From Bacteroidaceae bacterium (GTDB taxonomy: Bacteria; Bacteroidota; Bacteroidia; Bacteroidales; Bacteroidaceae): a stretch of DNA of 44,848 nt. The stretch is taken from the NCBI GenBank assembly GCA_017965425.1, contig JAGCPY010000011.1, positions 1 to 44,848 of the forward strand, written 5' to 3'. The first letter of the stretch is position 1, and each line of letters starts with the position of its first letter. This document shows positions 1 to 44,848 of the stretch, piece by piece. Made by a program: the position numbers and the translations under genes. The notes under the pieces were generated by a model. It made no database searches, was not told the DNA's origin, and saw only the letters and a program-made list of their open reading frames with translations.

Positions 1-120
1 GTCCGCGAAATCGCAGAGTGCTTCAATATCGAGGATGAACAGATCCTTGATATGCTCGTGAACAGGTCGGACAAACTCTCTCATTTTATTGAAATCTATC
101 AATTAAAACTGGCAAGTTAG
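1..120 (+). CDS. C-terminal end of an unrecognised gene (partial)
   Basis: Frame 1 is open from the window edge to a TAG at 118-120 and encodes 39 residues rich in acidic and hydrophobic residues, compatible with a helical C-terminus. The start and most of the gene lie outside the window. No motif is recognised, and a chance open stretch of this length is possible. It would converge with the antiporter gene on the other strand, leaving a 130-bp gap in which I see no clear terminator. Confidence 0.4.
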   Translation, partial: VREIAECFNIEDEQILDMLVNRSDKLSHFIEIYQLKLAS

Positions 121-250
121 GAACTTGCGAAACTTGAATAAACTATTTTTATGCATTTACTTATCTTTTCACCATTAGCCTCTTACGTCTGTTGCTGATG
201 CTTGGTAACAAATATTCTGTGTGAGAGAATCTGAGAGAGAACATCTCATT

Positions 251-1978
251 TTAAAGTTCTTTCATCTTTTCACGTGCTGTCAGATTGTCGGTGAATTTCT
301 GCACCATCTTATTGCTTTGCGTCTTCAAGACGGATGAGTAGAAGATTAGAATCATGATGGCTACGAGTGCAAACATACCCAGCCAAGTGGAGCCTGGAAT
401 CGCATAATCAACGAAGTAGCTGACAAAGACGGCAGTGATGATGATGCGCAGCACTCCGTAAGCTGAAATTCTGATGCGCCAGCGAACACCGCTTTCCCAC
501 AGTTTGTTGACTTCGGGAGAATCGGCACCTGAACGCAACATCTGCCAGAGGAACGGGGTGCAGAGAATGAGAGCTATGAAGGCTGTGAGAGAATGCACCC
601 ATTGCTCGGGCACAATTTCGGCAATGAGTGGCTGGCCGTAATATAACATGACGGACATGATAGCTATACACAGCACACTGTTGATCAGGATGGTTAAAAC
701 GTAACGCTTAAAACAACGATTCCAAATGAGCTTCAACTCATCGGGCGCCTTCTCCTCTTTCTCGTTTTCATAGCGCTCCAGTTTTTCTATCAACTTGGCA
801 GGGAGGATACGTGCCACCACGTTGTAGGCAGGATTTGCCAAACGAATCATGTAGGGCGTGGTGAAAGTGGTGAAGACGGAAACGGCAACGACAATGGGAT
901 AGAGGAAGTCGCTGGTGACATGTAATGACGTGCCGAGCGTTGCCAGGATGAAGGCAAACTCTCCAATCTGTGTCAGGGAGAAGGAGCATTGCATAGAAGT
1001 CTTCAACGACTGGCCGGAAAGCAGGAAACCGCAAGTGCTCAGAACGGTCTGACCAAGCATGATGGCTGCGATGATACAGAGGATAGGCACGATGTACTCG
1101 ATGATGAGGTTCAAATCGACCATCATGCCGACGGACACGAAGAAGATTGCACCAAAGAGGTTTTTGACAGGATTCACCAGATGTTCAATCTTCTCGGCCT
1201 CGACGGTCTCAGCAAGAATGCTGCCCATGACGAAGGCTCCGAAAGCAGCAGAAAAGCCAGCTGCGGAAGCTGCCACCACCATGCCGAAACAGAGGGCGAG
1301 GGCTATGATGAGCAGCGTCTCTTCATTCATCAGGGGCTTCAACTTTCTCAGCACGATGGGGATGAAGAAAAGCCCCACGGTAAACCAAAGCACGAGGTAG
1401 AGGCCTAACTGCGTGATGGAGAGAAGCATCTGTGTTCCCTCAAACTCCTTGCTTATGGCAAGAGTAGAGAGCATCACCATGAGCACGATGGCAAGTATGT
1501 CCTCGATGATGAGCACACTGAGCACGAGGCCTGCAAAGCGTTCATTACGCAGGCCCATGTCGTCGAAGGCCTTGAAAATAATGGTCGTTGACGACATCGC
1601 CAGCATTCCGCCCAGATAGATGCAGTCCATATTGCTCCATCCGAAGAGCGAACCCGTACAAGTGCCTACATACATCATGCAGAGGATGATGGACACGGCG
1701 GCGATAATGGGTGCGGCACCCATCTTCAGAATTTTCTTAAAAGAGAATTCAAGGCCGAGGGCGAAGAGCAGGAAGATGACACCTATTTCGCTCCACGTGT
1801 GAATGCCGTGCATATCTGTAACACTGGGCATATAGGACATGTTGGGTGAAGCAAGAAATCCAGCGACGATGTAGCCAAGCACGATAGGCTGTTTCAGGCT
1901 TTTGAAAAGAAGCGTCATGATGCCAGCGCAGATAAGAATGAGCGCAAGGTCGGCTATCAAAGGATCAAGTTGTGACAT
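251..1978 (-). CDS. CPA2-family (Kef-type) cation/proton antiporter
   Basis: This 575-residue polytopic inner-membrane protein probably exchanges Na+ or K+ for H+. The N-terminal two thirds show the CPA2 pattern: a first helix from about residue 7, the LGLEFS block near residues 74-79, a helix with the acidic pair E159-D160, and a later Gly/Ala-rich helix (GFSAAFGAFVMG). The soluble TrkA-N/RCK domain of classical KefB/KefC is absent. Instead the C-terminus carries a charged linker and several further hydrophobic segments, as in many Bacteroidota members. The ATG at 1978 directly precedes a typical N-terminus. I found no TAnnTTTG box within the 150 bp upstream. The ion transported cannot be told from sequence. 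Confidence 0.88.
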   Translation of the reverse strand: MSQLDPLIADLALILICAGIMTLLFKSLKQPIVLGYIVAGFLASPNMSYMPSVTDMHGIHTWSEIGVIFLLFALGLEFSFKKILKMGAAPIIAAVSIILCMMYVGTCTGSLFGWSNMDCIYLGGMLAMSSTTIIFKAFDDMGLRNERFAGLVLSVLIIEDILAIVLMVMLSTLAISKEFEGTQMLLSITQLGLYLVLWFTVGLFFIPIVLRKLKPLMNEETLLIIALALCFGMVVAASAAGFSAAFGAFVMGSILAETVEAEKIEHLVNPVKNLFGAIFFVSVGMMVDLNLIIEYIVPILCIIAAIMLGQTVLSTCGFLLSGQSLKTSMQCSFSLTQIGEFAFILATLGTSLHVTSDFLYPIVVAVSVFTTFTTPYMIRLANPAYNVVARILPAKLIEKLERYENEKEEKAPDELKLIWNRCFKRYVLTILINSVLCIAIMSVMLYYGQPLIAEIVPEQWVHSLTAFIALILCTPFLWQMLRSGADSPEVNKLWESGVRWRIRISAYGVLRIIITAVFVSYFVDYAIPGSTWLGMFALVAIMILIFYSSVLKTQSNKMVQKFTDNLTAREKMKEL

Positions 1979-2131
1979 ACATGTGATTACGATAAGTTAA
2001 TGAGTCCACTTGAAGAAGTCTATTATGCTTTTGTCCGTTCAAGGCGTAGATATATCTTGTTGATTATCATCCGAAGCGACACCATAAGCGGGTGTTTATA
2101 GTCCTTTCAGGACTTTTTCAAATGGACTCAA

Positions 2132-3181
2132 TTAAGGATTATTATTTTGTCTTGGATTCTTCATTCGCCATGCGTCGGCCCTCACTCGAATGTTCTTTGC
2201 CAGGCACTCGCTGTAGAGCCAAGGTTCGCAGCTGTGGATGTCGCCCACATTGAGGAAATTCTTGTAGGCAGGGTATTCCGCGCCGCTGTAGCCGCTGACC
2301 ACGAGGACGTGGTACTCGGGCGACAGGGTGACGGTGATGGTGTCGTGGAGGGTGGCCGGCGTGGCGTCGGTGCGCCAGTTCACGGGGTTGATGCCCATGC
2401 ATGTGGCGGCGATGACGGGCTGGATGTACTTCACGTCCTTCACCGTGTTGTAGCAGATGGTGACGCCCGTGTCGGTCTCTCCCTGTGCGGCCTTGATATG
2501 CTTGCAGTTCAGCGTGTCCTCCGGCGTCACTTTGTAACCCAGCACGTAGGCAGCTGCCAGCTGGCGGTAGGTCTCGTCGTCGATGTGTTTCAGCAGTTCC
2601 ACCACAGCCAAGCCTCCTTGGCTGAAGCCGGCGAGGATGAGCGGTCGCGTCGTGTCGCGCTGTGCCTGAAAGAGGTCGAAGGCCGCGCATACGTCACGCA
2701 TCGCCAGGCGCGTGCGGCTGCGGATGCTGTCCTCACTGTGCATCATGAAAGTCTCGATGGTCGCATGACGGTAGTAGGGGGCATGGAAGCGGTTCTTGCC
2801 CTTGCCATCGCCATTCTCACTGGATTCTGGGTGTTCATGCGACATATATGCCGCCACCTTGTTGATTTCCCTCGCCATGTGCTCACGGTGCCTGACGTTC
2901 CACACGTCGGCATAGTGGCAGACGCGTCCATCCTCCGTCGTCCAGTCCTCCTCCCACGTTGAGACCATGTAGAAGATGTCGGCGCCATCGCCTTCAGCGT
3001 CGGCGTTGGCAGTCACCCACATCGTCGCGTCGGAGTAGTCAGGAGCCTGAGGGATGAAGACAGCCTCTTCGTCCGCTCGCGTATTGACGACCTTCGTCTG
3101 AAACCAGACGAAGCCGAGCAAGCAGCAAATGATGAGGATGGCGGCAAGCATCCATAGTTTTCTTCTCCTGGTTTCTTTCAT
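2132..3181 (-). CDS. DUF3089-family alpha/beta-hydrolase-like protein
   Basis: A 349-residue protein. Residues 9-27 form one hydrophobic segment after a basic start, consistent with an uncleaved signal anchor or signal peptide, so the enzyme domain would be periplasmic. The central motif AGFSQGG is a GxSxG nucleophile elbow, and the surrounding pattern (early YVSTWEEDW-like block, late HSCEPWLYSECLAKN block) fits DUF3089, a family related to lipases and esterases. The substrate is unknown. A -7 box at 3207-3214 gives a short leader of about 20 nt. It runs in the same direction as the antiporter but 150 bp separates them, so they may not share a transcript. Confidence 0.75.
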   Translation of the reverse strand: MKETRRRKLWMLAAILIICCLLGFVWFQTKVVNTRADEEAVFIPQAPDYSDATMWVTANADAEGDGADIFYMVSTWEEDWTTEDGRVCHYADVWNVRHREHMAREINKVAAYMSHEHPESSENGDGKGKNRFHAPYYRHATIETFMMHSEDSIRSRTRLAMRDVCAAFDLFQAQRDTTRPLILAGFSQGGLAVVELLKHIDDETYRQLAAAYVLGYKVTPEDTLNCKHIKAAQGETDTGVTICYNTVKDVKYIQPVIAATCMGINPVNWRTDATPATLHDTITVTLSPEYHVLVVSGYSGAEYPAYKNFLNVGDIHSCEPWLYSECLAKNIRVRADAWRMKNPRQNNNP

Positions 3182-3206
3182 GGTTTGTGAATTGAGATTC
3201 TGGGCG

Positions 3207-3214
3207 CAAAGATA
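3207..3214 (-). promoter_or_regulatory. -7 promoter box of the DUF3089 gene
   Basis: The minus strand reads TATCTTTG followed by CGCCC, matching the Bacteroidota TAnnTTTG box. No TTTG is seen at the expected -33 distance. It lies 25 bp upstream of the ATG at 3181. Confidence 0.6.
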
Positions 3215-3392
3215 CTAAAAATAATCAGAAGCCCTCTTTTCTCATCCCATTTTTTCCCTTCACGACGAATTATGCGCACTTCCCCGTAAGGGGCCAGCGG
3301 GTCAAGGAATGGCGGGTGAACCGACCAGCAAAAAAAATAGAGGGATACACTTTTGCAAATGTAACCCTCTTGATGTGAGTTGTTTAGCTTCG

Positions 3393-3467
3393 CGGTGCGT
3401 ACGGGGCTCGAACCCGTGACCCCATGCGTGACAGGCATGTATTCTAACCAGACTGAACTAACGCACC
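3393..3467 (-). tRNA. tRNA-Asp (GTC)
   Basis: The minus strand folds as a cloverleaf: acceptor GGTGCGT/ACGCACC, anticodon stem CATGC/GCATG around loop CTGTCAC, and a T arm containing GGTTCGAGCC. The anticodon is GTC. The 3' CCA is not encoded. It is the last of five tRNA genes in the transcript. Confidence 0.95.
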
Positions 3468-3473
3468 GTGTGG

Positions 3474-3546
<73 letters not shown>

Positions 3547-3551
3547 AGATG

Positions 3552-3634
3552 TGGGCGGAGATGGATTCGAACCACCGAAGGTAACAACCAGCAGATTTAC
3601 AGTCTGCCCCATTTGGCCACTCTGGTATCCGCCC
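3552..3634 (-). tRNA. tRNA-Tyr (GTA)
   Basis: An 83-nt class II tRNA with acceptor GGGCGGA/TCCGCCC, anticodon stem GCAGA/TCTGC around CTGTAAA (anticodon GTA), a long variable arm and a T arm with GGTTCGAATCC. The length and long variable arm fit bacterial tRNA-Tyr. Confidence 0.95.
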
Positions 3635-3653
3635 TTCCATCATTTCAAAGAAG

Positions 3654-3727
3654 TGACTCCTGCGGGATTCAAACCCACAACCTTCTGATCCGTAGTCAGA
3701 TGCTCTATTCAGTTGAGCTAAGGAGCC
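3654..3727 (-). tRNA. tRNA-Arg (ACG)
   Basis: Acceptor GGCTCCT/AGGAGTC with one G-T pair, anticodon stem TCTGA/TCAGA around CTACGGA (anticodon ACG, normally edited to ICG), and T arm with GGTTTGAATCC. CCA is not encoded. Confidence 0.95.
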
Positions 3728-3733
3728 ATCCTG

Positions 3734-3808
3734 TGGGCGCTGACGGATTCGAACCGCCGACCCTCTGCTTGTAAGGCAGATGCTCTGAACCAGCTGAGCT
3801 AAGCGCCC
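3734..3808 (-). tRNA. tRNA-Val (TAC)
   Basis: Acceptor GGGCGCT/AGCGCCC, anticodon stem TCTGC/GCAGA around CTTACAA (anticodon TAC), and T arm with GGTTCGAATCC. It is the promoter-proximal gene of the five-tRNA cluster. Confidence 0.95.
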
Positions 3809-3867
3809 TTCCGAGTCAGACCATGTCTGCAAGCACTCTTGCGAGGTTTCTTTCTCGAAAGCGGGTG

Positions 3868-3899
3868 CAAAGGTAGTGTGTTTTCAGGAAACAGCCAAA
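3868..3899 (-). promoter_or_regulatory. Promoter of the tRNA cluster
   Basis: On the minus strand a TTTG -33 box (3896-3899) and a TACCTTTG -7 box (3868-3875) are separated by 20 nt, a full Bacteroidota promoter. It is followed by CACCC and lies about 60 bp before tRNA-Val. Confidence 0.85.
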
Positions 3900-3915
3900 T
3901 GTTTTTCCAACTTTT

Positions 3916-3946
3916 TTTGCAGAGTGGGCAAAAAAATGTACTTTTG
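3916..3946 (+). promoter_or_regulatory. Promoter of the DUF5020 gene
   Basis: TTTG at 3916-3919, a 19-nt spacer, then TACTTTTG at 3939-3946. It diverges from the tRNA promoter, and both continue into nearly the same downstream sequence (CACCCGCTTT). Confidence 0.85.
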
Positions 3947-3999
3947 CACCCGCTTTTCTAATGAAGACTCACATTCGACGCATTTATAACAACTATTTC

Positions 4000-4734
4000 A
4001 TGACAAGAAATCTTCTTTTGATGGCAAGCTTGCTCGTGAGCATTTCCACGATGGCACAGCTCAACGTCCAACTACATTACGACCTGGGACACGACCTCTA
4101 CGGTTCTCAACTTTCCAACAGGCCACGTCTGACCGCAACCGTCGAGAATTTCACGCCCGACAAGTGGGGAAGCACCTTTTTCTTCATTGATGCCGACTTT
4201 GGGGACAACATGGTACAGAGTGCCTATGGTGAGATCTCTCGTGAGTTTCGCTTCTGGGAAGCACCTTTTGCGGCACACATCGAACTCGACGGCGGACTGA
4301 ACGGCAAGAGCGGCAGCTTCGACAATGCCTACCTCATCGGACCTGCCTGGAACTGGCACAACAAGGATTTCAGCCGCACGTTCTCGGTGCAGCTGATGTA
4401 CAAATACCTGTCTCACCGCGAACGTCATGGCGGCACCAACCACAGTGCTCAGTTGACGGGAGTCTGGGGCTTGCAACTGGCCAAAGGGCTGCTGACATTC
4501 TCAGGTTTTTGCGACCTTTGGTATGACAAGGGTGTCAACGGCCATCTCATCCTCCTCAGCGAGCCGCAGTTCTGGGTGAACCTCTGGAAGTTGCCGCGCA
4601 TCAACGACAACGCCAAATGGAGCGTCGGCACAGAATGGGAAATCTCGAACAACTTCGTTTGGCCTACCGACGGCCTGAACAACCGCTTTTATTTCATACC
4701 GACCATTGCGATGAAATGGACATTCGGGAATTGA
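4000..4734 (+). CDS. DUF5020-family outer-membrane protein (Tsx-like barrel)
   Basis: A 244-residue protein with an N-terminal signal peptide ending near ISTMAQ, followed by alternating aromatic/polar strands (LHYDLGHDLYG, WGSTFFFIDADF, FHYKYLSHR-like segments) and a C-terminal aromatic strand (AMKWTFGN), typical of a small outer-membrane barrel. I recognise the family as DUF5020, which resembles nucleoside-specific Tsx channels; the substrate here is unproven. An in-frame ATG at 3961 would add 13 residues before the signal peptide and would lie almost at the predicted transcription start, so ATG 4000 is preferred. The gene appears monocistronic. Confidence 0.75.
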   Translation: MTRNLLLMASLLVSISTMAQLNVQLHYDLGHDLYGSQLSNRPRLTATVENFTPDKWGSTFFFIDADFGDNMVQSAYGEISREFRFWEAPFAAHIELDGGLNGKSGSFDNAYLIGPAWNWHNKDFSRTFSVQLMYKYLSHRERHGGTNHSAQLTGVWGLQLAKGLLTFSGFCDLWYDKGVNGHLILLSEPQFWVNLWKLPRINDNAKWSVGTEWEISNNFVWPTDGLNNRFYFIPTIAMKWTFGN

Positions 4735-4770
4735 CGTGACTGCCACAAGGGACTGACATTCAAGGTGAAA

Positions 4771-4802
4771 GGTGTACATGTTCAGAGTTTTACGTGTACA
4801 CC
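4771..4802. repeat. GGTGTACATG...CGTGTACACC palindrome (copy 1)
   Basis: Ten-bp arms (4771-4780 and 4793-4802) with one G-T pair flank a 12-nt loop. A second copy with perfect arms lies at 31532-31563. It is followed by an AT-rich stretch and the GTGAGG-type repeat at 4868-4953. It lies downstream of both convergent neighbours and could also serve as a terminator. Confidence 0.6.
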
Positions 4803-4867
4803 TTCCAACTATTGTTATCTATTGTTATCTGTCTCACACCTCCAACATATCGTTTTTCCGTTCAAAT

Positions 4868-4953
4868 CCCTCAAACCCTCACTTTTTTCGATATTCGTCT
4901 GAAATCAAGATGCTTACAGGTGAGAAACAGATGAGGAATAGATGAGGGATTGG
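4868..4953 (+). repeat. Diverged copy of the CCCTCAC / TGAGGGAT intergenic repeat
   Basis: This begins with CCCTCAAACCCTCAC, contains CTTACAGGTGAG and ends with GATGAGGGATTGG. The 94-bp inverted-repeat arms at 30927-31020 and 31358-31451 have the same order: CCCTCAC, CTTGCAGGTGAG, repeated GTGAGGGAT. A nearby CTCACACCTCCAACAT also resembles the sequence next to the left arm at 31021. The 4735-4995 gap holds only this element and the palindrome. Confidence 0.5.
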
Positions 4954-4995
4954 AGCGAAAAAGCATGAGTAGCATCGAAAAGACGTGAGGCCGGG

Positions 4996-7029
4996 TCAAG
5001 TTTCGGTCTCGTCGAGCTTGGCCATGAGCCCGAGCATCTGGTCGCGCAGCTGTGCGGCTGTGATGAAGTCCAATTTCTTGGCTGCCTCCTGCATCTGTCG
5101 GCGCAGCTTTTCCACGGCCTTGCGCATCTGGTCGCGCGTCATGTATTCGGCCTCCATCTCAGCAACCATGAGCGCTGGACGCTCAGGCTCTATGTATGCA
5201 CGGCGGTCGCGCGTTGCCGTCTGTTCTTGTTTCACCGCAATGAGGTCGGCCATCGTCCGTCCCTTGCGTATTTGCGTAGGCGTGATTCCATGTTTCTCAT
5301 TATAGGCCAGTTGTTTCTCTCGCCGGCGGTTGGTTTCGTCAATGGTCTGCTGCATGGAACCTGTGATGTTGTCGGCATACATGATGGCCTTTCCGTGGAT
5401 ATTGCGGGCAGCACGTCCGACCGTCTGCGTGAGTGAGCGGTGGCTGCGCAGGAAGCCTTCCTTGTCGGCATCGAGGATCGCCACAAGCGACACTTCGGGC
5501 AGGTCCAGCCCTTCGCGCAGGAGGTTCACACCGACCAACGCGTCAAACTCGCCCGAGCGCAACGAATCCATAATTTGTACGCGCGCAAGCGTATCCACGT
5601 CGCTGTGGATATAACTGGCCTTGATGCCGTTGTTCAGCAGATACTCCGTCAATTCCTCCGCCATGCGCTTGGTGAGCGTGGTCACGAGGGTGCGTTCGTC
5701 CTGTTCGATGCGCTGCTGTATCTCTTCCATGAGGTCATCGACCTGATTCATCGACGGACGCACCTCGATAACCGGGTCAAGAAGCCCCGTGGGGCGGATG
5801 ACCTGTTCGACAATGACGCCCTCGCTCTGCGCCAGCTCGTAGTCGGCTGGCGTGGCAGAGACGTAGATGACCTGATGTGTCAGCTTCTGAAACTCCTCGA
5901 AGGTCAATGGCCTGTTGTCCATCGCCGCTGGAAGCCGAAAGCCATACTCAACGAGGTTGACCTTGCGGGCTCGGTCGCCTCCATACATGGCCGAGATCTG
6001 CGGCACGGAAACGTGGCTCTCATCAATCACCATCAGATAGTCTTCGGGAAAGAAGTCCAACAGGCAATAGGGCCTTGTGCCTGCAGGGCGTCCGTCGAAG
6101 TAGCGGCTGTAATTCTCGATGCCCGAACAATGTCCGAGCTCACGGATCATCTCCATGTCATACGTTACGCGTTCGTAGAGGCGCTTGGACTCCAGCGGCT
6201 TCCCTATTTCATCAAAATACTTGACACGTTCGGCCAGGTCGTCCTCGATCTGCCGAATGGCGGCAAGCGTCTGTTCCTTGGTGGTCATGAAGAGGTTGGC
6301 AGGATAGATTTTATAATCCATGAACTCCCCAAGCCTTGTGCCGGAAACAGGATCCACTTCTTCGAGCGCGTCGATTTCATCGTCCCAAAACGTGATACGC
6401 AACAGGTTGTCGGAGTAGGCCAGGAACACGTCCACGGTATCACCCTTGACACGATACTCCCCACGTCCGAGGCTGACATCGTTTCTCGTATAAAGCGAAT
6501 CGTTCAACCGGCGCAATAACACATTACGGTCCATCTTCTTACCCCTCACCACATCTATTACATTTTCATAGAAGGCAGCAGGGTTCCCCATGCCATAGAT
6601 GCAGGAAACCGAAGACACCACCACCACATCCTTACGTCCCGACAACAAGGCAGACGTCGCAGCCAAACGCAGTTTGTCGATTTCGTCATTGATGGCCAGG
6701 TCTTTCTCGATATAAGTGTCCGTCGAAGGGATATAGGCTTCGGGTTGATAGTAATCATAATAGGACACATAATACTCCACGGCATTGTTAGGAAAGAAGC
6801 TCTTCATCTCGCCATAGAGCTGTGCTGCAAGGGTCTTGTTATGGCTGAGGACGAGTGTCGGTTTATTGACATTTTTAATGACATTCGCAATCGTGAACGT
6901 CTTGCCCGAGCCCGTCACGCCAAGAAGTGTCTGTGCGGGCATTCCGTCAAGAATACCTTGAGTGAGCTGCTCAATAGCTTCGGGCTGGTCGCCCGTTGGC
7001 TCGTATTGGGAAATAAGCTGAAAGTCCAA
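4996..7029 (-). CDS. uvrB: Excinuclease ABC subunit B (UvrB)
   Basis: This 677-residue protein is the helicase-like damage-verification subunit of nucleotide excision repair; it is loaded by UvrA and recruits UvrC. Visible motifs: GDQP at residues 13-16, Walker A GVTGSGKT at 37-44, the beta-hairpin region ([12 protein letters not shown]) near residue 95, the DEAD-like box IDESH near residue 338, helicase motifs V/VI ([17 protein letters not shown] and QTVGRAARN), and a C-terminal UVR domain that would contact UvrC. Length is normal. The ATG at 7029 matches the usual N-terminus, and a full promoter lies 27 bp upstream. It diverges from bamD and is far from uvrA. Confidence 0.98.
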
Positions 7030-7055
7030 GGAAGATGATTTTAGGGTTGGAATCG

Positions 7056-7087
7056 CAAAGGTAGTTCAAAACACGTGTATGGCCAAA
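7056..7087 (-). promoter_or_regulatory. Promoter of uvrB
   Basis: Minus-strand TTTG at 7084-7087, a 20-nt spacer and TACCTTTG at 7056-7063. No inverted repeat resembling a LexA operator was noticed. Confidence 0.8.
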
Positions 7088-7164
7088 CATTCCTGCATAT
7101 TTCTGTAAAAAAACGCATCATTTCGCACCTGCGCGCACATTTTTCTTTAAAATACGTTGTAAGG

Positions 7165-7196
7165 TTTGGCAGTTTCAGCAGAAAGACGTAATTTTG
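7165..7196 (+). promoter_or_regulatory. Promoter of the bamD operon
   Basis: TTTG at 7165-7168, a 20-nt spacer and TAATTTTG at 7189-7196. The bamD ATG begins only 10 nt after the box, so the 5' leader is predicted to be a few nucleotides at most. Confidence 0.8.
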
Positions 7197-7205
7197 CGGC
7201 CACTT

Positions 7206-8069
7206 ATGAGCACACGCATCTTGAAAACAAGAATCCCGTTTCTGTTGTTGGTCATGTCCATGGCCTTGAGCAGCTGCCAAGAGTACAACGCGGCCCTTAA
7301 ATACGGCGATACGGAATATAAATATGAAGTGGCCAAAGCATGTTATGCCCGTGGACAGTATTCCCATGCACAAGACATGTTCAGCAACTTGCTCGTGGCA
7401 ACAAAAGGTTCAGGCTATGGCGAAGAATGCCTTTATCTGATGGCCATGAGTGCCTACAAATACCGTGACTGGGAAACAGCCGCTGCGACCTTTAGGAAAT
7501 ACTACCAAAGCTATCCACAAGGACTTTATACCGAGGAGGCTCACTATTATTGTGGCCGCTCTCTCTTCAACAGCGTACCCGACCCAAGACTCGACCAGAC
7601 AATGACCAGCCTCTCGGTGGCTGAGTTGCAAAGCTTCCTGGATGCCTACCCCGATACGCATCTGAAGGCACAGACACAGGACATGATCTTGCAGCTTCAG
7701 GATCAGCTGGTCAAGAAAGAACTACTTGCAGCACAGCTCTACTACGACCTCGGTAGCTATATGCTCAACTGCAACTTTGGCGGCTCCAACTATGAAGCTT
7801 GCATCGTCACGTCGGAGAATGCACTCCGCGACTTTCCTTACGCCTCTGCCGAACGACGTGAACAGTTCAGGCTGCTGGTGCTGCGGTCCCGTTACCACCT
7901 GGCACGGCAAAGCATTGAGGAAAAACGCCTCGAACGCTTCCGCCAGACACTCGACGACTACGACTTCTTCTACAACGAGTTTCCCGAAAGTACTTTTCTG
8001 CGTGAAGCACAAGGTTATCGCGAAAAGAGCCAACGTGCCCTCAAAGGACAAGTTATTGAAGGCGACTGA
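7206..8069 (+). CDS. bamD: Outer-membrane assembly lipoprotein BamD
   Basis: This 287-residue lipoprotein belongs to the BAM complex that inserts beta-barrel proteins. The signal peptide ends in a lipobox, with the lipidated cysteine at residue 24 (ALSSC). TPR-like helical repeats follow (KYGDTEYKYEVAKACYARGQ; YPQGLYTEEAHYYCGRSLF; LDDYDFFYNEFPES), as in the BamD/YfiO family. An upstream TTG at 7194 lies inside the -7 box and cannot be the start, so ATG 7206 is chosen. It is the first gene of a five-gene run with rpoZ, DUF4293, a periplasmic-binding-fold protein and a PorT-family barrel. Confidence 0.9.
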   Translation: MSTRILKTRIPFLLLVMSMALSSCQEYNAALKYGDTEYKYEVAKACYARGQYSHAQDMFSNLLVATKGSGYGEECLYLMAMSAYKYRDWETAAATFRKYYQSYPQGLYTEEAHYYCGRSLFNSVPDPRLDQTMTSLSVAELQSFLDAYPDTHLKAQTQDMILQLQDQLVKKELLAAQLYYDLGSYMLNCNFGGSNYEACIVTSENALRDFPYASAERREQFRLLVLRSRYHLARQSIEEKRLERFRQTLDDYDFFYNEFPESTFLREAQGYREKSQRALKGQVIEGD

Positions 8070-8118
8070 ACGCAGACCGTCATCCTCGTTTGACAACAAA
8101 AAAACATCATATAAACAA

Positions 8119-8460
8119 ATGGATTACAAAAAGACAAACGCCCCCATCAACACCGTCACCCAGAACATCCTCGACCTTTGTGAGGAGACGGGCAACATCT
8201 ATGAAAGCGTGGCCATCATCGCCAAGCGCGCCAACCAAATCAGCGTGGACCTGAAAGCCGAACTTTCCAAGAAGCTGCAAGAGTTCGCTTCGACGAGCGA
8301 CAACTTGGACGAAGTGTTCGAGAACCGCGAACAAATCGAAATCAGCCGCTTCTATGAGAAGCTGCCCAAACCCAGCCTCATCGCCACCCAGGAATTCCGC
8401 GACGGCAAAATCTATTATCGCAATCCTTCCAAGGAGCAGATGGAGGACGAGGACTTCTAA
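8119..8460 (+). CDS. rpoZ: RNA polymerase omega subunit, Bacteroidota type
   Basis: A 113-residue protein matching the Bacteroidota omega-like subunit: an N-terminal helix (NTVTQNILDLCEETGNIYES), the conserved VAIIAKRANQI segment equivalent to the RpoZ/Rpb6 core, and an acidic tail. Omega binds the beta-prime C-terminus and helps assemble RNA polymerase. The frame is open back to 7726 over bamD, but ATG 8119 gives the normal length and follows an A-rich leader. It sits 49 bp after bamD and 5 bp before the DUF4293 gene. The bamD-rpoZ order is one I associate with this phylum. Confidence 0.85.
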   Translation: MDYKKTNAPINTVTQNILDLCEETGNIYESVAIIAKRANQISVDLKAELSKKLQEFASTSDNLDEVFENREQIEISRFYEKLPKPSLIATQEFRDGKIYYRNPSKEQMEDEDF

Positions 8461-8465
8461 GCATC

Positions 8466-8996
8466 ATGATCCAACGCATCCAATCTGTCTATCTGGTCGT
8501 TGCCGCCCTTTTGTGCATCGCTTGCCTGTGCTTGCCCATCGGCCAGTTTACGGACGCCTCGGGCGACACCATTTCTACGTTGTACAACCTTTGGGTTCAC
8601 ATTCCCTATGCAGGCCCTGTCGGTTCCACCATTACCACGGCACCCGTTGATGGTGAACCTGTCTTGGCAGAAGTGGCAGCCGGCCAACACCTGTTCACGC
8701 CGTGGGCATTGTTTGCCCTGCTAGTCATCATTGCAACAGGATTGCTGTTCAGCATCTTCCTCTATCGCACACGCCTTGTGCAGAGCCGATTGGCCATGCT
8801 CTGCTGCATTCTGCTCATCGGATGGTACGCAGCCTACGTGGCTTTCTCCTTCATGTTGGAAGCACGTTTCAATGCCGACTTCTCTCCCACCCCTTGGGCA
8901 GCTTTTCCCGCCATCGCCTGCATCTTCTCCTATCTGGCCTTCAGAGCCATCGTCAAAGACGAAGCCTTAGTGCGTTCACTCGACCGACTGCGCTAA
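8466..8996 (+). CDS. DUF4293-family membrane protein
   Basis: A 176-residue protein with four predicted membrane helices. It starts with the characteristic MIQRIQSVYLVVAALLC block of DUF4293, followed by a periplasmic loop (about residues 27-75) and three further hydrophobic segments (ALFALLVIIATGLLFSIFLY, LAMLCCILLIGWYAAYVAF, AAFPAIACIFSYLAF). The C-terminal SLDRLR tail is typical. The function is unknown; the family is largely restricted to Bacteroidota and is often found next to rpoZ. It is probably cotranscribed with its neighbours. Confidence 0.85.
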   Translation: MIQRIQSVYLVVAALLCIACLCLPIGQFTDASGDTISTLYNLWVHIPYAGPVGSTITTAPVDGEPVLAEVAAGQHLFTPWALFALLVIIATGLLFSIFLYRTRLVQSRLAMLCCILLIGWYAAYVAFSFMLEARFNADFSPTPWAAFPAIACIFSYLAFRAIVKDEALVRSLDRLR

Positions 8997-9031
8997 GACG
9001 ATTTGAAACACCGAAACGCTGAAATGTCATC

Positions 9032-10168
9032 ATGTGGGTTCTTGTTGCCTTCCTGCTCCTCATCGTTCCTCTACATAGCCAACCGTCGTACGCTCAGAAC
9101 CAAAAGACGGTACGCATGGGAGTCGTGCTTCCGCTGAAAGAGAAGAACAGCCGTGGCGCCAAGATGGTGGAATTCTACCAAGGAATGCTTCTTGCCGTGG
9201 ACAGCCTGAAGCGGGAAGGATTGAACATTGAGGTCAACACGTTCCACAGCGGCACAACAGCCCATGAGATGGACGTCCTCGTCAACTCCAAGTCTCTGGC
9301 CCACTGCGACGTCGTCTTCGGTCCACTCGAAGTAGCCCAACTGCCATCCTTGGCCGACTATTGCGACATCCACAACGTGCGGCTCGTCTGCCCCTTCTCT
9401 CCTTTGGCCACACAAGTGGCCAGCCATCCACGCTATTACATGGCCACTGCACCACGTGCAACGATCCAGCGTGAAGCTGTCTGGTACATCAAAGACCAAT
9501 TTGCCGAACATAACATCATCCTGGTCGATTGCAACGAACAGAATGAGGAGGGCATGGCTTTCGGTGAACAACTCCGCTCTGGGATGAGCGAGAAAGGAGT
9601 CTATGTGCGACAGCTCAACATCAACGCCGACGAGATTTCTTTCCAACAGGCTTTCAACCCTCTGCGCAAGAATCTTGTCGTACTGAAGTCCACATCTGTT
9701 AAGGCTCTTAACACGTTCCTTCCGAAGCTGAAAGACTACAAACGCCTGCACCCCGAGCTGGCTATTTCTCTTTTTGGCTATCCCAACTGGCAGACCTATA
9801 CGGAACAGCTGCTCAACGACTTCTACGAACTGGACACCTACATCTACACGACCTTCTATCGCAACCCATTGGCTTCACGCACACAGGAGATCGACCGCAC
9901 TTTTGCACAATGGTTCCATCATCCCATGCAGGCGACATTTCCGCGTTACGGCTTGATGGGGTTTGACCTCACCTACTTCTTTCTCAGGGGACTGTCCATT
10001 TACGGAGATCATCTTGAAGACAACCTCAGCCAGGTGCCGTCCTATCCATTCCAGACACCTTTCTGGTTTGAGCGCCAAGGCAACAACGACGGTTTCATCA
10101 ACACCTTTGTTGAACTCGTTCACTATACCCCCTTGCAAACCATCGAGCTGATTTCAAGGAATCGATAA
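9032..10168 (+). CDS. Periplasmic-binding-fold type 1 protein (LpoA/ABC substrate-binding like)
   Basis: A 378-residue exported protein with a signal peptide (about residues 1-21). The mature part has the class I periplasmic binding fold: an initial strand VRMGVVLPLKEKN, a helix with FYQGMLLAVDSLK, and VVFGPLEVAQLPSLADYC, resembling branched-chain amino-acid receptors and LpoA-type activators of peptidoglycan synthases. The LysM repeats found on some Bacteroidota relatives are absent. No ABC permease or ATPase is nearby, which argues against a transport receptor and for a cell-envelope role; this is inference. It starts 35 bp after DUF4293 and ends 5 bp before the PorT-family gene. Confidence 0.7.
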   Translation: MWVLVAFLLLIVPLHSQPSYAQNQKTVRMGVVLPLKEKNSRGAKMVEFYQGMLLAVDSLKREGLNIEVNTFHSGTTAHEMDVLVNSKSLAHCDVVFGPLEVAQLPSLADYCDIHNVRLVCPFSPLATQVASHPRYYMATAPRATIQREAVWYIKDQFAEHNIILVDCNEQNEEGMAFGEQLRSGMSEKGVYVRQLNINADEISFQQAFNPLRKNLVVLKSTSVKALNTFLPKLKDYKRLHPELAISLFGYPNWQTYTEQLLNDFYELDTYIYTTFYRNPLASRTQEIDRTFAQWFHHPMQATFPRYGLMGFDLTYFFLRGLSIYGDHLEDNLSQVPSYPFQTPFWFERQGNNDGFINTFVELVHYTPLQTIELISRNR

Positions 10169-10173
10169 AGAAC

Positions 10174-10959
10174 ATGATGGACAGCATAAAGACACGGAAA
10201 CTATTCAGAAAAGACACAGAAGTTTTTCAACCTTTTCTGTTCCTTTTCCATCTTCTTCCATTGTCCTTTTTACTTTTTGCACTTCCTCTCTCCATTCAGG
10301 CACAAGTCGGCGAAGGACGGAACGACCTTACCATTGGTGTAAATGGTGGTTATGTCATGAACCGGATTTCTTTCAACCCGACCATCAAACAAGCATGGAA
10401 AGGCGGACAGACTTATGGTGTTACCCTTCGCTACACCTGCGAAAAATACTTTGCGGCCATCTGTGCATTGCAAGCCGAATTGAACTATGCCAATCTGGGA
10501 TGGCAGGAAATCATCGAAACCAGCGACGACACTTATAAACGCGATATGCATTACATCCAAGTTCCCCTTTTTGCCCGCATGGCATGGGGACGGGAACGAA
10601 AAGGTGCACAGTTCTTCATCCTTGTCGGTCCACAAATTGGATTCTGCCTGGGCGAAACAGGACACCGCGGCGGCGAGTGGAGCGCACAAACCCTCTCCCT
10701 GCGTCCCAACCATGTGACGTCGCAGTATGACCTCGCCATCCAACGCAAATTTGAATACGGCATAGCTGGAGGTGCCGGGGTGGAAATCATTACCCGCCAC
10801 GCTGGTCATTTTCTCCTTGAAGGCAGATACTTTTACGGTCTTTCTGACATCTTCAACAACAGCAAGAAAGACCCCTTTGGCCGTTCTGCGAATGGAGCCA
10901 TCTACATCAAAGCCTCTTATCTCTTCGATCTCATCCGTACAAAGGGTGTCAAACGCTAA
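10174..10959 (+). CDS. PorT-family outer-membrane beta-barrel protein
   Basis: A 261-residue protein with a long N-region, a hydrophobic signal stretch and cleavage near SIQAQ (about residue 44). The remainder has alternating barrel strands (DLTIGVNGGYVMNRISF, YGVTLRYTCEKYFAAICALQAELNYA, YIQVPLFARMAW, FFILVGPQIGFCLG, YGIAGGAGVEI, HFLLEGRYFYGLSDIFN), the pattern of the OMP_b-brl_2/PorT family. It is not shown to be the PorT used by type IX secretion, only a family member. The start could be ATG 10174 or 10177. It is the last gene of the bamD run. Confidence 0.75.
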   Translation: MMDSIKTRKLFRKDTEVFQPFLFLFHLLPLSFLLFALPLSIQAQVGEGRNDLTIGVNGGYVMNRISFNPTIKQAWKGGQTYGVTLRYTCEKYFAAICALQAELNYANLGWQEIIETSDDTYKRDMHYIQVPLFARMAWGRERKGAQFFILVGPQIGFCLGETGHRGGEWSAQTLSLRPNHVTSQYDLAIQRKFEYGIAGGAGVEIITRHAGHFLLEGRYFYGLSDIFNNSKKDPFGRSANGAIYIKASYLFDLIRTKGVKR

Positions 10960-11013
10960 CGAAGACACCTGCACGGAAGCGAGACCAGCCGGAAGCCGGA
11001 CACACGTATCAAA

Positions 11014-11042
11014 ACGCCCTTCCATGGGATACGGAAAGGCGT
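11014..11042. terminator. Hairpin between convergent genes
   Basis: ACGCCCTTCC (11014-11023) pairs with GGAAAGGCGT (11033-11042) with one mismatch and a 9-nt loop. It lies between the PorT-family gene and the convergent SH3 gene and could end both transcripts. There is no U-tract, so intrinsic termination is uncertain. Confidence 0.4.
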
Positions 11043-11069
11043 GGATGTGAATGTTGTTCGCACAATGGT

Positions 11070-11564
11070 TTAGAAGATGACATCGTCCTGAGAGACACTA
11101 CCATTGGTGACTTCCTCCACCACTTCGTCGGCAGGTGGAGGAGTGGATGAAGACGGTGGTTCTTCCGTGGGTTGCTCCTGGACTGATGGAGAGGGTGATT
11201 CTGATCGTTTAACAGTTCCTTTTGCGCCACCCGTCTTGCGAGACGTGGAAGGCTTCAGGTCGGTGCAGAGACTTTGCTTGATGTAAGCGGTGATGACGGA
11301 GTCGCCTTTCAGCCGCACTTCGTACCACCCCTTCTTCTCTGCCACCACGTCGAGCACGGTGCCATTGCTCACCTGTCGTCTATTGCCCTTGGCGTCGAGG
11401 ACGAAGCCGTAGCTGGTGCCAGGTCCCGTGCGCAGGTTGGCGGTCTTGACGGCCACTCTCACTTGTTTCAGCACATCCGGGCTATCAGTTTCTTTGTGGC
11501 TGCATTTGCCGTAGAGCCAGGCACCTGCCACGAGAATGATGAGGAGATAAGACAGTTTCTTCAT
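11070..11564 (-). CDS. Small exported SH3-domain protein
   Basis: A 164-residue protein with a membrane-spanning or signal segment at residues 4-20, whose cysteine (GKCSH) is not a clean lipobox. A bacterial SH3b domain follows at about 35-105 (VKTANLRTGPGTSYGFVLDAKG ... GWYEVRLKGDSVITAYIKQ), then a Ser/Pro/Glu-rich low-complexity tail. SH3b domains usually bind peptidoglycan or peptides. Its ATG overlaps the stop of the upstream four-module gene by 4 bp, so the two are probably translationally coupled and may act together at the envelope. Confidence 0.7.
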   Translation of the reverse strand: MKKLSYLLIILVAGAWLYGKCSHKETDSPDVLKQVRVAVKTANLRTGPGTSYGFVLDAKGNRRQVSNGTVLDVVAEKKGWYEVRLKGDSVITAYIKQSLCTDLKPSTSRKTGGAKGTVKRSESPSPSVQEQPTEEPPSSSTPPPADEVVEEVTNGSVSQDDVIF

Positions 11565-13879
11565 TTCTTTGTTTTCTTTACTTTCATGTCATAGAGCACG
11601 TACTGCCCTGAACGGTATTCGCCGCATTCGAGCCAGAACATGAGTTGGTGGCAGCGGTTGATGGGTACGGTGTAAGTAGTTGGCTTCATCTCGTTGCACA
11701 CCATGAACTCACCCACCTTCACTTGGTCGGCAAAGACGTCGAGGCGTACGGAATCGGCCTTGGCGTTGCCGCCGAGGGCGTTCACCATCGGATCTACGTA
11801 TGGTGACTTACAAGCCACAGTGAACGTCAGTTCGTCGTACTCGCCGTAGGGGTTAAAGGCACAGGCCGAAGACTGCTGTCCTCCTGCGCTGAAAAGCGAA
11901 AAGACCCCGAAGTTCAAGCCGTTCTTCCGTAGCTTGGTGACAGATGCCGAGTCGCCCCGCTGTGCCCCGACGGCGGCTCCCATCATACCGGCCACGCCGC
12001 CGTCGCCAGCCGTGGTGCCTGAGTAGGCTCCGAAGTCGCTGCCCTCGGAGATGGCTCCGCCGACGCCCGTGAGGAACATGAAGGCGGCATTGAGCGGCGT
12101 GATGTTCTCAAGGGCAAAGGGGATGTTGGTCTCCAGCATCACACCTTTATATATCTTTGAGCCGTCGTGCATCTGGAAGAAGCGGCGCTTGGATTCTCCG
12201 TTCTGAAAGCAGTCGTTGAAATCGAAGTTGGTCAGCACGCTCAGCCAGCGACCCACGTAGTGGTAGTAGGGTGCCTTGCACAGGTCGATGAGGTCGATGC
12301 TGTCCGGGCATTCTGGTTTGGGATGCGAGAACAGCCCGCTGTTGTCCTGCACCTGTCCGCGATAGAGCGTCACGTCGCCAATGCCGAAGTAGCTGTTGTT
12401 CTGCTCGGCGGTGCCGGGCTTGGCGAAGGTGAGGGTGCGGCACTTGTTGAGCGGGATGACGAAACGCTGGTTGGGCCACGTGACGTGTATGATGGTGTCG
12501 AGCATCACCTTGCCGTCGCACAGGATGCGGATATTGTCGTCCGACTGTGTGCGCCGCTTGGTGAGTGCACCCACGGTGAAGGACATGTAGTCGAACTCTC
12601 CGGCCAGGTCAAACTTGTAGTAGGCCGACACGTGCTCGTCGAGCAGCGTGTTGCCGCTGGTGAGGATGAAGCCCTCGGTGAACCGCTCGCCGCCCATGGA
12701 GAAGGAGTAGAACTCGCTCTCGTCCGTGAACACCGTCTGCCCATAGCTGCCCATGCCCTGCACGCTGTAGGGAGGGATGTTCGACACCAGCTTGCACATG
12801 TCGGGCAGCTTAGCCAGGCGGCTTTTCGAGGCGTTCACCTTGCCCGGTTCGGGCAGCGAGGCCACGTCGTAGGCAGGCGGATAGGCAAAGATGTTGACCA
12901 CGCCGAAGGTCATGCCACCGATGAAGCGGCTGTCGTCCAGTACGCCGTGGAACGAGAGCTGCTCCACGCCCGTCACGTCGAGCACCACCATTTCGGCCAG
13001 GTCTTGTTGCGTGACCCGCTTCTCGTAGAGAATCTTGCCGTCGCCCTTCACCGTCAGCCATGCCGAGGCCGCACTGGCCTGGTTGTCACGCGGACCGACG
13101 ATGAACGACACCTTCTTGTACTTCTTCTGTAGCCAGAAATAGACCCAACTGCCCTCGTCCTCACCGGCAAGCGTCATGGTGCATGTGCACTGTACGCCTG
13201 TCTTGTACTTCACGCGGTTGATGCTGATGTCAGAGCCGTCGGGACGGACGCGGGCAATCACCTTGTCCTTCGACGTGATCCATCCTATTCGCCCCCAGTA
13301 GGGCTCCAGCTGTCCCAGCAGCTGCACGCGGTCGGAGCTGTTGATGTGGCGCAGGGGGTCGGGGGCAGGGCGGAAGGTCTCGCCGGCCTTCCACAGCCTC
13401 ACGCTGGCAAAGCCTACCTGCTCGTCGCCACGGGGCATTTCGATGCGCAGCTGGCGTACGCCCTTCACGTCGATGACGTGTTCCGTCGGGGCGTCGTGGC
13501 GCCACACCACGCGGTCGAACACACGCTTGCCGTCGGCCCTGATTGCTATGAGCGCATTACCCTTATCGCTGTTGGTGAACCAGTTGACGGGGCCAATCAC
13601 GAAACTCAGCTTCTCGTAGTTCCCGTTCAAGTCGAACTGTGCAAAGTTGGGCTTCTCGGCACCGTGCATATAGCTGCCGAGCGTAAAGCCCCCCTTGTAC
13701 TTGTGGGTGGCTATCTCCATGACGTCCTCGCCCTTTGTGGGGTAGGCCTTGTATCCGTTCTCCTCGCTTGGCTTATATACATCGCTCAGGTAGGTTTGTG
13801 CCTGGATGGTGAAATTCGTCATCAATAGCAAGCACAAGACAACAAGTTGATGAATATTTCTTTGCAATGCAGTCCACAT
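11561..13879 (-). CDS. Secreted protein with repeated NPCBM-like beta modules
   Basis: A 772-residue protein with a signal peptide ending near FTIQAQ. I see four modules of one plan, each with a GGF(T/I)L-type start, FDLxGxYxxLSFxxG, a DGK-centred strand, and a closing V/I-D-V or VPINxC strand: FDLNGNYEKLSFVIG, KYKKVSFIVGP, FDLAGEFDYMSFTVG and FNPYGEYDELTFTVA. This resembles NPCBM carbohydrate-binding modules; no catalytic domain is visible. The fourth module carries a Gly/Ala-rich insertion of about 40 residues. An in-frame ATG at 13909 lies inside the -7 box, so ATG 13879 is chosen. No type IX sorting tail is seen. Ligand unknown. Confidence 0.6.
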   Translation of the reverse strand: MWTALQRNIHQLVVLCLLLMTNFTIQAQTYLSDVYKPSEENGYKAYPTKGEDVMEIATHKYKGGFTLGSYMHGAEKPNFAQFDLNGNYEKLSFVIGPVNWFTNSDKGNALIAIRADGKRVFDRVVWRHDAPTEHVIDVKGVRQLRIEMPRGDEQVGFASVRLWKAGETFRPAPDPLRHINSSDRVQLLGQLEPYWGRIGWITSKDKVIARVRPDGSDISINRVKYKTGVQCTCTMTLAGEDEGSWVYFWLQKKYKKVSFIVGPRDNQASAASAWLTVKGDGKILYEKRVTQQDLAEMVVLDVTGVEQLSFHGVLDDSRFIGGMTFGVVNIFAYPPAYDVASLPEPGKVNASKSRLAKLPDMCKLVSNIPPYSVQGMGSYGQTVFTDESEFYSFSMGGERFTEGFILTSGNTLLDEHVSAYYKFDLAGEFDYMSFTVGALTKRRTQSDDNIRILCDGKVMLDTIIHVTWPNQRFVIPLNKCRTLTFAKPGTAEQNNSYFGIGDVTLYRGQVQDNSGLFSHPKPECPDSIDLIDLCKAPYYHYVGRWLSVLTNFDFNDCFQNGESKRRFFQMHDGSKIYKGVMLETNIPFALENITPLNAAFMFLTGVGGAISEGSDFGAYSGTTAGDGGVAGMMGAAVGAQRGDSASVTKLRKNGLNFGVFSLFSAGGQQSSACAFNPYGEYDELTFTVACKSPYVDPMVNALGGNAKADSVRLDVFADQVKVGEFMVCNEMKPTTYTVPINRCHQLMFWLECGEYRSGQYVLYDMKVKKTKK

Positions 13880-13906
13880 AACTATGGTTTTAGGTTCTTT
13901 TGGCGG

Positions 13907-13914
13907 CAAACATA
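13907..13914 (-). promoter_or_regulatory. -7 box of the four-module gene
   Basis: The minus strand reads TATGTTTG followed by CCGCC, 27 bp before the chosen ATG. No clear -33 box. It diverges from the box at 13957. Confidence 0.55.
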
Positions 13915-13956
13915 CAAAAAAAATGGAAGAAACACACTCATCTGCAGAAAAAAGTG

Positions 13957-13964
13957 TATCTTTG
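13957..13964 (+). promoter_or_regulatory. -7 box of the Sel1/MORN/DUF1963 operon
   Basis: TATCTTTG followed by GACC, 33 bp before ATG 13998. No TTTG at the -33 distance. It is the only box found before the five-gene run. Confidence 0.6.
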
Positions 13965-13997
13965 GACCAAAATAGATGTTACCATAACTAATTGCCG

Positions 13998-15173
13998 ATG
14001 ACTACAACACTCTTAAATACACACGACGAACATTTCTTGCGACGCTTTCGCACCAAAGAACGTGTGATGCGACTCTCTCATGAAGAGGTCGAGATGTTGC
14101 ATCGGACTTCTGAACGTGGCGATGCCTATGCTCAGTATGGCTATGGGCGCTGGCTTTATTTCAAGAATCCATTTGAAGGAGCTATTCAAGAAGCTGAAGT
14201 CTTGTTTGACCGCTCCAAGGACGTGCTGTCCGACAGCTTGGCAGCTTATTCCCAGATGCTACGCTATGGCGAGACCTCTGTGACACGTCCGTCAGATATG
14301 GATGTCGAAGGCAGCAAACAGCTACTTCGTCAAGCCATAGGACGTGGTAGCACGTATGCCGCCATGACCGATGCACGCAAACGCATTTTCGGTATTTACT
14401 GCGAAGCGGAACCTGCGAAAGTGGCCAACGAGGTAGAACAGCTCATCAATACAGAGATTGACTACGACACGTTGTGGCTCTGCCTGTTGGCCTTAGCCTA
14501 CGAAAAGATGGACAGACAGGACGATGCCATCCGATGCTATGAACAGGCCCTTGGCCGTGGTGAGCAGGATGCCTATTTCTTTCTGGCAGCAACCTATCTG
14601 CAGCGTGGTAATATGGCTTTGTATGAGGAATATATGGAGGAGGGCATACGGCAGGACTGTGCCTTGTGCATGTTCTACCAAGCGGATATGAGCGAAGAGA
14701 ATTTCAATGCGCTGGATGCAACCGAACAGGCCAAGATCCATCAGAACATCGATGAGCGTCTGCACCGAGGACTGGAGTTGGGTGACGGCACCTGTGCTTA
14801 TTATTTGTGGTATCACCATTATTATGGGGAGCTGGGATTTCCCGAGGACTTGGAAAAAGCTTTCGACTATCTGGAGGATGGGGTTCGGCTGGCCGACACC
14901 ACCTGCATCAAGCAGATGGTGACAGAGGCGCGTGCCGGTTGTCTGCCTCCAAGCAGGACACTATCACCCACGGAAATAGGAGAACTCGCACTCAAGGCCG
15001 CTCGCTACTGCCCAGACGACGAAGAAGCGTTGAGTGAATTGCGGCGTGTAGACGACCCCGCCTTTCTGCTGCGCCACAAGGAGGAAATGGAGCGCTATTG
15101 GATGCCTTTGTTCGAGCAACTGCCAGAGGAAGAACTGGATGACGATGACGGGCGGTATGACGCTTGGGCGTAG
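13998..15173 (+). CDS. Sel1-like/TPR repeat protein
   Basis: A 391-residue protein without signal peptide or membrane segment, so probably cytoplasmic. It is built of helical pairs of the Sel1/TPR type: RGDAYAQYGYGRWLYF at the N-terminus, AIGRGSTYAAMTDARKRIFG, YEKMDRQDDAIRCYEQALGRG (a near-canonical TPR), and LGDGTCAYYLWYHHYYGE with EDLEKAFDYLEDGVRL later. Such solenoids bind proteins. The C-terminus is very acidic (EELDDDDG). A TTG at 13992 is possible, but ATG 13998 is preferred. It is the first gene of an operon with no recognised function. Confidence 0.7.
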   Translation: MTTTLLNTHDEHFLRRFRTKERVMRLSHEEVEMLHRTSERGDAYAQYGYGRWLYFKNPFEGAIQEAEVLFDRSKDVLSDSLAAYSQMLRYGETSVTRPSDMDVEGSKQLLRQAIGRGSTYAAMTDARKRIFGIYCEAEPAKVANEVEQLINTEIDYDTLWLCLLALAYEKMDRQDDAIRCYEQALGRGEQDAYFFLAATYLQRGNMALYEEYMEEGIRQDCALCMFYQADMSEENFNALDATEQAKIHQNIDERLHRGLELGDGTCAYYLWYHHYYGELGFPEDLEKAFDYLEDGVRLADTTCIKQMVTEARAGCLPPSRTLSPTEIGELALKAARYCPDDEEALSELRRVDDPAFLLRHKEEMERYWMPLFEQLPEEELDDDDGRYDAWA

Positions 15174-15203
15174 GAAAGTGAAAAGTGAAAATGAAATACT
15201 GCA

Positions 15204-15800
15204 ATGAATAACAAGAAGAGAATAGAATGTCTGGTGGCCACTGTGGACAAGATGCGTAAGAATTCGCAAGAGATGCGGATGTGGCGGAACGTGCCGCTGG
15301 GCGCAGAATGTATGGAACTGCTGCAAGCCATTGAAGACCCAGAAGAGGAGGGCATCGGGAAGGTGATGGCCTGTGAGGCCATTGTGGAACAACTGCCTGA
15401 ATATGATATTCCCCGACAGGTGCTCGACATCCGCCATTATGAGCAACAGCAGTTGGCTTTGGCCAGTGAAGATGACTTGAAGCAGCACCCTGACTTAAAG
15501 GATGAACTGGAGCAGGCCATCCGCAAGTTGGAGGACTATATCGACACGGAGCACATCAGCGATGGGGAGTTCCGGGAGCGATACAACCGCCACCTGAAGT
15601 CGGCACCCATCGAGCGTACGCCGTTGTGGGAAGAGAACTATTACGAAGTGGAGAAGGAATGCGACCGCAGACTGGGCAACACGCCACGTGGCATGGGCTT
15701 CTGCTTTGCCTACTGGAGCACATTGCGCCAAGTACTTGCCGAACGCGGCATCCTTTGGCAGTCGCCACATGAACTCAACCCACGTGTGATGTTTGATTAG
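15204..15800 (+). CDS. Uncharacterised 198-residue cytoplasmic protein
   Basis: I do not recognise this family with confidence. It has no signal peptide or membrane segment, is strongly charged, and is mostly predicted helix. The most distinctive part is the C-terminal block with RGMGFCFAYW, then WQSPHELNPRVMFD at the extreme end, which looks like a conserved tail. It starts 30 bp after the Sel1-like gene and ends 36 bp before the large MORN-like gene. The short AGTGAAAA repeats just upstream occupy the position of a ribosome-binding region. Confidence 0.6.
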   Translation: MNNKKRIECLVATVDKMRKNSQEMRMWRNVPLGAECMELLQAIEDPEEEGIGKVMACEAIVEQLPEYDIPRQVLDIRHYEQQQLALASEDDLKQHPDLKDELEQAIRKLEDYIDTEHISDGEFRERYNRHLKSAPIERTPLWEENYYEVEKECDRRLGNTPRGMGFCFAYWSTLRQVLAERGILWQSPHELNPRVMFD

Positions 15801-15836
15801 TCTAATCGTAATTTGTAAAATCTCTAAATTATATTT

Positions 15837-17492
15837 ATGTCAGTAGCTTGTTTCATCAATGTGTATAACAGCCACATGGACCGTGGCTCCAAGGTGACTA
15901 CCATCCCTCGTGAGCACTACGAAGTGGACGAGAGTGAAATTGTAGTGGGCAAACCGCTGCCCAAGTTGTGTGCGACAAACACTGTGACGGCCTACGATGG
16001 CGCACAAATCACGCTTGCGCTGTACGGAAAGACCTACACCATCAAGATTGATGAGGAGGTGGAGGTGTCTAGCAGCGAGCACCATGTTGGCGGGGGAGTC
16101 TATAGCCGCAACTGCTATTGCGTCAGTCTCCTTGCGACAGAAATCATCTATAAAGGCGGCTGGCAGTGGGGCGACACCATCCGGCAGGAACTGGCAGGAC
16201 CCATCGGCGACGGAGAGGTGTTCTATCCCAATGGCGACCACTTCAAGGGCACGTTCCACCTGAGCTATGCCAGTATCAACGGACCTGCCTACGCCGCAGA
16301 GGGACGTTATACCTTTGCCGACGGCAGCTACATCGAGCACGCATGGATCAACACCTCGAAGGACAAGAAACCGGAGTGGTGGGGCCTGCACGGCGTGTTC
16401 CGCATCAAGCGTCCGCCGTGCTCCTCAGACTGTCCGTCGGCGGGCTTGCCCGACAGTATCGCTATGTTCCTACACGGTGGCCGCCGCTATGGCTTCGAAC
16501 TGTTTTTGGAGAAGACGTCCTCGGGCAAGGTGGAGCCTTGGGTGAGAGAGTGGTACGCCGGCGACAAAATCGTCCGCTACAAGGGGCCTGACGACCTGTT
16601 CCGGTATGAGGTGCTGGACTGGGAACTGGACGAGAGTAGCCGGGTTGACTGCATCACGCTTCGCCTGACGCTCCGCGCCATCGATGGTAAGATATACAAG
16701 GTGGAGCAGCGCGGCGGCGACTATGAGTCCAACAAATATGGCAACTACATCTACGAGCTATCGACCCGCGCCACGCTCTGGCTGCCCAATGGCGACTCCA
16801 TCGACCACTATGGCGACGACGTGAAAGATTTCAAGCCCTACGACGGCTACGTGGAAGTACACTGTGCCAAGAAAGCCAAGTGCCGCAGTGAACATTGGCA
16901 GAAAGGCGAACGGGTGGAGGCCAAGAAATGGCAGCGCGACTGGAGTGCCTCCAAGCGGTTGACACTGCCCAACCCCACGGGAATAGGCCCAGAGATGACG
17001 GCCAACGTGTGGGCAGACGGGCACATCAGTTACAACCACGACGAGTGGGTCTATGAAGGCGAGGTGAAGAACGACCGCCCCGACGGACAGGGCGTGCTCG
17101 TGGGCGATGACTATCATGGCAAACGCCGCTATGAGGGCATATTCATTGATGGCCAATACGTCAACGACGAAGAGACGTTTACGGGTAAGGTCATGCTGCA
17201 CGCCAAGAGCGGTCACAAGAGTTGGACGGTTTACAGCGATGGCGAGTGGAAGTATAAGGAGTACGACATGGAGGCCAAGCTGGGTACGCTGGGCGCCGAT
17301 GGCTTCTGGAACTATGAGATTACGAAAATCACCCAGGAAGCCATCACCATCTCCTTCTACGACAAGACCTACACGCTCACACCTGACCATCCCCTGCACT
17401 TGTCGGAGTCGATTGAAGGCGATGAGTATAGCGACGGCTGTGTCTATGACGGCGATGACTACTCGCTGGAACTGACGTGGATAGTAGAATAA
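15837..17492 (+). CDS. MORN-repeat-like protein with a triplicated beta motif
   Basis: A 551-residue, tyrosine- and glycine-rich protein without signal peptide. MORN-like units are visible: IGDGEVFYPNGDHFKGTF, AAEGRYTFADGSYIEHAW, ATLWLPNGDSIDHYGDDV and WVYEGEVKNDRPDGQGVLVG followed by KRRYEGIFIDGQY. In addition a short beta motif occurs three times: GAQITLALYGKTYTIKID near residue 55, LRLTLRAIDGKIYKVE near 270, and QEAITISFYDKTYTLTPD near 505, the first and last followed by a loop and (S/D)G(C/V)Y-type strand. MORN proteins typically scaffold proteins or lipids; the function here is unknown. Confidence 0.6.
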   Translation: MSVACFINVYNSHMDRGSKVTTIPREHYEVDESEIVVGKPLPKLCATNTVTAYDGAQITLALYGKTYTIKIDEEVEVSSSEHHVGGGVYSRNCYCVSLLATEIIYKGGWQWGDTIRQELAGPIGDGEVFYPNGDHFKGTFHLSYASINGPAYAAEGRYTFADGSYIEHAWINTSKDKKPEWWGLHGVFRIKRPPCSSDCPSAGLPDSIAMFLHGGRRYGFELFLEKTSSGKVEPWVREWYAGDKIVRYKGPDDLFRYEVLDWELDESSRVDCITLRLTLRAIDGKIYKVEQRGGDYESNKYGNYIYELSTRATLWLPNGDSIDHYGDDVKDFKPYDGYVEVHCAKKAKCRSEHWQKGERVEAKKWQRDWSASKRLTLPNPTGIGPEMTANVWADGHISYNHDEWVYEGEVKNDRPDGQGVLVGDDYHGKRRYEGIFIDGQYVNDEETFTGKVMLHAKSGHKSWTVYSDGEWKYKEYDMEAKLGTLGADGFWNYEITKITQEAITISFYDKTYTLTPDHPLHLSESIEGDEYSDGCVYDGDDYSLELTWIVE

Positions 17493-17493
17493 G

Positions 17494-17551
17494 ATTCTGA
17501 ATACTCTGATTATTCTGATTAATCTGAATATTCTGAAAATTCTGAGAAACA
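17494..17551 (+). repeat. TCTGA-type short tandem repeat
   Basis: The 66-bp gap between the two MORN-like genes is almost wholly an irregular array of TCTGA with 3-4 nt spacers (ATTCTGAATACTCTGATTAT and so on, about seven units). Such an array inside an operon could change length by slippage and alter spacing, but it is non-coding here. Confidence 0.6.
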
Positions 17552-17558
17552 ACCAACA

Positions 17559-18050
17559 ATGGAACCAAGAAAGATAATCCGATTGGAATACGACGGCGAG
17601 CGAGATGCTGACGGACTGCCGCATGGTGAGGGCTATTTGGAATACTATGTGGATGAGGAGCACATACCTTTCCCGCAGTATCCCGACCTGAAAGAGTATT
17701 ATAGAGAAGTGGGCAGAATGGTCTATAAAGGCCATTTCGAGCACGGTGTGCGACAGGGCAAGGGCTATCTGGCCGAGCTGATGCTCAGGCCGGCCAGTCG
17801 CTACGAGTGGTACTCCGAGGGCGAGTATGACTGCGGCCGGCTCATTCGTCCCGAACACCCGGAAGGCTCTTACCGCGACGGTGTGTGCACGAAATTCTGG
17901 TACTTCCGCTTCGAGGGAACGTGGCAGGACGACATGCCTTTCGAACCACGTTATCCCGAACAGAAACTCAACGAGGAAGACCGGCAGCACATCCGACGCA
18001 CATGTAAGGCTGAGCTTGAAAAGACATTCAATCTTTACCACATTCCATGA
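17559..18050 (+). CDS. Small MORN-like protein
   Basis: A 163-residue cytoplasmic protein with MORN-like units (DADGLPHGEGYLEYYVDEEH; GRMVYKGHFEHGVRQGKGYL; SEGEYDCGRL; FRFEGTWQDDMPFEP). It is related in style to the 551-residue upstream protein. Its TGA overlaps the ATG of the DUF1963 gene by 4 bp, so translation of the two is probably coupled and the products may be needed in fixed ratio. Confidence 0.65.
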   Translation: MEPRKIIRLEYDGERDADGLPHGEGYLEYYVDEEHIPFPQYPDLKEYYREVGRMVYKGHFEHGVRQGKGYLAELMLRPASRYEWYSEGEYDCGRLIRPEHPEGSYRDGVCTKFWYFRFEGTWQDDMPFEPRYPEQKLNEEDRQHIRRTCKAELEKTFNLYHIP

Positions 18051-18679
18051 TTCAGCTCCAGACAGAACCGGCGGACAGTCCCCTCACAGGAAAGAGCAAG
18101 TGGTGGGGAGAGCCTGATATGCCACAAGAACTGAACTGGCCGGAAATCACAGTGACAGACGAGGACGGCGAGGAATATCACGACCCGCTGACTTTTGTCT
18201 GTCAGATACGTTGTGAGGATATTGCCGCCCTGGACTCAGAGGAACTCTTGCCGCATGAGGGAATGCTCTACTTCTTTGCCGCCTTGGATTATTTTCTGGG
18301 CGACTTCGACACACCCGCGTATCCGGGAATGGGGCGGTGGCAACCCGAATACTTCTGCGTGCTCTATGCACCATCGTGTACCGAACTGCATACCCACCAC
18401 CTGAACTATCCCGATAATTCACCTGCCACGCTGCCAGCCGAAGCAATTACGTTCTCAACCTGTTCCGAGGCTGCTGATGGTCTGCGCTTGCTGGGCCAGC
18501 CTTATATAGAAGAGGTAAGCGAGGCAGTGCCCGGTGCGCTCTCCCTACTGCAAATCGACGGAGAAGACCGCTGGAACCTCATCTTCCACGACTGCGGCAC
18601 GTTGAACTACCTTATTCAACCAAAGCATCTAAAGAAACGTCAGTGGGATAAGGTATCCTGCTACCTTTTTTCATTCTGA
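18047..18679 (+). CDS. DUF1963 (YwqG-like) protein
   Basis: A 210-residue cytoplasmic protein. SKWWGEPDMP near the N-terminus, LTFVCQIRCEDIA with GMLYFFAALDYFLGDFD in the middle and LLQIDGEDRWNLIFHDCGTLNYLI near the end are the landmarks of the DUF1963/YwqG family. In Bacillus the founding member sits beside a polymorphic toxin gene, and family members are often suspected to be immunity or toxin-associated proteins. No toxin is visible in this window. Last gene of the five-gene operon; uvrA converges on it with a 39-bp gap. Confidence 0.75.
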   Translation: MIQLQTEPADSPLTGKSKWWGEPDMPQELNWPEITVTDEDGEEYHDPLTFVCQIRCEDIAALDSEELLPHEGMLYFFAALDYFLGDFDTPAYPGMGRWQPEYFCVLYAPSCTELHTHHLNYPDNSPATLPAEAITFSTCSEAADGLRLLGQPYIEEVSEAVPGALSLLQIDGEDRWNLIFHDCGTLNYLIQPKHLKKRQWDKVSCYLFSF

Positions 18680-18718
18680 CGTCACCACTTTTTTACCGAC
18701 GATTATACTTCTATCAAG

Positions 18719-21574
18719 TCATCGTCCTAACGCTTGGCGCAGGAAGACGGGTGTGTAGCCTTCGGAGGAAGCGGCCACTTGCTCCGGCGTGCCACAGGTG
18801 AGTATACGCCCGCCGGCGCGTCCGCCTTCGGGGCCCATGTCTATGAGATAGTCGGCAGACTTGATGATGTCGAGGTTGTGCTCGATGACGAGGACGGTGT
18901 TTCCCTTGTCCACCAGCCGCTGGAGGACGCCGAGCAGGACGCGGATGTCTTCGAAGTGGAGTCCCGTCGTGGGCTCATCGAGGATGTAGAAAGTGCGTCC
19001 CGTATCGCGTTTGGCAAGCTCGGTGGCAAGTTTGACGCGCTGACTCTCACCGCCACTGAGAGTAGTACTGGATTGTCCGAGCTTGATATATCCGAGACCT
19101 ACATCTTGCAGTGTCTTGATTTTCTGGAGAATATTAGGCACATTCTCGAAAAACTCCACAGCGCGGTTAATGGTCATGTCGAGAACATCAGCAATGCTCT
19201 TACCCTTAAAACGCACTTCGAGTGTCTCGCGGTTGTAACGCTTGCCATGACATTCCTCACAAGGCACCATCACATCCGGCAAAAAGTTCATTTCGATGGT
19301 CTTATAGCCGTTTCCACCACAGACTTCACATCGTCCGCCCTTGACATTAAACGAAAAGCGTCCGCTTTTATAACCACGGATACGGGCTTCAGGGAGGGCG
19401 ACAAAGAGGTCACGTATGTCTGAAAACACGCCCGTGTAGGTAGCAGGATTAGAACGCGGTGTGCGTCCGATTGGGCTTTGATCAACATTGACGACCTTGT
19501 CAACATGTTCCAACCCAAAGATGCTGTCATAGGGAAGCGGGTCGCGCAGGGAACGGTAGAAATGTTGCGAGAGAATCGGTTGTAGAGTGTCGTTGATAAG
19601 TGAGCTCTTGCCCGAGCCACTGACCCCTGTAACACAAATGAACGTGCCAAGCGGGAAACGAACATCTACGCACTTGAGGTTATTGCCACGGGCACCTCGC
19701 AGTTCGATGAAACGGCCATTGCCTTCCCTGCGAACCAGAGGAACCTCTATCGCACGCGTACCTATTAAATATTGGTGGGTTAATGACACTGTCCCCTCTC
19801 CATGAGAGTTCATAAGCTCTTCATACGTACCCTGAAACATCACTTCCCCACCCTTTCTTCCTGCCAAAGGCCCCATGTCCACGATATAGTCGGCCTCTCG
19901 CATCATCTCTTCGTCATGTTCTACGACGATAACGGTATTGCCAGTGTCGCGTAGTTCCTTCAGTGAGCTGATAAGGCGGCGGTTGTCACGCTGGTGGAGC
20001 CCGATGCTTGGTTCGTCGAGGATATAGAGGACGTTCACAAGCTTCGAGCCGATTTGTGTAGCCAGACGGATGCGCTGGCTCTCGCCACCGCTAAGGCTCA
20101 TACTGCTGCGAGAGAGCGAGAGATAGTCAAGTCCCACATCGAAAAGGAACTGGATGCGGGCGCGTATCTCCTTGAGGATTTCAGGAGCAATCTGCTGTTG
20201 TCGTGGCGTGAGTTTTGAGTCGAGCTCCAATAGCCACTGACGCAAATCCTTGATATCCAAATCGGCCAGTTCTGCGATGTTCTTGCCTGCGATACGGAAG
20301 TGCAATGCTTCACGATTGAGACGAGAGCCGTGACAGTCTGGACATGTGGCTGTTTTGGAAAATTGCTCCGCCCATTTCTGTGCAGTGGCGCTGGCCTCGC
20401 TGTCCTGCATCATCTGTATGTATTTGACAAGACCATCGTACTCGATGTAGTAATCGTTTGTGGTGTGAGTGATGGTGGCAGGAATACGCAAACGTTCTGG
20501 ACAACCGTTAAGAATTTCATCAATGGCTTCTTCTGGAACGTTTGCAAGGGGTGTTTCCAACGTGCAACCGTAACGCTCCAACAAAGCCTGCATCTGCCAG
20601 AAAATCATTTGCTGTTTGGCCTTTCCTAACGGAGCAATGCCTCCTTCTTTCACGGAAAGCGAACGGTCTGGAATAACCTTATTGACATCGATGAGATTGA
20701 CGACACCGAGCCCTTTGCATCGAGGACACCAACCTTGTGGAGAGTTGAAAGAAAAGTTATGAGGTGCAGGATCGGCATAGCTCATGCCCGTCGTGGGACA
20801 CATGAGACGGCGACTATAATGTTTTAACTGTCCACTATCTGCATCAAGCACCATCATCAATCCCTCACCCATCTTCAAGCAGAGTTCTATGCTCTTGCGA
20901 AGACGGGACGTTCCGTCCCCTTCTGAAGTTGGCTCGTTAATCACGACACGATCCACCACCACCTCTATACTATGGTTCACATAGCGATCCACCTTCATGC
21001 CCGGTTGCACTTCCATGAGATCGCCGTCAACACGCACACGCAGAAAGCCCTTACGCCGTACACTGTCAAAGAGCTCACGATAGTGCCCCTTGCGGTTCTT
21101 GACCAGAGGAGCCAGCAACAGCACGCGTCGCCCTGCATAGTCGTGCAACAACAATTCTGCGATCTGATCCTCTGTGTACTTGACCATCGGTTCACCCGTC
21201 TGCCAAGAGAAGGCTTCACCAGCACGGGCAAACAGAAGACGGAGGAAATCAAAGATCTCAGTGGTCGTCCCAACAGTAGAACGCGGATTCTTGTTCGTCG
21301 TCTTCTGTTCTATACTGATAACAGGCGAAAGACCCGTTATTTTGTCCACATCGGGACGCTCCATGCCTCCAAGGAAGTTGCGGGCGTAAGCCGAGAAGGT
21401 CTCAATATAACGCCGTTGGCCTTCGGCATAAATCGTGTCGAAAGCCAACGATGACTTTCCGGAACCTGAAAGTCCCGTGATGACTGTGAGGCTATGGCGT
21501 GGAATGGCCGCGTCCACATTTTTCAGGTTGTGGACACGCGCGCCAAAAATGTTGATGCTGTCCTGCTGACTCAT
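18719..21574 (-). CDS. uvrA: Excinuclease ABC subunit A (UvrA)
   Basis: A 951-residue DNA damage sensor ATPase of nucleotide excision repair. It has two ABC modules: Walker [21 protein letters not shown] near residue 35 and [14 protein letters not shown] in the second half, with signature motifs [12 protein letters not shown] and [12 protein letters not shown]. The second zinc module (CEVCGG ... CEECHG) is intact. In the first zinc region the usual CxxC appears as CPTT, so one cysteine is missing while the later CPRC is kept; I believe this is common in Bacteroidota but could not check. Its ATG overlaps the stop of the upstream type IX cargo gene. Confidence 0.98.
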
Positions 21575-22335
21575 TCGTCGCTTCCCGAACTTTCGTTGTT
21601 CCGATTGAGACTAGTCAACACGTTGACATCCTTACGTATCTTGTATTCATGTCCATCGGCTCCTTTTGCGACGACGTTGACGAAATAGACACCATCCTTG
21701 ACAACCTTGCCATTAACCTTGCCATCCCATCCGCCATTGACATCATTCCACGAGTAGAGACGCTGCCCCCAACGGTTGAAGATGGTTGCCTTGAATTCAA
21801 CAATGCTTTGGGTTTGAGGAAAAGGTTTCGCACGATAAACATCATTGTGGTCATCGCCATTGGGAGAGAAGGCATTCGGCATTTCCAACTTCGATTCAGC
21901 CACTGTCACAGTAAAACGCCCACCTTCCTCGCCTTCATCAGGATAAGAAACAGTATCTGTCCCGTGAACGAACGTGGCCGTCAGCTCCACAATGAAAGAG
22001 CCGCTTTGGGTAAAGGTGTACTCCAAGTCTTCCCCAAATCGGTGAACAAGAGGAGACGACTCCTGACCCGCCAAGAAGATTTTCCATTCATAGCGGGCGT
22101 CATAGTCGCCTACGTTCTCAGGATTCGCATAGAAGAAAAAACGCAGAGGGGCAGAACCCGAGTAACTTTCCATGTCACTCAAATGGTCCTCCACCTCTTT
22201 TGTCATGCCGTCTTCCAGAGTCGTATAGTAAAACGTAGCCGTGGGCGAGCACGTCTGAGCCGACAGTTCGAAAGAAGTCGTCAGCAAAGTCACGAGCCAT
22301 AAGGCACACCGAAGTTTAGACTGCAATGAAGACAT
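21571..22335 (-). CDS. Type IX secretion cargo with gliding-motility (type B) C-terminal domain
   Basis: A 254-residue protein with a signal peptide ending near FELSAQ. The middle is PKD/Ig-like (YTFTQSGSFIVELTATF). The C-terminal 90 residues form a CHU_C-type sorting domain: MPNAFSPNGDDHND, ATIFNRWGQRLYSW, GGWDGKVNGKVVKDGVYF, with a final RKDVNVL strand. The FSPNGDxxND and FNRWGxxL(Y) motifs are diagnostic of type B type IX sorting. It follows the zinc-ribbon gene by 26 bp and overlaps uvrA by 4 bp. Function on the surface unknown. Confidence 0.85.
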   Translation of the reverse strand: MSSLQSKLRCALWLVTLLTTSFELSAQTCSPTATFYYTTLEDGMTKEVEDHLSDMESYSGSAPLRFFFYANPENVGDYDARYEWKIFLAGQESSPLVHRFGEDLEYTFTQSGSFIVELTATFVHGTDTVSYPDEGEEGGRFTVTVAESKLEMPNAFSPNGDDHNDVYRAKPFPQTQSIVEFKATIFNRWGQRLYSWNDVNGGWDGKVNGKVVKDGVYFVNVVAKGADGHEYKIRKDVNVLTSLNRNNESSGSDE

Positions 22336-22361
22336 GAATCATTAACATCTTTGTTGTCCAA

Positions 22362-23195
22362 TTAGTCTTCTGCTTTCGGCTCAGTAGCCTTGCGACGACG
22401 GCGCTTGGGCTTTTCCTCTGCCACCTTTTGCTCGGTCTGCACGCCGGCCAGTTCGGGGTCAATCATGATGCGACCACAATATTCGCAGACAATGATTTTC
22501 TTGCGCATACGGATATCAAGCTGACGCTGAGGTGGAATCTTATTAAAGCAGCCACCACAAGCATCACGCTGGACATAAACGACACCGAGACCATTGCGGG
22601 AGTTCTTGCGGATACGTTTGAAGGCAGACAGCAGACGAGGATCAATCGTGGCCTCCAAGTTTTTGCTGCGCTCACGCAGTTTCTCTTCTTCTGCACGAGT
22701 CTCGGAGATGATTTCGTCCAGCTCGCTCTTCTTGATGTCGAGGTCTGTCCGACGCTCTGTCACCGTGTCAGAGCAACGGCGGATTTCTTCTTGTCTGCGT
22801 TCTAGGGCTTCGCCAGCCTCACGGATTTTCTTTTCGTTGAGCTGGTTGTCGAGTTGCAAATATTCGATTTCCTTCGTCAGGTTCTCATACTCGCGGTTGT
22901 TACGGACGTTGTCCATCTGACCTGTATAACGTTCGATGTTGCTGTTGTTGTCTTGAATAGTGATGCGGCGACGTGTCATTTCATCTTTTAGCGATGCGAT
23001 GTCAGCCTGAATTTTCTCGATGCGGGTAGTGAGACCTTCGATTTCGTCTTCCAAGTCTTGCACCTCAAGGGGCAGTTCGCCACGCAACGTCTTAATCTTG
23101 TCAATCTCCGAGAGCATCGTCTGAAGTTGATAAAGGTTTTTCAGCTTCTCCTCAACGGAAAAATCCTGAGGGTCTTTTCTTGATTCTCTTGCCAT
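22362..23195 (-). CDS. Coiled-coil protein with C4 zinc ribbon
   Basis: A 277-residue cytoplasmic protein. About residues 10-195 form a long charged coiled-coil hairpin (ENLTKEIEYLQLDNQLNEKK and similar). A C4 zinc ribbon follows with CGGC and CEYC pairs (DACGGCFNKIPPQ and IIVCEYCGRIMIDPE), then a Lys/Arg-rich tail. This is the CT398/FlgN-like zf-RING_7 family, suspected to bind nucleic acid or act as a chaperone. The gene commonly accompanies nif3-like genes in Bacteroidota, as it does here (32-bp gap). Confidence 0.85.
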   Translation of the reverse strand: MARESRKDPQDFSVEEKLKNLYQLQTMLSEIDKIKTLRGELPLEVQDLEDEIEGLTTRIEKIQADIASLKDEMTRRRITIQDNNSNIERYTGQMDNVRNNREYENLTKEIEYLQLDNQLNEKKIREAGEALERRQEEIRRCSDTVTERRTDLDIKKSELDEIISETRAEEEKLRERSKNLEATIDPRLLSAFKRIRKNSRNGLGVVYVQRDACGGCFNKIPPQRQLDIRMRKKIIVCEYCGRIMIDPELAGVQTEQKVAEEKPKRRRRKATEPKAED

Positions 23196-23227
23196 TATGC
23201 AATAGTTTTATGTTTAGTAAAAAAAGT

Positions 23228-24028
23228 TTATAATATATGAATAGGATTGGTGACTGTCTCTGTATCATATACAGACAATTGTGGGGCAGCACCTTCAATG
23301 ATGGAACGAAAAATCTCGCGAGTGTATTGTTCACTCTCATAGTGCCCGAGCACGGCAATCTGGATTCTCTGTTCATGACCAAACCAGACGTGGTAATGCA
23401 TCTCGCCCGTCAGGAATGCATCAGCTTCAGCACGAATGGCAGCATCCAGCATGAAATCCCCGGCTCCGCCACAAATGGCAACACTTTGGATGGGACTGTC
23501 GAGCAACTGATTGTGTTGCAAAGCCTCAACGTGGAAGGCCTGTTTCACCCGTTGAAGAAACGCCAACGAATCTTCGGCTTCTGGCAGATAGCCTATCACG
23601 CCACTGCCTGCCTTAATCTGGAAACCACTGGGCAGAAGCACCGTACGCGGTTCAAGAAATTGAACATCAATAAGCCCCAATTTCTCTGCCATGCGATAAT
23701 TGACACCATCCTCCGCATTGTCCAGATTCGTGTGAGCAGCATAGATGCAAAGTTCATTCTGAATCGCAAATCGCAGACATCGCTGCACCAGCGTCTGATC
23801 TGTCACCTGCTTCAAGCCGTGAAAAAGCAACGGGTGATGGCTCACGATAAGGTTACAGCCAAGATCGACGGCCTCATGCAGGACATCCTCGGTCACGTCT
23901 AAACACAATAATGCCCCTGAAACCTCCGCCTCCGTCAATCCACATTGCAAGCCAGCATTGTCGTAGCTTTCCTGCAAGGGCAGAGGCGCGAACTGTTCAA
24001 GGGCGGCAATGATTTCCCTGATTTTCAC
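23228..24028 (-). CDS. Nif3-like dinuclear metal-centre protein
   Basis: A 266-residue protein of the Nif3/YbgI (GTP cyclohydrolase I type 2-like) family. Metal-binding motifs are visible: SHHPLLFHG, HTNLDNAEDGVN, and a late HYESEQYTREIF block. The frame is open up to an ATG at 24121, but the -7 box at 24050-24057 lies downstream of it; the GTG at 24028 gives the family's normal N-terminus (KIREIIAALEQFAPLPLQE) and a leader of about 15 nt, so GTG is chosen. Function of the family is unsettled. First gene of the operon that ends with uvrA. Confidence 0.88.
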   Translation of the reverse strand: MKIREIIAALEQFAPLPLQESYDNAGLQCGLTEAEVSGALLCLDVTEDVLHEAVDLGCNLIVSHHPLLFHGLKQVTDQTLVQRCLRFAIQNELCIYAAHTNLDNAEDGVNYRMAEKLGLIDVQFLEPRTVLLPSGFQIKAGSGVIGYLPEAEDSLAFLQRVKQAFHVEALQHNQLLDSPIQSVAICGGAGDFMLDAAIRAEADAFLTGEMHYHVWFGHEQRIQIAVLGHYESEQYTREIFRSIIEGAAPQLSVYDTETVTNPIHIL

Positions 24029-24049
24029 GTCGGATATATTTTTCGGGGA

Positions 24050-24057
24050 CAAAGGTA
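24050..24057 (-). promoter_or_regulatory. -7 box of the nif3-like/uvrA operon
   Basis: Minus-strand TACCTTTG followed by TCCCC, 21 nt before GTG 24028. No clear -33 box. It decides the start codon of the nif3-like gene. Confidence 0.6.
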
Positions 24058-24131
24058 AGCAATAAACACGAAAGATGGAGGAGAAAGTGACATTTTTTTC
24101 ACTCCTGTACTCTTTTTTCAATCTTTTTATG

Positions 24132-24139
24132 TATTTTTG
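24132..24139 (+). promoter_or_regulatory. -7 box of the RND efflux operon
   Basis: TATTTTTG followed by CCGCC, predicting a leader of about 110 nt before ATG 24256. No -33 TTTG is evident. No regulator gene is adjacent. Confidence 0.5.
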
Positions 24140-24255
24140 CCGCCAAATGTATCTTCAAAACGCTCTGCGCATCCTCAACATCTGCTTTTTCCGCAATCTC
24201 TGCGCAACAGACTTCGTTCAAATGCAAATAATTCATAAAATTAACAACAAATAAT

Positions 24256-25386
24256 ATGAAAAAGAAATCTATCAAATGGATTATGGTGCTCAGCACTATG
24301 ATTTTTGGTTTAGCTTCTTGCAACCTGCAAATGCCTGAAATGAAAAACTCATCGTTTGAGACGATGATAGTTGAGAAACAGGACATCACCATTCCCCTGA
24401 AATTCAGCTCAAGGCTGAAAGGAAAGACAGACGTGACGATTACTCCGCAGGTGAGTGGACAGCTGATGCAGATAGCCGTGAGCGAAGGTCAGCAGGTAAG
24501 GAAAGGTGCAGTCCTATTCGTGATTGATTCACGCAACGCTCAATTGGAACTGGAGGCCGCTGAGGCTAACCTACAGGCAGCACTGGCTCAAGAGAACTCA
24601 GCAAAGCTGGAGTTCGAATCAAATAAGAACCTGTTTGAAAAGAAGATCATAAGTATCTATATGCTGAACAACAGCGAGAACTCTTACAAACAGGCGCAAG
24701 CATCTGTTGCCCAAGCTCGTGCAGCGGTGAACCGTGCGAAAGTGAACCTCGGTTTCTGCACCATCACGGCTCCCGTGACAGGTATCATAGGCGAGATTCC
24801 CGTACGCACAGGCGACCAAGTGTCACCGTTGACCGAACTGACCATGCTGAGCGGCAATACGACGATTGACGCCGAGTTCTCTCTGACAGAGGCTCTTATT
24901 GAGGAACTGGTGCAGTCTGGAATCTCTACGGAACAGAAGAAACAGTATATTGCCAACCTTCCCGAGGTTACGTTTGTGATGAAGAACGGAACAGAATATC
25001 CTCACAAGGGCCGTATCACCAGCATGACGGGTGTGGTCAATACCGCCACAGGTTCCTTGTCTTGCAAGGCTTCATTCCCCAACCCCGACGGCCATCTTTA
25101 TTCTGGTGTGCAAGGCACGGTCGTGTTGCCATACTCAGAAACGGATGTCATCGTGATTCCTCAAAACGCTGTTGTGCGTCTTCAAGACAAGTCACTGGTA
25201 TATAAGGTAAAAGCCGACAGCACGGCCACTTCTGTTGATGTAACGACAGAGGATGTAGGCAATGGCAAAGACTTCATCATAAGAAGTGGTCTGAACGTTG
25301 GCGACCAGATTGTAACAGTCGGAGCCAACAATGTGGTAGAAGGACAGAAGGTCCTTTTTCCCGAGGAAGAACAGCGTGATAAATAA
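24256..25386 (+). CDS. RND efflux periplasmic adaptor (AcrA/MexA family)
   Basis: A 376-residue lipoprotein with signal peptide and lipobox (LASC, cysteine 22). Membrane-fusion landmarks: the first lipoyl half (TITPQVSGQLMQIAVSEGQQVRKGAVLFVID), a helical hairpin (about residues 95-160, QAALAQENSAKLEFES ... ASVAQARAAVNRAKVNL), the second lipoyl half (FCTITAPVTGIIGEIPVRTGDQVS), and a C-terminal beta domain with QNAVVRLQDKSLVYKV. It links the inner-membrane pump to the outer-membrane channel. The pump gene follows by 25 bp. Confidence 0.93.
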   Translation: MKKKSIKWIMVLSTMIFGLASCNLQMPEMKNSSFETMIVEKQDITIPLKFSSRLKGKTDVTITPQVSGQLMQIAVSEGQQVRKGAVLFVIDSRNAQLELEAAEANLQAALAQENSAKLEFESNKNLFEKKIISIYMLNNSENSYKQAQASVAQARAAVNRAKVNLGFCTITAPVTGIIGEIPVRTGDQVSPLTELTMLSGNTTIDAEFSLTEALIEELVQSGISTEQKKQYIANLPEVTFVMKNGTEYPHKGRITSMTGVVNTATGSLSCKASFPNPDGHLYSGVQGTVVLPYSETDVIVIPQNAVVRLQDKSLVYKVKADSTATSVDVTTEDVGNGKDFIIRSGLNVGDQIVTVGANNVVEGQKVLFPEEEQRDK

Positions 25387-25411
25387 TCAATGATTTATTT
25401 GCTTCCGCAAT

Positions 25412-28400
25412 ATGAAGAACAACATATTTATCAATAAATACGTGATGGCTTGTGCCATCTCGATTGTGATAGCGCTGGTAGGCTACATATCCATGAGCAC
25501 CCTGCCTGTAGAGCAATATCCGGATATCGCACCACCTACCGTACAGGTCTCCACCAGCTACTCCGGTGCCGACGAAAATACGGTGATGAAGTCGGTCATC
25601 CAGCCACTGGAAGAGGCCATCAACGGGGTACCGGACATGACCTACATGACCTCCAAGGCTTCCTCCGACGGTAGTGCGGAGATTTCTGTCTATTTCAAAC
25701 AGGGAACAGATCCCGACATGGCGACGGTGAACGTTCAGAACCGCGTAACCCGCACACAGGCTCTGCTGCCCGCAGATGTCAACAAGGTAGGTGTGACAGT
25801 GGAAAAACGCCAGAACAACATCCTGCGCATCTTTGCTGTGAGGAGCGCCGACGGCAAGTACGACGGAGACTTTGTCTCGAATTACGTCGATATCAACGTG
25901 AAGCCGCGTCTGATGCGTATCACCGGCGTGGGCAACGTACAGAGTCTTGGCAACACCTATGCGCTGCGCATCTGGCTGAAGCCCGACGTGATGGCACAGT
26001 ACGGTCTGACTCCAAACGACATCTTCGCAGCCATCGGCGGACAGAGCTTCGTCGCGGCTGTAGGTTCTTTGGGCGAGCAGTCCGAAAACTCCTACCAGTA
26101 TTCCATGCAGTACAAGGGTACGCTGAAGAGTGTCGAGGAGTTCAACGAAATCGTGTTGCGCACCAGCGGTGGCGGTATGCTACGCCTGAGCGACGTGGCT
26201 GAAGTGAAGATTGGTGCCATGAGCTACAACTTCGCCTCGAATATTCAGGACTGTCCAGGAGCACTCTTTATGGTTTTTGCAGCACCAGGTGCCAACGCCA
26301 CGGAGGTGAATGCCCGCATCAACAAGACCTTTGAGGACTTAAAGGACAATATGCCTGCCGGACTGGAATTCGTGACCATGATGACCAGCGACGACTTCCT
26401 CTTCGCTGCCTTCCACAATGTGGTGGAGACACTTGTCATCGCCATCATCCTGGTGGTGCTGGTGGTGTTCATCTTCCTGCAGAACTTCAAGGCAACCATC
26501 ATTCCATCAATCTCCATTATTGTGTCGCTGTTGGGAACCTTCGCCATTGTCAAGATGGCAGGCTTCTCGCTGAACATCCTGACGCTCTTCGCGCTGGTGC
26601 TGGCCATCGGTACGGTGGTGGATGATGCCATCGTGGTGGTGGAAGCGGTCATGGCAAAGATGGAGAATGGCATCAGCGATGCTCGCGAGGCCACCCGCGA
26701 AGCCATGAACGAGGTGTCGGTGGCCGTCGTCTCGTGTACCTTAGTATTTATGGCGGTGTTCGTCCCCGTGATGTTTATGCCAGGTACTTCGGGCACTTTC
26801 TTCACCCAGTTTGGTGTGACGATAGCCTCGTCTGTCGGTCTGTCTTGCATCTCGGCCCTGACGCTCTGCCCTGCCCTTTGTGCCATCATGATGCGTGTGA
26901 CCGAAGGGAAGAAAGAAGGCAAGGGCTTGACCTACTACACCAAGAAGGCCTACGACGCCAGCTACAACGCCATCTACAACAAATACAGCAAGAGTGTTCA
27001 GAAGTTCATCAAGCGTCCCGTCATCGCATGGATTCTCCTGGCGCTGGCCGGTGTCCTGCTGTGGTTCTTCATGAAGAGCCTCCCCTCGGGTCTCGTCCCA
27101 CAGGAAGACCAAGGCGTGTTCCTCGTTGAGGTTGCTGCCCCGGAAGGTACCACGCTGGCGCAGACCCGTGAGATGGTGAAGCAGGTGGAGGAGAAGGTGA
27201 AGAAGATTCCCGAGTTGGAGAGCTTTTCCACATCCTGTGGCTACGGTATGCTGACGGGTGCCGGTTCTAACTACGCCACGATGGTTGTCCGTCTGAAGAA
27301 CTGGGACGACCGTTCGGGCATGAACCATCTGCTTGCCCTCGTCGCTGCGCGTTTCTATTATGACTGTCTGGACATCAAGAATCTGGTGGTGATACCTTTC
27401 GAGATGCCTCAGATTCCAGGCTATGGTACCAGCAACGATATCGGCTTTTCTGTCGAGGATCCTACGGACGGCAACTTGTCGGAGTTCGCCCGTCAGACCG
27501 AGCACTTCCTGGCCAAGTTGTCCGAGCGTCCGGAGATAGCCTCTGCCATCTCCACCTATTCCGAGCGATTCCCGAAGTATAAGGTGGACGTGGATGCAGC
27601 TCAGTGCGACCGTGCCGGGGTGTCACCGGCAGACGTACTCAATACGCTGGGTGCTTACTGCGGCGGTGCCTACATCGGCAACTTCAACCAGTTTGGTAAG
27701 GTCTATCGCATCATGGCCGCGGCATCGCCCGAGTACCGCCTCGACCCGCAGTCGCTGCAAAACATTTTCATGCAGGTGAAGGGTGGCCAGATGACCCCCA
27801 TCTCCCAGTTTGTCTCGCTGAAGCAGATTGTAGGTCCGGCCAACATCGAGCACTTCAACCTCTTCCAGAGTATCAGCTGTTACGCGAAACCAAGCAGCGG
27901 CTACACCGAGGGCGACGTTCACAGGGTCATTGCCGAGGTGTTCAAGGAGGAGATGCCCAGTTCCGCTTCCTACGAGTACAGCGGCATGTCGCGTGAGTTG
28001 GAGGAGGCTGCTGGCTCCAATGCCACAGCAATCATCTACCTTATCTGTGCCATCCTGATCTACCTCATCCTGGCCTCTCTCTACAACTCGTGGTTCACGC
28101 CGTGGGCTGTGCTGTTCAGTGTGCCTTTCGGACTGATGGGTGCTTTCGTATTTGCTTACCTTGGCTACACACAGGGCCTGCCTGGTATGGACAACAACAT
28201 CTATTTGCAGACGGGTGTCATCATGCTGATAGGTCTGTTGGCGAAGACAGCCATCCTGATTACCGAGTTCGCCTCCGAGCGCCGCGCCCAGGGCCTGAGC
28301 ATCAAGGATGCAGCCTTCGAGGCATGCAAGGAGCGTCTGCGCCCCATTCTGATGACGGTGCTCACGATGATCATCGGTATGATTCCACTTGTGATAGCAG

Positions 28401-28576
28401 GAGGAGCCGGAGCCAACGGCAACCGTGCCCTCGCCCTTGGTGTCATCGGCGGTATGAGCATCGGCACCATCGCCCTGCTCTTTGTCGTCCCGGCCTTCTT
28501 CATCGTGTTCCAGGGGCTGCATGAGAAGTTCCAGGGCAGTCAGCTGGAAGTGAAGAATGAAAAAAGTGAAGAATGA
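25412..28576 (+). CDS. RND multidrug efflux pump (AcrB/MexB, HAE1 family)
   Basis: A 1054-residue, 12-helix inner-membrane proton antiporter. Proton-relay residues are conserved: the aspartate pair D404-D405 in GTVVDDAIVVVEA of helix 4, and the lysine K945 in LLAKTAIL of helix 10, with ERLRPILMT in helix 11. The N-terminus (FINKYVMACAISIVIALVGYISMSTLPVEQYPDIAPPTV) is typical of HAE1 pumps, which export hydrophobic compounds. The start at 25412 gives this N-terminus. The following channel gene begins 65 bp downstream. Confidence 0.96.
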   Translation: MKNNIFINKYVMACAISIVIALVGYISMSTLPVEQYPDIAPPTVQVSTSYSGADENTVMKSVIQPLEEAINGVPDMTYMTSKASSDGSAEISVYFKQGTDPDMATVNVQNRVTRTQALLPADVNKVGVTVEKRQNNILRIFAVRSADGKYDGDFVSNYVDINVKPRLMRITGVGNVQSLGNTYALRIWLKPDVMAQYGLTPNDIFAAIGGQSFVAAVGSLGEQSENSYQYSMQYKGTLKSVEEFNEIVLRTSGGGMLRLSDVAEVKIGAMSYNFASNIQDCPGALFMVFAAPGANATEVNARINKTFEDLKDNMPAGLEFVTMMTSDDFLFAAFHNVVETLVIAIILVVLVVFIFLQNFKATIIPSISIIVSLLGTFAIVKMAGFSLNILTLFALVLAIGTVVDDAIVVVEAVMAKMENGISDAREATREAMNEVSVAVVSCTLVFMAVFVPVMFMPGTSGTFFTQFGVTIASSVGLSCISALTLCPALCAIMMRVTEGKKEGKGLTYYTKKAYDASYNAIYNKYSKSVQKFIKRPVIAWILLALAGVLLWFFMKSLPSGLVPQEDQGVFLVEVAAPEGTTLAQTREMVKQVEEKVKKIPELESFSTSCGYGMLTGAGSNYATMVVRLKNWDDRSGMNHLLALVAARFYYDCLDIKNLVVIPFEMPQIPGYGTSNDIGFSVEDPTDGNLSEFARQTEHFLAKLSERPEIASAISTYSERFPKYKVDVDAAQCDRAGVSPADVLNTLGAYCGGAYIGNFNQFGKVYRIMAAASPEYRLDPQSLQNIFMQVKGGQMTPISQFVSLKQIVGPANIEHFNLFQSISCYAKPSSGYTEGDVHRVIAEVFKEEMPSSASYEYSGMSRELEEAAGSNATAIIYLICAILIYLILASLYNSWFTPWAVLFSVPFGLMGAFVFAYLGYTQGLPGMDNNIYLQTGVIMLIGLLAKTAILITEFASERRAQGLSIKDAAFEACKERLRPILMTVLTMIIGMIPLVIAGGAGANGNRALALGVIGGMSIGTIALLFVVPAFFIVFQGLHEKFQGSQLEVKNEKSEE

Positions 28577-28641
28577 GAAATGGGGTAATGACGATATCTC
28601 GTTATATCGGAATAACGGAATCACGCAATAACGCATTAAAT
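28577..28641 (+). repeat. Low-complexity spacer before the efflux channel gene
   Basis: The gap between pump and channel is made of irregular AATAACG/AATCACG repeats (GGAATAACGGAATCACGCAA) plus a GATATCTCGTTATATC quasi-palindrome. A frame runs through it from 28573, but the true lipoprotein start is at 28642. Confidence 0.45.
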
Positions 28642-30066
28642 ATGAAAAATTTCAAGAATATCATCATCGCTGCAGCCGTAAGCCTCCTGCTTACGAGCTG
28701 TGGCCTATATAAGAAATACGAGCAGCAGACGCAGTCGCCCGCCAATGTCTTTGGCACCACACAGGATGTCACGACCACCGAGGGCGGCCAGTCCATCGCT
28801 CAGCTTTCATGGCGAGAGTTTTTCACTGACCCCATGCTGCAATCGCTCATAGAACAGGTGCTGGCCAACAACGCTGACCTGAACTCCGCCCGCATCGCCA
28901 TGGAAAAGAGCGAGGCATCGTTAAAGATGGCAAAGATGGCTTACCTGCCGTCGCTCTACTTCTCACCACAGGGGACACTCGCCAAATTCGACAGCAACCC
29001 GTGGTCAAAGACCTACAACCTGCCGCTGCAACTGTCTGTAGATCTCGATGTGTTCGGAAGCATCACCAACAAGAAGCGCGCCGCAGAGGCCGTTCTCATG
29101 CAAACCCAGATATGTGAAGAGGCCATCCGAGCCAACCTCATCTCGACTACAGCCCAGCAGTACTACATGCTGCAGGTGCTCGACCGCCAATTGGAAATCC
29201 TCACCATGACAGACAGCCTGTGGAACGCCTCACTCGAAATACAGAAGTCACTTTGGGAGAACGGAAAAGCATACTCCACCGCCGTCAACCAGATGGAGTC
29301 GTCGTACTTGAACGTGAAGACACAGATTGTCGATACACACCGCAGCATCCGTGCCACCGTGAATGCCATCTGTCGCCTGCTGGCCATCACACCGCAGCAA
29401 ATCCAGCGTAGCAGATGGGGTAGTTCTGAACTGCATCATCCTGAAGCACAAGGCGACATGGGACAGCGCATGTTCGACACCCAATACCTAAAGATTGGCG
29501 TACCAGCAAATCTTCTTGAATTGCGACCTGACATCCGTATGGCTAACTTCGCCTTGGAAGAAGCTTTCTATAACACGCAGGCCGCCCGCGCCGCCTTCTT
29601 CCCCAGCATCACCCTGGCGGGAACGATTGGCTGGACGAACTCGGCAGGTGGCATCGAACTCAACCCTGGAAAGTTGCTGCTCTCCTTTCTCGGACAGCTC
29701 ACACAGCCTATCTTCGCCCAAGGAAAACTGAAAGCCAACCTGAAAATCTCGCAACTCACCGAAGAAGACTTGAAGAAAAAGTACGTGCAAACCGTCATCG
29801 AGGCCGGCAACCAGGTCAACGAGGCCCTTGCCGACTGCATGGCAGCCCGCGAAAAGCAGCAGTTCTACCACCGTCAAGTGCAAGTGCTCAACGATGCCTA
29901 CACCGGCACTCACGAACTGATGGACAACGGCAAAGCAAGCTACCTCGAAGTGCTCACGGCACAAGAATCGCTCCTCAGTTCGCAGCTGAGCGAAGCCATG
30001 AACATGTACAATGGCACTCAGGCTGTCATCGCCCTCTACATCGCTCTTGGTGGAGGAACTAAATAA
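28642..30066 (+). CDS. Efflux outer-membrane channel (TolC/OprM, NodT family)
   Basis: A 474-residue lipoprotein; the lipobox LLTSC places the lipidated cysteine at residue 20. It shows the duplicated TolC-type helical barrel pattern: WREFFTDPMLQSLIEQVLANNADLN, a helical hairpin, then RPDIRMANFALEEAFYNTQAARAAFFPSITLAGTIGW and QLTQPIFAQGKLKANLKISQ in the second half, as in OprM/NodT. The upstream ATG at 28573 would add 23 residues of non-signal sequence, so 28642 is chosen. It forms the exit duct of the RND system with the two preceding genes. Confidence 0.93.
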   Translation: MKNFKNIIIAAAVSLLLTSCGLYKKYEQQTQSPANVFGTTQDVTTTEGGQSIAQLSWREFFTDPMLQSLIEQVLANNADLNSARIAMEKSEASLKMAKMAYLPSLYFSPQGTLAKFDSNPWSKTYNLPLQLSVDLDVFGSITNKKRAAEAVLMQTQICEEAIRANLISTTAQQYYMLQVLDRQLEILTMTDSLWNASLEIQKSLWENGKAYSTAVNQMESSYLNVKTQIVDTHRSIRATVNAICRLLAITPQQIQRSRWGSSELHHPEAQGDMGQRMFDTQYLKIGVPANLLELRPDIRMANFALEEAFYNTQAARAAFFPSITLAGTIGWTNSAGGIELNPGKLLLSFLGQLTQPIFAQGKLKANLKISQLTEEDLKKKYVQTVIEAGNQVNEALADCMAAREKQQFYHRQVQVLNDAYTGTHELMDNGKASYLEVLTAQESLLSSQLSEAMNMYNGTQAVIALYIALGGGTK

Positions 30067-30099
30067 TCTGCATATCACCCATCAAAAACTTGAAATCGT

Positions 30100-30762
30100 A
30101 TGCGCCTTACCATCTACATTCTGCGCGCCGTATGCGCTCTTGCCGTGGGGTTCCTGCTTGTCAGCAATCCCACTGAGATGACCGGCCTGCTGGTTCAAAT
30201 CATCGGCGGCCTCTTCATCTTTTCAGGCCTGACGGCCTTTGTGGGCTATTTCGCCAACAGCTATCGCACCAAGCGTGCACGCCAACGTCTGGCCGCCCTT
30301 GCCGATGTGTCGGCGAATGACATTCATATCCCTTCACCCTCGACCATCAGCTTAGTCGTGGGGGTCGGTTCCATGGCACTGGGCGTGTTCCTGATGCTGC
30401 AACCCACTTTGTTCATCCACATCCTCATGTACGTCCTTGGTGCGCTACTGGTGTTGCTGGGCTTCTATCAACTTGTCCTGCTCATCAGCTTCCGCCGCGT
30501 CGCGCCACTGTCATTCTCGCTGTTTGTGACACCCATCCTCGTGGCAGTCGCTGGTATCATCGTGGTTTGCTATCCCATGCAGGCGGCTTCTCTGCCCTTC
30601 ATCATTCTCGGCATCGCTTATATTTTATATGGTGTCACTGAATTCTTCTATGGTGTGCGTCTCTACCGCTTCCAGCGGCTCATTGAAAACCAGCCCTTGC
30701 CCGAAACGACCATCACTGAGGCAGAAGCCGTTGAGGTGACCGAGGCAGAGGATTTATCTTGA
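30100..30762 (+). CDS. DUF308 / HdeD-family membrane protein
   Basis: A 220-residue protein with six hydrophobic segments in the paired arrangement of DUF308 (AVGFLLVSNPTEMTGLLVQIIGGLFIFSG; SMALGVFLMLQPTLFIHILMYVLGALLVLLGFYQL; VAVAGIIVVCYPMQAASLPFIILGIAYILYG) and a Glu-rich cytoplasmic tail. HdeD in E. coli relates to acid stress; the role here is unknown. It follows the efflux channel by 33 bp and may be cotranscribed. Confidence 0.85.
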   Translation: MRLTIYILRAVCALAVGFLLVSNPTEMTGLLVQIIGGLFIFSGLTAFVGYFANSYRTKRARQRLAALADVSANDIHIPSPSTISLVVGVGSMALGVFLMLQPTLFIHILMYVLGALLVLLGFYQLVLLISFRRVAPLSFSLFVTPILVAVAGIIVVCYPMQAASLPFIILGIAYILYGVTEFFYGVRLYRFQRLIENQPLPETTITEAEAVEVTEAEDLS

Positions 30763-30804
30763 ATTATTGGTGTCCGCTAAAAAAGCGGCCTAAAAGGCCA
30801 ATAA

Positions 30805-30857
30805 GCACATAGCCCAGGGCGCTGCCCTGGGCTATGTGCCTGCTGCCCCGTTGGGGC
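30805..30857. repeat. REP-like double hairpin
   Basis: A perfect 16-bp stem (30805-30820 with 30824-30839, loop GCT) is followed by a GCCCC-GTT-GGGGC hairpin (30845-30857). The pattern of a long GC-rich stem plus a CCCCGTTGGGG stem resembles REP-type dispersed palindromes of Bacteroidota. It lies about 40 bp after the DUF308 stop and may also terminate that operon, although no U-tract follows. Confidence 0.6.
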
Positions 30858-30926
30858 GCTTCGTTGCTGCGTATCATACTTCTGCAACTTGAGTTAGTCG
30901 CTACCCCTCTATTTTCACCGAAAAAG

Positions 30927-31020
30927 CCTCACTCCCTCACCGAAAGGCTTATCGTACTGTCTATGAATAACTTGCAGGTGAGGGAGTGGTGAGGGATTGG
31001 TGAGGGATGGTGAGGGATTG
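30927..31020 (+). repeat. Left arm of a 94-bp inverted repeat
   Basis: It contains CCCTCAC, then CTTGCAGGTGAGGGAG, then GTGAGGGAT iterations. Its reverse complement recurs at 31358-31451 with roughly nine differences in ten matching (counted by eye). Within the arm CACTCCCTCACC (30930-30941) also pairs perfectly with GGTGAGGGAGTG (30977-30988). Confidence 0.85.
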
Positions 31021-31357
31021 CTCTACACCTCCCACATAGGACTCAGATAAACAGCTAATAATGAATCTATTTAGGGAAAGCATTCAACGTTATTATTCAT
31101 ATAATTGTCCATTCAGTTTACGTTCATCCCGTCTTTTCTGCGCATAAAGGCCCAAATAATGACCTATTATTGACAATGGAAGCGCTTTTTCGAACGCTAA
31201 TGATCATATCTCCATCCATTTTTTAGGGTTAAACCCATATCTTTTCAACGTATAAATGCCCTATTGATGATTTATTCATGATTCGTTGACTGTAATCATT
31301 ATTTGCAAACAAATGATAATGAGCGCCTTATTCGAATGATGCATGAGGTGTGTGGGG
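31021..31357. other. AT-rich, gene-free core between the inverted repeats
   Basis: No open frame of note and no recognised transposase. The ends carry CTCTACACCTCCCACAT and, inverted, a diverged match near 31343-31357. The interior holds degenerate repeats around AATAATGACCTATTATTGAC. It has the size and form of a non-autonomous element, but no target-site duplication was established. Confidence 0.45.
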
Positions 31358-31451
31358 CCATCCCTCACCATCCCTCACCTATTCCTCACCACTCCCTCAC
31401 CTGCAAGTCATTCATAGACAGAACGATAAGCCTTTCGGTGAGGAATTGAGG
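31358..31451 (-). repeat. Right arm of the 94-bp inverted repeat
   Basis: Read on the minus strand it repeats the left arm, including CGAAAGGCTTATCGT and CTTGCAGGTGAGGGAGTGG. The whole element is 525 bp (30927-31451). Confidence 0.85.
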
Positions 31452-31526
31452 CATTTAACGACTTTTCTTAGGGGGATGTCGTTGACTTGCAAAGGCCATG
31501 CTGCGGGAAGGTGAACATGTAAAGGG

Positions 31527-31568
31527 CGGAAGGTGTACACGTTCCTGTCGTTTCGTGTACACCCTCCG
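31527..31568. repeat. GGTGTACACG...CGTGTACACC palindrome (copy 2)
   Basis: Perfect 10-bp arms (31532-31541 and 31554-31563) extend to 15 bp with one mismatch (CGGA/TCCG) around a 12-nt loop. Same element as at 4771-4802. It ends about 170 bp before the BspA-like gene stop; the rest to 31740 is AT-rich with ATTAACG motifs. Confidence 0.65.
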
Positions 31569-31740
31569 AATAAGTAATGATTAAAATGTAACTTGGGATT
31601 ATCTTGAAACATTAATTTCCGTGTAATTATACGTTAATTCATCATGAATACATTTACTTTCAGGATATGATTAACGAATCATTAATGTCCAATTAACGGT
31701 GATTAACGTTAGAAAGAAACCAACTTATTCTTTACACGTA

Positions 31741-34700
31741 TCATTTCACTACGACCTTCCGTCCGTTCACGATGTAGATACCATTTCGACGTACGTCCTT
31801 CACGCGGCGGCCTGCAAGGTCATACACGGCATCAGCCTCATCTTTCTCTTTTCTCTTTTCAATTTTAATTTCTCCTATCCCGTCAGCCATCTCCTCGAAG
31901 ATGCTGAACCACTCCTTGGTAGAGCCATCGATATACCGGAAGTAGGCGGCAAAGGGCTGAATGTCGTCGTAGAGGCGGCCGGAGAGCATGAAGATGCTGC
32001 CTTTGTCGCTGTAGCCCTCTCCCTGTAGGTTGATGCCCATCGCGTCAGGCATGTAGGGTGTCTGGAAGCAGGGGTAGAAGGCTCTCTTGCTGCCCGTCAC
32101 AACGTTCAGGTTGTCGGAAGCCTTCACGGTCACTTCCCGCTGCGTGCGGAAGACGACGTTGCCGGCCAGCATGTAGATGTCCTGATAAAATTCGTTGTTC
32201 GGCATGGAGATGATATACGGCGTGTTGGCCTGGATGGCGGTGGCTACCTTGAAGCCGTCTGCCGACTCATCGTAATTGTAGAGCCAGAAGGGACGTGTGC
32301 CTTTCTCCACCTCTTCGGCTGCCGTCTCTGGCAGGCCGAAGGGATAGATGCGTGACGACTGCGTGACGCTGTAGAACTCGTCCACGTCGAAGGGCAGGCT
32401 GATGGTTTCCCATCCCATAGAGTGCCCTCGTGTGGTTTCCAGCTTGTAGTTGTGCGTGTACTGGATGCTGCCTGCCGTAAAGTCCACGGGATTATAGAAG
32501 CCGTGCTCCGAGCCGTCATCCGCCAGCTCTACGCGGTCTGCCCTGCCGTTCACCACCACGTTGCCGATGGGCGTTGCCGTCATCAGGTTCCTCTCCTTGA
32601 CGAACCACAGCATGTTGCGGTTCCTCACGCGGTTGTTCACCATCTGCTGGGTGAGCGGAGTCTGTTCGGGATTCCACGTCAGGGCTGCCATGCGCGTGCA
32701 ACGCTTGAACAGGTCGCCGCCTGCTTCCGTGACGGTCTTCGGCACGCTGACGTAGTAGAGCCAGCTGTTGTTGGCGAAGGCATTGGCGGCCAATCCGATG
32801 ACCTTCCACGTCGTTCCACCATGCTCCACCGTCTCTGGAATGCGCACTTCGTCCTCATAACGGTACGGCAGCACCTTCACGTTCTTCGTCTCTGGATACA
32901 CGCCGTATTTGATTCCTCCTTCCACGAAGAACTCCACGTCTTCCACGAAGATGACTGAAATGAGCGTGTCGGTCTGGATGGCGGGAATGACATAGATCCC
33001 TGTCTGCGGGTCGGCATCCACATCCGTCTCTCCAACCGTAAGCCTGCCCAAACGATAGCCTTCATCTGGCAGGCAGGTCAGCACGACGTCCTTACCCTTC
33101 GGAACGTTCACCGTCTGTTCTTCCTCGTCCAGCTCATGTCCGTCAGCCAGGCGCAGGCTGCCGAAGCCGTCAATTTGGACAGTAACGGCCACCAGACTGT
33201 CGGTAAGGTTGGATGTCAATGGAATGGGGTAAGTATACATATTGAAATTCTGATCTGTGCGAAGCTGTTCCATCTTCACGATTCCATCTTCCTCCCGCAC
33301 GCCATCAGGATTGACTGGTGCCTGCCAACTATCAAGATTGATAACGCCATCGTTGAAGTCATCATTGATAATAACAGTGCCATCAATCGTCAGTTTGAAA
33401 TCATCCATATACATATAGTGACCTGTCCACCATCCCCAAGGACTTATTTCAACGACCATGCTTGTTGAATTCTGCATATTTAATGCATCAAAGCGTTCTT
33501 CTCCCATGTATTGGTCGTTCATATAGTATTGAACGCGACCATCAGAATTGATGATAAGCTTCTCTGTTACCCACTCGTCTAGTATAACTGGAGCGATATA
33601 CCATTCCTTATATAACCCATTATCAGTATGGTTATCACTATTAGGTTCATCCGATAAGATGTAGATTCCATTAATAGAGTAGCTATATGAAGCATACCAC
33701 CATCCTGCATTGTAATAGCAAATTGATAGACGTCGGTCATCGTCATTATCAAATATAAAGTTAACCTTAGGATAGTTATAACTTCCTCCATGATGAACCA
33801 GATACTTCCTCTCCATCACAATCTGCTCCCAAGACCCAGGATTTACAGGTACGTCCGAGCCGCCAATCACAAGTGTGCGATCGTTGTTGGCCAAGTCCTC
33901 AGCCGCTTGTTCGTGGCTGGAGTTACCTACACTGTTGTTCGTCCATGTACCATCCGAATTGCGTGTCGACCGCATCGAATAATACCCAGCACTGCTGAAA
34001 TGAGACACGGTATAGGGTTGGCTGGTCGCAGTGGGAACAAAATAGGGGTACCATCCCCAGTTGGCGGACTCGAACACGACTTCCCTGTGGAAGTCAAGGT
34101 CATCCAACGACGACACAAAGGCATAACCATTCATGCCATAGTATTCATCTGAAGCCTTGCTGTTGACGAAGATAACCATCATTCTGTTGTCACGGTCAAA
34201 CAACATACATGAGGGATGGTCGTCACCACCCGACATATACAAGTCATCGCCTAACTCGTATGACTGTTCTTCTCCTCCCTTGCTGACATCCAGCAGAAGA
34301 CGTCCCCGGTACCAAGGAGTTGAATCTCCGTTATATCGCACATCATTATTGTCTATAATTTTGTACAGTCCATACGTTATTCCTTCCACTTCTTCTTGCA
34401 GGAGATAAGTCTTATTGCTTGTCCCCATCTCCACAACACCGCCCTTGAAGACTTCTTCCGTCCACCCAGCCGCCAGATACTTGTCCCTCGTCCCTGCAGG
34501 AACATAAAGAACACAAGCGTCATTGATTTCGCTGAAAATATCACCATTACATGGTTCTTCGATATAGGACGTGACGGAGGTCAGGCTATAGCATAAATAG
34601 AATGCAATATCTCCAATGCTCGTTACACTAGAGGGAATGGTCACCGAGTTCAGATCGTAGCAACACTCAAAAGCACCATATCCGATGCTCGTCACGCTGG

Positions 34701-35679
34701 AGGGAATGGTGATGGAGGTCAGACCGCATTCATAGAAAGCAAACTTTTCGATTCTGGTCACACTGGTGGGAATGTCAATGGAGGTCATGCCGCAACGATA
34801 GAAAGCATTGTATCCTATGCTCGTCACGCTGGAAGGAATCACCGTGTTCTTAAAACCGGCAATCAACGTATTCGTTGCCGTCTCAATGATGGCGTTACAG
34901 TTGTCACGAGAGTCATAAACGGTATTACCACTTTCGACCTGAATGGAAGTCAGACTGTTGCACCAGCCGAACGCTGCGTCGCCAATGCTTGTCACGCTCT
35001 TTGGAATAGTGATAGAGGTCAGGACACAACCAAGGAAAGCCCCGCTTCCAATGCTTGTCACGCTCTTTGGAATAGTGATAGAGGTCAGGATACAACCAAG
35101 GAAAGCCCTGCTTCCAATGCTTGTCACGCTTGAAGGAATCACAGTGTTCTCACAGCCTGAAATCAGCGTATTCGTTGCCGTCTCAATGATGGCGTTACAG
35201 TTGTCACGAGAGTCATATTCCGTATTACCATTTTCGACCTGAATGGAGGTCAGGCCGTAGCAACCACAGAAAGCATTGTATCCAATGCTCGTCACGCTAG
35301 ATGGAATAGTGATGGAGGTCAGGCCGCTGCAATACTGGAAGGCATACCCGCTGATATTGATCACGCTTTCTGGGATCGTGATGGAGGTTAGGCTGCGGCG
35401 AAAAGAAAACGCATACTCGCCAATCATAGTCACGGTATAATCTTGAGCGTCAACAGTAATCTTTGACTTAATCACAACGTCACCCGCTACATTGGGTGAA
35501 CTTGTGACAGCCGCCTCGCTTCCGCCAGCTTCATACGCGTAAACGACATTCGTTTCGGGGTCTGTCCATTCGTCCGCCCACACCCAAAGGGGGCATAACG
35601 CAAGGAGGAATGGAAGTAGGACACGGACAGCTCTTGTCCGCCCACAACATGAAATGGAATAGTTACGTTCCTTGTTCAT
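31741..35679 (-). CDS. BspA-type leucine-rich-repeat surface protein with type IX sorting tail
   Basis: A 1312-residue secreted protein: signal peptide ending near VWADEW, then about residues 75-390 of BspA/TpLRR repeats (LTSITIPSSVTSIGYNAF type, roughly 23 residues each), interrupted twice by a NCNAIIETATNTLI module. A large middle region has Trp/Tyr-rich, possibly lectin- or laminin-like sheets (SPWGWWTGHYMYMDDFKLTID), then further LRR (IPETVEHGGTTWKVIGLAANAF) and a type A sorting tail (AVYDLAGRRVKDVRRNGIYI ... VVK). Such proteins are surface adhesins. The highly similar repeats favour recombination. No TAnnTTTG box was found upstream. Confidence 0.85.
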   Translation of the reverse strand: MNKERNYSISCCGRTRAVRVLLPFLLALCPLWVWADEWTDPETNVVYAYEAGGSEAAVTSSPNVAGDVVIKSKITVDAQDYTVTMIGEYAFSFRRSLTSITIPESVINISGYAFQYCSGLTSITIPSSVTSIGYNAFCGCYGLTSIQVENGNTEYDSRDNCNAIIETATNTLISGCENTVIPSSVTSIGSRAFLGCILTSITIPKSVTSIGSGAFLGCVLTSITIPKSVTSIGDAAFGWCNSLTSIQVESGNTVYDSRDNCNAIIETATNTLIAGFKNTVIPSSVTSIGYNAFYRCGMTSIDIPTSVTRIEKFAFYECGLTSITIPSSVTSIGYGAFECCYDLNSVTIPSSVTSIGDIAFYLCYSLTSVTSYIEEPCNGDIFSEINDACVLYVPAGTRDKYLAAGWTEEVFKGGVVEMGTSNKTYLLQEEVEGITYGLYKIIDNNDVRYNGDSTPWYRGRLLLDVSKGGEEQSYELGDDLYMSGGDDHPSCMLFDRDNRMMVIFVNSKASDEYYGMNGYAFVSSLDDLDFHREVVFESANWGWYPYFVPTATSQPYTVSHFSSAGYYSMRSTRNSDGTWTNNSVGNSSHEQAAEDLANNDRTLVIGGSDVPVNPGSWEQIVMERKYLVHHGGSYNYPKVNFIFDNDDDRRLSICYYNAGWWYASYSYSINGIYILSDEPNSDNHTDNGLYKEWYIAPVILDEWVTEKLIINSDGRVQYYMNDQYMGEERFDALNMQNSTSMVVEISPWGWWTGHYMYMDDFKLTIDGTVIINDDFNDGVINLDSWQAPVNPDGVREEDGIVKMEQLRTDQNFNMYTYPIPLTSNLTDSLVAVTVQIDGFGSLRLADGHELDEEEQTVNVPKGKDVVLTCLPDEGYRLGRLTVGETDVDADPQTGIYVIPAIQTDTLISVIFVEDVEFFVEGGIKYGVYPETKNVKVLPYRYEDEVRIPETVEHGGTTWKVIGLAANAFANNSWLYYVSVPKTVTEAGGDLFKRCTRMAALTWNPEQTPLTQQMVNNRVRNRNMLWFVKERNLMTATPIGNVVVNGRADRVELADDGSEHGFYNPVDFTAGSIQYTHNYKLETTRGHSMGWETISLPFDVDEFYSVTQSSRIYPFGLPETAAEEVEKGTRPFWLYNYDESADGFKVATAIQANTPYIISMPNNEFYQDIYMLAGNVVFRTQREVTVKASDNLNVVTGSKRAFYPCFQTPYMPDAMGINLQGEGYSDKGSIFMLSGRLYDDIQPFAAYFRYIDGSTKEWFSIFEEMADGIGEIKIEKRKEKDEADAVYDLAGRRVKDVRRNGIYIVNGRKVVVK
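34854..35260. repeat. Near-identical DNA repeats inside the LRR region
   Basis: Two 66-69-bp units at about 34980-35120 differ by very few bases (CTTTGGAATAGTGATAGAGG in both), and a module of about 120 bp at 34854-34976 recurs at 35140-35262 with a long identical core (GTATTCGTTGCCGTCTCAAT and beyond). These can change repeat number by recombination. Confidence 0.75.
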
Positions 35680-35776
35680 AATGAATATGTTTTTATTGGT
35701 CTATTTCTTTTTTATTGCTTCAGGTACTTGCCGTTCACACAGAAAAAAAATGAAAACGTGGACGTAGGCGCATATA

Positions 35777-35814
35777 TAATGGATAATGGACAATGGATAA
35801 TGGATAATGGACAA
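35777..35814. repeat. ATAATGGATAATGGACA short repeat downstream of the ORF6N gene
   Basis: Four to five units of (A)TAATGGA(T/C)A directly after the ORF6N stop codon. A related run occurs at 36449-36500 on the other side of the gene. Confidence 0.7.
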
Positions 35815-36405
35815 TTATTTGTTGTCCTTTGGAATACTAAAACCAATGATAGGTCGCCGTGGTGGACGATGGGTTGTTTGCAACGCAGCCAGTGACTGAT
35901 TGATAAGTTCAAGCTGTGTGCGGGTATCTTCGTTGATGTCATTTTGATTTGCAAGGATGTCTTCAATGTCGAGTTTCAGGTCTTCGAAGTCTTGGCGCAA
36001 CTGAGCTAAGTCGCTAACAGTTTTTGTAGGAGGCAAAGATGAGGCCATGCGACGGATTGCGACAAAAGCACGCATAATAGCTATATTCATATCTATAGCT
36101 ATAGAGCTGTTGAGAATACCAGAGAGCATGGCAACGCCTTGTTCCGTGAATGCGTAGGGCAATTTACGTGTGCCACCCCATCTTGAACTTCCAAATTGGA
36201 ATATCAAGTTTTGTTTCAGCGAATCAAATTCGTCCCTTGTCAGTTGAAACATGAAATCGGAAGGAAACCGTCGTATATTTCTTTTTACAGCTTTGTTCAA
36301 ATTGCCAGTCGTGACTTGATACAATTCTGCTAAATCGTGATCAAGGATTACACGCTGTTCCCGAATCTCATGTATCTTTTGTTGGATGATTTGTATATCG
36401 TTCAT
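35815..36405 (-). CDS. ORF6N-domain protein (phage antirepressor-like)
   Basis: A 196-residue protein. Residues 1-85 form an ORF6N domain: [46 protein letters not shown] and [18 protein letters not shown]6N domains come from phage antirepressors and bind DNA. The C-terminal half is a Leu/Asp-rich helix plus a short basic tail. A GTG at 36415-36417 could add four residues; ATG 36405 gives the usual N-terminus. It has its own full promoter 190 bp upstream and sits between mfd and the BspA-like gene, flanked by simple repeats, which suggests acquisition. Confidence 0.85.
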
Positions 36406-36448
36406 TTTTCTTTGCACATTCTGTTGTGCTGTTGCTGTAATTTGATGT

Positions 36449-36500
36449 ATAATGGATAATTGTGAATTATGAATTGATAATTGTGAATTTCACAATTGTT
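36449..36500. repeat. ATAATGGATAAT / TTGTGAAT repeats in the ORF6N leader
   Basis: An AT-rich array (ATAATGGATAATTGTGAATT, GATAATTGTGAATTTCACAA) with a TTGTGAATTTCACAA palindrome at its end. It lies in the predicted 5' leader of the ORF6N gene and shares ATAATGGATAAT with 35777-35814. Confidence 0.65.
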
Positions 36501-36595
36501 CTATTTGTTCGGCTTTGAGACCTATGTTCTTCGCGGCTCAGTCAAATCGGATATATTTGCCCATAAGATTACAACATTTCAATGGTTTAACGCCG

Positions 36596-36627
36596 CAAAG
36601 ATAGTCAGTATTTGCTGACTGTCCAAA
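36596..36627 (-). promoter_or_regulatory. Promoter of the ORF6N gene
   Basis: Minus-strand TTTG (36624-36627), a 20-nt spacer and TATCTTTG (36596-36603). This gives a leader of about 185 nt, long compared with other leaders in the window. Confidence 0.8.
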
Positions 36628-36665
36628 CTTTTCGGGGAAAGAGTGAGGACAAAAGGCGGAATGAC

Positions 36666-36795
36666 GGTTAGAGGTTAGGGGTGAGGGGTGAGGGGTGAGA
36701 GGTGAGAGGTGAGAGGTTGATGAAGATTTCTCATTAAACTTTAAACCTGAACCTCTAACCACTCACCTCTAACCTCTAACCCCTAACCTCTAACC
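36666..36795. repeat. Long inverted repeat of GGTTAGAGG / GTGAGAGG units after mfd
   Basis: The left arm starts GGTTAGAGGTTAGGGG (36666-36681) and continues with five GTGAG(A/G)GG units. The right arm ends with the exact complement CCCCTAACCTCTAACC (36780-36795), preceded by related CCTCTAACC and CTCACC units. The right arm stops one base before the mfd stop codon, so the structure may terminate mfd. Confidence 0.75.
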
Positions 36796-36796
36796 A

Positions 36797-39700
36797 TCAA
36801 CCCACCTCCGCAGGAGACGACATGGCCTTCATCTCTTCCAATACTTCACAGGCAGCCTTGACGGTGCCGATGCCACGAATGAGCATCGTGCGCCGTCCCT
36901 TGACCTCTTCGAGCTGGCAGTCGGCTACATGAAGCGAGAAGTAGGTAATACATTGTCCGAAAGCTGGCGACTGGAAGAACGGCGAATCTTCGTCCTTTAC
37001 GAAGTAGAGGCGCAGACGACCACTCTTCAGAATGACTCGCTCGGCACCAAAATACTTACCCAAACGGCGCAGGCGCACGACACGGATCAGTTCCTCGGCT
37101 TCTTCGGGAATAGGGCCGAAACGGTCAATGAGCCGCTGGCGGAAAGCCTCCACGGCTTCATCGGTTTCCAGCCCGTCCAATTCCCGATAGAGCAGCATTC
37201 TTTCGGTGCTGCCAGGAACAAAGCTGTCAGGGAAGGACATGGTGAGATCGCTCTCCAAAAGACACTCGTCCACGAAGTCCTCTCCACTGGTGACTTCGCC
37301 AGACGCCACCTGTTGGGCATAGAGTTCCTTGAATTCCTCGTTCTTCAGTTCCTTCACAGCCTCGGAGAGAATCTTTTGATAGGTCTCGTAGCCGAGGTCG
37401 GCAATGAAACCGCTCTGCTCGGCACCAAGGAGGTTCCTTGCACCACGGATGTCGAGATCCTGCATGGCAATATGGATGCCGCTGCCAAGGTCTGAGAAGT
37501 TCTCGATGGCTTGCAGACGGCGACGGCTCTCTTGGGGCAAGGCTGCCAGCGGCGGTGCCAGCAGATAACAGAATGCCTTCTTGTTGCTTCGGCCCACGCG
37601 ACCACGCATCTGGTGAAGGTCTGCAAGTCCAAAATTCTGAGCTCCGCAGATGATGATGGTGTTGGCGTTGGGAATGTCGAGACCGCTCTCGATGATAGTC
37701 GTGGAGATGAGCACGTCATAGTCGTAGGATGCAAAAGACATCATCACTCGTTCCAGCTCGTCAGTGGGCATTTGCCCGTGCCCTACGGCAACGCGGGCAT
37801 CGGGAACATATTTATGCACCAGTTGTTCCAGTTCTGGAAGCCCGCTGATGCGGTTGTTGACGATGAAAACCTGTCCGTTACGGCTCATCTCGAAGTTCAC
37901 AGCCTCAGCAATGACTTCTGCCGAGAAGGTGTGAACCTCTGTTTGGATGGGATAGCGGTTGGGCGGTGGTGTCTGGATGACACTGAGGTCGCGTGCTCCC
38001 ATGAGCGAAAACTGCAGCGTGCGAGGAATGGGCGTGGCGGTCAACGTCAGCGTATCGACATTGACCTTCATCTGGCGCAGCTTCTCTTTGGTGGCAACGC
38101 CGAATTTCTGTTCCTCGTCGATGATAAGCAGCCCCAGGTCCTTGAACTTCACGCCCTTGCCAATGAGTTTGTGGGTGCCGACAAGAATATCTATCTTACC
38201 AGCCTCAAGGTCCGCCAGAATCTCCTTCGTCTGCTTGGGCGTGCGGGCACGGGTGAGATAATCCACTCGCACTGGCAAGTCCTTTAATCGTTCGGAGAAG
38301 GTGTGATAATGTTGATAGGCCAGCACCGTCGTGGGCACCATCACGGCCACCTGCTTGCCATCCACGGCTGCCTTGAACGCAGCACGAACGGCGACCTCTG
38401 TCTTGCCAAAGCCCACATCACCACAGATAAGCCTATCCATGGGACGACTGCGTTCCATGTCTGCTTTCACCTCGTTGGTGGCCTTCAGCTGGTCGGGTGT
38501 ATCTTCATAGAGGAAGCTGGCTTCGAGCTCATGCTGCATATAGCTGTCGGGCGAGAACTTGAAGCCCTTCTCCTCACGACGACGGCTGTAGAGCTGAATA
38601 AGGTCACGGGCGATGTCCTTGATTTTGGCCTTCGTACGCTCCTTCATGCGTTCCCATGCACCCGTGCCAAGACGGCTGATGCGTGGCGGCTCGCCTTCCT
38701 TGCCCTTGTATTTCGAAACCTTATGCAAGGCATGGATGCTGACGTAAACCACATCATCGTGGTCGTACGTGATTTTAATCATCTCCTGCATGTGGCCATC
38801 GGCTTGTGGTACTCGCAGCAATCCGCCAAAACGTCCGATGCCATGATCGACGTGCACCACATAGTCACCCACCTCAAATTCCTGTAACTCCTTCAAAGAG
38901 AGAGCCACCTTGCCACCGCGTGCACGGTCGCTGCGCAAGTTATATTTGTGGAAGCGGTCAAAAATCTGGTGGTCGGTGAATAGACATATTTTCAGGTCGT
39001 TGTCGGCAAAACCGACATGGAGAGTCTTGGAAACGGGAGTGAAGGAAAGCGAAGCATCTTTTTCCTCAAAGATGGCTTTCAATCGGTCTGTCTGCTTCGA
39101 TGAATCCGCTAAGATATAAATGGTGTAGCCTTTTGCAAGATAATCCTCAAAGGTAGAGGCGACAAGGTCAAAGTTCTTATGGAAGATAGGCTGGGGAGTG
39201 ACGGAGAAAGAGATGGGAGTCCCTACCCTCCCCTTTGGGGATGAGACGGGATGTATTTGAGATACAGAGAATTCAACACGTTTGAAAGAAGAAAAGCCTC
39301 GCTCGAAGGTCGGTGCATCAATTAACGCCAGTTCTTTTCTAAGTGCAGAAGCACTCACTCCCTCCCTCGCAGTGATGGTACGGGAAGTGGCCTGGGTTCG
39401 GCTCTGCTCTTCGAGCAAGGCCTGCTGGCTGAACCCCTCTTCCCATATCTGCCCGATACGCTCAGCCACGTATGTAATATCCTTGCAGACAATCACCGTT
39501 TGCTCAGGCAGCAAGGTGGCCACTGGCACACAATCCTCCTGCTCTTTGCCAAGGTCGGGCACCAGGGAAATCAATTCGTGCTGTCCACGACTCAGCTGGT
39601 TTTCAACCTCGAACGTTCGAATGGAATCTACCTCATCACCAAAGAAGTCGATGCGAAAAGGATATTCCGAGCTGAAAGAAAAGACATCCACCAACGAACC

Positions 39701-40255
39701 TCGGACAGCGAACTGACCTGGTTCATAGACATAATCTGTCCGCTGGAAACCAAACTCAAACAACGTCTGCTCCACAAACCCGATATCGACATGTTCACCT
39801 ACTCGCAACTGCAGCGTGCAATCATCCAACATCTTCTTCGAAACCACACGCTCTGCAATCGCTTCAGGATAAGTGACGACAAATGGAGCCTGCTGTGAAT
39901 CTCTATATGAAGATATCCTCGCCAGAACTTCTGTACGAAGAATTTCATTAGCCGAGTCACGCTGCCCAAACTTCACTGCTCGACGAAAAGATGATGGATA
40001 GAAAAGGACCTGATCTTCGCCCAGCACTTGCATCAAGTCATGATAGAAATAACCAGCCTCCTCCGCATCATCTAAGATGAAAAGAAAAGGCTTCGTTGCC
40101 GGCACAGGCGTGGCAGCAGCAAAAGCCAAAGGAGCGGAACTGCCTTGCAACCCCGAAACCTGTAACGTACGCCAAGCGTCCTTCTCCAACGCAACAACCA
40201 ACTTACGCACTTGCGGATGCCGTGCGTAAAGTGCCAAAAGTTCCTTTATCTCCAT
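36797..40255 (-). CDS. mfd: Transcription-repair coupling factor (Mfd)
   Basis: A 1152-residue ATP-dependent translocase that removes stalled RNA polymerase and recruits UvrA. The N-terminal part shows the UvrB-like module (FILDDAEEAGYFYHDL; YPFRIDFFGDEVDSIRTF). The polymerase-interacting domain contains VGDYVVHVDHGIGRFGG. The translocase has GDVGFGKTEVAVRAAFKA (Walker A), IIDEEQKFGV (DEEQ box) and the RecG-like QMRGRVGRSN. A C-terminal D7 domain follows. Length is normal. The -7 box lies 20 nt before the ATG. uvrA and uvrB are also in the window, in separate transcription units. Confidence 0.98.
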   Translation of the reverse strand: MEIKELLALYARHPQVRKLVVALEKDAWRTLQVSGLQGSSAPLAFAAATPVPATKPFLFILDDAEEAGYFYHDLMQVLGEDQVLFYPSSFRRAVKFGQRDSANEILRTEVLARISSYRDSQQAPFVVTYPEAIAERVVSKKMLDDCTLQLRVGEHVDIGFVEQTLFEFGFQRTDYVYEPGQFAVRGSLVDVFSFSSEYPFRIDFFGDEVDSIRTFEVENQLSRGQHELISLVPDLGKEQEDCVPVATLLPEQTVIVCKDITYVAERIGQIWEEGFSQQALLEEQSRTQATSRTITAREGVSASALRKELALIDAPTFERGFSSFKRVEFSVSQIHPVSSPKGRVGTPISFSVTPQPIFHKNFDLVASTFEDYLAKGYTIYILADSSKQTDRLKAIFEEKDASLSFTPVSKTLHVGFADNDLKICLFTDHQIFDRFHKYNLRSDRARGGKVALSLKELQEFEVGDYVVHVDHGIGRFGGLLRVPQADGHMQEMIKITYDHDDVVYVSIHALHKVSKYKGKEGEPPRISRLGTGAWERMKERTKAKIKDIARDLIQLYSRRREEKGFKFSPDSYMQHELEASFLYEDTPDQLKATNEVKADMERSRPMDRLICGDVGFGKTEVAVRAAFKAAVDGKQVAVMVPTTVLAYQHYHTFSERLKDLPVRVDYLTRARTPKQTKEILADLEAGKIDILVGTHKLIGKGVKFKDLGLLIIDEEQKFGVATKEKLRQMKVNVDTLTLTATPIPRTLQFSLMGARDLSVIQTPPPNRYPIQTEVHTFSAEVIAEAVNFEMSRNGQVFIVNNRISGLPELEQLVHKYVPDARVAVGHGQMPTDELERVMMSFASYDYDVLISTTIIESGLDIPNANTIIICGAQNFGLADLHQMRGRVGRSNKKAFCYLLAPPLAALPQESRRRLQAIENFSDLGSGIHIAMQDLDIRGARNLLGAEQSGFIADLGYETYQKILSEAVKELKNEEFKELYAQQVASGEVTSGEDFVDECLLESDLTMSFPDSFVPGSTERMLLYRELDGLETDEAVEAFRQRLIDRFGPIPEEAEELIRVVRLRRLGKYFGAERVILKSGRLRLYFVKDEDSPFFQSPAFGQCITYFSLHVADCQLEEVKGRRTMLIRGIGTVKAACEVLEEMKAMSSPAEVG

Positions 40256-40275
40256 GAGGATGTCGTTTTGCGGTG

Positions 40276-40283
40276 CAAAGGTA
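40276..40283 (-). promoter_or_regulatory. -7 box of mfd
   Basis: Minus-strand TACCTTTG followed by CACCG, 20 nt before the mfd ATG at 40255. No TTTG at the -33 distance. Confidence 0.65.
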
Positions 40284-40338
40284 GTGAATTATTTTGAAGT
40301 TTCTGCCTCGGAAGCAGAGGTTTCTACAAACTTTTCCG

Positions 40339-40346
40339 TATCTTTG
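40339..40346 (+). promoter_or_regulatory. -7 box of the HAD phosphatase gene
   Basis: TATCTTTG ends at 40346 and the ATG begins at 40352, only 5 nt later. The transcript would start at or next to the start codon. No -33 TTTG is evident. Confidence 0.6.
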
Positions 40347-40351
40347 TGCCC

Positions 40352-41014
40352 ATGATTCACCCCACGACCCTCATCTTCGACCTTGACGGCACGCTCACAG
40401 ACAGCGGCCTCGGCATCCTACGCTGTGCTCAATACGCCCTCGACCACTTCAGCATCCATGTGGACGACCTCAATCAGCTGCGCCCTTTCGTAGGACCTCC
40501 TTTGGAAGATTCCTTCATCCAGTTCTACGGCTTCACACCAGAGCAAGCCAATGAGGCGGTGCGCGTCTATCGCGAACGCTATTTCACCACGGGCGTCTAT
40601 GAGAACGAAGTCTATCCAGGCACCCACGAAGCACTCTCCGAACTTCAACATCGCGGCTTTCGCATGGGCATCGGGTCGAGCAAGAATGAGCCGATGGTGC
40701 ATAAGGTGCTACACCATTTCGACCTTGCACGTTATTTCGACTTCATAGCCGCCCGCGACGAAGCCGGCATACGCCACACCAAAGCCGACGTGCTGCGTCA
40801 CGCACTCTCCACAGAGAAAATTGACGACACACGCACAGCGCTCATGATAGGAGACCGTTTCTACGACATTGAAGGTGCTCATGAAGTCGGCATTCCCGCC
40901 GTCGGCATCCTTTGGGGAGGCTATGCCACACGACAGGAAATGATCGACTGCCACGCCGACTTCATCGCAGACACCTGGGATGACCTCCTTTGCTACCTCC
41001 AAAATACAGCCTAA
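40352..41014 (+). CDS. HAD-family phosphatase (phosphoglycolate phosphatase-like)
   Basis: A 220-residue cytoplasmic HAD hydrolase: motif I FDLDGTLTDSG with nucleophile D10 and acid D12, a C1 cap domain (YALDHFSIHVDDLNQLRPFVGPPLEDSF), motif II GIGSSK, motif III lysine in HTKADVL, and motif IV MIGDRFYDIEGA. This is the Gph/5'-nucleotidase-like group; the substrate is not determined. GTG at 40346 overlaps the -7 box, so ATG 40352 is used. It diverges from mfd. Confidence 0.88.
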   Translation: MIHPTTLIFDLDGTLTDSGLGILRCAQYALDHFSIHVDDLNQLRPFVGPPLEDSFIQFYGFTPEQANEAVRVYRERYFTTGVYENEVYPGTHEALSELQHRGFRMGIGSSKNEPMVHKVLHHFDLARYFDFIAARDEAGIRHTKADVLRHALSTEKIDDTRTALMIGDRFYDIEGAHEVGIPAVGILWGGYATRQEMIDCHADFIADTWDDLLCYLQNTA

Positions 41015-41124
41015 ACGCCAGCCGTTTACGCTTGAGCATTCACTGCACAGCCGAAATAGCAATGGTGGTCAAAATGCTATTTCCTAATCTCCATACAACC
41101 AACTTTCACTTTTTTGCAGAAATA

Positions 41125-41156
41125 TTTGGGAGGAAAACAAAAACGTACTATCTTTG
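41125..41156 (+). promoter_or_regulatory. Promoter of the long leader before the BspA-like gene
   Basis: TTTG (41125-41128), a 20-nt spacer and TATCTTTG (41149-41156). Transcription would begin near 41162, giving a leader of about 450 nt before ATG 41615 or a separate RNA. Confidence 0.75.
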
Positions 41157-41294
41157 GAGCACAATTGATTCCTATACATCAATCATTGTATGATGGACAA
41201 ACAGGTTTCATAACCAATCAAATAAACCAACGATAAACAATACTAAGATACTTATTACAAAATAATGATATTGCCTATGAGATAACAACTGACG

Positions 41295-41334
41295 GGGAGT
41301 CTGTCCTCTGAATGTGCGACACTCCCAAGGGACA
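41295..41334 (+). promoter_or_regulatory. Competing hairpins or pseudoknot in the leader
   Basis: GGGAGT (41295-41300) pairs with ACTCCC (41321-41326). TGTCC (41302-41306), inside that loop, pairs with GGACA (41330-41334) outside it. The pairs cross, so they are either a pseudoknot or alternatives. Confidence 0.4.
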
Positions 41335-41436
41335 AACAAGCAAACCACAAACTTCAAATTATTAATCCAAACGGAGAAGTACGTTGATGTCCCGTTCGCA
41401 GTCTTATTGATAACTTGAGCTTTCTGCTCTTGTCTC

Positions 41437-41573
41437 TCTCAATTCGAATACCGCCAATATTCACCCTGAGAGCAAGCAGTTCAGAAGGTTCACGTCCGTA
41501 AGGGGCGTGAACTGTTCTTGCTTGTTTAGGGTATGGTCACTTGGCGGTAACCAGAATTGAGAATAAGCTCTCA
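41437..41573 (+). ncRNA. Candidate structured RNA (rod-like, five stacked helices)
   Basis: Nested complementarity: TCTCAATTC (41437-41445)/GAATTGAGA (41554-41562); ACCGCCAA (41450-41457)/TTGGCGGT (41541-41548); ACCCT (41463-41467)/AGGGT (41528-41532); CAAGCA (41473-41478)/TGCTTG (41519-41524) with AGAA/TTCT; GTTCACG (41488-41494)/CGTGAAC (41506-41512), capped by CC-GTAA-GG, a GNRA-type loop. TGAGA at the 3' side can instead pair with TCTCA (41569-41573), giving a possible switch. It may be an independent small RNA or a cis element for the following gene. Not matched to a known family by eye. Confidence 0.55.
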
Positions 41574-41614
41574 AATGGTTTCACGCCTTTTTCGTTTCCA
41601 AAACAAAGAAACGT

Positions 41615-42426
41615 ATGAAACACTTTTTTACTTTTTTATTTATCTTGCTGGGGCTATGTGCAAGCACAAGCGTCTTAGCATACGATTTTGAGGTTGATGG
41701 ACTTTTATATCTGAAGGTATGGGGAAGTGACACGGAAGTAGAGGTGACCTGTGACTATAGGAATCCCTATACAATGTCGGTCATCAACATTCCTTCTTCA
41801 GTTGTCTATGAAGGGAAGACCTACAAGGTTACCGAAATAAACAGAATAAATGAAGGTGATGACAACGACTACATTAAGGAGATTATTATCCCTGAAAGTG
41901 TGACATTAATCAAAGGTGCAGCATTTTCTAAATGTACGGCGTTGACATCGATAGTCATACCCGATAATGTCACAGAGGCTCATGGTAGAATCTTCGAGGT
42001 TGTAGCAGCTTGACATCTATCACCATCCCAGAAAGCGTCACCAATATTGGAATAGCCGCTTTCGCTGGCTGCGAGAGCTTGGCATCCGTTACCTCTTTCA
42101 TTATGAATCCATTTCCTATTTCAGAGGTATTCATCAACGAGTTAATCTTCCCCGGTGAAGAAGAAACACAGCATGGCACATTCACTTCCGCCACACTGTA
42201 CGTTCCTCAAGGTACGAAGGAACTATATGAGAATACTGATGGATGGAAGGAGTTTCGGACAATCGTAGAGATTGATATAACTTGCATTGAGGATATAGAA
42301 GGTTCTGGGCGTGGTATGGTTTCTGTTTACGATCTCAACGGACGCAAATTGTCCGCGGCATCGCAACGAGGCATCAACATCCTGCGCATGGATGATGGGA
42401 CGACACGCAAAGTGATAGTGAAATAG
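41615..42426 (+). pseudogene. Frameshifted BspA-like leucine-rich-repeat protein
   Basis: The gene starts with a signal peptide (MKHFFTFLFILLGLCASTSVLA) and encodes BspA-type repeats (IIPESVTLIKGAAFSKCTALTSIVIPDNV). Near 41996-42000 the frame is lost: the first frame ends at 42013, while the -1 frame continues with GCSSLTSITIPESVTNIG, the exact expected repeat, to a stop at 42424-42426. Restoring one G (GAGGTT to GAGGGTT) would rejoin them into about 270 residues. The C-terminus is a type A type IX sorting tail (VSVYDLNGRKLSAASQRGIN ... VIVK), like the tail of the 1312-residue protein. This is a real decay event, a slipped G-run, or a sequencing error. Confidence 0.85.
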
Positions 42427-42492
42427 TAATAATAGCCATTAAAGATTTAAGTTACCAGACTATATCTATCTGATTTTTCACATCATAAGATT

Positions 42493-42518
42493 TCTCATCC
42501 CTTAAACATGGGATGAGA
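42493..42518 (+). terminator. Hairpin after the BspA-like gene
   Basis: TCTCATCCC (42493-42501) pairs perfectly with GGGATGAGA (42510-42518) around an 8-nt loop. A T-run follows only 20 nt later, so it is a possible but not classical terminator. Confidence 0.45.
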
Positions 42519-42601
42519 CAGGCTGGCTAAACTATCATTTTTTCAGCACGCTGGTGGGAGAGAGCCAATTATGACACACCCTCCAGCTATTCCGAATGAA
42601 C

Positions 42602-42671
42602 CTATGTTCGTGAGCCATCTCACTTAGGTGTGTGAAGCAACTAACCTAAGTGAGATGGCTCACGAACATAG
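42602..42671. repeat. Perfect 28-bp inverted repeat
   Basis: Arms 42602-42629 and 42644-42671 are exact reverse complements, separated by 14 nt. The right arm runs into the broken YbjN-like gene fragment, whose homology appears to begin inside the arm, so the left arm may be an inverted copy made when the gene was truncated. Confidence 0.9.
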
Positions 42672-42927
42672 ACCTGGAAGACCTTGACGAGGTCTTGCGA
42701 ATGCGAAAAACCATCAATACGGCCAATCAAGTGACTACCGTCTCGACCTTCTACATAATCAACGACGTAGAAAGAAAATGTATGTTTGAGGAAAACACAG
42801 GTTCTATTTCGATTCGTGTATTCCAGACAAAAAGTTTTATCTGAGATGTATTTTGGATGAATTTGCTTATGCACGTCAGTGTATCACGTTGGAAATGGAA
42901 GAACTGAGGGCTGAGGATGAAGCTTGA
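42650..42927 (+). pseudogene. Truncated, frameshifted YbjN-like gene fragment
   Basis: The fragment encodes WLTNIDLEDLDEVLRMRKTI followed by NTANQVTTVSTFYIINDVER, parallel to the intact neighbour's WRSLELFDIDELSRLRKAIN and EANWRSNATTVFSIDN. After a frameshift near 42810-42820 the next frame reads CIPDKKFYLRCILDEFAYAR, parallel to FIPQIPHIDDYLRLELNNFF, and ends EMEELRAEDEA at the stop 42925-42927. The N-terminal half is missing and ends at the palindrome. It is a remnant of a paralogue of the gene at 43040. Confidence 0.75.
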
Positions 42928-43039
42928 GGAAGCCTTTTCTTGACTGACAAAACGACAGAATGACTGACAAAGCTGTTTCTTGGAAGTGAATGGTACGGAT
43001 ATTGATAGGGAAAGAATATACCCTAAATAATGCTGCAAT

Positions 43040-43681
43040 ATGGAATATGTATGTGCTTTATTGATGCTCGTCATCATCGGCCTTATCTTCTATACGTACA
43101 ATAAGTTGCAATCGGCCATTAAAAATGGAACGAGTTCGACGGAAAAATGCGATTCCGACAAATCGATAGTGACTGCTCCGGAACAAACAGCAACAGACAC
43201 CGTGGCCACCCCATTGGCAACGAATATAGAACTGCCGTGGAAAGGTACGAGAGACTTATTGCTCGAAACACTGTCACGTATAGGATGTCAGTATGAGATT
43301 GGCGAGGGCGAGGACGATAGGATCCACTTCGTCTATCAAGGCGAGCACTTTCTCGTCGCAGCAGACAACGAACACCACTACATTCAAGTTTATGACTATG
43401 CCTGGAGGAGTTTGGAGCTGTTCGACATTGATGAATTATCCCGCTTGCGCAAGGCCATCAACGAGGCCAATTGGAGGAGCAACGCAACTACTGTTTTCTC
43501 CATCGACAACACAAGAAACACTATGGATGTCCATTGCAAGGCCGCCTTTCTCTTCATCCCGCAGATTCCTCACATAGATGATTATCTGAGGCTTGAACTG
43601 AACAACTTCTTCCGCTCCCATCAACAGGTGGGTGCCGAGATAGAGAAACTTAAAACGATGGAAGGGGTATCAGGGGTATAA
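43040..43681 (+). CDS. Membrane-anchored YbjN-like protein
   Basis: A 213-residue protein with an N-terminal membrane segment (residues 4-19), a Ser/Thr/Ala-rich linker to about residue 65, and a C-terminal domain: a helix (GTRDLLLETLSRIGCQYE), strands (RIHFVYQGEHFLVAAD; YIQVYDYAW), a helix (IDELSRLRKAINEANW), strands (TTVFSIDN; MDVHCKAAFLFIPQI) and a final helix. This order resembles the YbjN/type III chaperone-like fold; the assignment is tentative. A broken relative lies directly upstream. No promoter box was found. Confidence 0.65.
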   Translation: MEYVCALLMLVIIGLIFYTYNKLQSAIKNGTSSTEKCDSDKSIVTAPEQTATDTVATPLATNIELPWKGTRDLLLETLSRIGCQYEIGEGEDDRIHFVYQGEHFLVAADNEHHYIQVYDYAWRSLELFDIDELSRLRKAINEANWRSNATTVFSIDNTRNTMDVHCKAAFLFIPQIPHIDDYLRLELNNFFRSHQQVGAEIEKLKTMEGVSGV

Positions 43682-43819
43682 AAAGAAAACGCATTTGGAC
43701 CCTTTATAAGTAATTGAACCTCTTCCTAAAAAGAAAGATGACTGCAAAGGGTCACATCAGTATGGAATAGTGCATAAAGGGCAGAAAGAAATCGTTTAAC
43801 ACACTAAAAACTGAGAATT

Positions 43820-44137
43820 ATGATACTTACAACCACCCCGACCATCGAAGGTCATCCCGTGCGAGAGTACAAAGGCGTAGTGACTGGTGAAACCATCATC
43901 GGTGCCAACGTTTTTAAGGATTTCATGGCCAACCTGACCGACTTTTTCGGAGGGCGCAGCGGTTCTTACGAGAAGGTGCTAATCGAAGCCAAAGATACAG
44001 CCATGCAAGAAATGATGCAGCGGGCACACGCCTTGGGTGCTAACGCTATCGTGGGCATTGACCTTGACTACGAGACCGTCGGTCAATCCAGCTCCATGCT
44101 CATGGTGTCATGTAGCGGCACCGCCGTACTCATTTGA
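43820..44137 (+). CDS. YbjQ-family (UPF0145) protein
   Basis: A 105-residue protein covering the whole YbjQ/UPF0145 (heavy-metal-binding-like) domain: an N-terminal strand [20 protein letters not shown], a helix ([21 protein letters not shown]), [25 protein letters not shown] and a final SCSGTAVLI strand. Length is normal for the family. UPF0145 proteins form pentamers; their function is unknown. It stands alone, 138 bp after the YbjN-like gene, and ends at a strong hairpin. Confidence 0.88.
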
Positions 44138-44266
44138 AGACAGGATTCCTTACCGAACCTCTAAGAGTACTCAAAATGGACGCTTGCTGCTTCCACCTCG
44201 GAAGTGTTCACGAATAATCAACTTCACCTGATTTCAAATAGCAGAAAGAAGGTTTTCAGAATCAAG

Positions 44267-44305
44267 AACTGCCGAATCCGCATCAAAAGTGCGGGTTCGG
44301 CAGTT
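44267..44305. terminator. Strong bidirectional hairpin terminator
   Basis: A 16-bp stem (44267-44282 with 44290-44305, one G-T pair) has a 7-nt loop and is followed by TTTCCTTTT on the plus strand. It lies between the YbjQ-family gene and the convergent surface-protein gene and can serve both. Confidence 0.8.
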
Positions 44306-44330
44306 TCCTTTTACAATCGAGATGATGATG

Positions 44331-44848
44331 CTATCTCACTATCAACTTCTTGACGCTTCCGTCTTTCATCTTCAGCACATGAACTCCGCGCTTTGGTTTT
44401 GCCACCTTCCGACCAGATGCATCGTAGAAGGCTTCAACGCCATTCATGCCAGCCAGGCCAGCGATGCCATCTGCGATGTTGGCATGATACTCGATGTCGT
44501 GAGCCGGCATCGTCTCATACTTCTCGCCTTCCCATCCGACAAAGCTGTAGCGGCTGGCATCTTCTGGTATATAGTTGCGTAGTACCACCTCAGTACCATA
44601 CTCTACCTCGTCCTCAGCTACAAGTTCATCACCAACGTAGTAGCGGATAAAATACTTGTTTACGGTGAATGTTCCCGTCACCGTCACATCCTCTGCTGGC
44701 ATCGTTGCAGGTATCTCGCTCCAACCGCTGAAGGTGTAGCCATCCTTTGTGGGCTCGTCCATCAAGGTCAGTTATGTGCCATAGGCGATGGAGTCGGTTT
44801 GCAAGGTGTCACCATCAACGGTATAGGTCAGGAGGTAGTGGTTCACAA
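44331..44848 (-). pseudogene. C-terminal part of a Listeria-Bacteroides-repeat surface protein with an in-frame stop
   Basis: The gene enters from the right window edge. Repeats of the InlB B-repeat/List_Bact type are visible (VNHYLLTYTVDGDTLQTDSI; DEPTKDGYTFSGWSEIPATM; KYFIRYYVGDELVAEDEVEY), followed by a type A sorting tail (VEAFYDASGRKVAKPKRGVH ... LIVR). At 44772-44774 the codon TAA interrupts AYGT-stop-LTLMDEPT where other repeats of this family have a residue such as Glu; GAA to TAA is one base. The frame is otherwise continuous. The product would lose its last 146 residues including the sorting signal. The rest of the gene is outside the window. Confidence 0.75.

What the first reader, a model, noticed from the sequence alone, without database searches (positions are those of the whole stretch)
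13957..18679. Five-gene operon of uncharacterised repeat proteins ending in DUF1963
One promoter box precedes Sel1/TPR-like, unknown, large MORN-like, small MORN-like and DUF1963 genes, with gaps of 30, 36 and 66 bp and one 4-bp overlap. None has a signal peptide, so the set is cytoplasmic. DUF1963/YwqG genes are known beside toxin genes, and Sel1 and MORN proteins occur in effector and immunity loci, so a defence, immunity or protein-quality role is a reasonable hypothesis. No toxin, Rhs, VgrG or nuclease is present, so function remains open.
Basis: partly seen in the sequence, partly recalled or inferred. Interest (0 to 1): 0.7.

Follow-up and report, generated by a model that had tools for sequence, protein, structure and literature searches.

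The report
Reshuffled scaffold gene set, kinase-linked
Five adjacent genes of a Bacteroidales bacterium belong to a gene set that recurs in related bacteria in reshuffled order and sometimes fused, in about a quarter of the examined places together with a protein-kinase operon, and that likely encodes the scaffold of an apparently undescribed signalling machine.

Summary
The five genes are as described, and their families are a real recurring set. In 101 genomes every A, C, D and E hit lies in one of the eight genomes that carry B, within about 2.3 kb of it. Order changes (A-B-C, E-A-B-C, C-D-A-B, C-D-E-A-B, A-D-B-C-E) and nine ORFs fuse two families. The set is larger than reported: a divergent pair, N (NPCBM) and S (SH3), both predicted exported, goes with it. 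Of 80 loci found through B, 20 also hold a multi-AAA+ gene, 15 of them in a complete zinc-ribbon / kinase / AAA+ / FHA / PP2C operon. The window's genome has no close match to that kinase or AAA+ protein.

Best reading: a cytoplasmic scaffold-and-chaperone set (TPR, helical, MORN-like, DUF1963/TYPP) that likely serves an envelope-linked phospho-signalling AAA+ machine; the window holds a standalone form. Toxin immunity is not supported. A link to defence rests on DUF4062 (TIR-like NADase) genes in 5 of 80 loci and on domain-level kinase and AAA+ likeness to defence proteins. None of my paper searches listed a description of the set; its function is untested.

The parts
13998..15173 (+). Gene A, 391 aa, TPR-like; a longer form in some relatives carries an extra ~125-aa C-terminal domain that the window's A lacks, while both end in DDGRYDAWA (L033 compared)
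   Evidence: TPR_8 25.7 bits; relatives 52-57% identical, all near B; domain survey; tail in L033
15204..15800 (+). Gene B, 198 aa, unnamed all-helical family with a conserved C-terminal PRGMGFCF...NPxVxFD
   Evidence: no match above a cut-off in Pfam (best DUF7438 13.6 bits against 25), none in PADLOC or NCBIfam; 972 homologues by profile; conserved columns; model pLDDT 93.8
15837..17492 (+). Gene C, 551 aa, all-beta in the model, MORN-like middle
   Evidence: MORN 17.3 bits, below cut-off; model pLDDT 77.9; Foldseek junctophilin-2 E 8.3e-4, probability 1.00, TM-score only 0.13/0.23
17559..18050 (+). Gene D, 163 aa, MORN-like protein
   Evidence: MORN 19.5 bits here, below cut-off; 29.9 and 64.3 bits in relatives L033 and L040
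18047..18679 (+). Gene E, 210 aa, DUF1963/TYPP
   Evidence: DUF1963 6.5e-20; WGxP and both conserved Q positions
11561..13879 (-). Gene N, 772 aa from the ATG at 13879, predicted exported protein with NPCBM domains, divergent from A
   Evidence: NPCBM 3.6e-24, 3 stretches; in 4 of 101 genomes, all beside A-B-C; N-terminus
11070..11564 (-). Gene S, 164 aa, predicted exported or membrane-anchored SH3_3 protein, 4-bp overlap with N
   Evidence: SH3_3 27.0 bits, at cut-off; beside the set in 4 of 101 genomes, a fifth hit (G057, 4e-4) is a short stretch with stops; directly after B in L044 and L049
13957..13964 (+). TAnnTTTG box before gene A
   Evidence: that this is the Bacteroidetes promoter motif is recalled
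13907..13914 (-). TAnnTTTG box before gene N

Best explanation
The five genes are one recurring gene set of Bacteroidales, shared with two divergent genes for predicted exported proteins, and likely encode a cytoplasmic scaffold-and-chaperone complex that would serve an envelope-linked kinase/AAA+ signalling machine, to whose kinase and AAA+ proteins the window's own genome has no close match. Shown: the families travel together while order and content change; members fuse to each other; in 20 of 80 loci the set lies with a multi-AAA+ gene, mostly in the order zinc ribbon - Ser/Thr kinase with membrane segments - AAA+ - zinc ribbon/FHA - PP2C. Inferred: A and B (helical, TPR-like) and C and D (MORN-like) form a scaffold; E (TYPP, proposed by others to be chaperone-like) helps its assembly; N and S, and the kinase's PG_binding_1 tail, bind cell-wall or glycan material and report envelope state; kinase and PP2C set a phospho-mark read by FHA; the AAA+ protein remodels the complex. 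In the window's lineage the scaffold and exported genes remain without that operon, so there they either act alone or use another partner.
For: Co-inheritance: B in 8 of 101 genomes, A 5, C 5, D 2, E 5, N 4, all nested in the eight; five of five falling in the eight by chance is 7e-7 if genomes were independent, which related genomes are not. Linkage: nearest copy within 3.5 kb of B on the same strand versus the opposite strand: A 43/0, C 19/0, D 11/1, E 32/1 of 80 loci (loci chosen by B, ends often cut). Fusions: A-B 6, C-A 1, D-B 1, D-A 1 ORFs. Operon: f3 AAA+ in 20, f6 zinc ribbon 21, f5 kinase 18, f9 FHA 18, f7 PP2C 17 of 80 loci, all five in 15; B directly before f6 in 13, median gap -1 bp, and E directly after f7 in 5, median -4 bp. 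Domains: kinase and PG_binding_1; AAA, FHA, PP2C, zinc ribbon. The extra domain of long A proteins is also on 10 other ORFs of these loci, among them L063's, which matches Pfam TerB. One chromosomal site (between GAPDH and miaA-like genes, the latter named by eye) holds C-D-A-B-S plus N in L044 and only E-B in L045 and L051.
Against: 60 of 80 loci have no f3 within the DNA held, though ends are often cut. 5 of the 8 B genomes (G000, G018, G041, G055, G058) lack a close f5 kinase, and 4 of the 7 genomes with a strong f5 hit (G002, G007, G015, G072) lack B, so each part exists without the other. The window genome's best f3 match, 3.5e-5, is an AAA protein of a kind that nearly all 101 genomes give. 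Scaffold and chaperone roles are inferred from fold classes only; B has no confident structural match and C only weak ones. No expression or interaction data.
Confidence: 0.4

Rival explanations
1. Heterogeneous polyimmunity locus: A-E are separate immunity proteins against toxins of rivals, gathered in one variable cluster.
For: Variable content, co-transcription and fused proteins are also described for polyimmunity loci (PMC3482391, passages).
Against: The same five families recur instead of a changing mix; no toxin or immunity family among the 25 commonest of 103 families beside them (the other 78 were not shown); association with one kinase/AAA+ operon; low dN/dS.
Confidence: 0.15
2. Part of an antiphage or NLR-like conflict system in which the phospho-switch controls a DUF4062 NADase; A-E sense or restrain.
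For: DUF4062 gene in 5 of 80 loci (Pfam for L076 and L111), directly after PP2C in 4; DUF4062 reported as antiphage TIR-like NADase (PMC13174449, a preprint, abstract and passages); the L040 kinase matches PADLOC mad6 (2.9e-28) and PD-T4-6 and its AAA+ protein IetA (3e-21), over the kinase and AAA domains only; TerB in the same operons.
Against: The window genome has no DUF4062 and no close f3 or f5; only G041 among the 8 B genomes has a DUF4062 over the cut-off, on another contig; the neighbour genes are mostly metabolic or housekeeping, with three PADLOC models matched by one gene each.
Confidence: 0.2
3. Standalone envelope-maintenance complex: N and S act at the cell surface and A-E aid their making or placement; the kinase operon elsewhere is a later recruit.
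For: Among 101 genomes N, and S but for one weak fragment, occur only with A-B-C, and 5 of 8 B genomes lack the kinase.
Against: N is in only 14 and S in 5 of the 80 B loci.
Confidence: 0.2

Closest known systems
TYPP superfamily (DUF1963/YwqG, PDCD2, TSR4)
   Same: E matches DUF1963 and keeps the motif and Q residues
   Different: the passages read (PMC4275035) name other fusions and neighbours, not a set like A-D
Threonine-phosphorylation pathway of type VI secretion (kinase, PP2C, FHA; recalled)
   Same: kinase + PP2C + FHA logic in the wider operon
   Different: no secretion protein was recognised among the recurring neighbour families (Pfam), and a multi-AAA+ protein is added; the window lacks all of it
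Ter stress systems (TerB; recalled)
   Same: TerB proteins in several of the operons, one (L063) sharing a domain with long A
   Different: other Ter families were not sought; the one TerB of the window genome is on another contig
Swarozyc DUF4062 NADase (PMC13174449)
   Same: DUF4062 gene in 5 of 80 related loci
   Different: absent from the window genome; in the loci it lies in a kinase/AAA+ operon
Polyimmunity loci (PMC3482391)
   Same: variable same-strand cluster with fusions
   Different: fixed families; no toxin or immunity domain in the list seen

Membership tests
TYPP/DUF1963 (gene E) | Pfam DUF1963 above cut-off | tested here: met
   72.9 bits against 23
TYPP/DUF1963 (gene E) | GGxP-like motif and conserved Q | tested here: met
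   WGEPD (one G), Q53 invariant and Q169 in at least 90% of 15; definition from PMC4275035
MORN (gene D) | Pfam MORN above cut-off | tested here: inconclusive
   19.5 bits in the window, below 22.5; 29.9 and 64.3 in relatives
MORN (gene C) | Pfam MORN above cut-off | tested here: inconclusive
TPR (gene A) | a TPR model at cut-off | tested here: met
   TPR_8 25.7 against 25.7, one repeat; three relatives tested: one above (31.9), two below
TPR or 14-3-3 (gene B) | confident structural match | tested here: inconclusive
Heterogeneous polyimmunity locus | several known immunity families or an adjacent toxin | tested here: inconclusive
   none among the 25 of 103 Pfam families shown for 81 neighbours
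Known defence system (PADLOC) | model match for A-E | tested here: not met
   0 families for each of five proteins
Kinase/AAA+/FHA/PP2C operon | kinase and multi-AAA+ protein of the operon's kind in the same genome | tested here: not met
   G000, 95% complete: best f3 match 3.5e-5, best f5 match 3.0e-9 in another kinase cluster

The most novel reading that the evidence does not exclude
A-E with N and S are the sensor-scaffold of an undescribed Bacteroidales immune machine: wall-binding exported proteins and a peptidoglycan-binding kinase detect envelope attack by phage or rivals, the phospho-switch drives a multi-AAA+ remodeller, and in some lineages this fires a DUF4062 NADase; the window's lineage keeps the sensor half alone.
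Probability: 0.12. Interest if true: 0.8.

Novelty: new variant of a known kind. Interest (0 to 1): 0.52.

Why it matters
Five little-studied families, one without any name (B, 972 homologues by profile), are placed in one set with a kinase, phosphatase, phospho-reader and AAA+ protein. That turns scattered 'hypothetical protein' and DUF1963 annotations of rumen and gut Bacteroidales into a testable complex, and gives a bacterial setting in which the chaperone idea for the PDCD2/TSR4 superfamily can be examined.

Tried and rejected
Unrelated housekeeping genes in a chance row: rejected by co-inheritance and fusions. Plasmid-borne cassette: B has no match in 72,556 plasmid records. Solved-structure relatives by sequence: the B profile's best hits are three 'DHT03' chains at 3.9e-5, 2.5e-4 and 0.024 (designed helical proteins, recalled), the other five from 0.099 upward, which I take as helix likeness; E finds YwqG 1pv5 at 0.0067. 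Kinase cluster of the window's genome at G000:C26 (zinc ribbon, kinase, FHA, PP2C, kinase) as partner in trans: not adopted, since G018, G041 and G058 carry A-B-C and give no f5 match at 1e-3 (they are 80-87% complete). DUF4062 as regular partner in the genus: not supported. A C-terminal 'EVIF' tail shared by S and one f5 kinase (L064): seen by eye in 1 of the 19 kinases printed, not pursued. Folds of pairs: not made (two jobs, used for B and C alone). Paper searches bearing on the set; going by titles and abstract starts listed, and by passages of the four papers opened, none describes it; the library lacks most subscription journals.
Full report
Observation. A TAnnTTTG box stands at 13957 before A; a second, on the other strand at 13907, faces gene N. 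Pfam gives A one TPR repeat at cut-off, C and D MORN below cut-off, E DUF1963 well above, B nothing above a cut-off; PADLOC gives nothing for any, NCBIfam only weak matches to A, far below the cut-offs.

Distribution in the genus and order. Sets of 101 genomes (the window's own plus 100 relatives) were searched with each protein. B is in 8, A in 5, C in 5, D in 2, E in 5, N in 4, S in 5, one of them a weak stretch with stops. Every A, C, D, E and N genome is a B genome, and the hits sit within about 2.3 kb of B (N up to about 4 kb): A-B-C in G055 and G018, E-A-B-C in G058, C-D-A-B in G041, E-B in G043, B-B-x-x-E in G050; G081 has E-B after AAA+ and PP2C genes on one contig and a second B on another. 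Relatedness of genomes means that the 7e-7 chance figure is only a guide.

Wider loci. A scan of GTDB genomes with the B alignment gave 113 relatives; the tool kept 80 (L039-L118). Profiles of A-E, N and S and of recurring neighbours were run on all six frames. Of the 80 loci, A is in 43, E 40, C 19, D 13, N 14, S 5. Within 3.5 kb of B the nearest copy is on B's strand in 43, 32, 19, 11 and 8 loci (A, E, C, D, N) and on the other in 0, 1, 0, 1 and 4. A-B fusions occur in L098, L103, L105, L110, L115 and L117, C-A in L065, D-B in L077, D-A in L097. L045 and L051 (E-B) and L044 (C-D-A-B-S with N) lie at the same chromosomal site, between a GAPDH gene (Pfam) and a miaA-like gene (named by eye), so content changes in place.

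The kinase/AAA+ operon. Five further families recur: f6 zinc ribbon (21 of 80 loci), f5 Ser/Thr kinase (18), f3 multi-AAA+ (20), f9 zinc ribbon/FHA (18), f7 PP2C (17); all five are in 15 loci (Pfam). The two f3 proteins tested have three AAA stretches each, and AAA_lid_6; I call them CbxX-type from memory. Their order is nearly fixed (f6-f5, f5-f3 and f3-f9 adjacent 17 times each, f9-f7 15 times; median gaps 3, 2, -4, -4 bp; L111 departs from it), B stands directly before f6 in 13 loci, in two of which (L059, L061) only f6 of the operon was seen, and E directly after f7 in 5. L040, whose B is 71% identical to the window's, reads A-D-B-C-E-f6-f5-f3-f9. The L040 kinase has a kinase domain, hydrophobic segments and a PG_binding_1 domain; by eye similar tails are in 10 more of the 19 f5 sequences printed. 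TerB matched in two operon proteins tested, L063 and L065, and in 3 of 81 neighbours. An unnamed ~125-residue domain is shared by 14 of the 44 single-family A ORFs, the C-A and D-A fusions and 10 other ORFs, one of which is the TerB protein of L063. DUF4062 genes follow f7 in L062, L067, L075 and L076 and one lies in L111.

Against a simple story. The window's genome (95% complete) has only distant AAA and kinase matches to f3 and f5; its own kinase/FHA/PP2C cluster on contig C26 is of another build. Seven genomes have a strong f5 hit (E of 1e-30 or less) and only three of them (G043, G050, G081) carry B (overlap p 0.01 under independence). So the scaffold set and the catalytic operon are modules that combine often, not always. 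DUF4062 is absent from the window genome and over the cut-off in only one of the eight B genomes. On the other side, the L040 kinase and AAA+ protein match PADLOC models of defence kinases (mad6, PD-T4-6) and AAA proteins (IetA) over those domains, which says they are of the same domain families, not that they belong to those systems.

Neighbours. 163 unassigned genes were counted in the same-strand runs around B; 81 genes directly touching A-E and holding no X were scanned. The 25 commonest of 103 Pfam families were mainly housekeeping, metabolic, regulatory or carbohydrate-related (EF-G, GAPDH, MTHFR, fucosidase, AraC-type HTH), with Sel1 in 7, TerB in 3 and ribosomal L12 in 2; no toxin or immunity family was among the 25. 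PADLOC: PD-T4-2_B, mad2 and dCTPase, one gene each.

Selection. dN/dS against relatives is 0.16 (A), 0.09-0.18 (B), 0.17-0.28 (C), 0.23-0.32 (D), 0.10-0.17 (E), 0.18-0.40 (N), 0.22-0.44 (S) where dS could be computed; many dS values exceed 1.

Conclusion. The mechanism offered (envelope-linked phospho-signalling with a scaffold/chaperone set) is inference from neighbours and fold classes; the window itself carries the scaffold and exported half only.

Noticed in passing
17494-17545: Between C and D a 9-bp tandem repeat (ATTCTGAAT, 5.8 copies, 83% match) fills most of the gap.
   Followed up: partly
L159 (G000:C26:52000-71000): Another zinc ribbon / kinase / FHA / PP2C / kinase cluster in the window's genome, followed by several proteins whose N-termini look like export signals by eye.
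   Followed up: no
L160, L161, L162: The f6-f5-f3-f9-f7 operon also stands without any of A-E in the stretch taken (L161, L162; f6-f5-f3 only in L160), among what look like housekeeping genes.
   Followed up: partly
L062, L067, L075, L076, L111: DUF4062 in kinase/AAA+ operons; the residues before the RPFFIGL stretch differ between L076 and L111 (Glu in L111, Cys in L076, by eye), which may bear on activity; not tested.
   Followed up: no
11070-11564 and L039, L044, L046, L048, L049: All six S proteins printed end in a short acidic-aromatic tail, D[DE]V[IF][FY].
   Followed up: no
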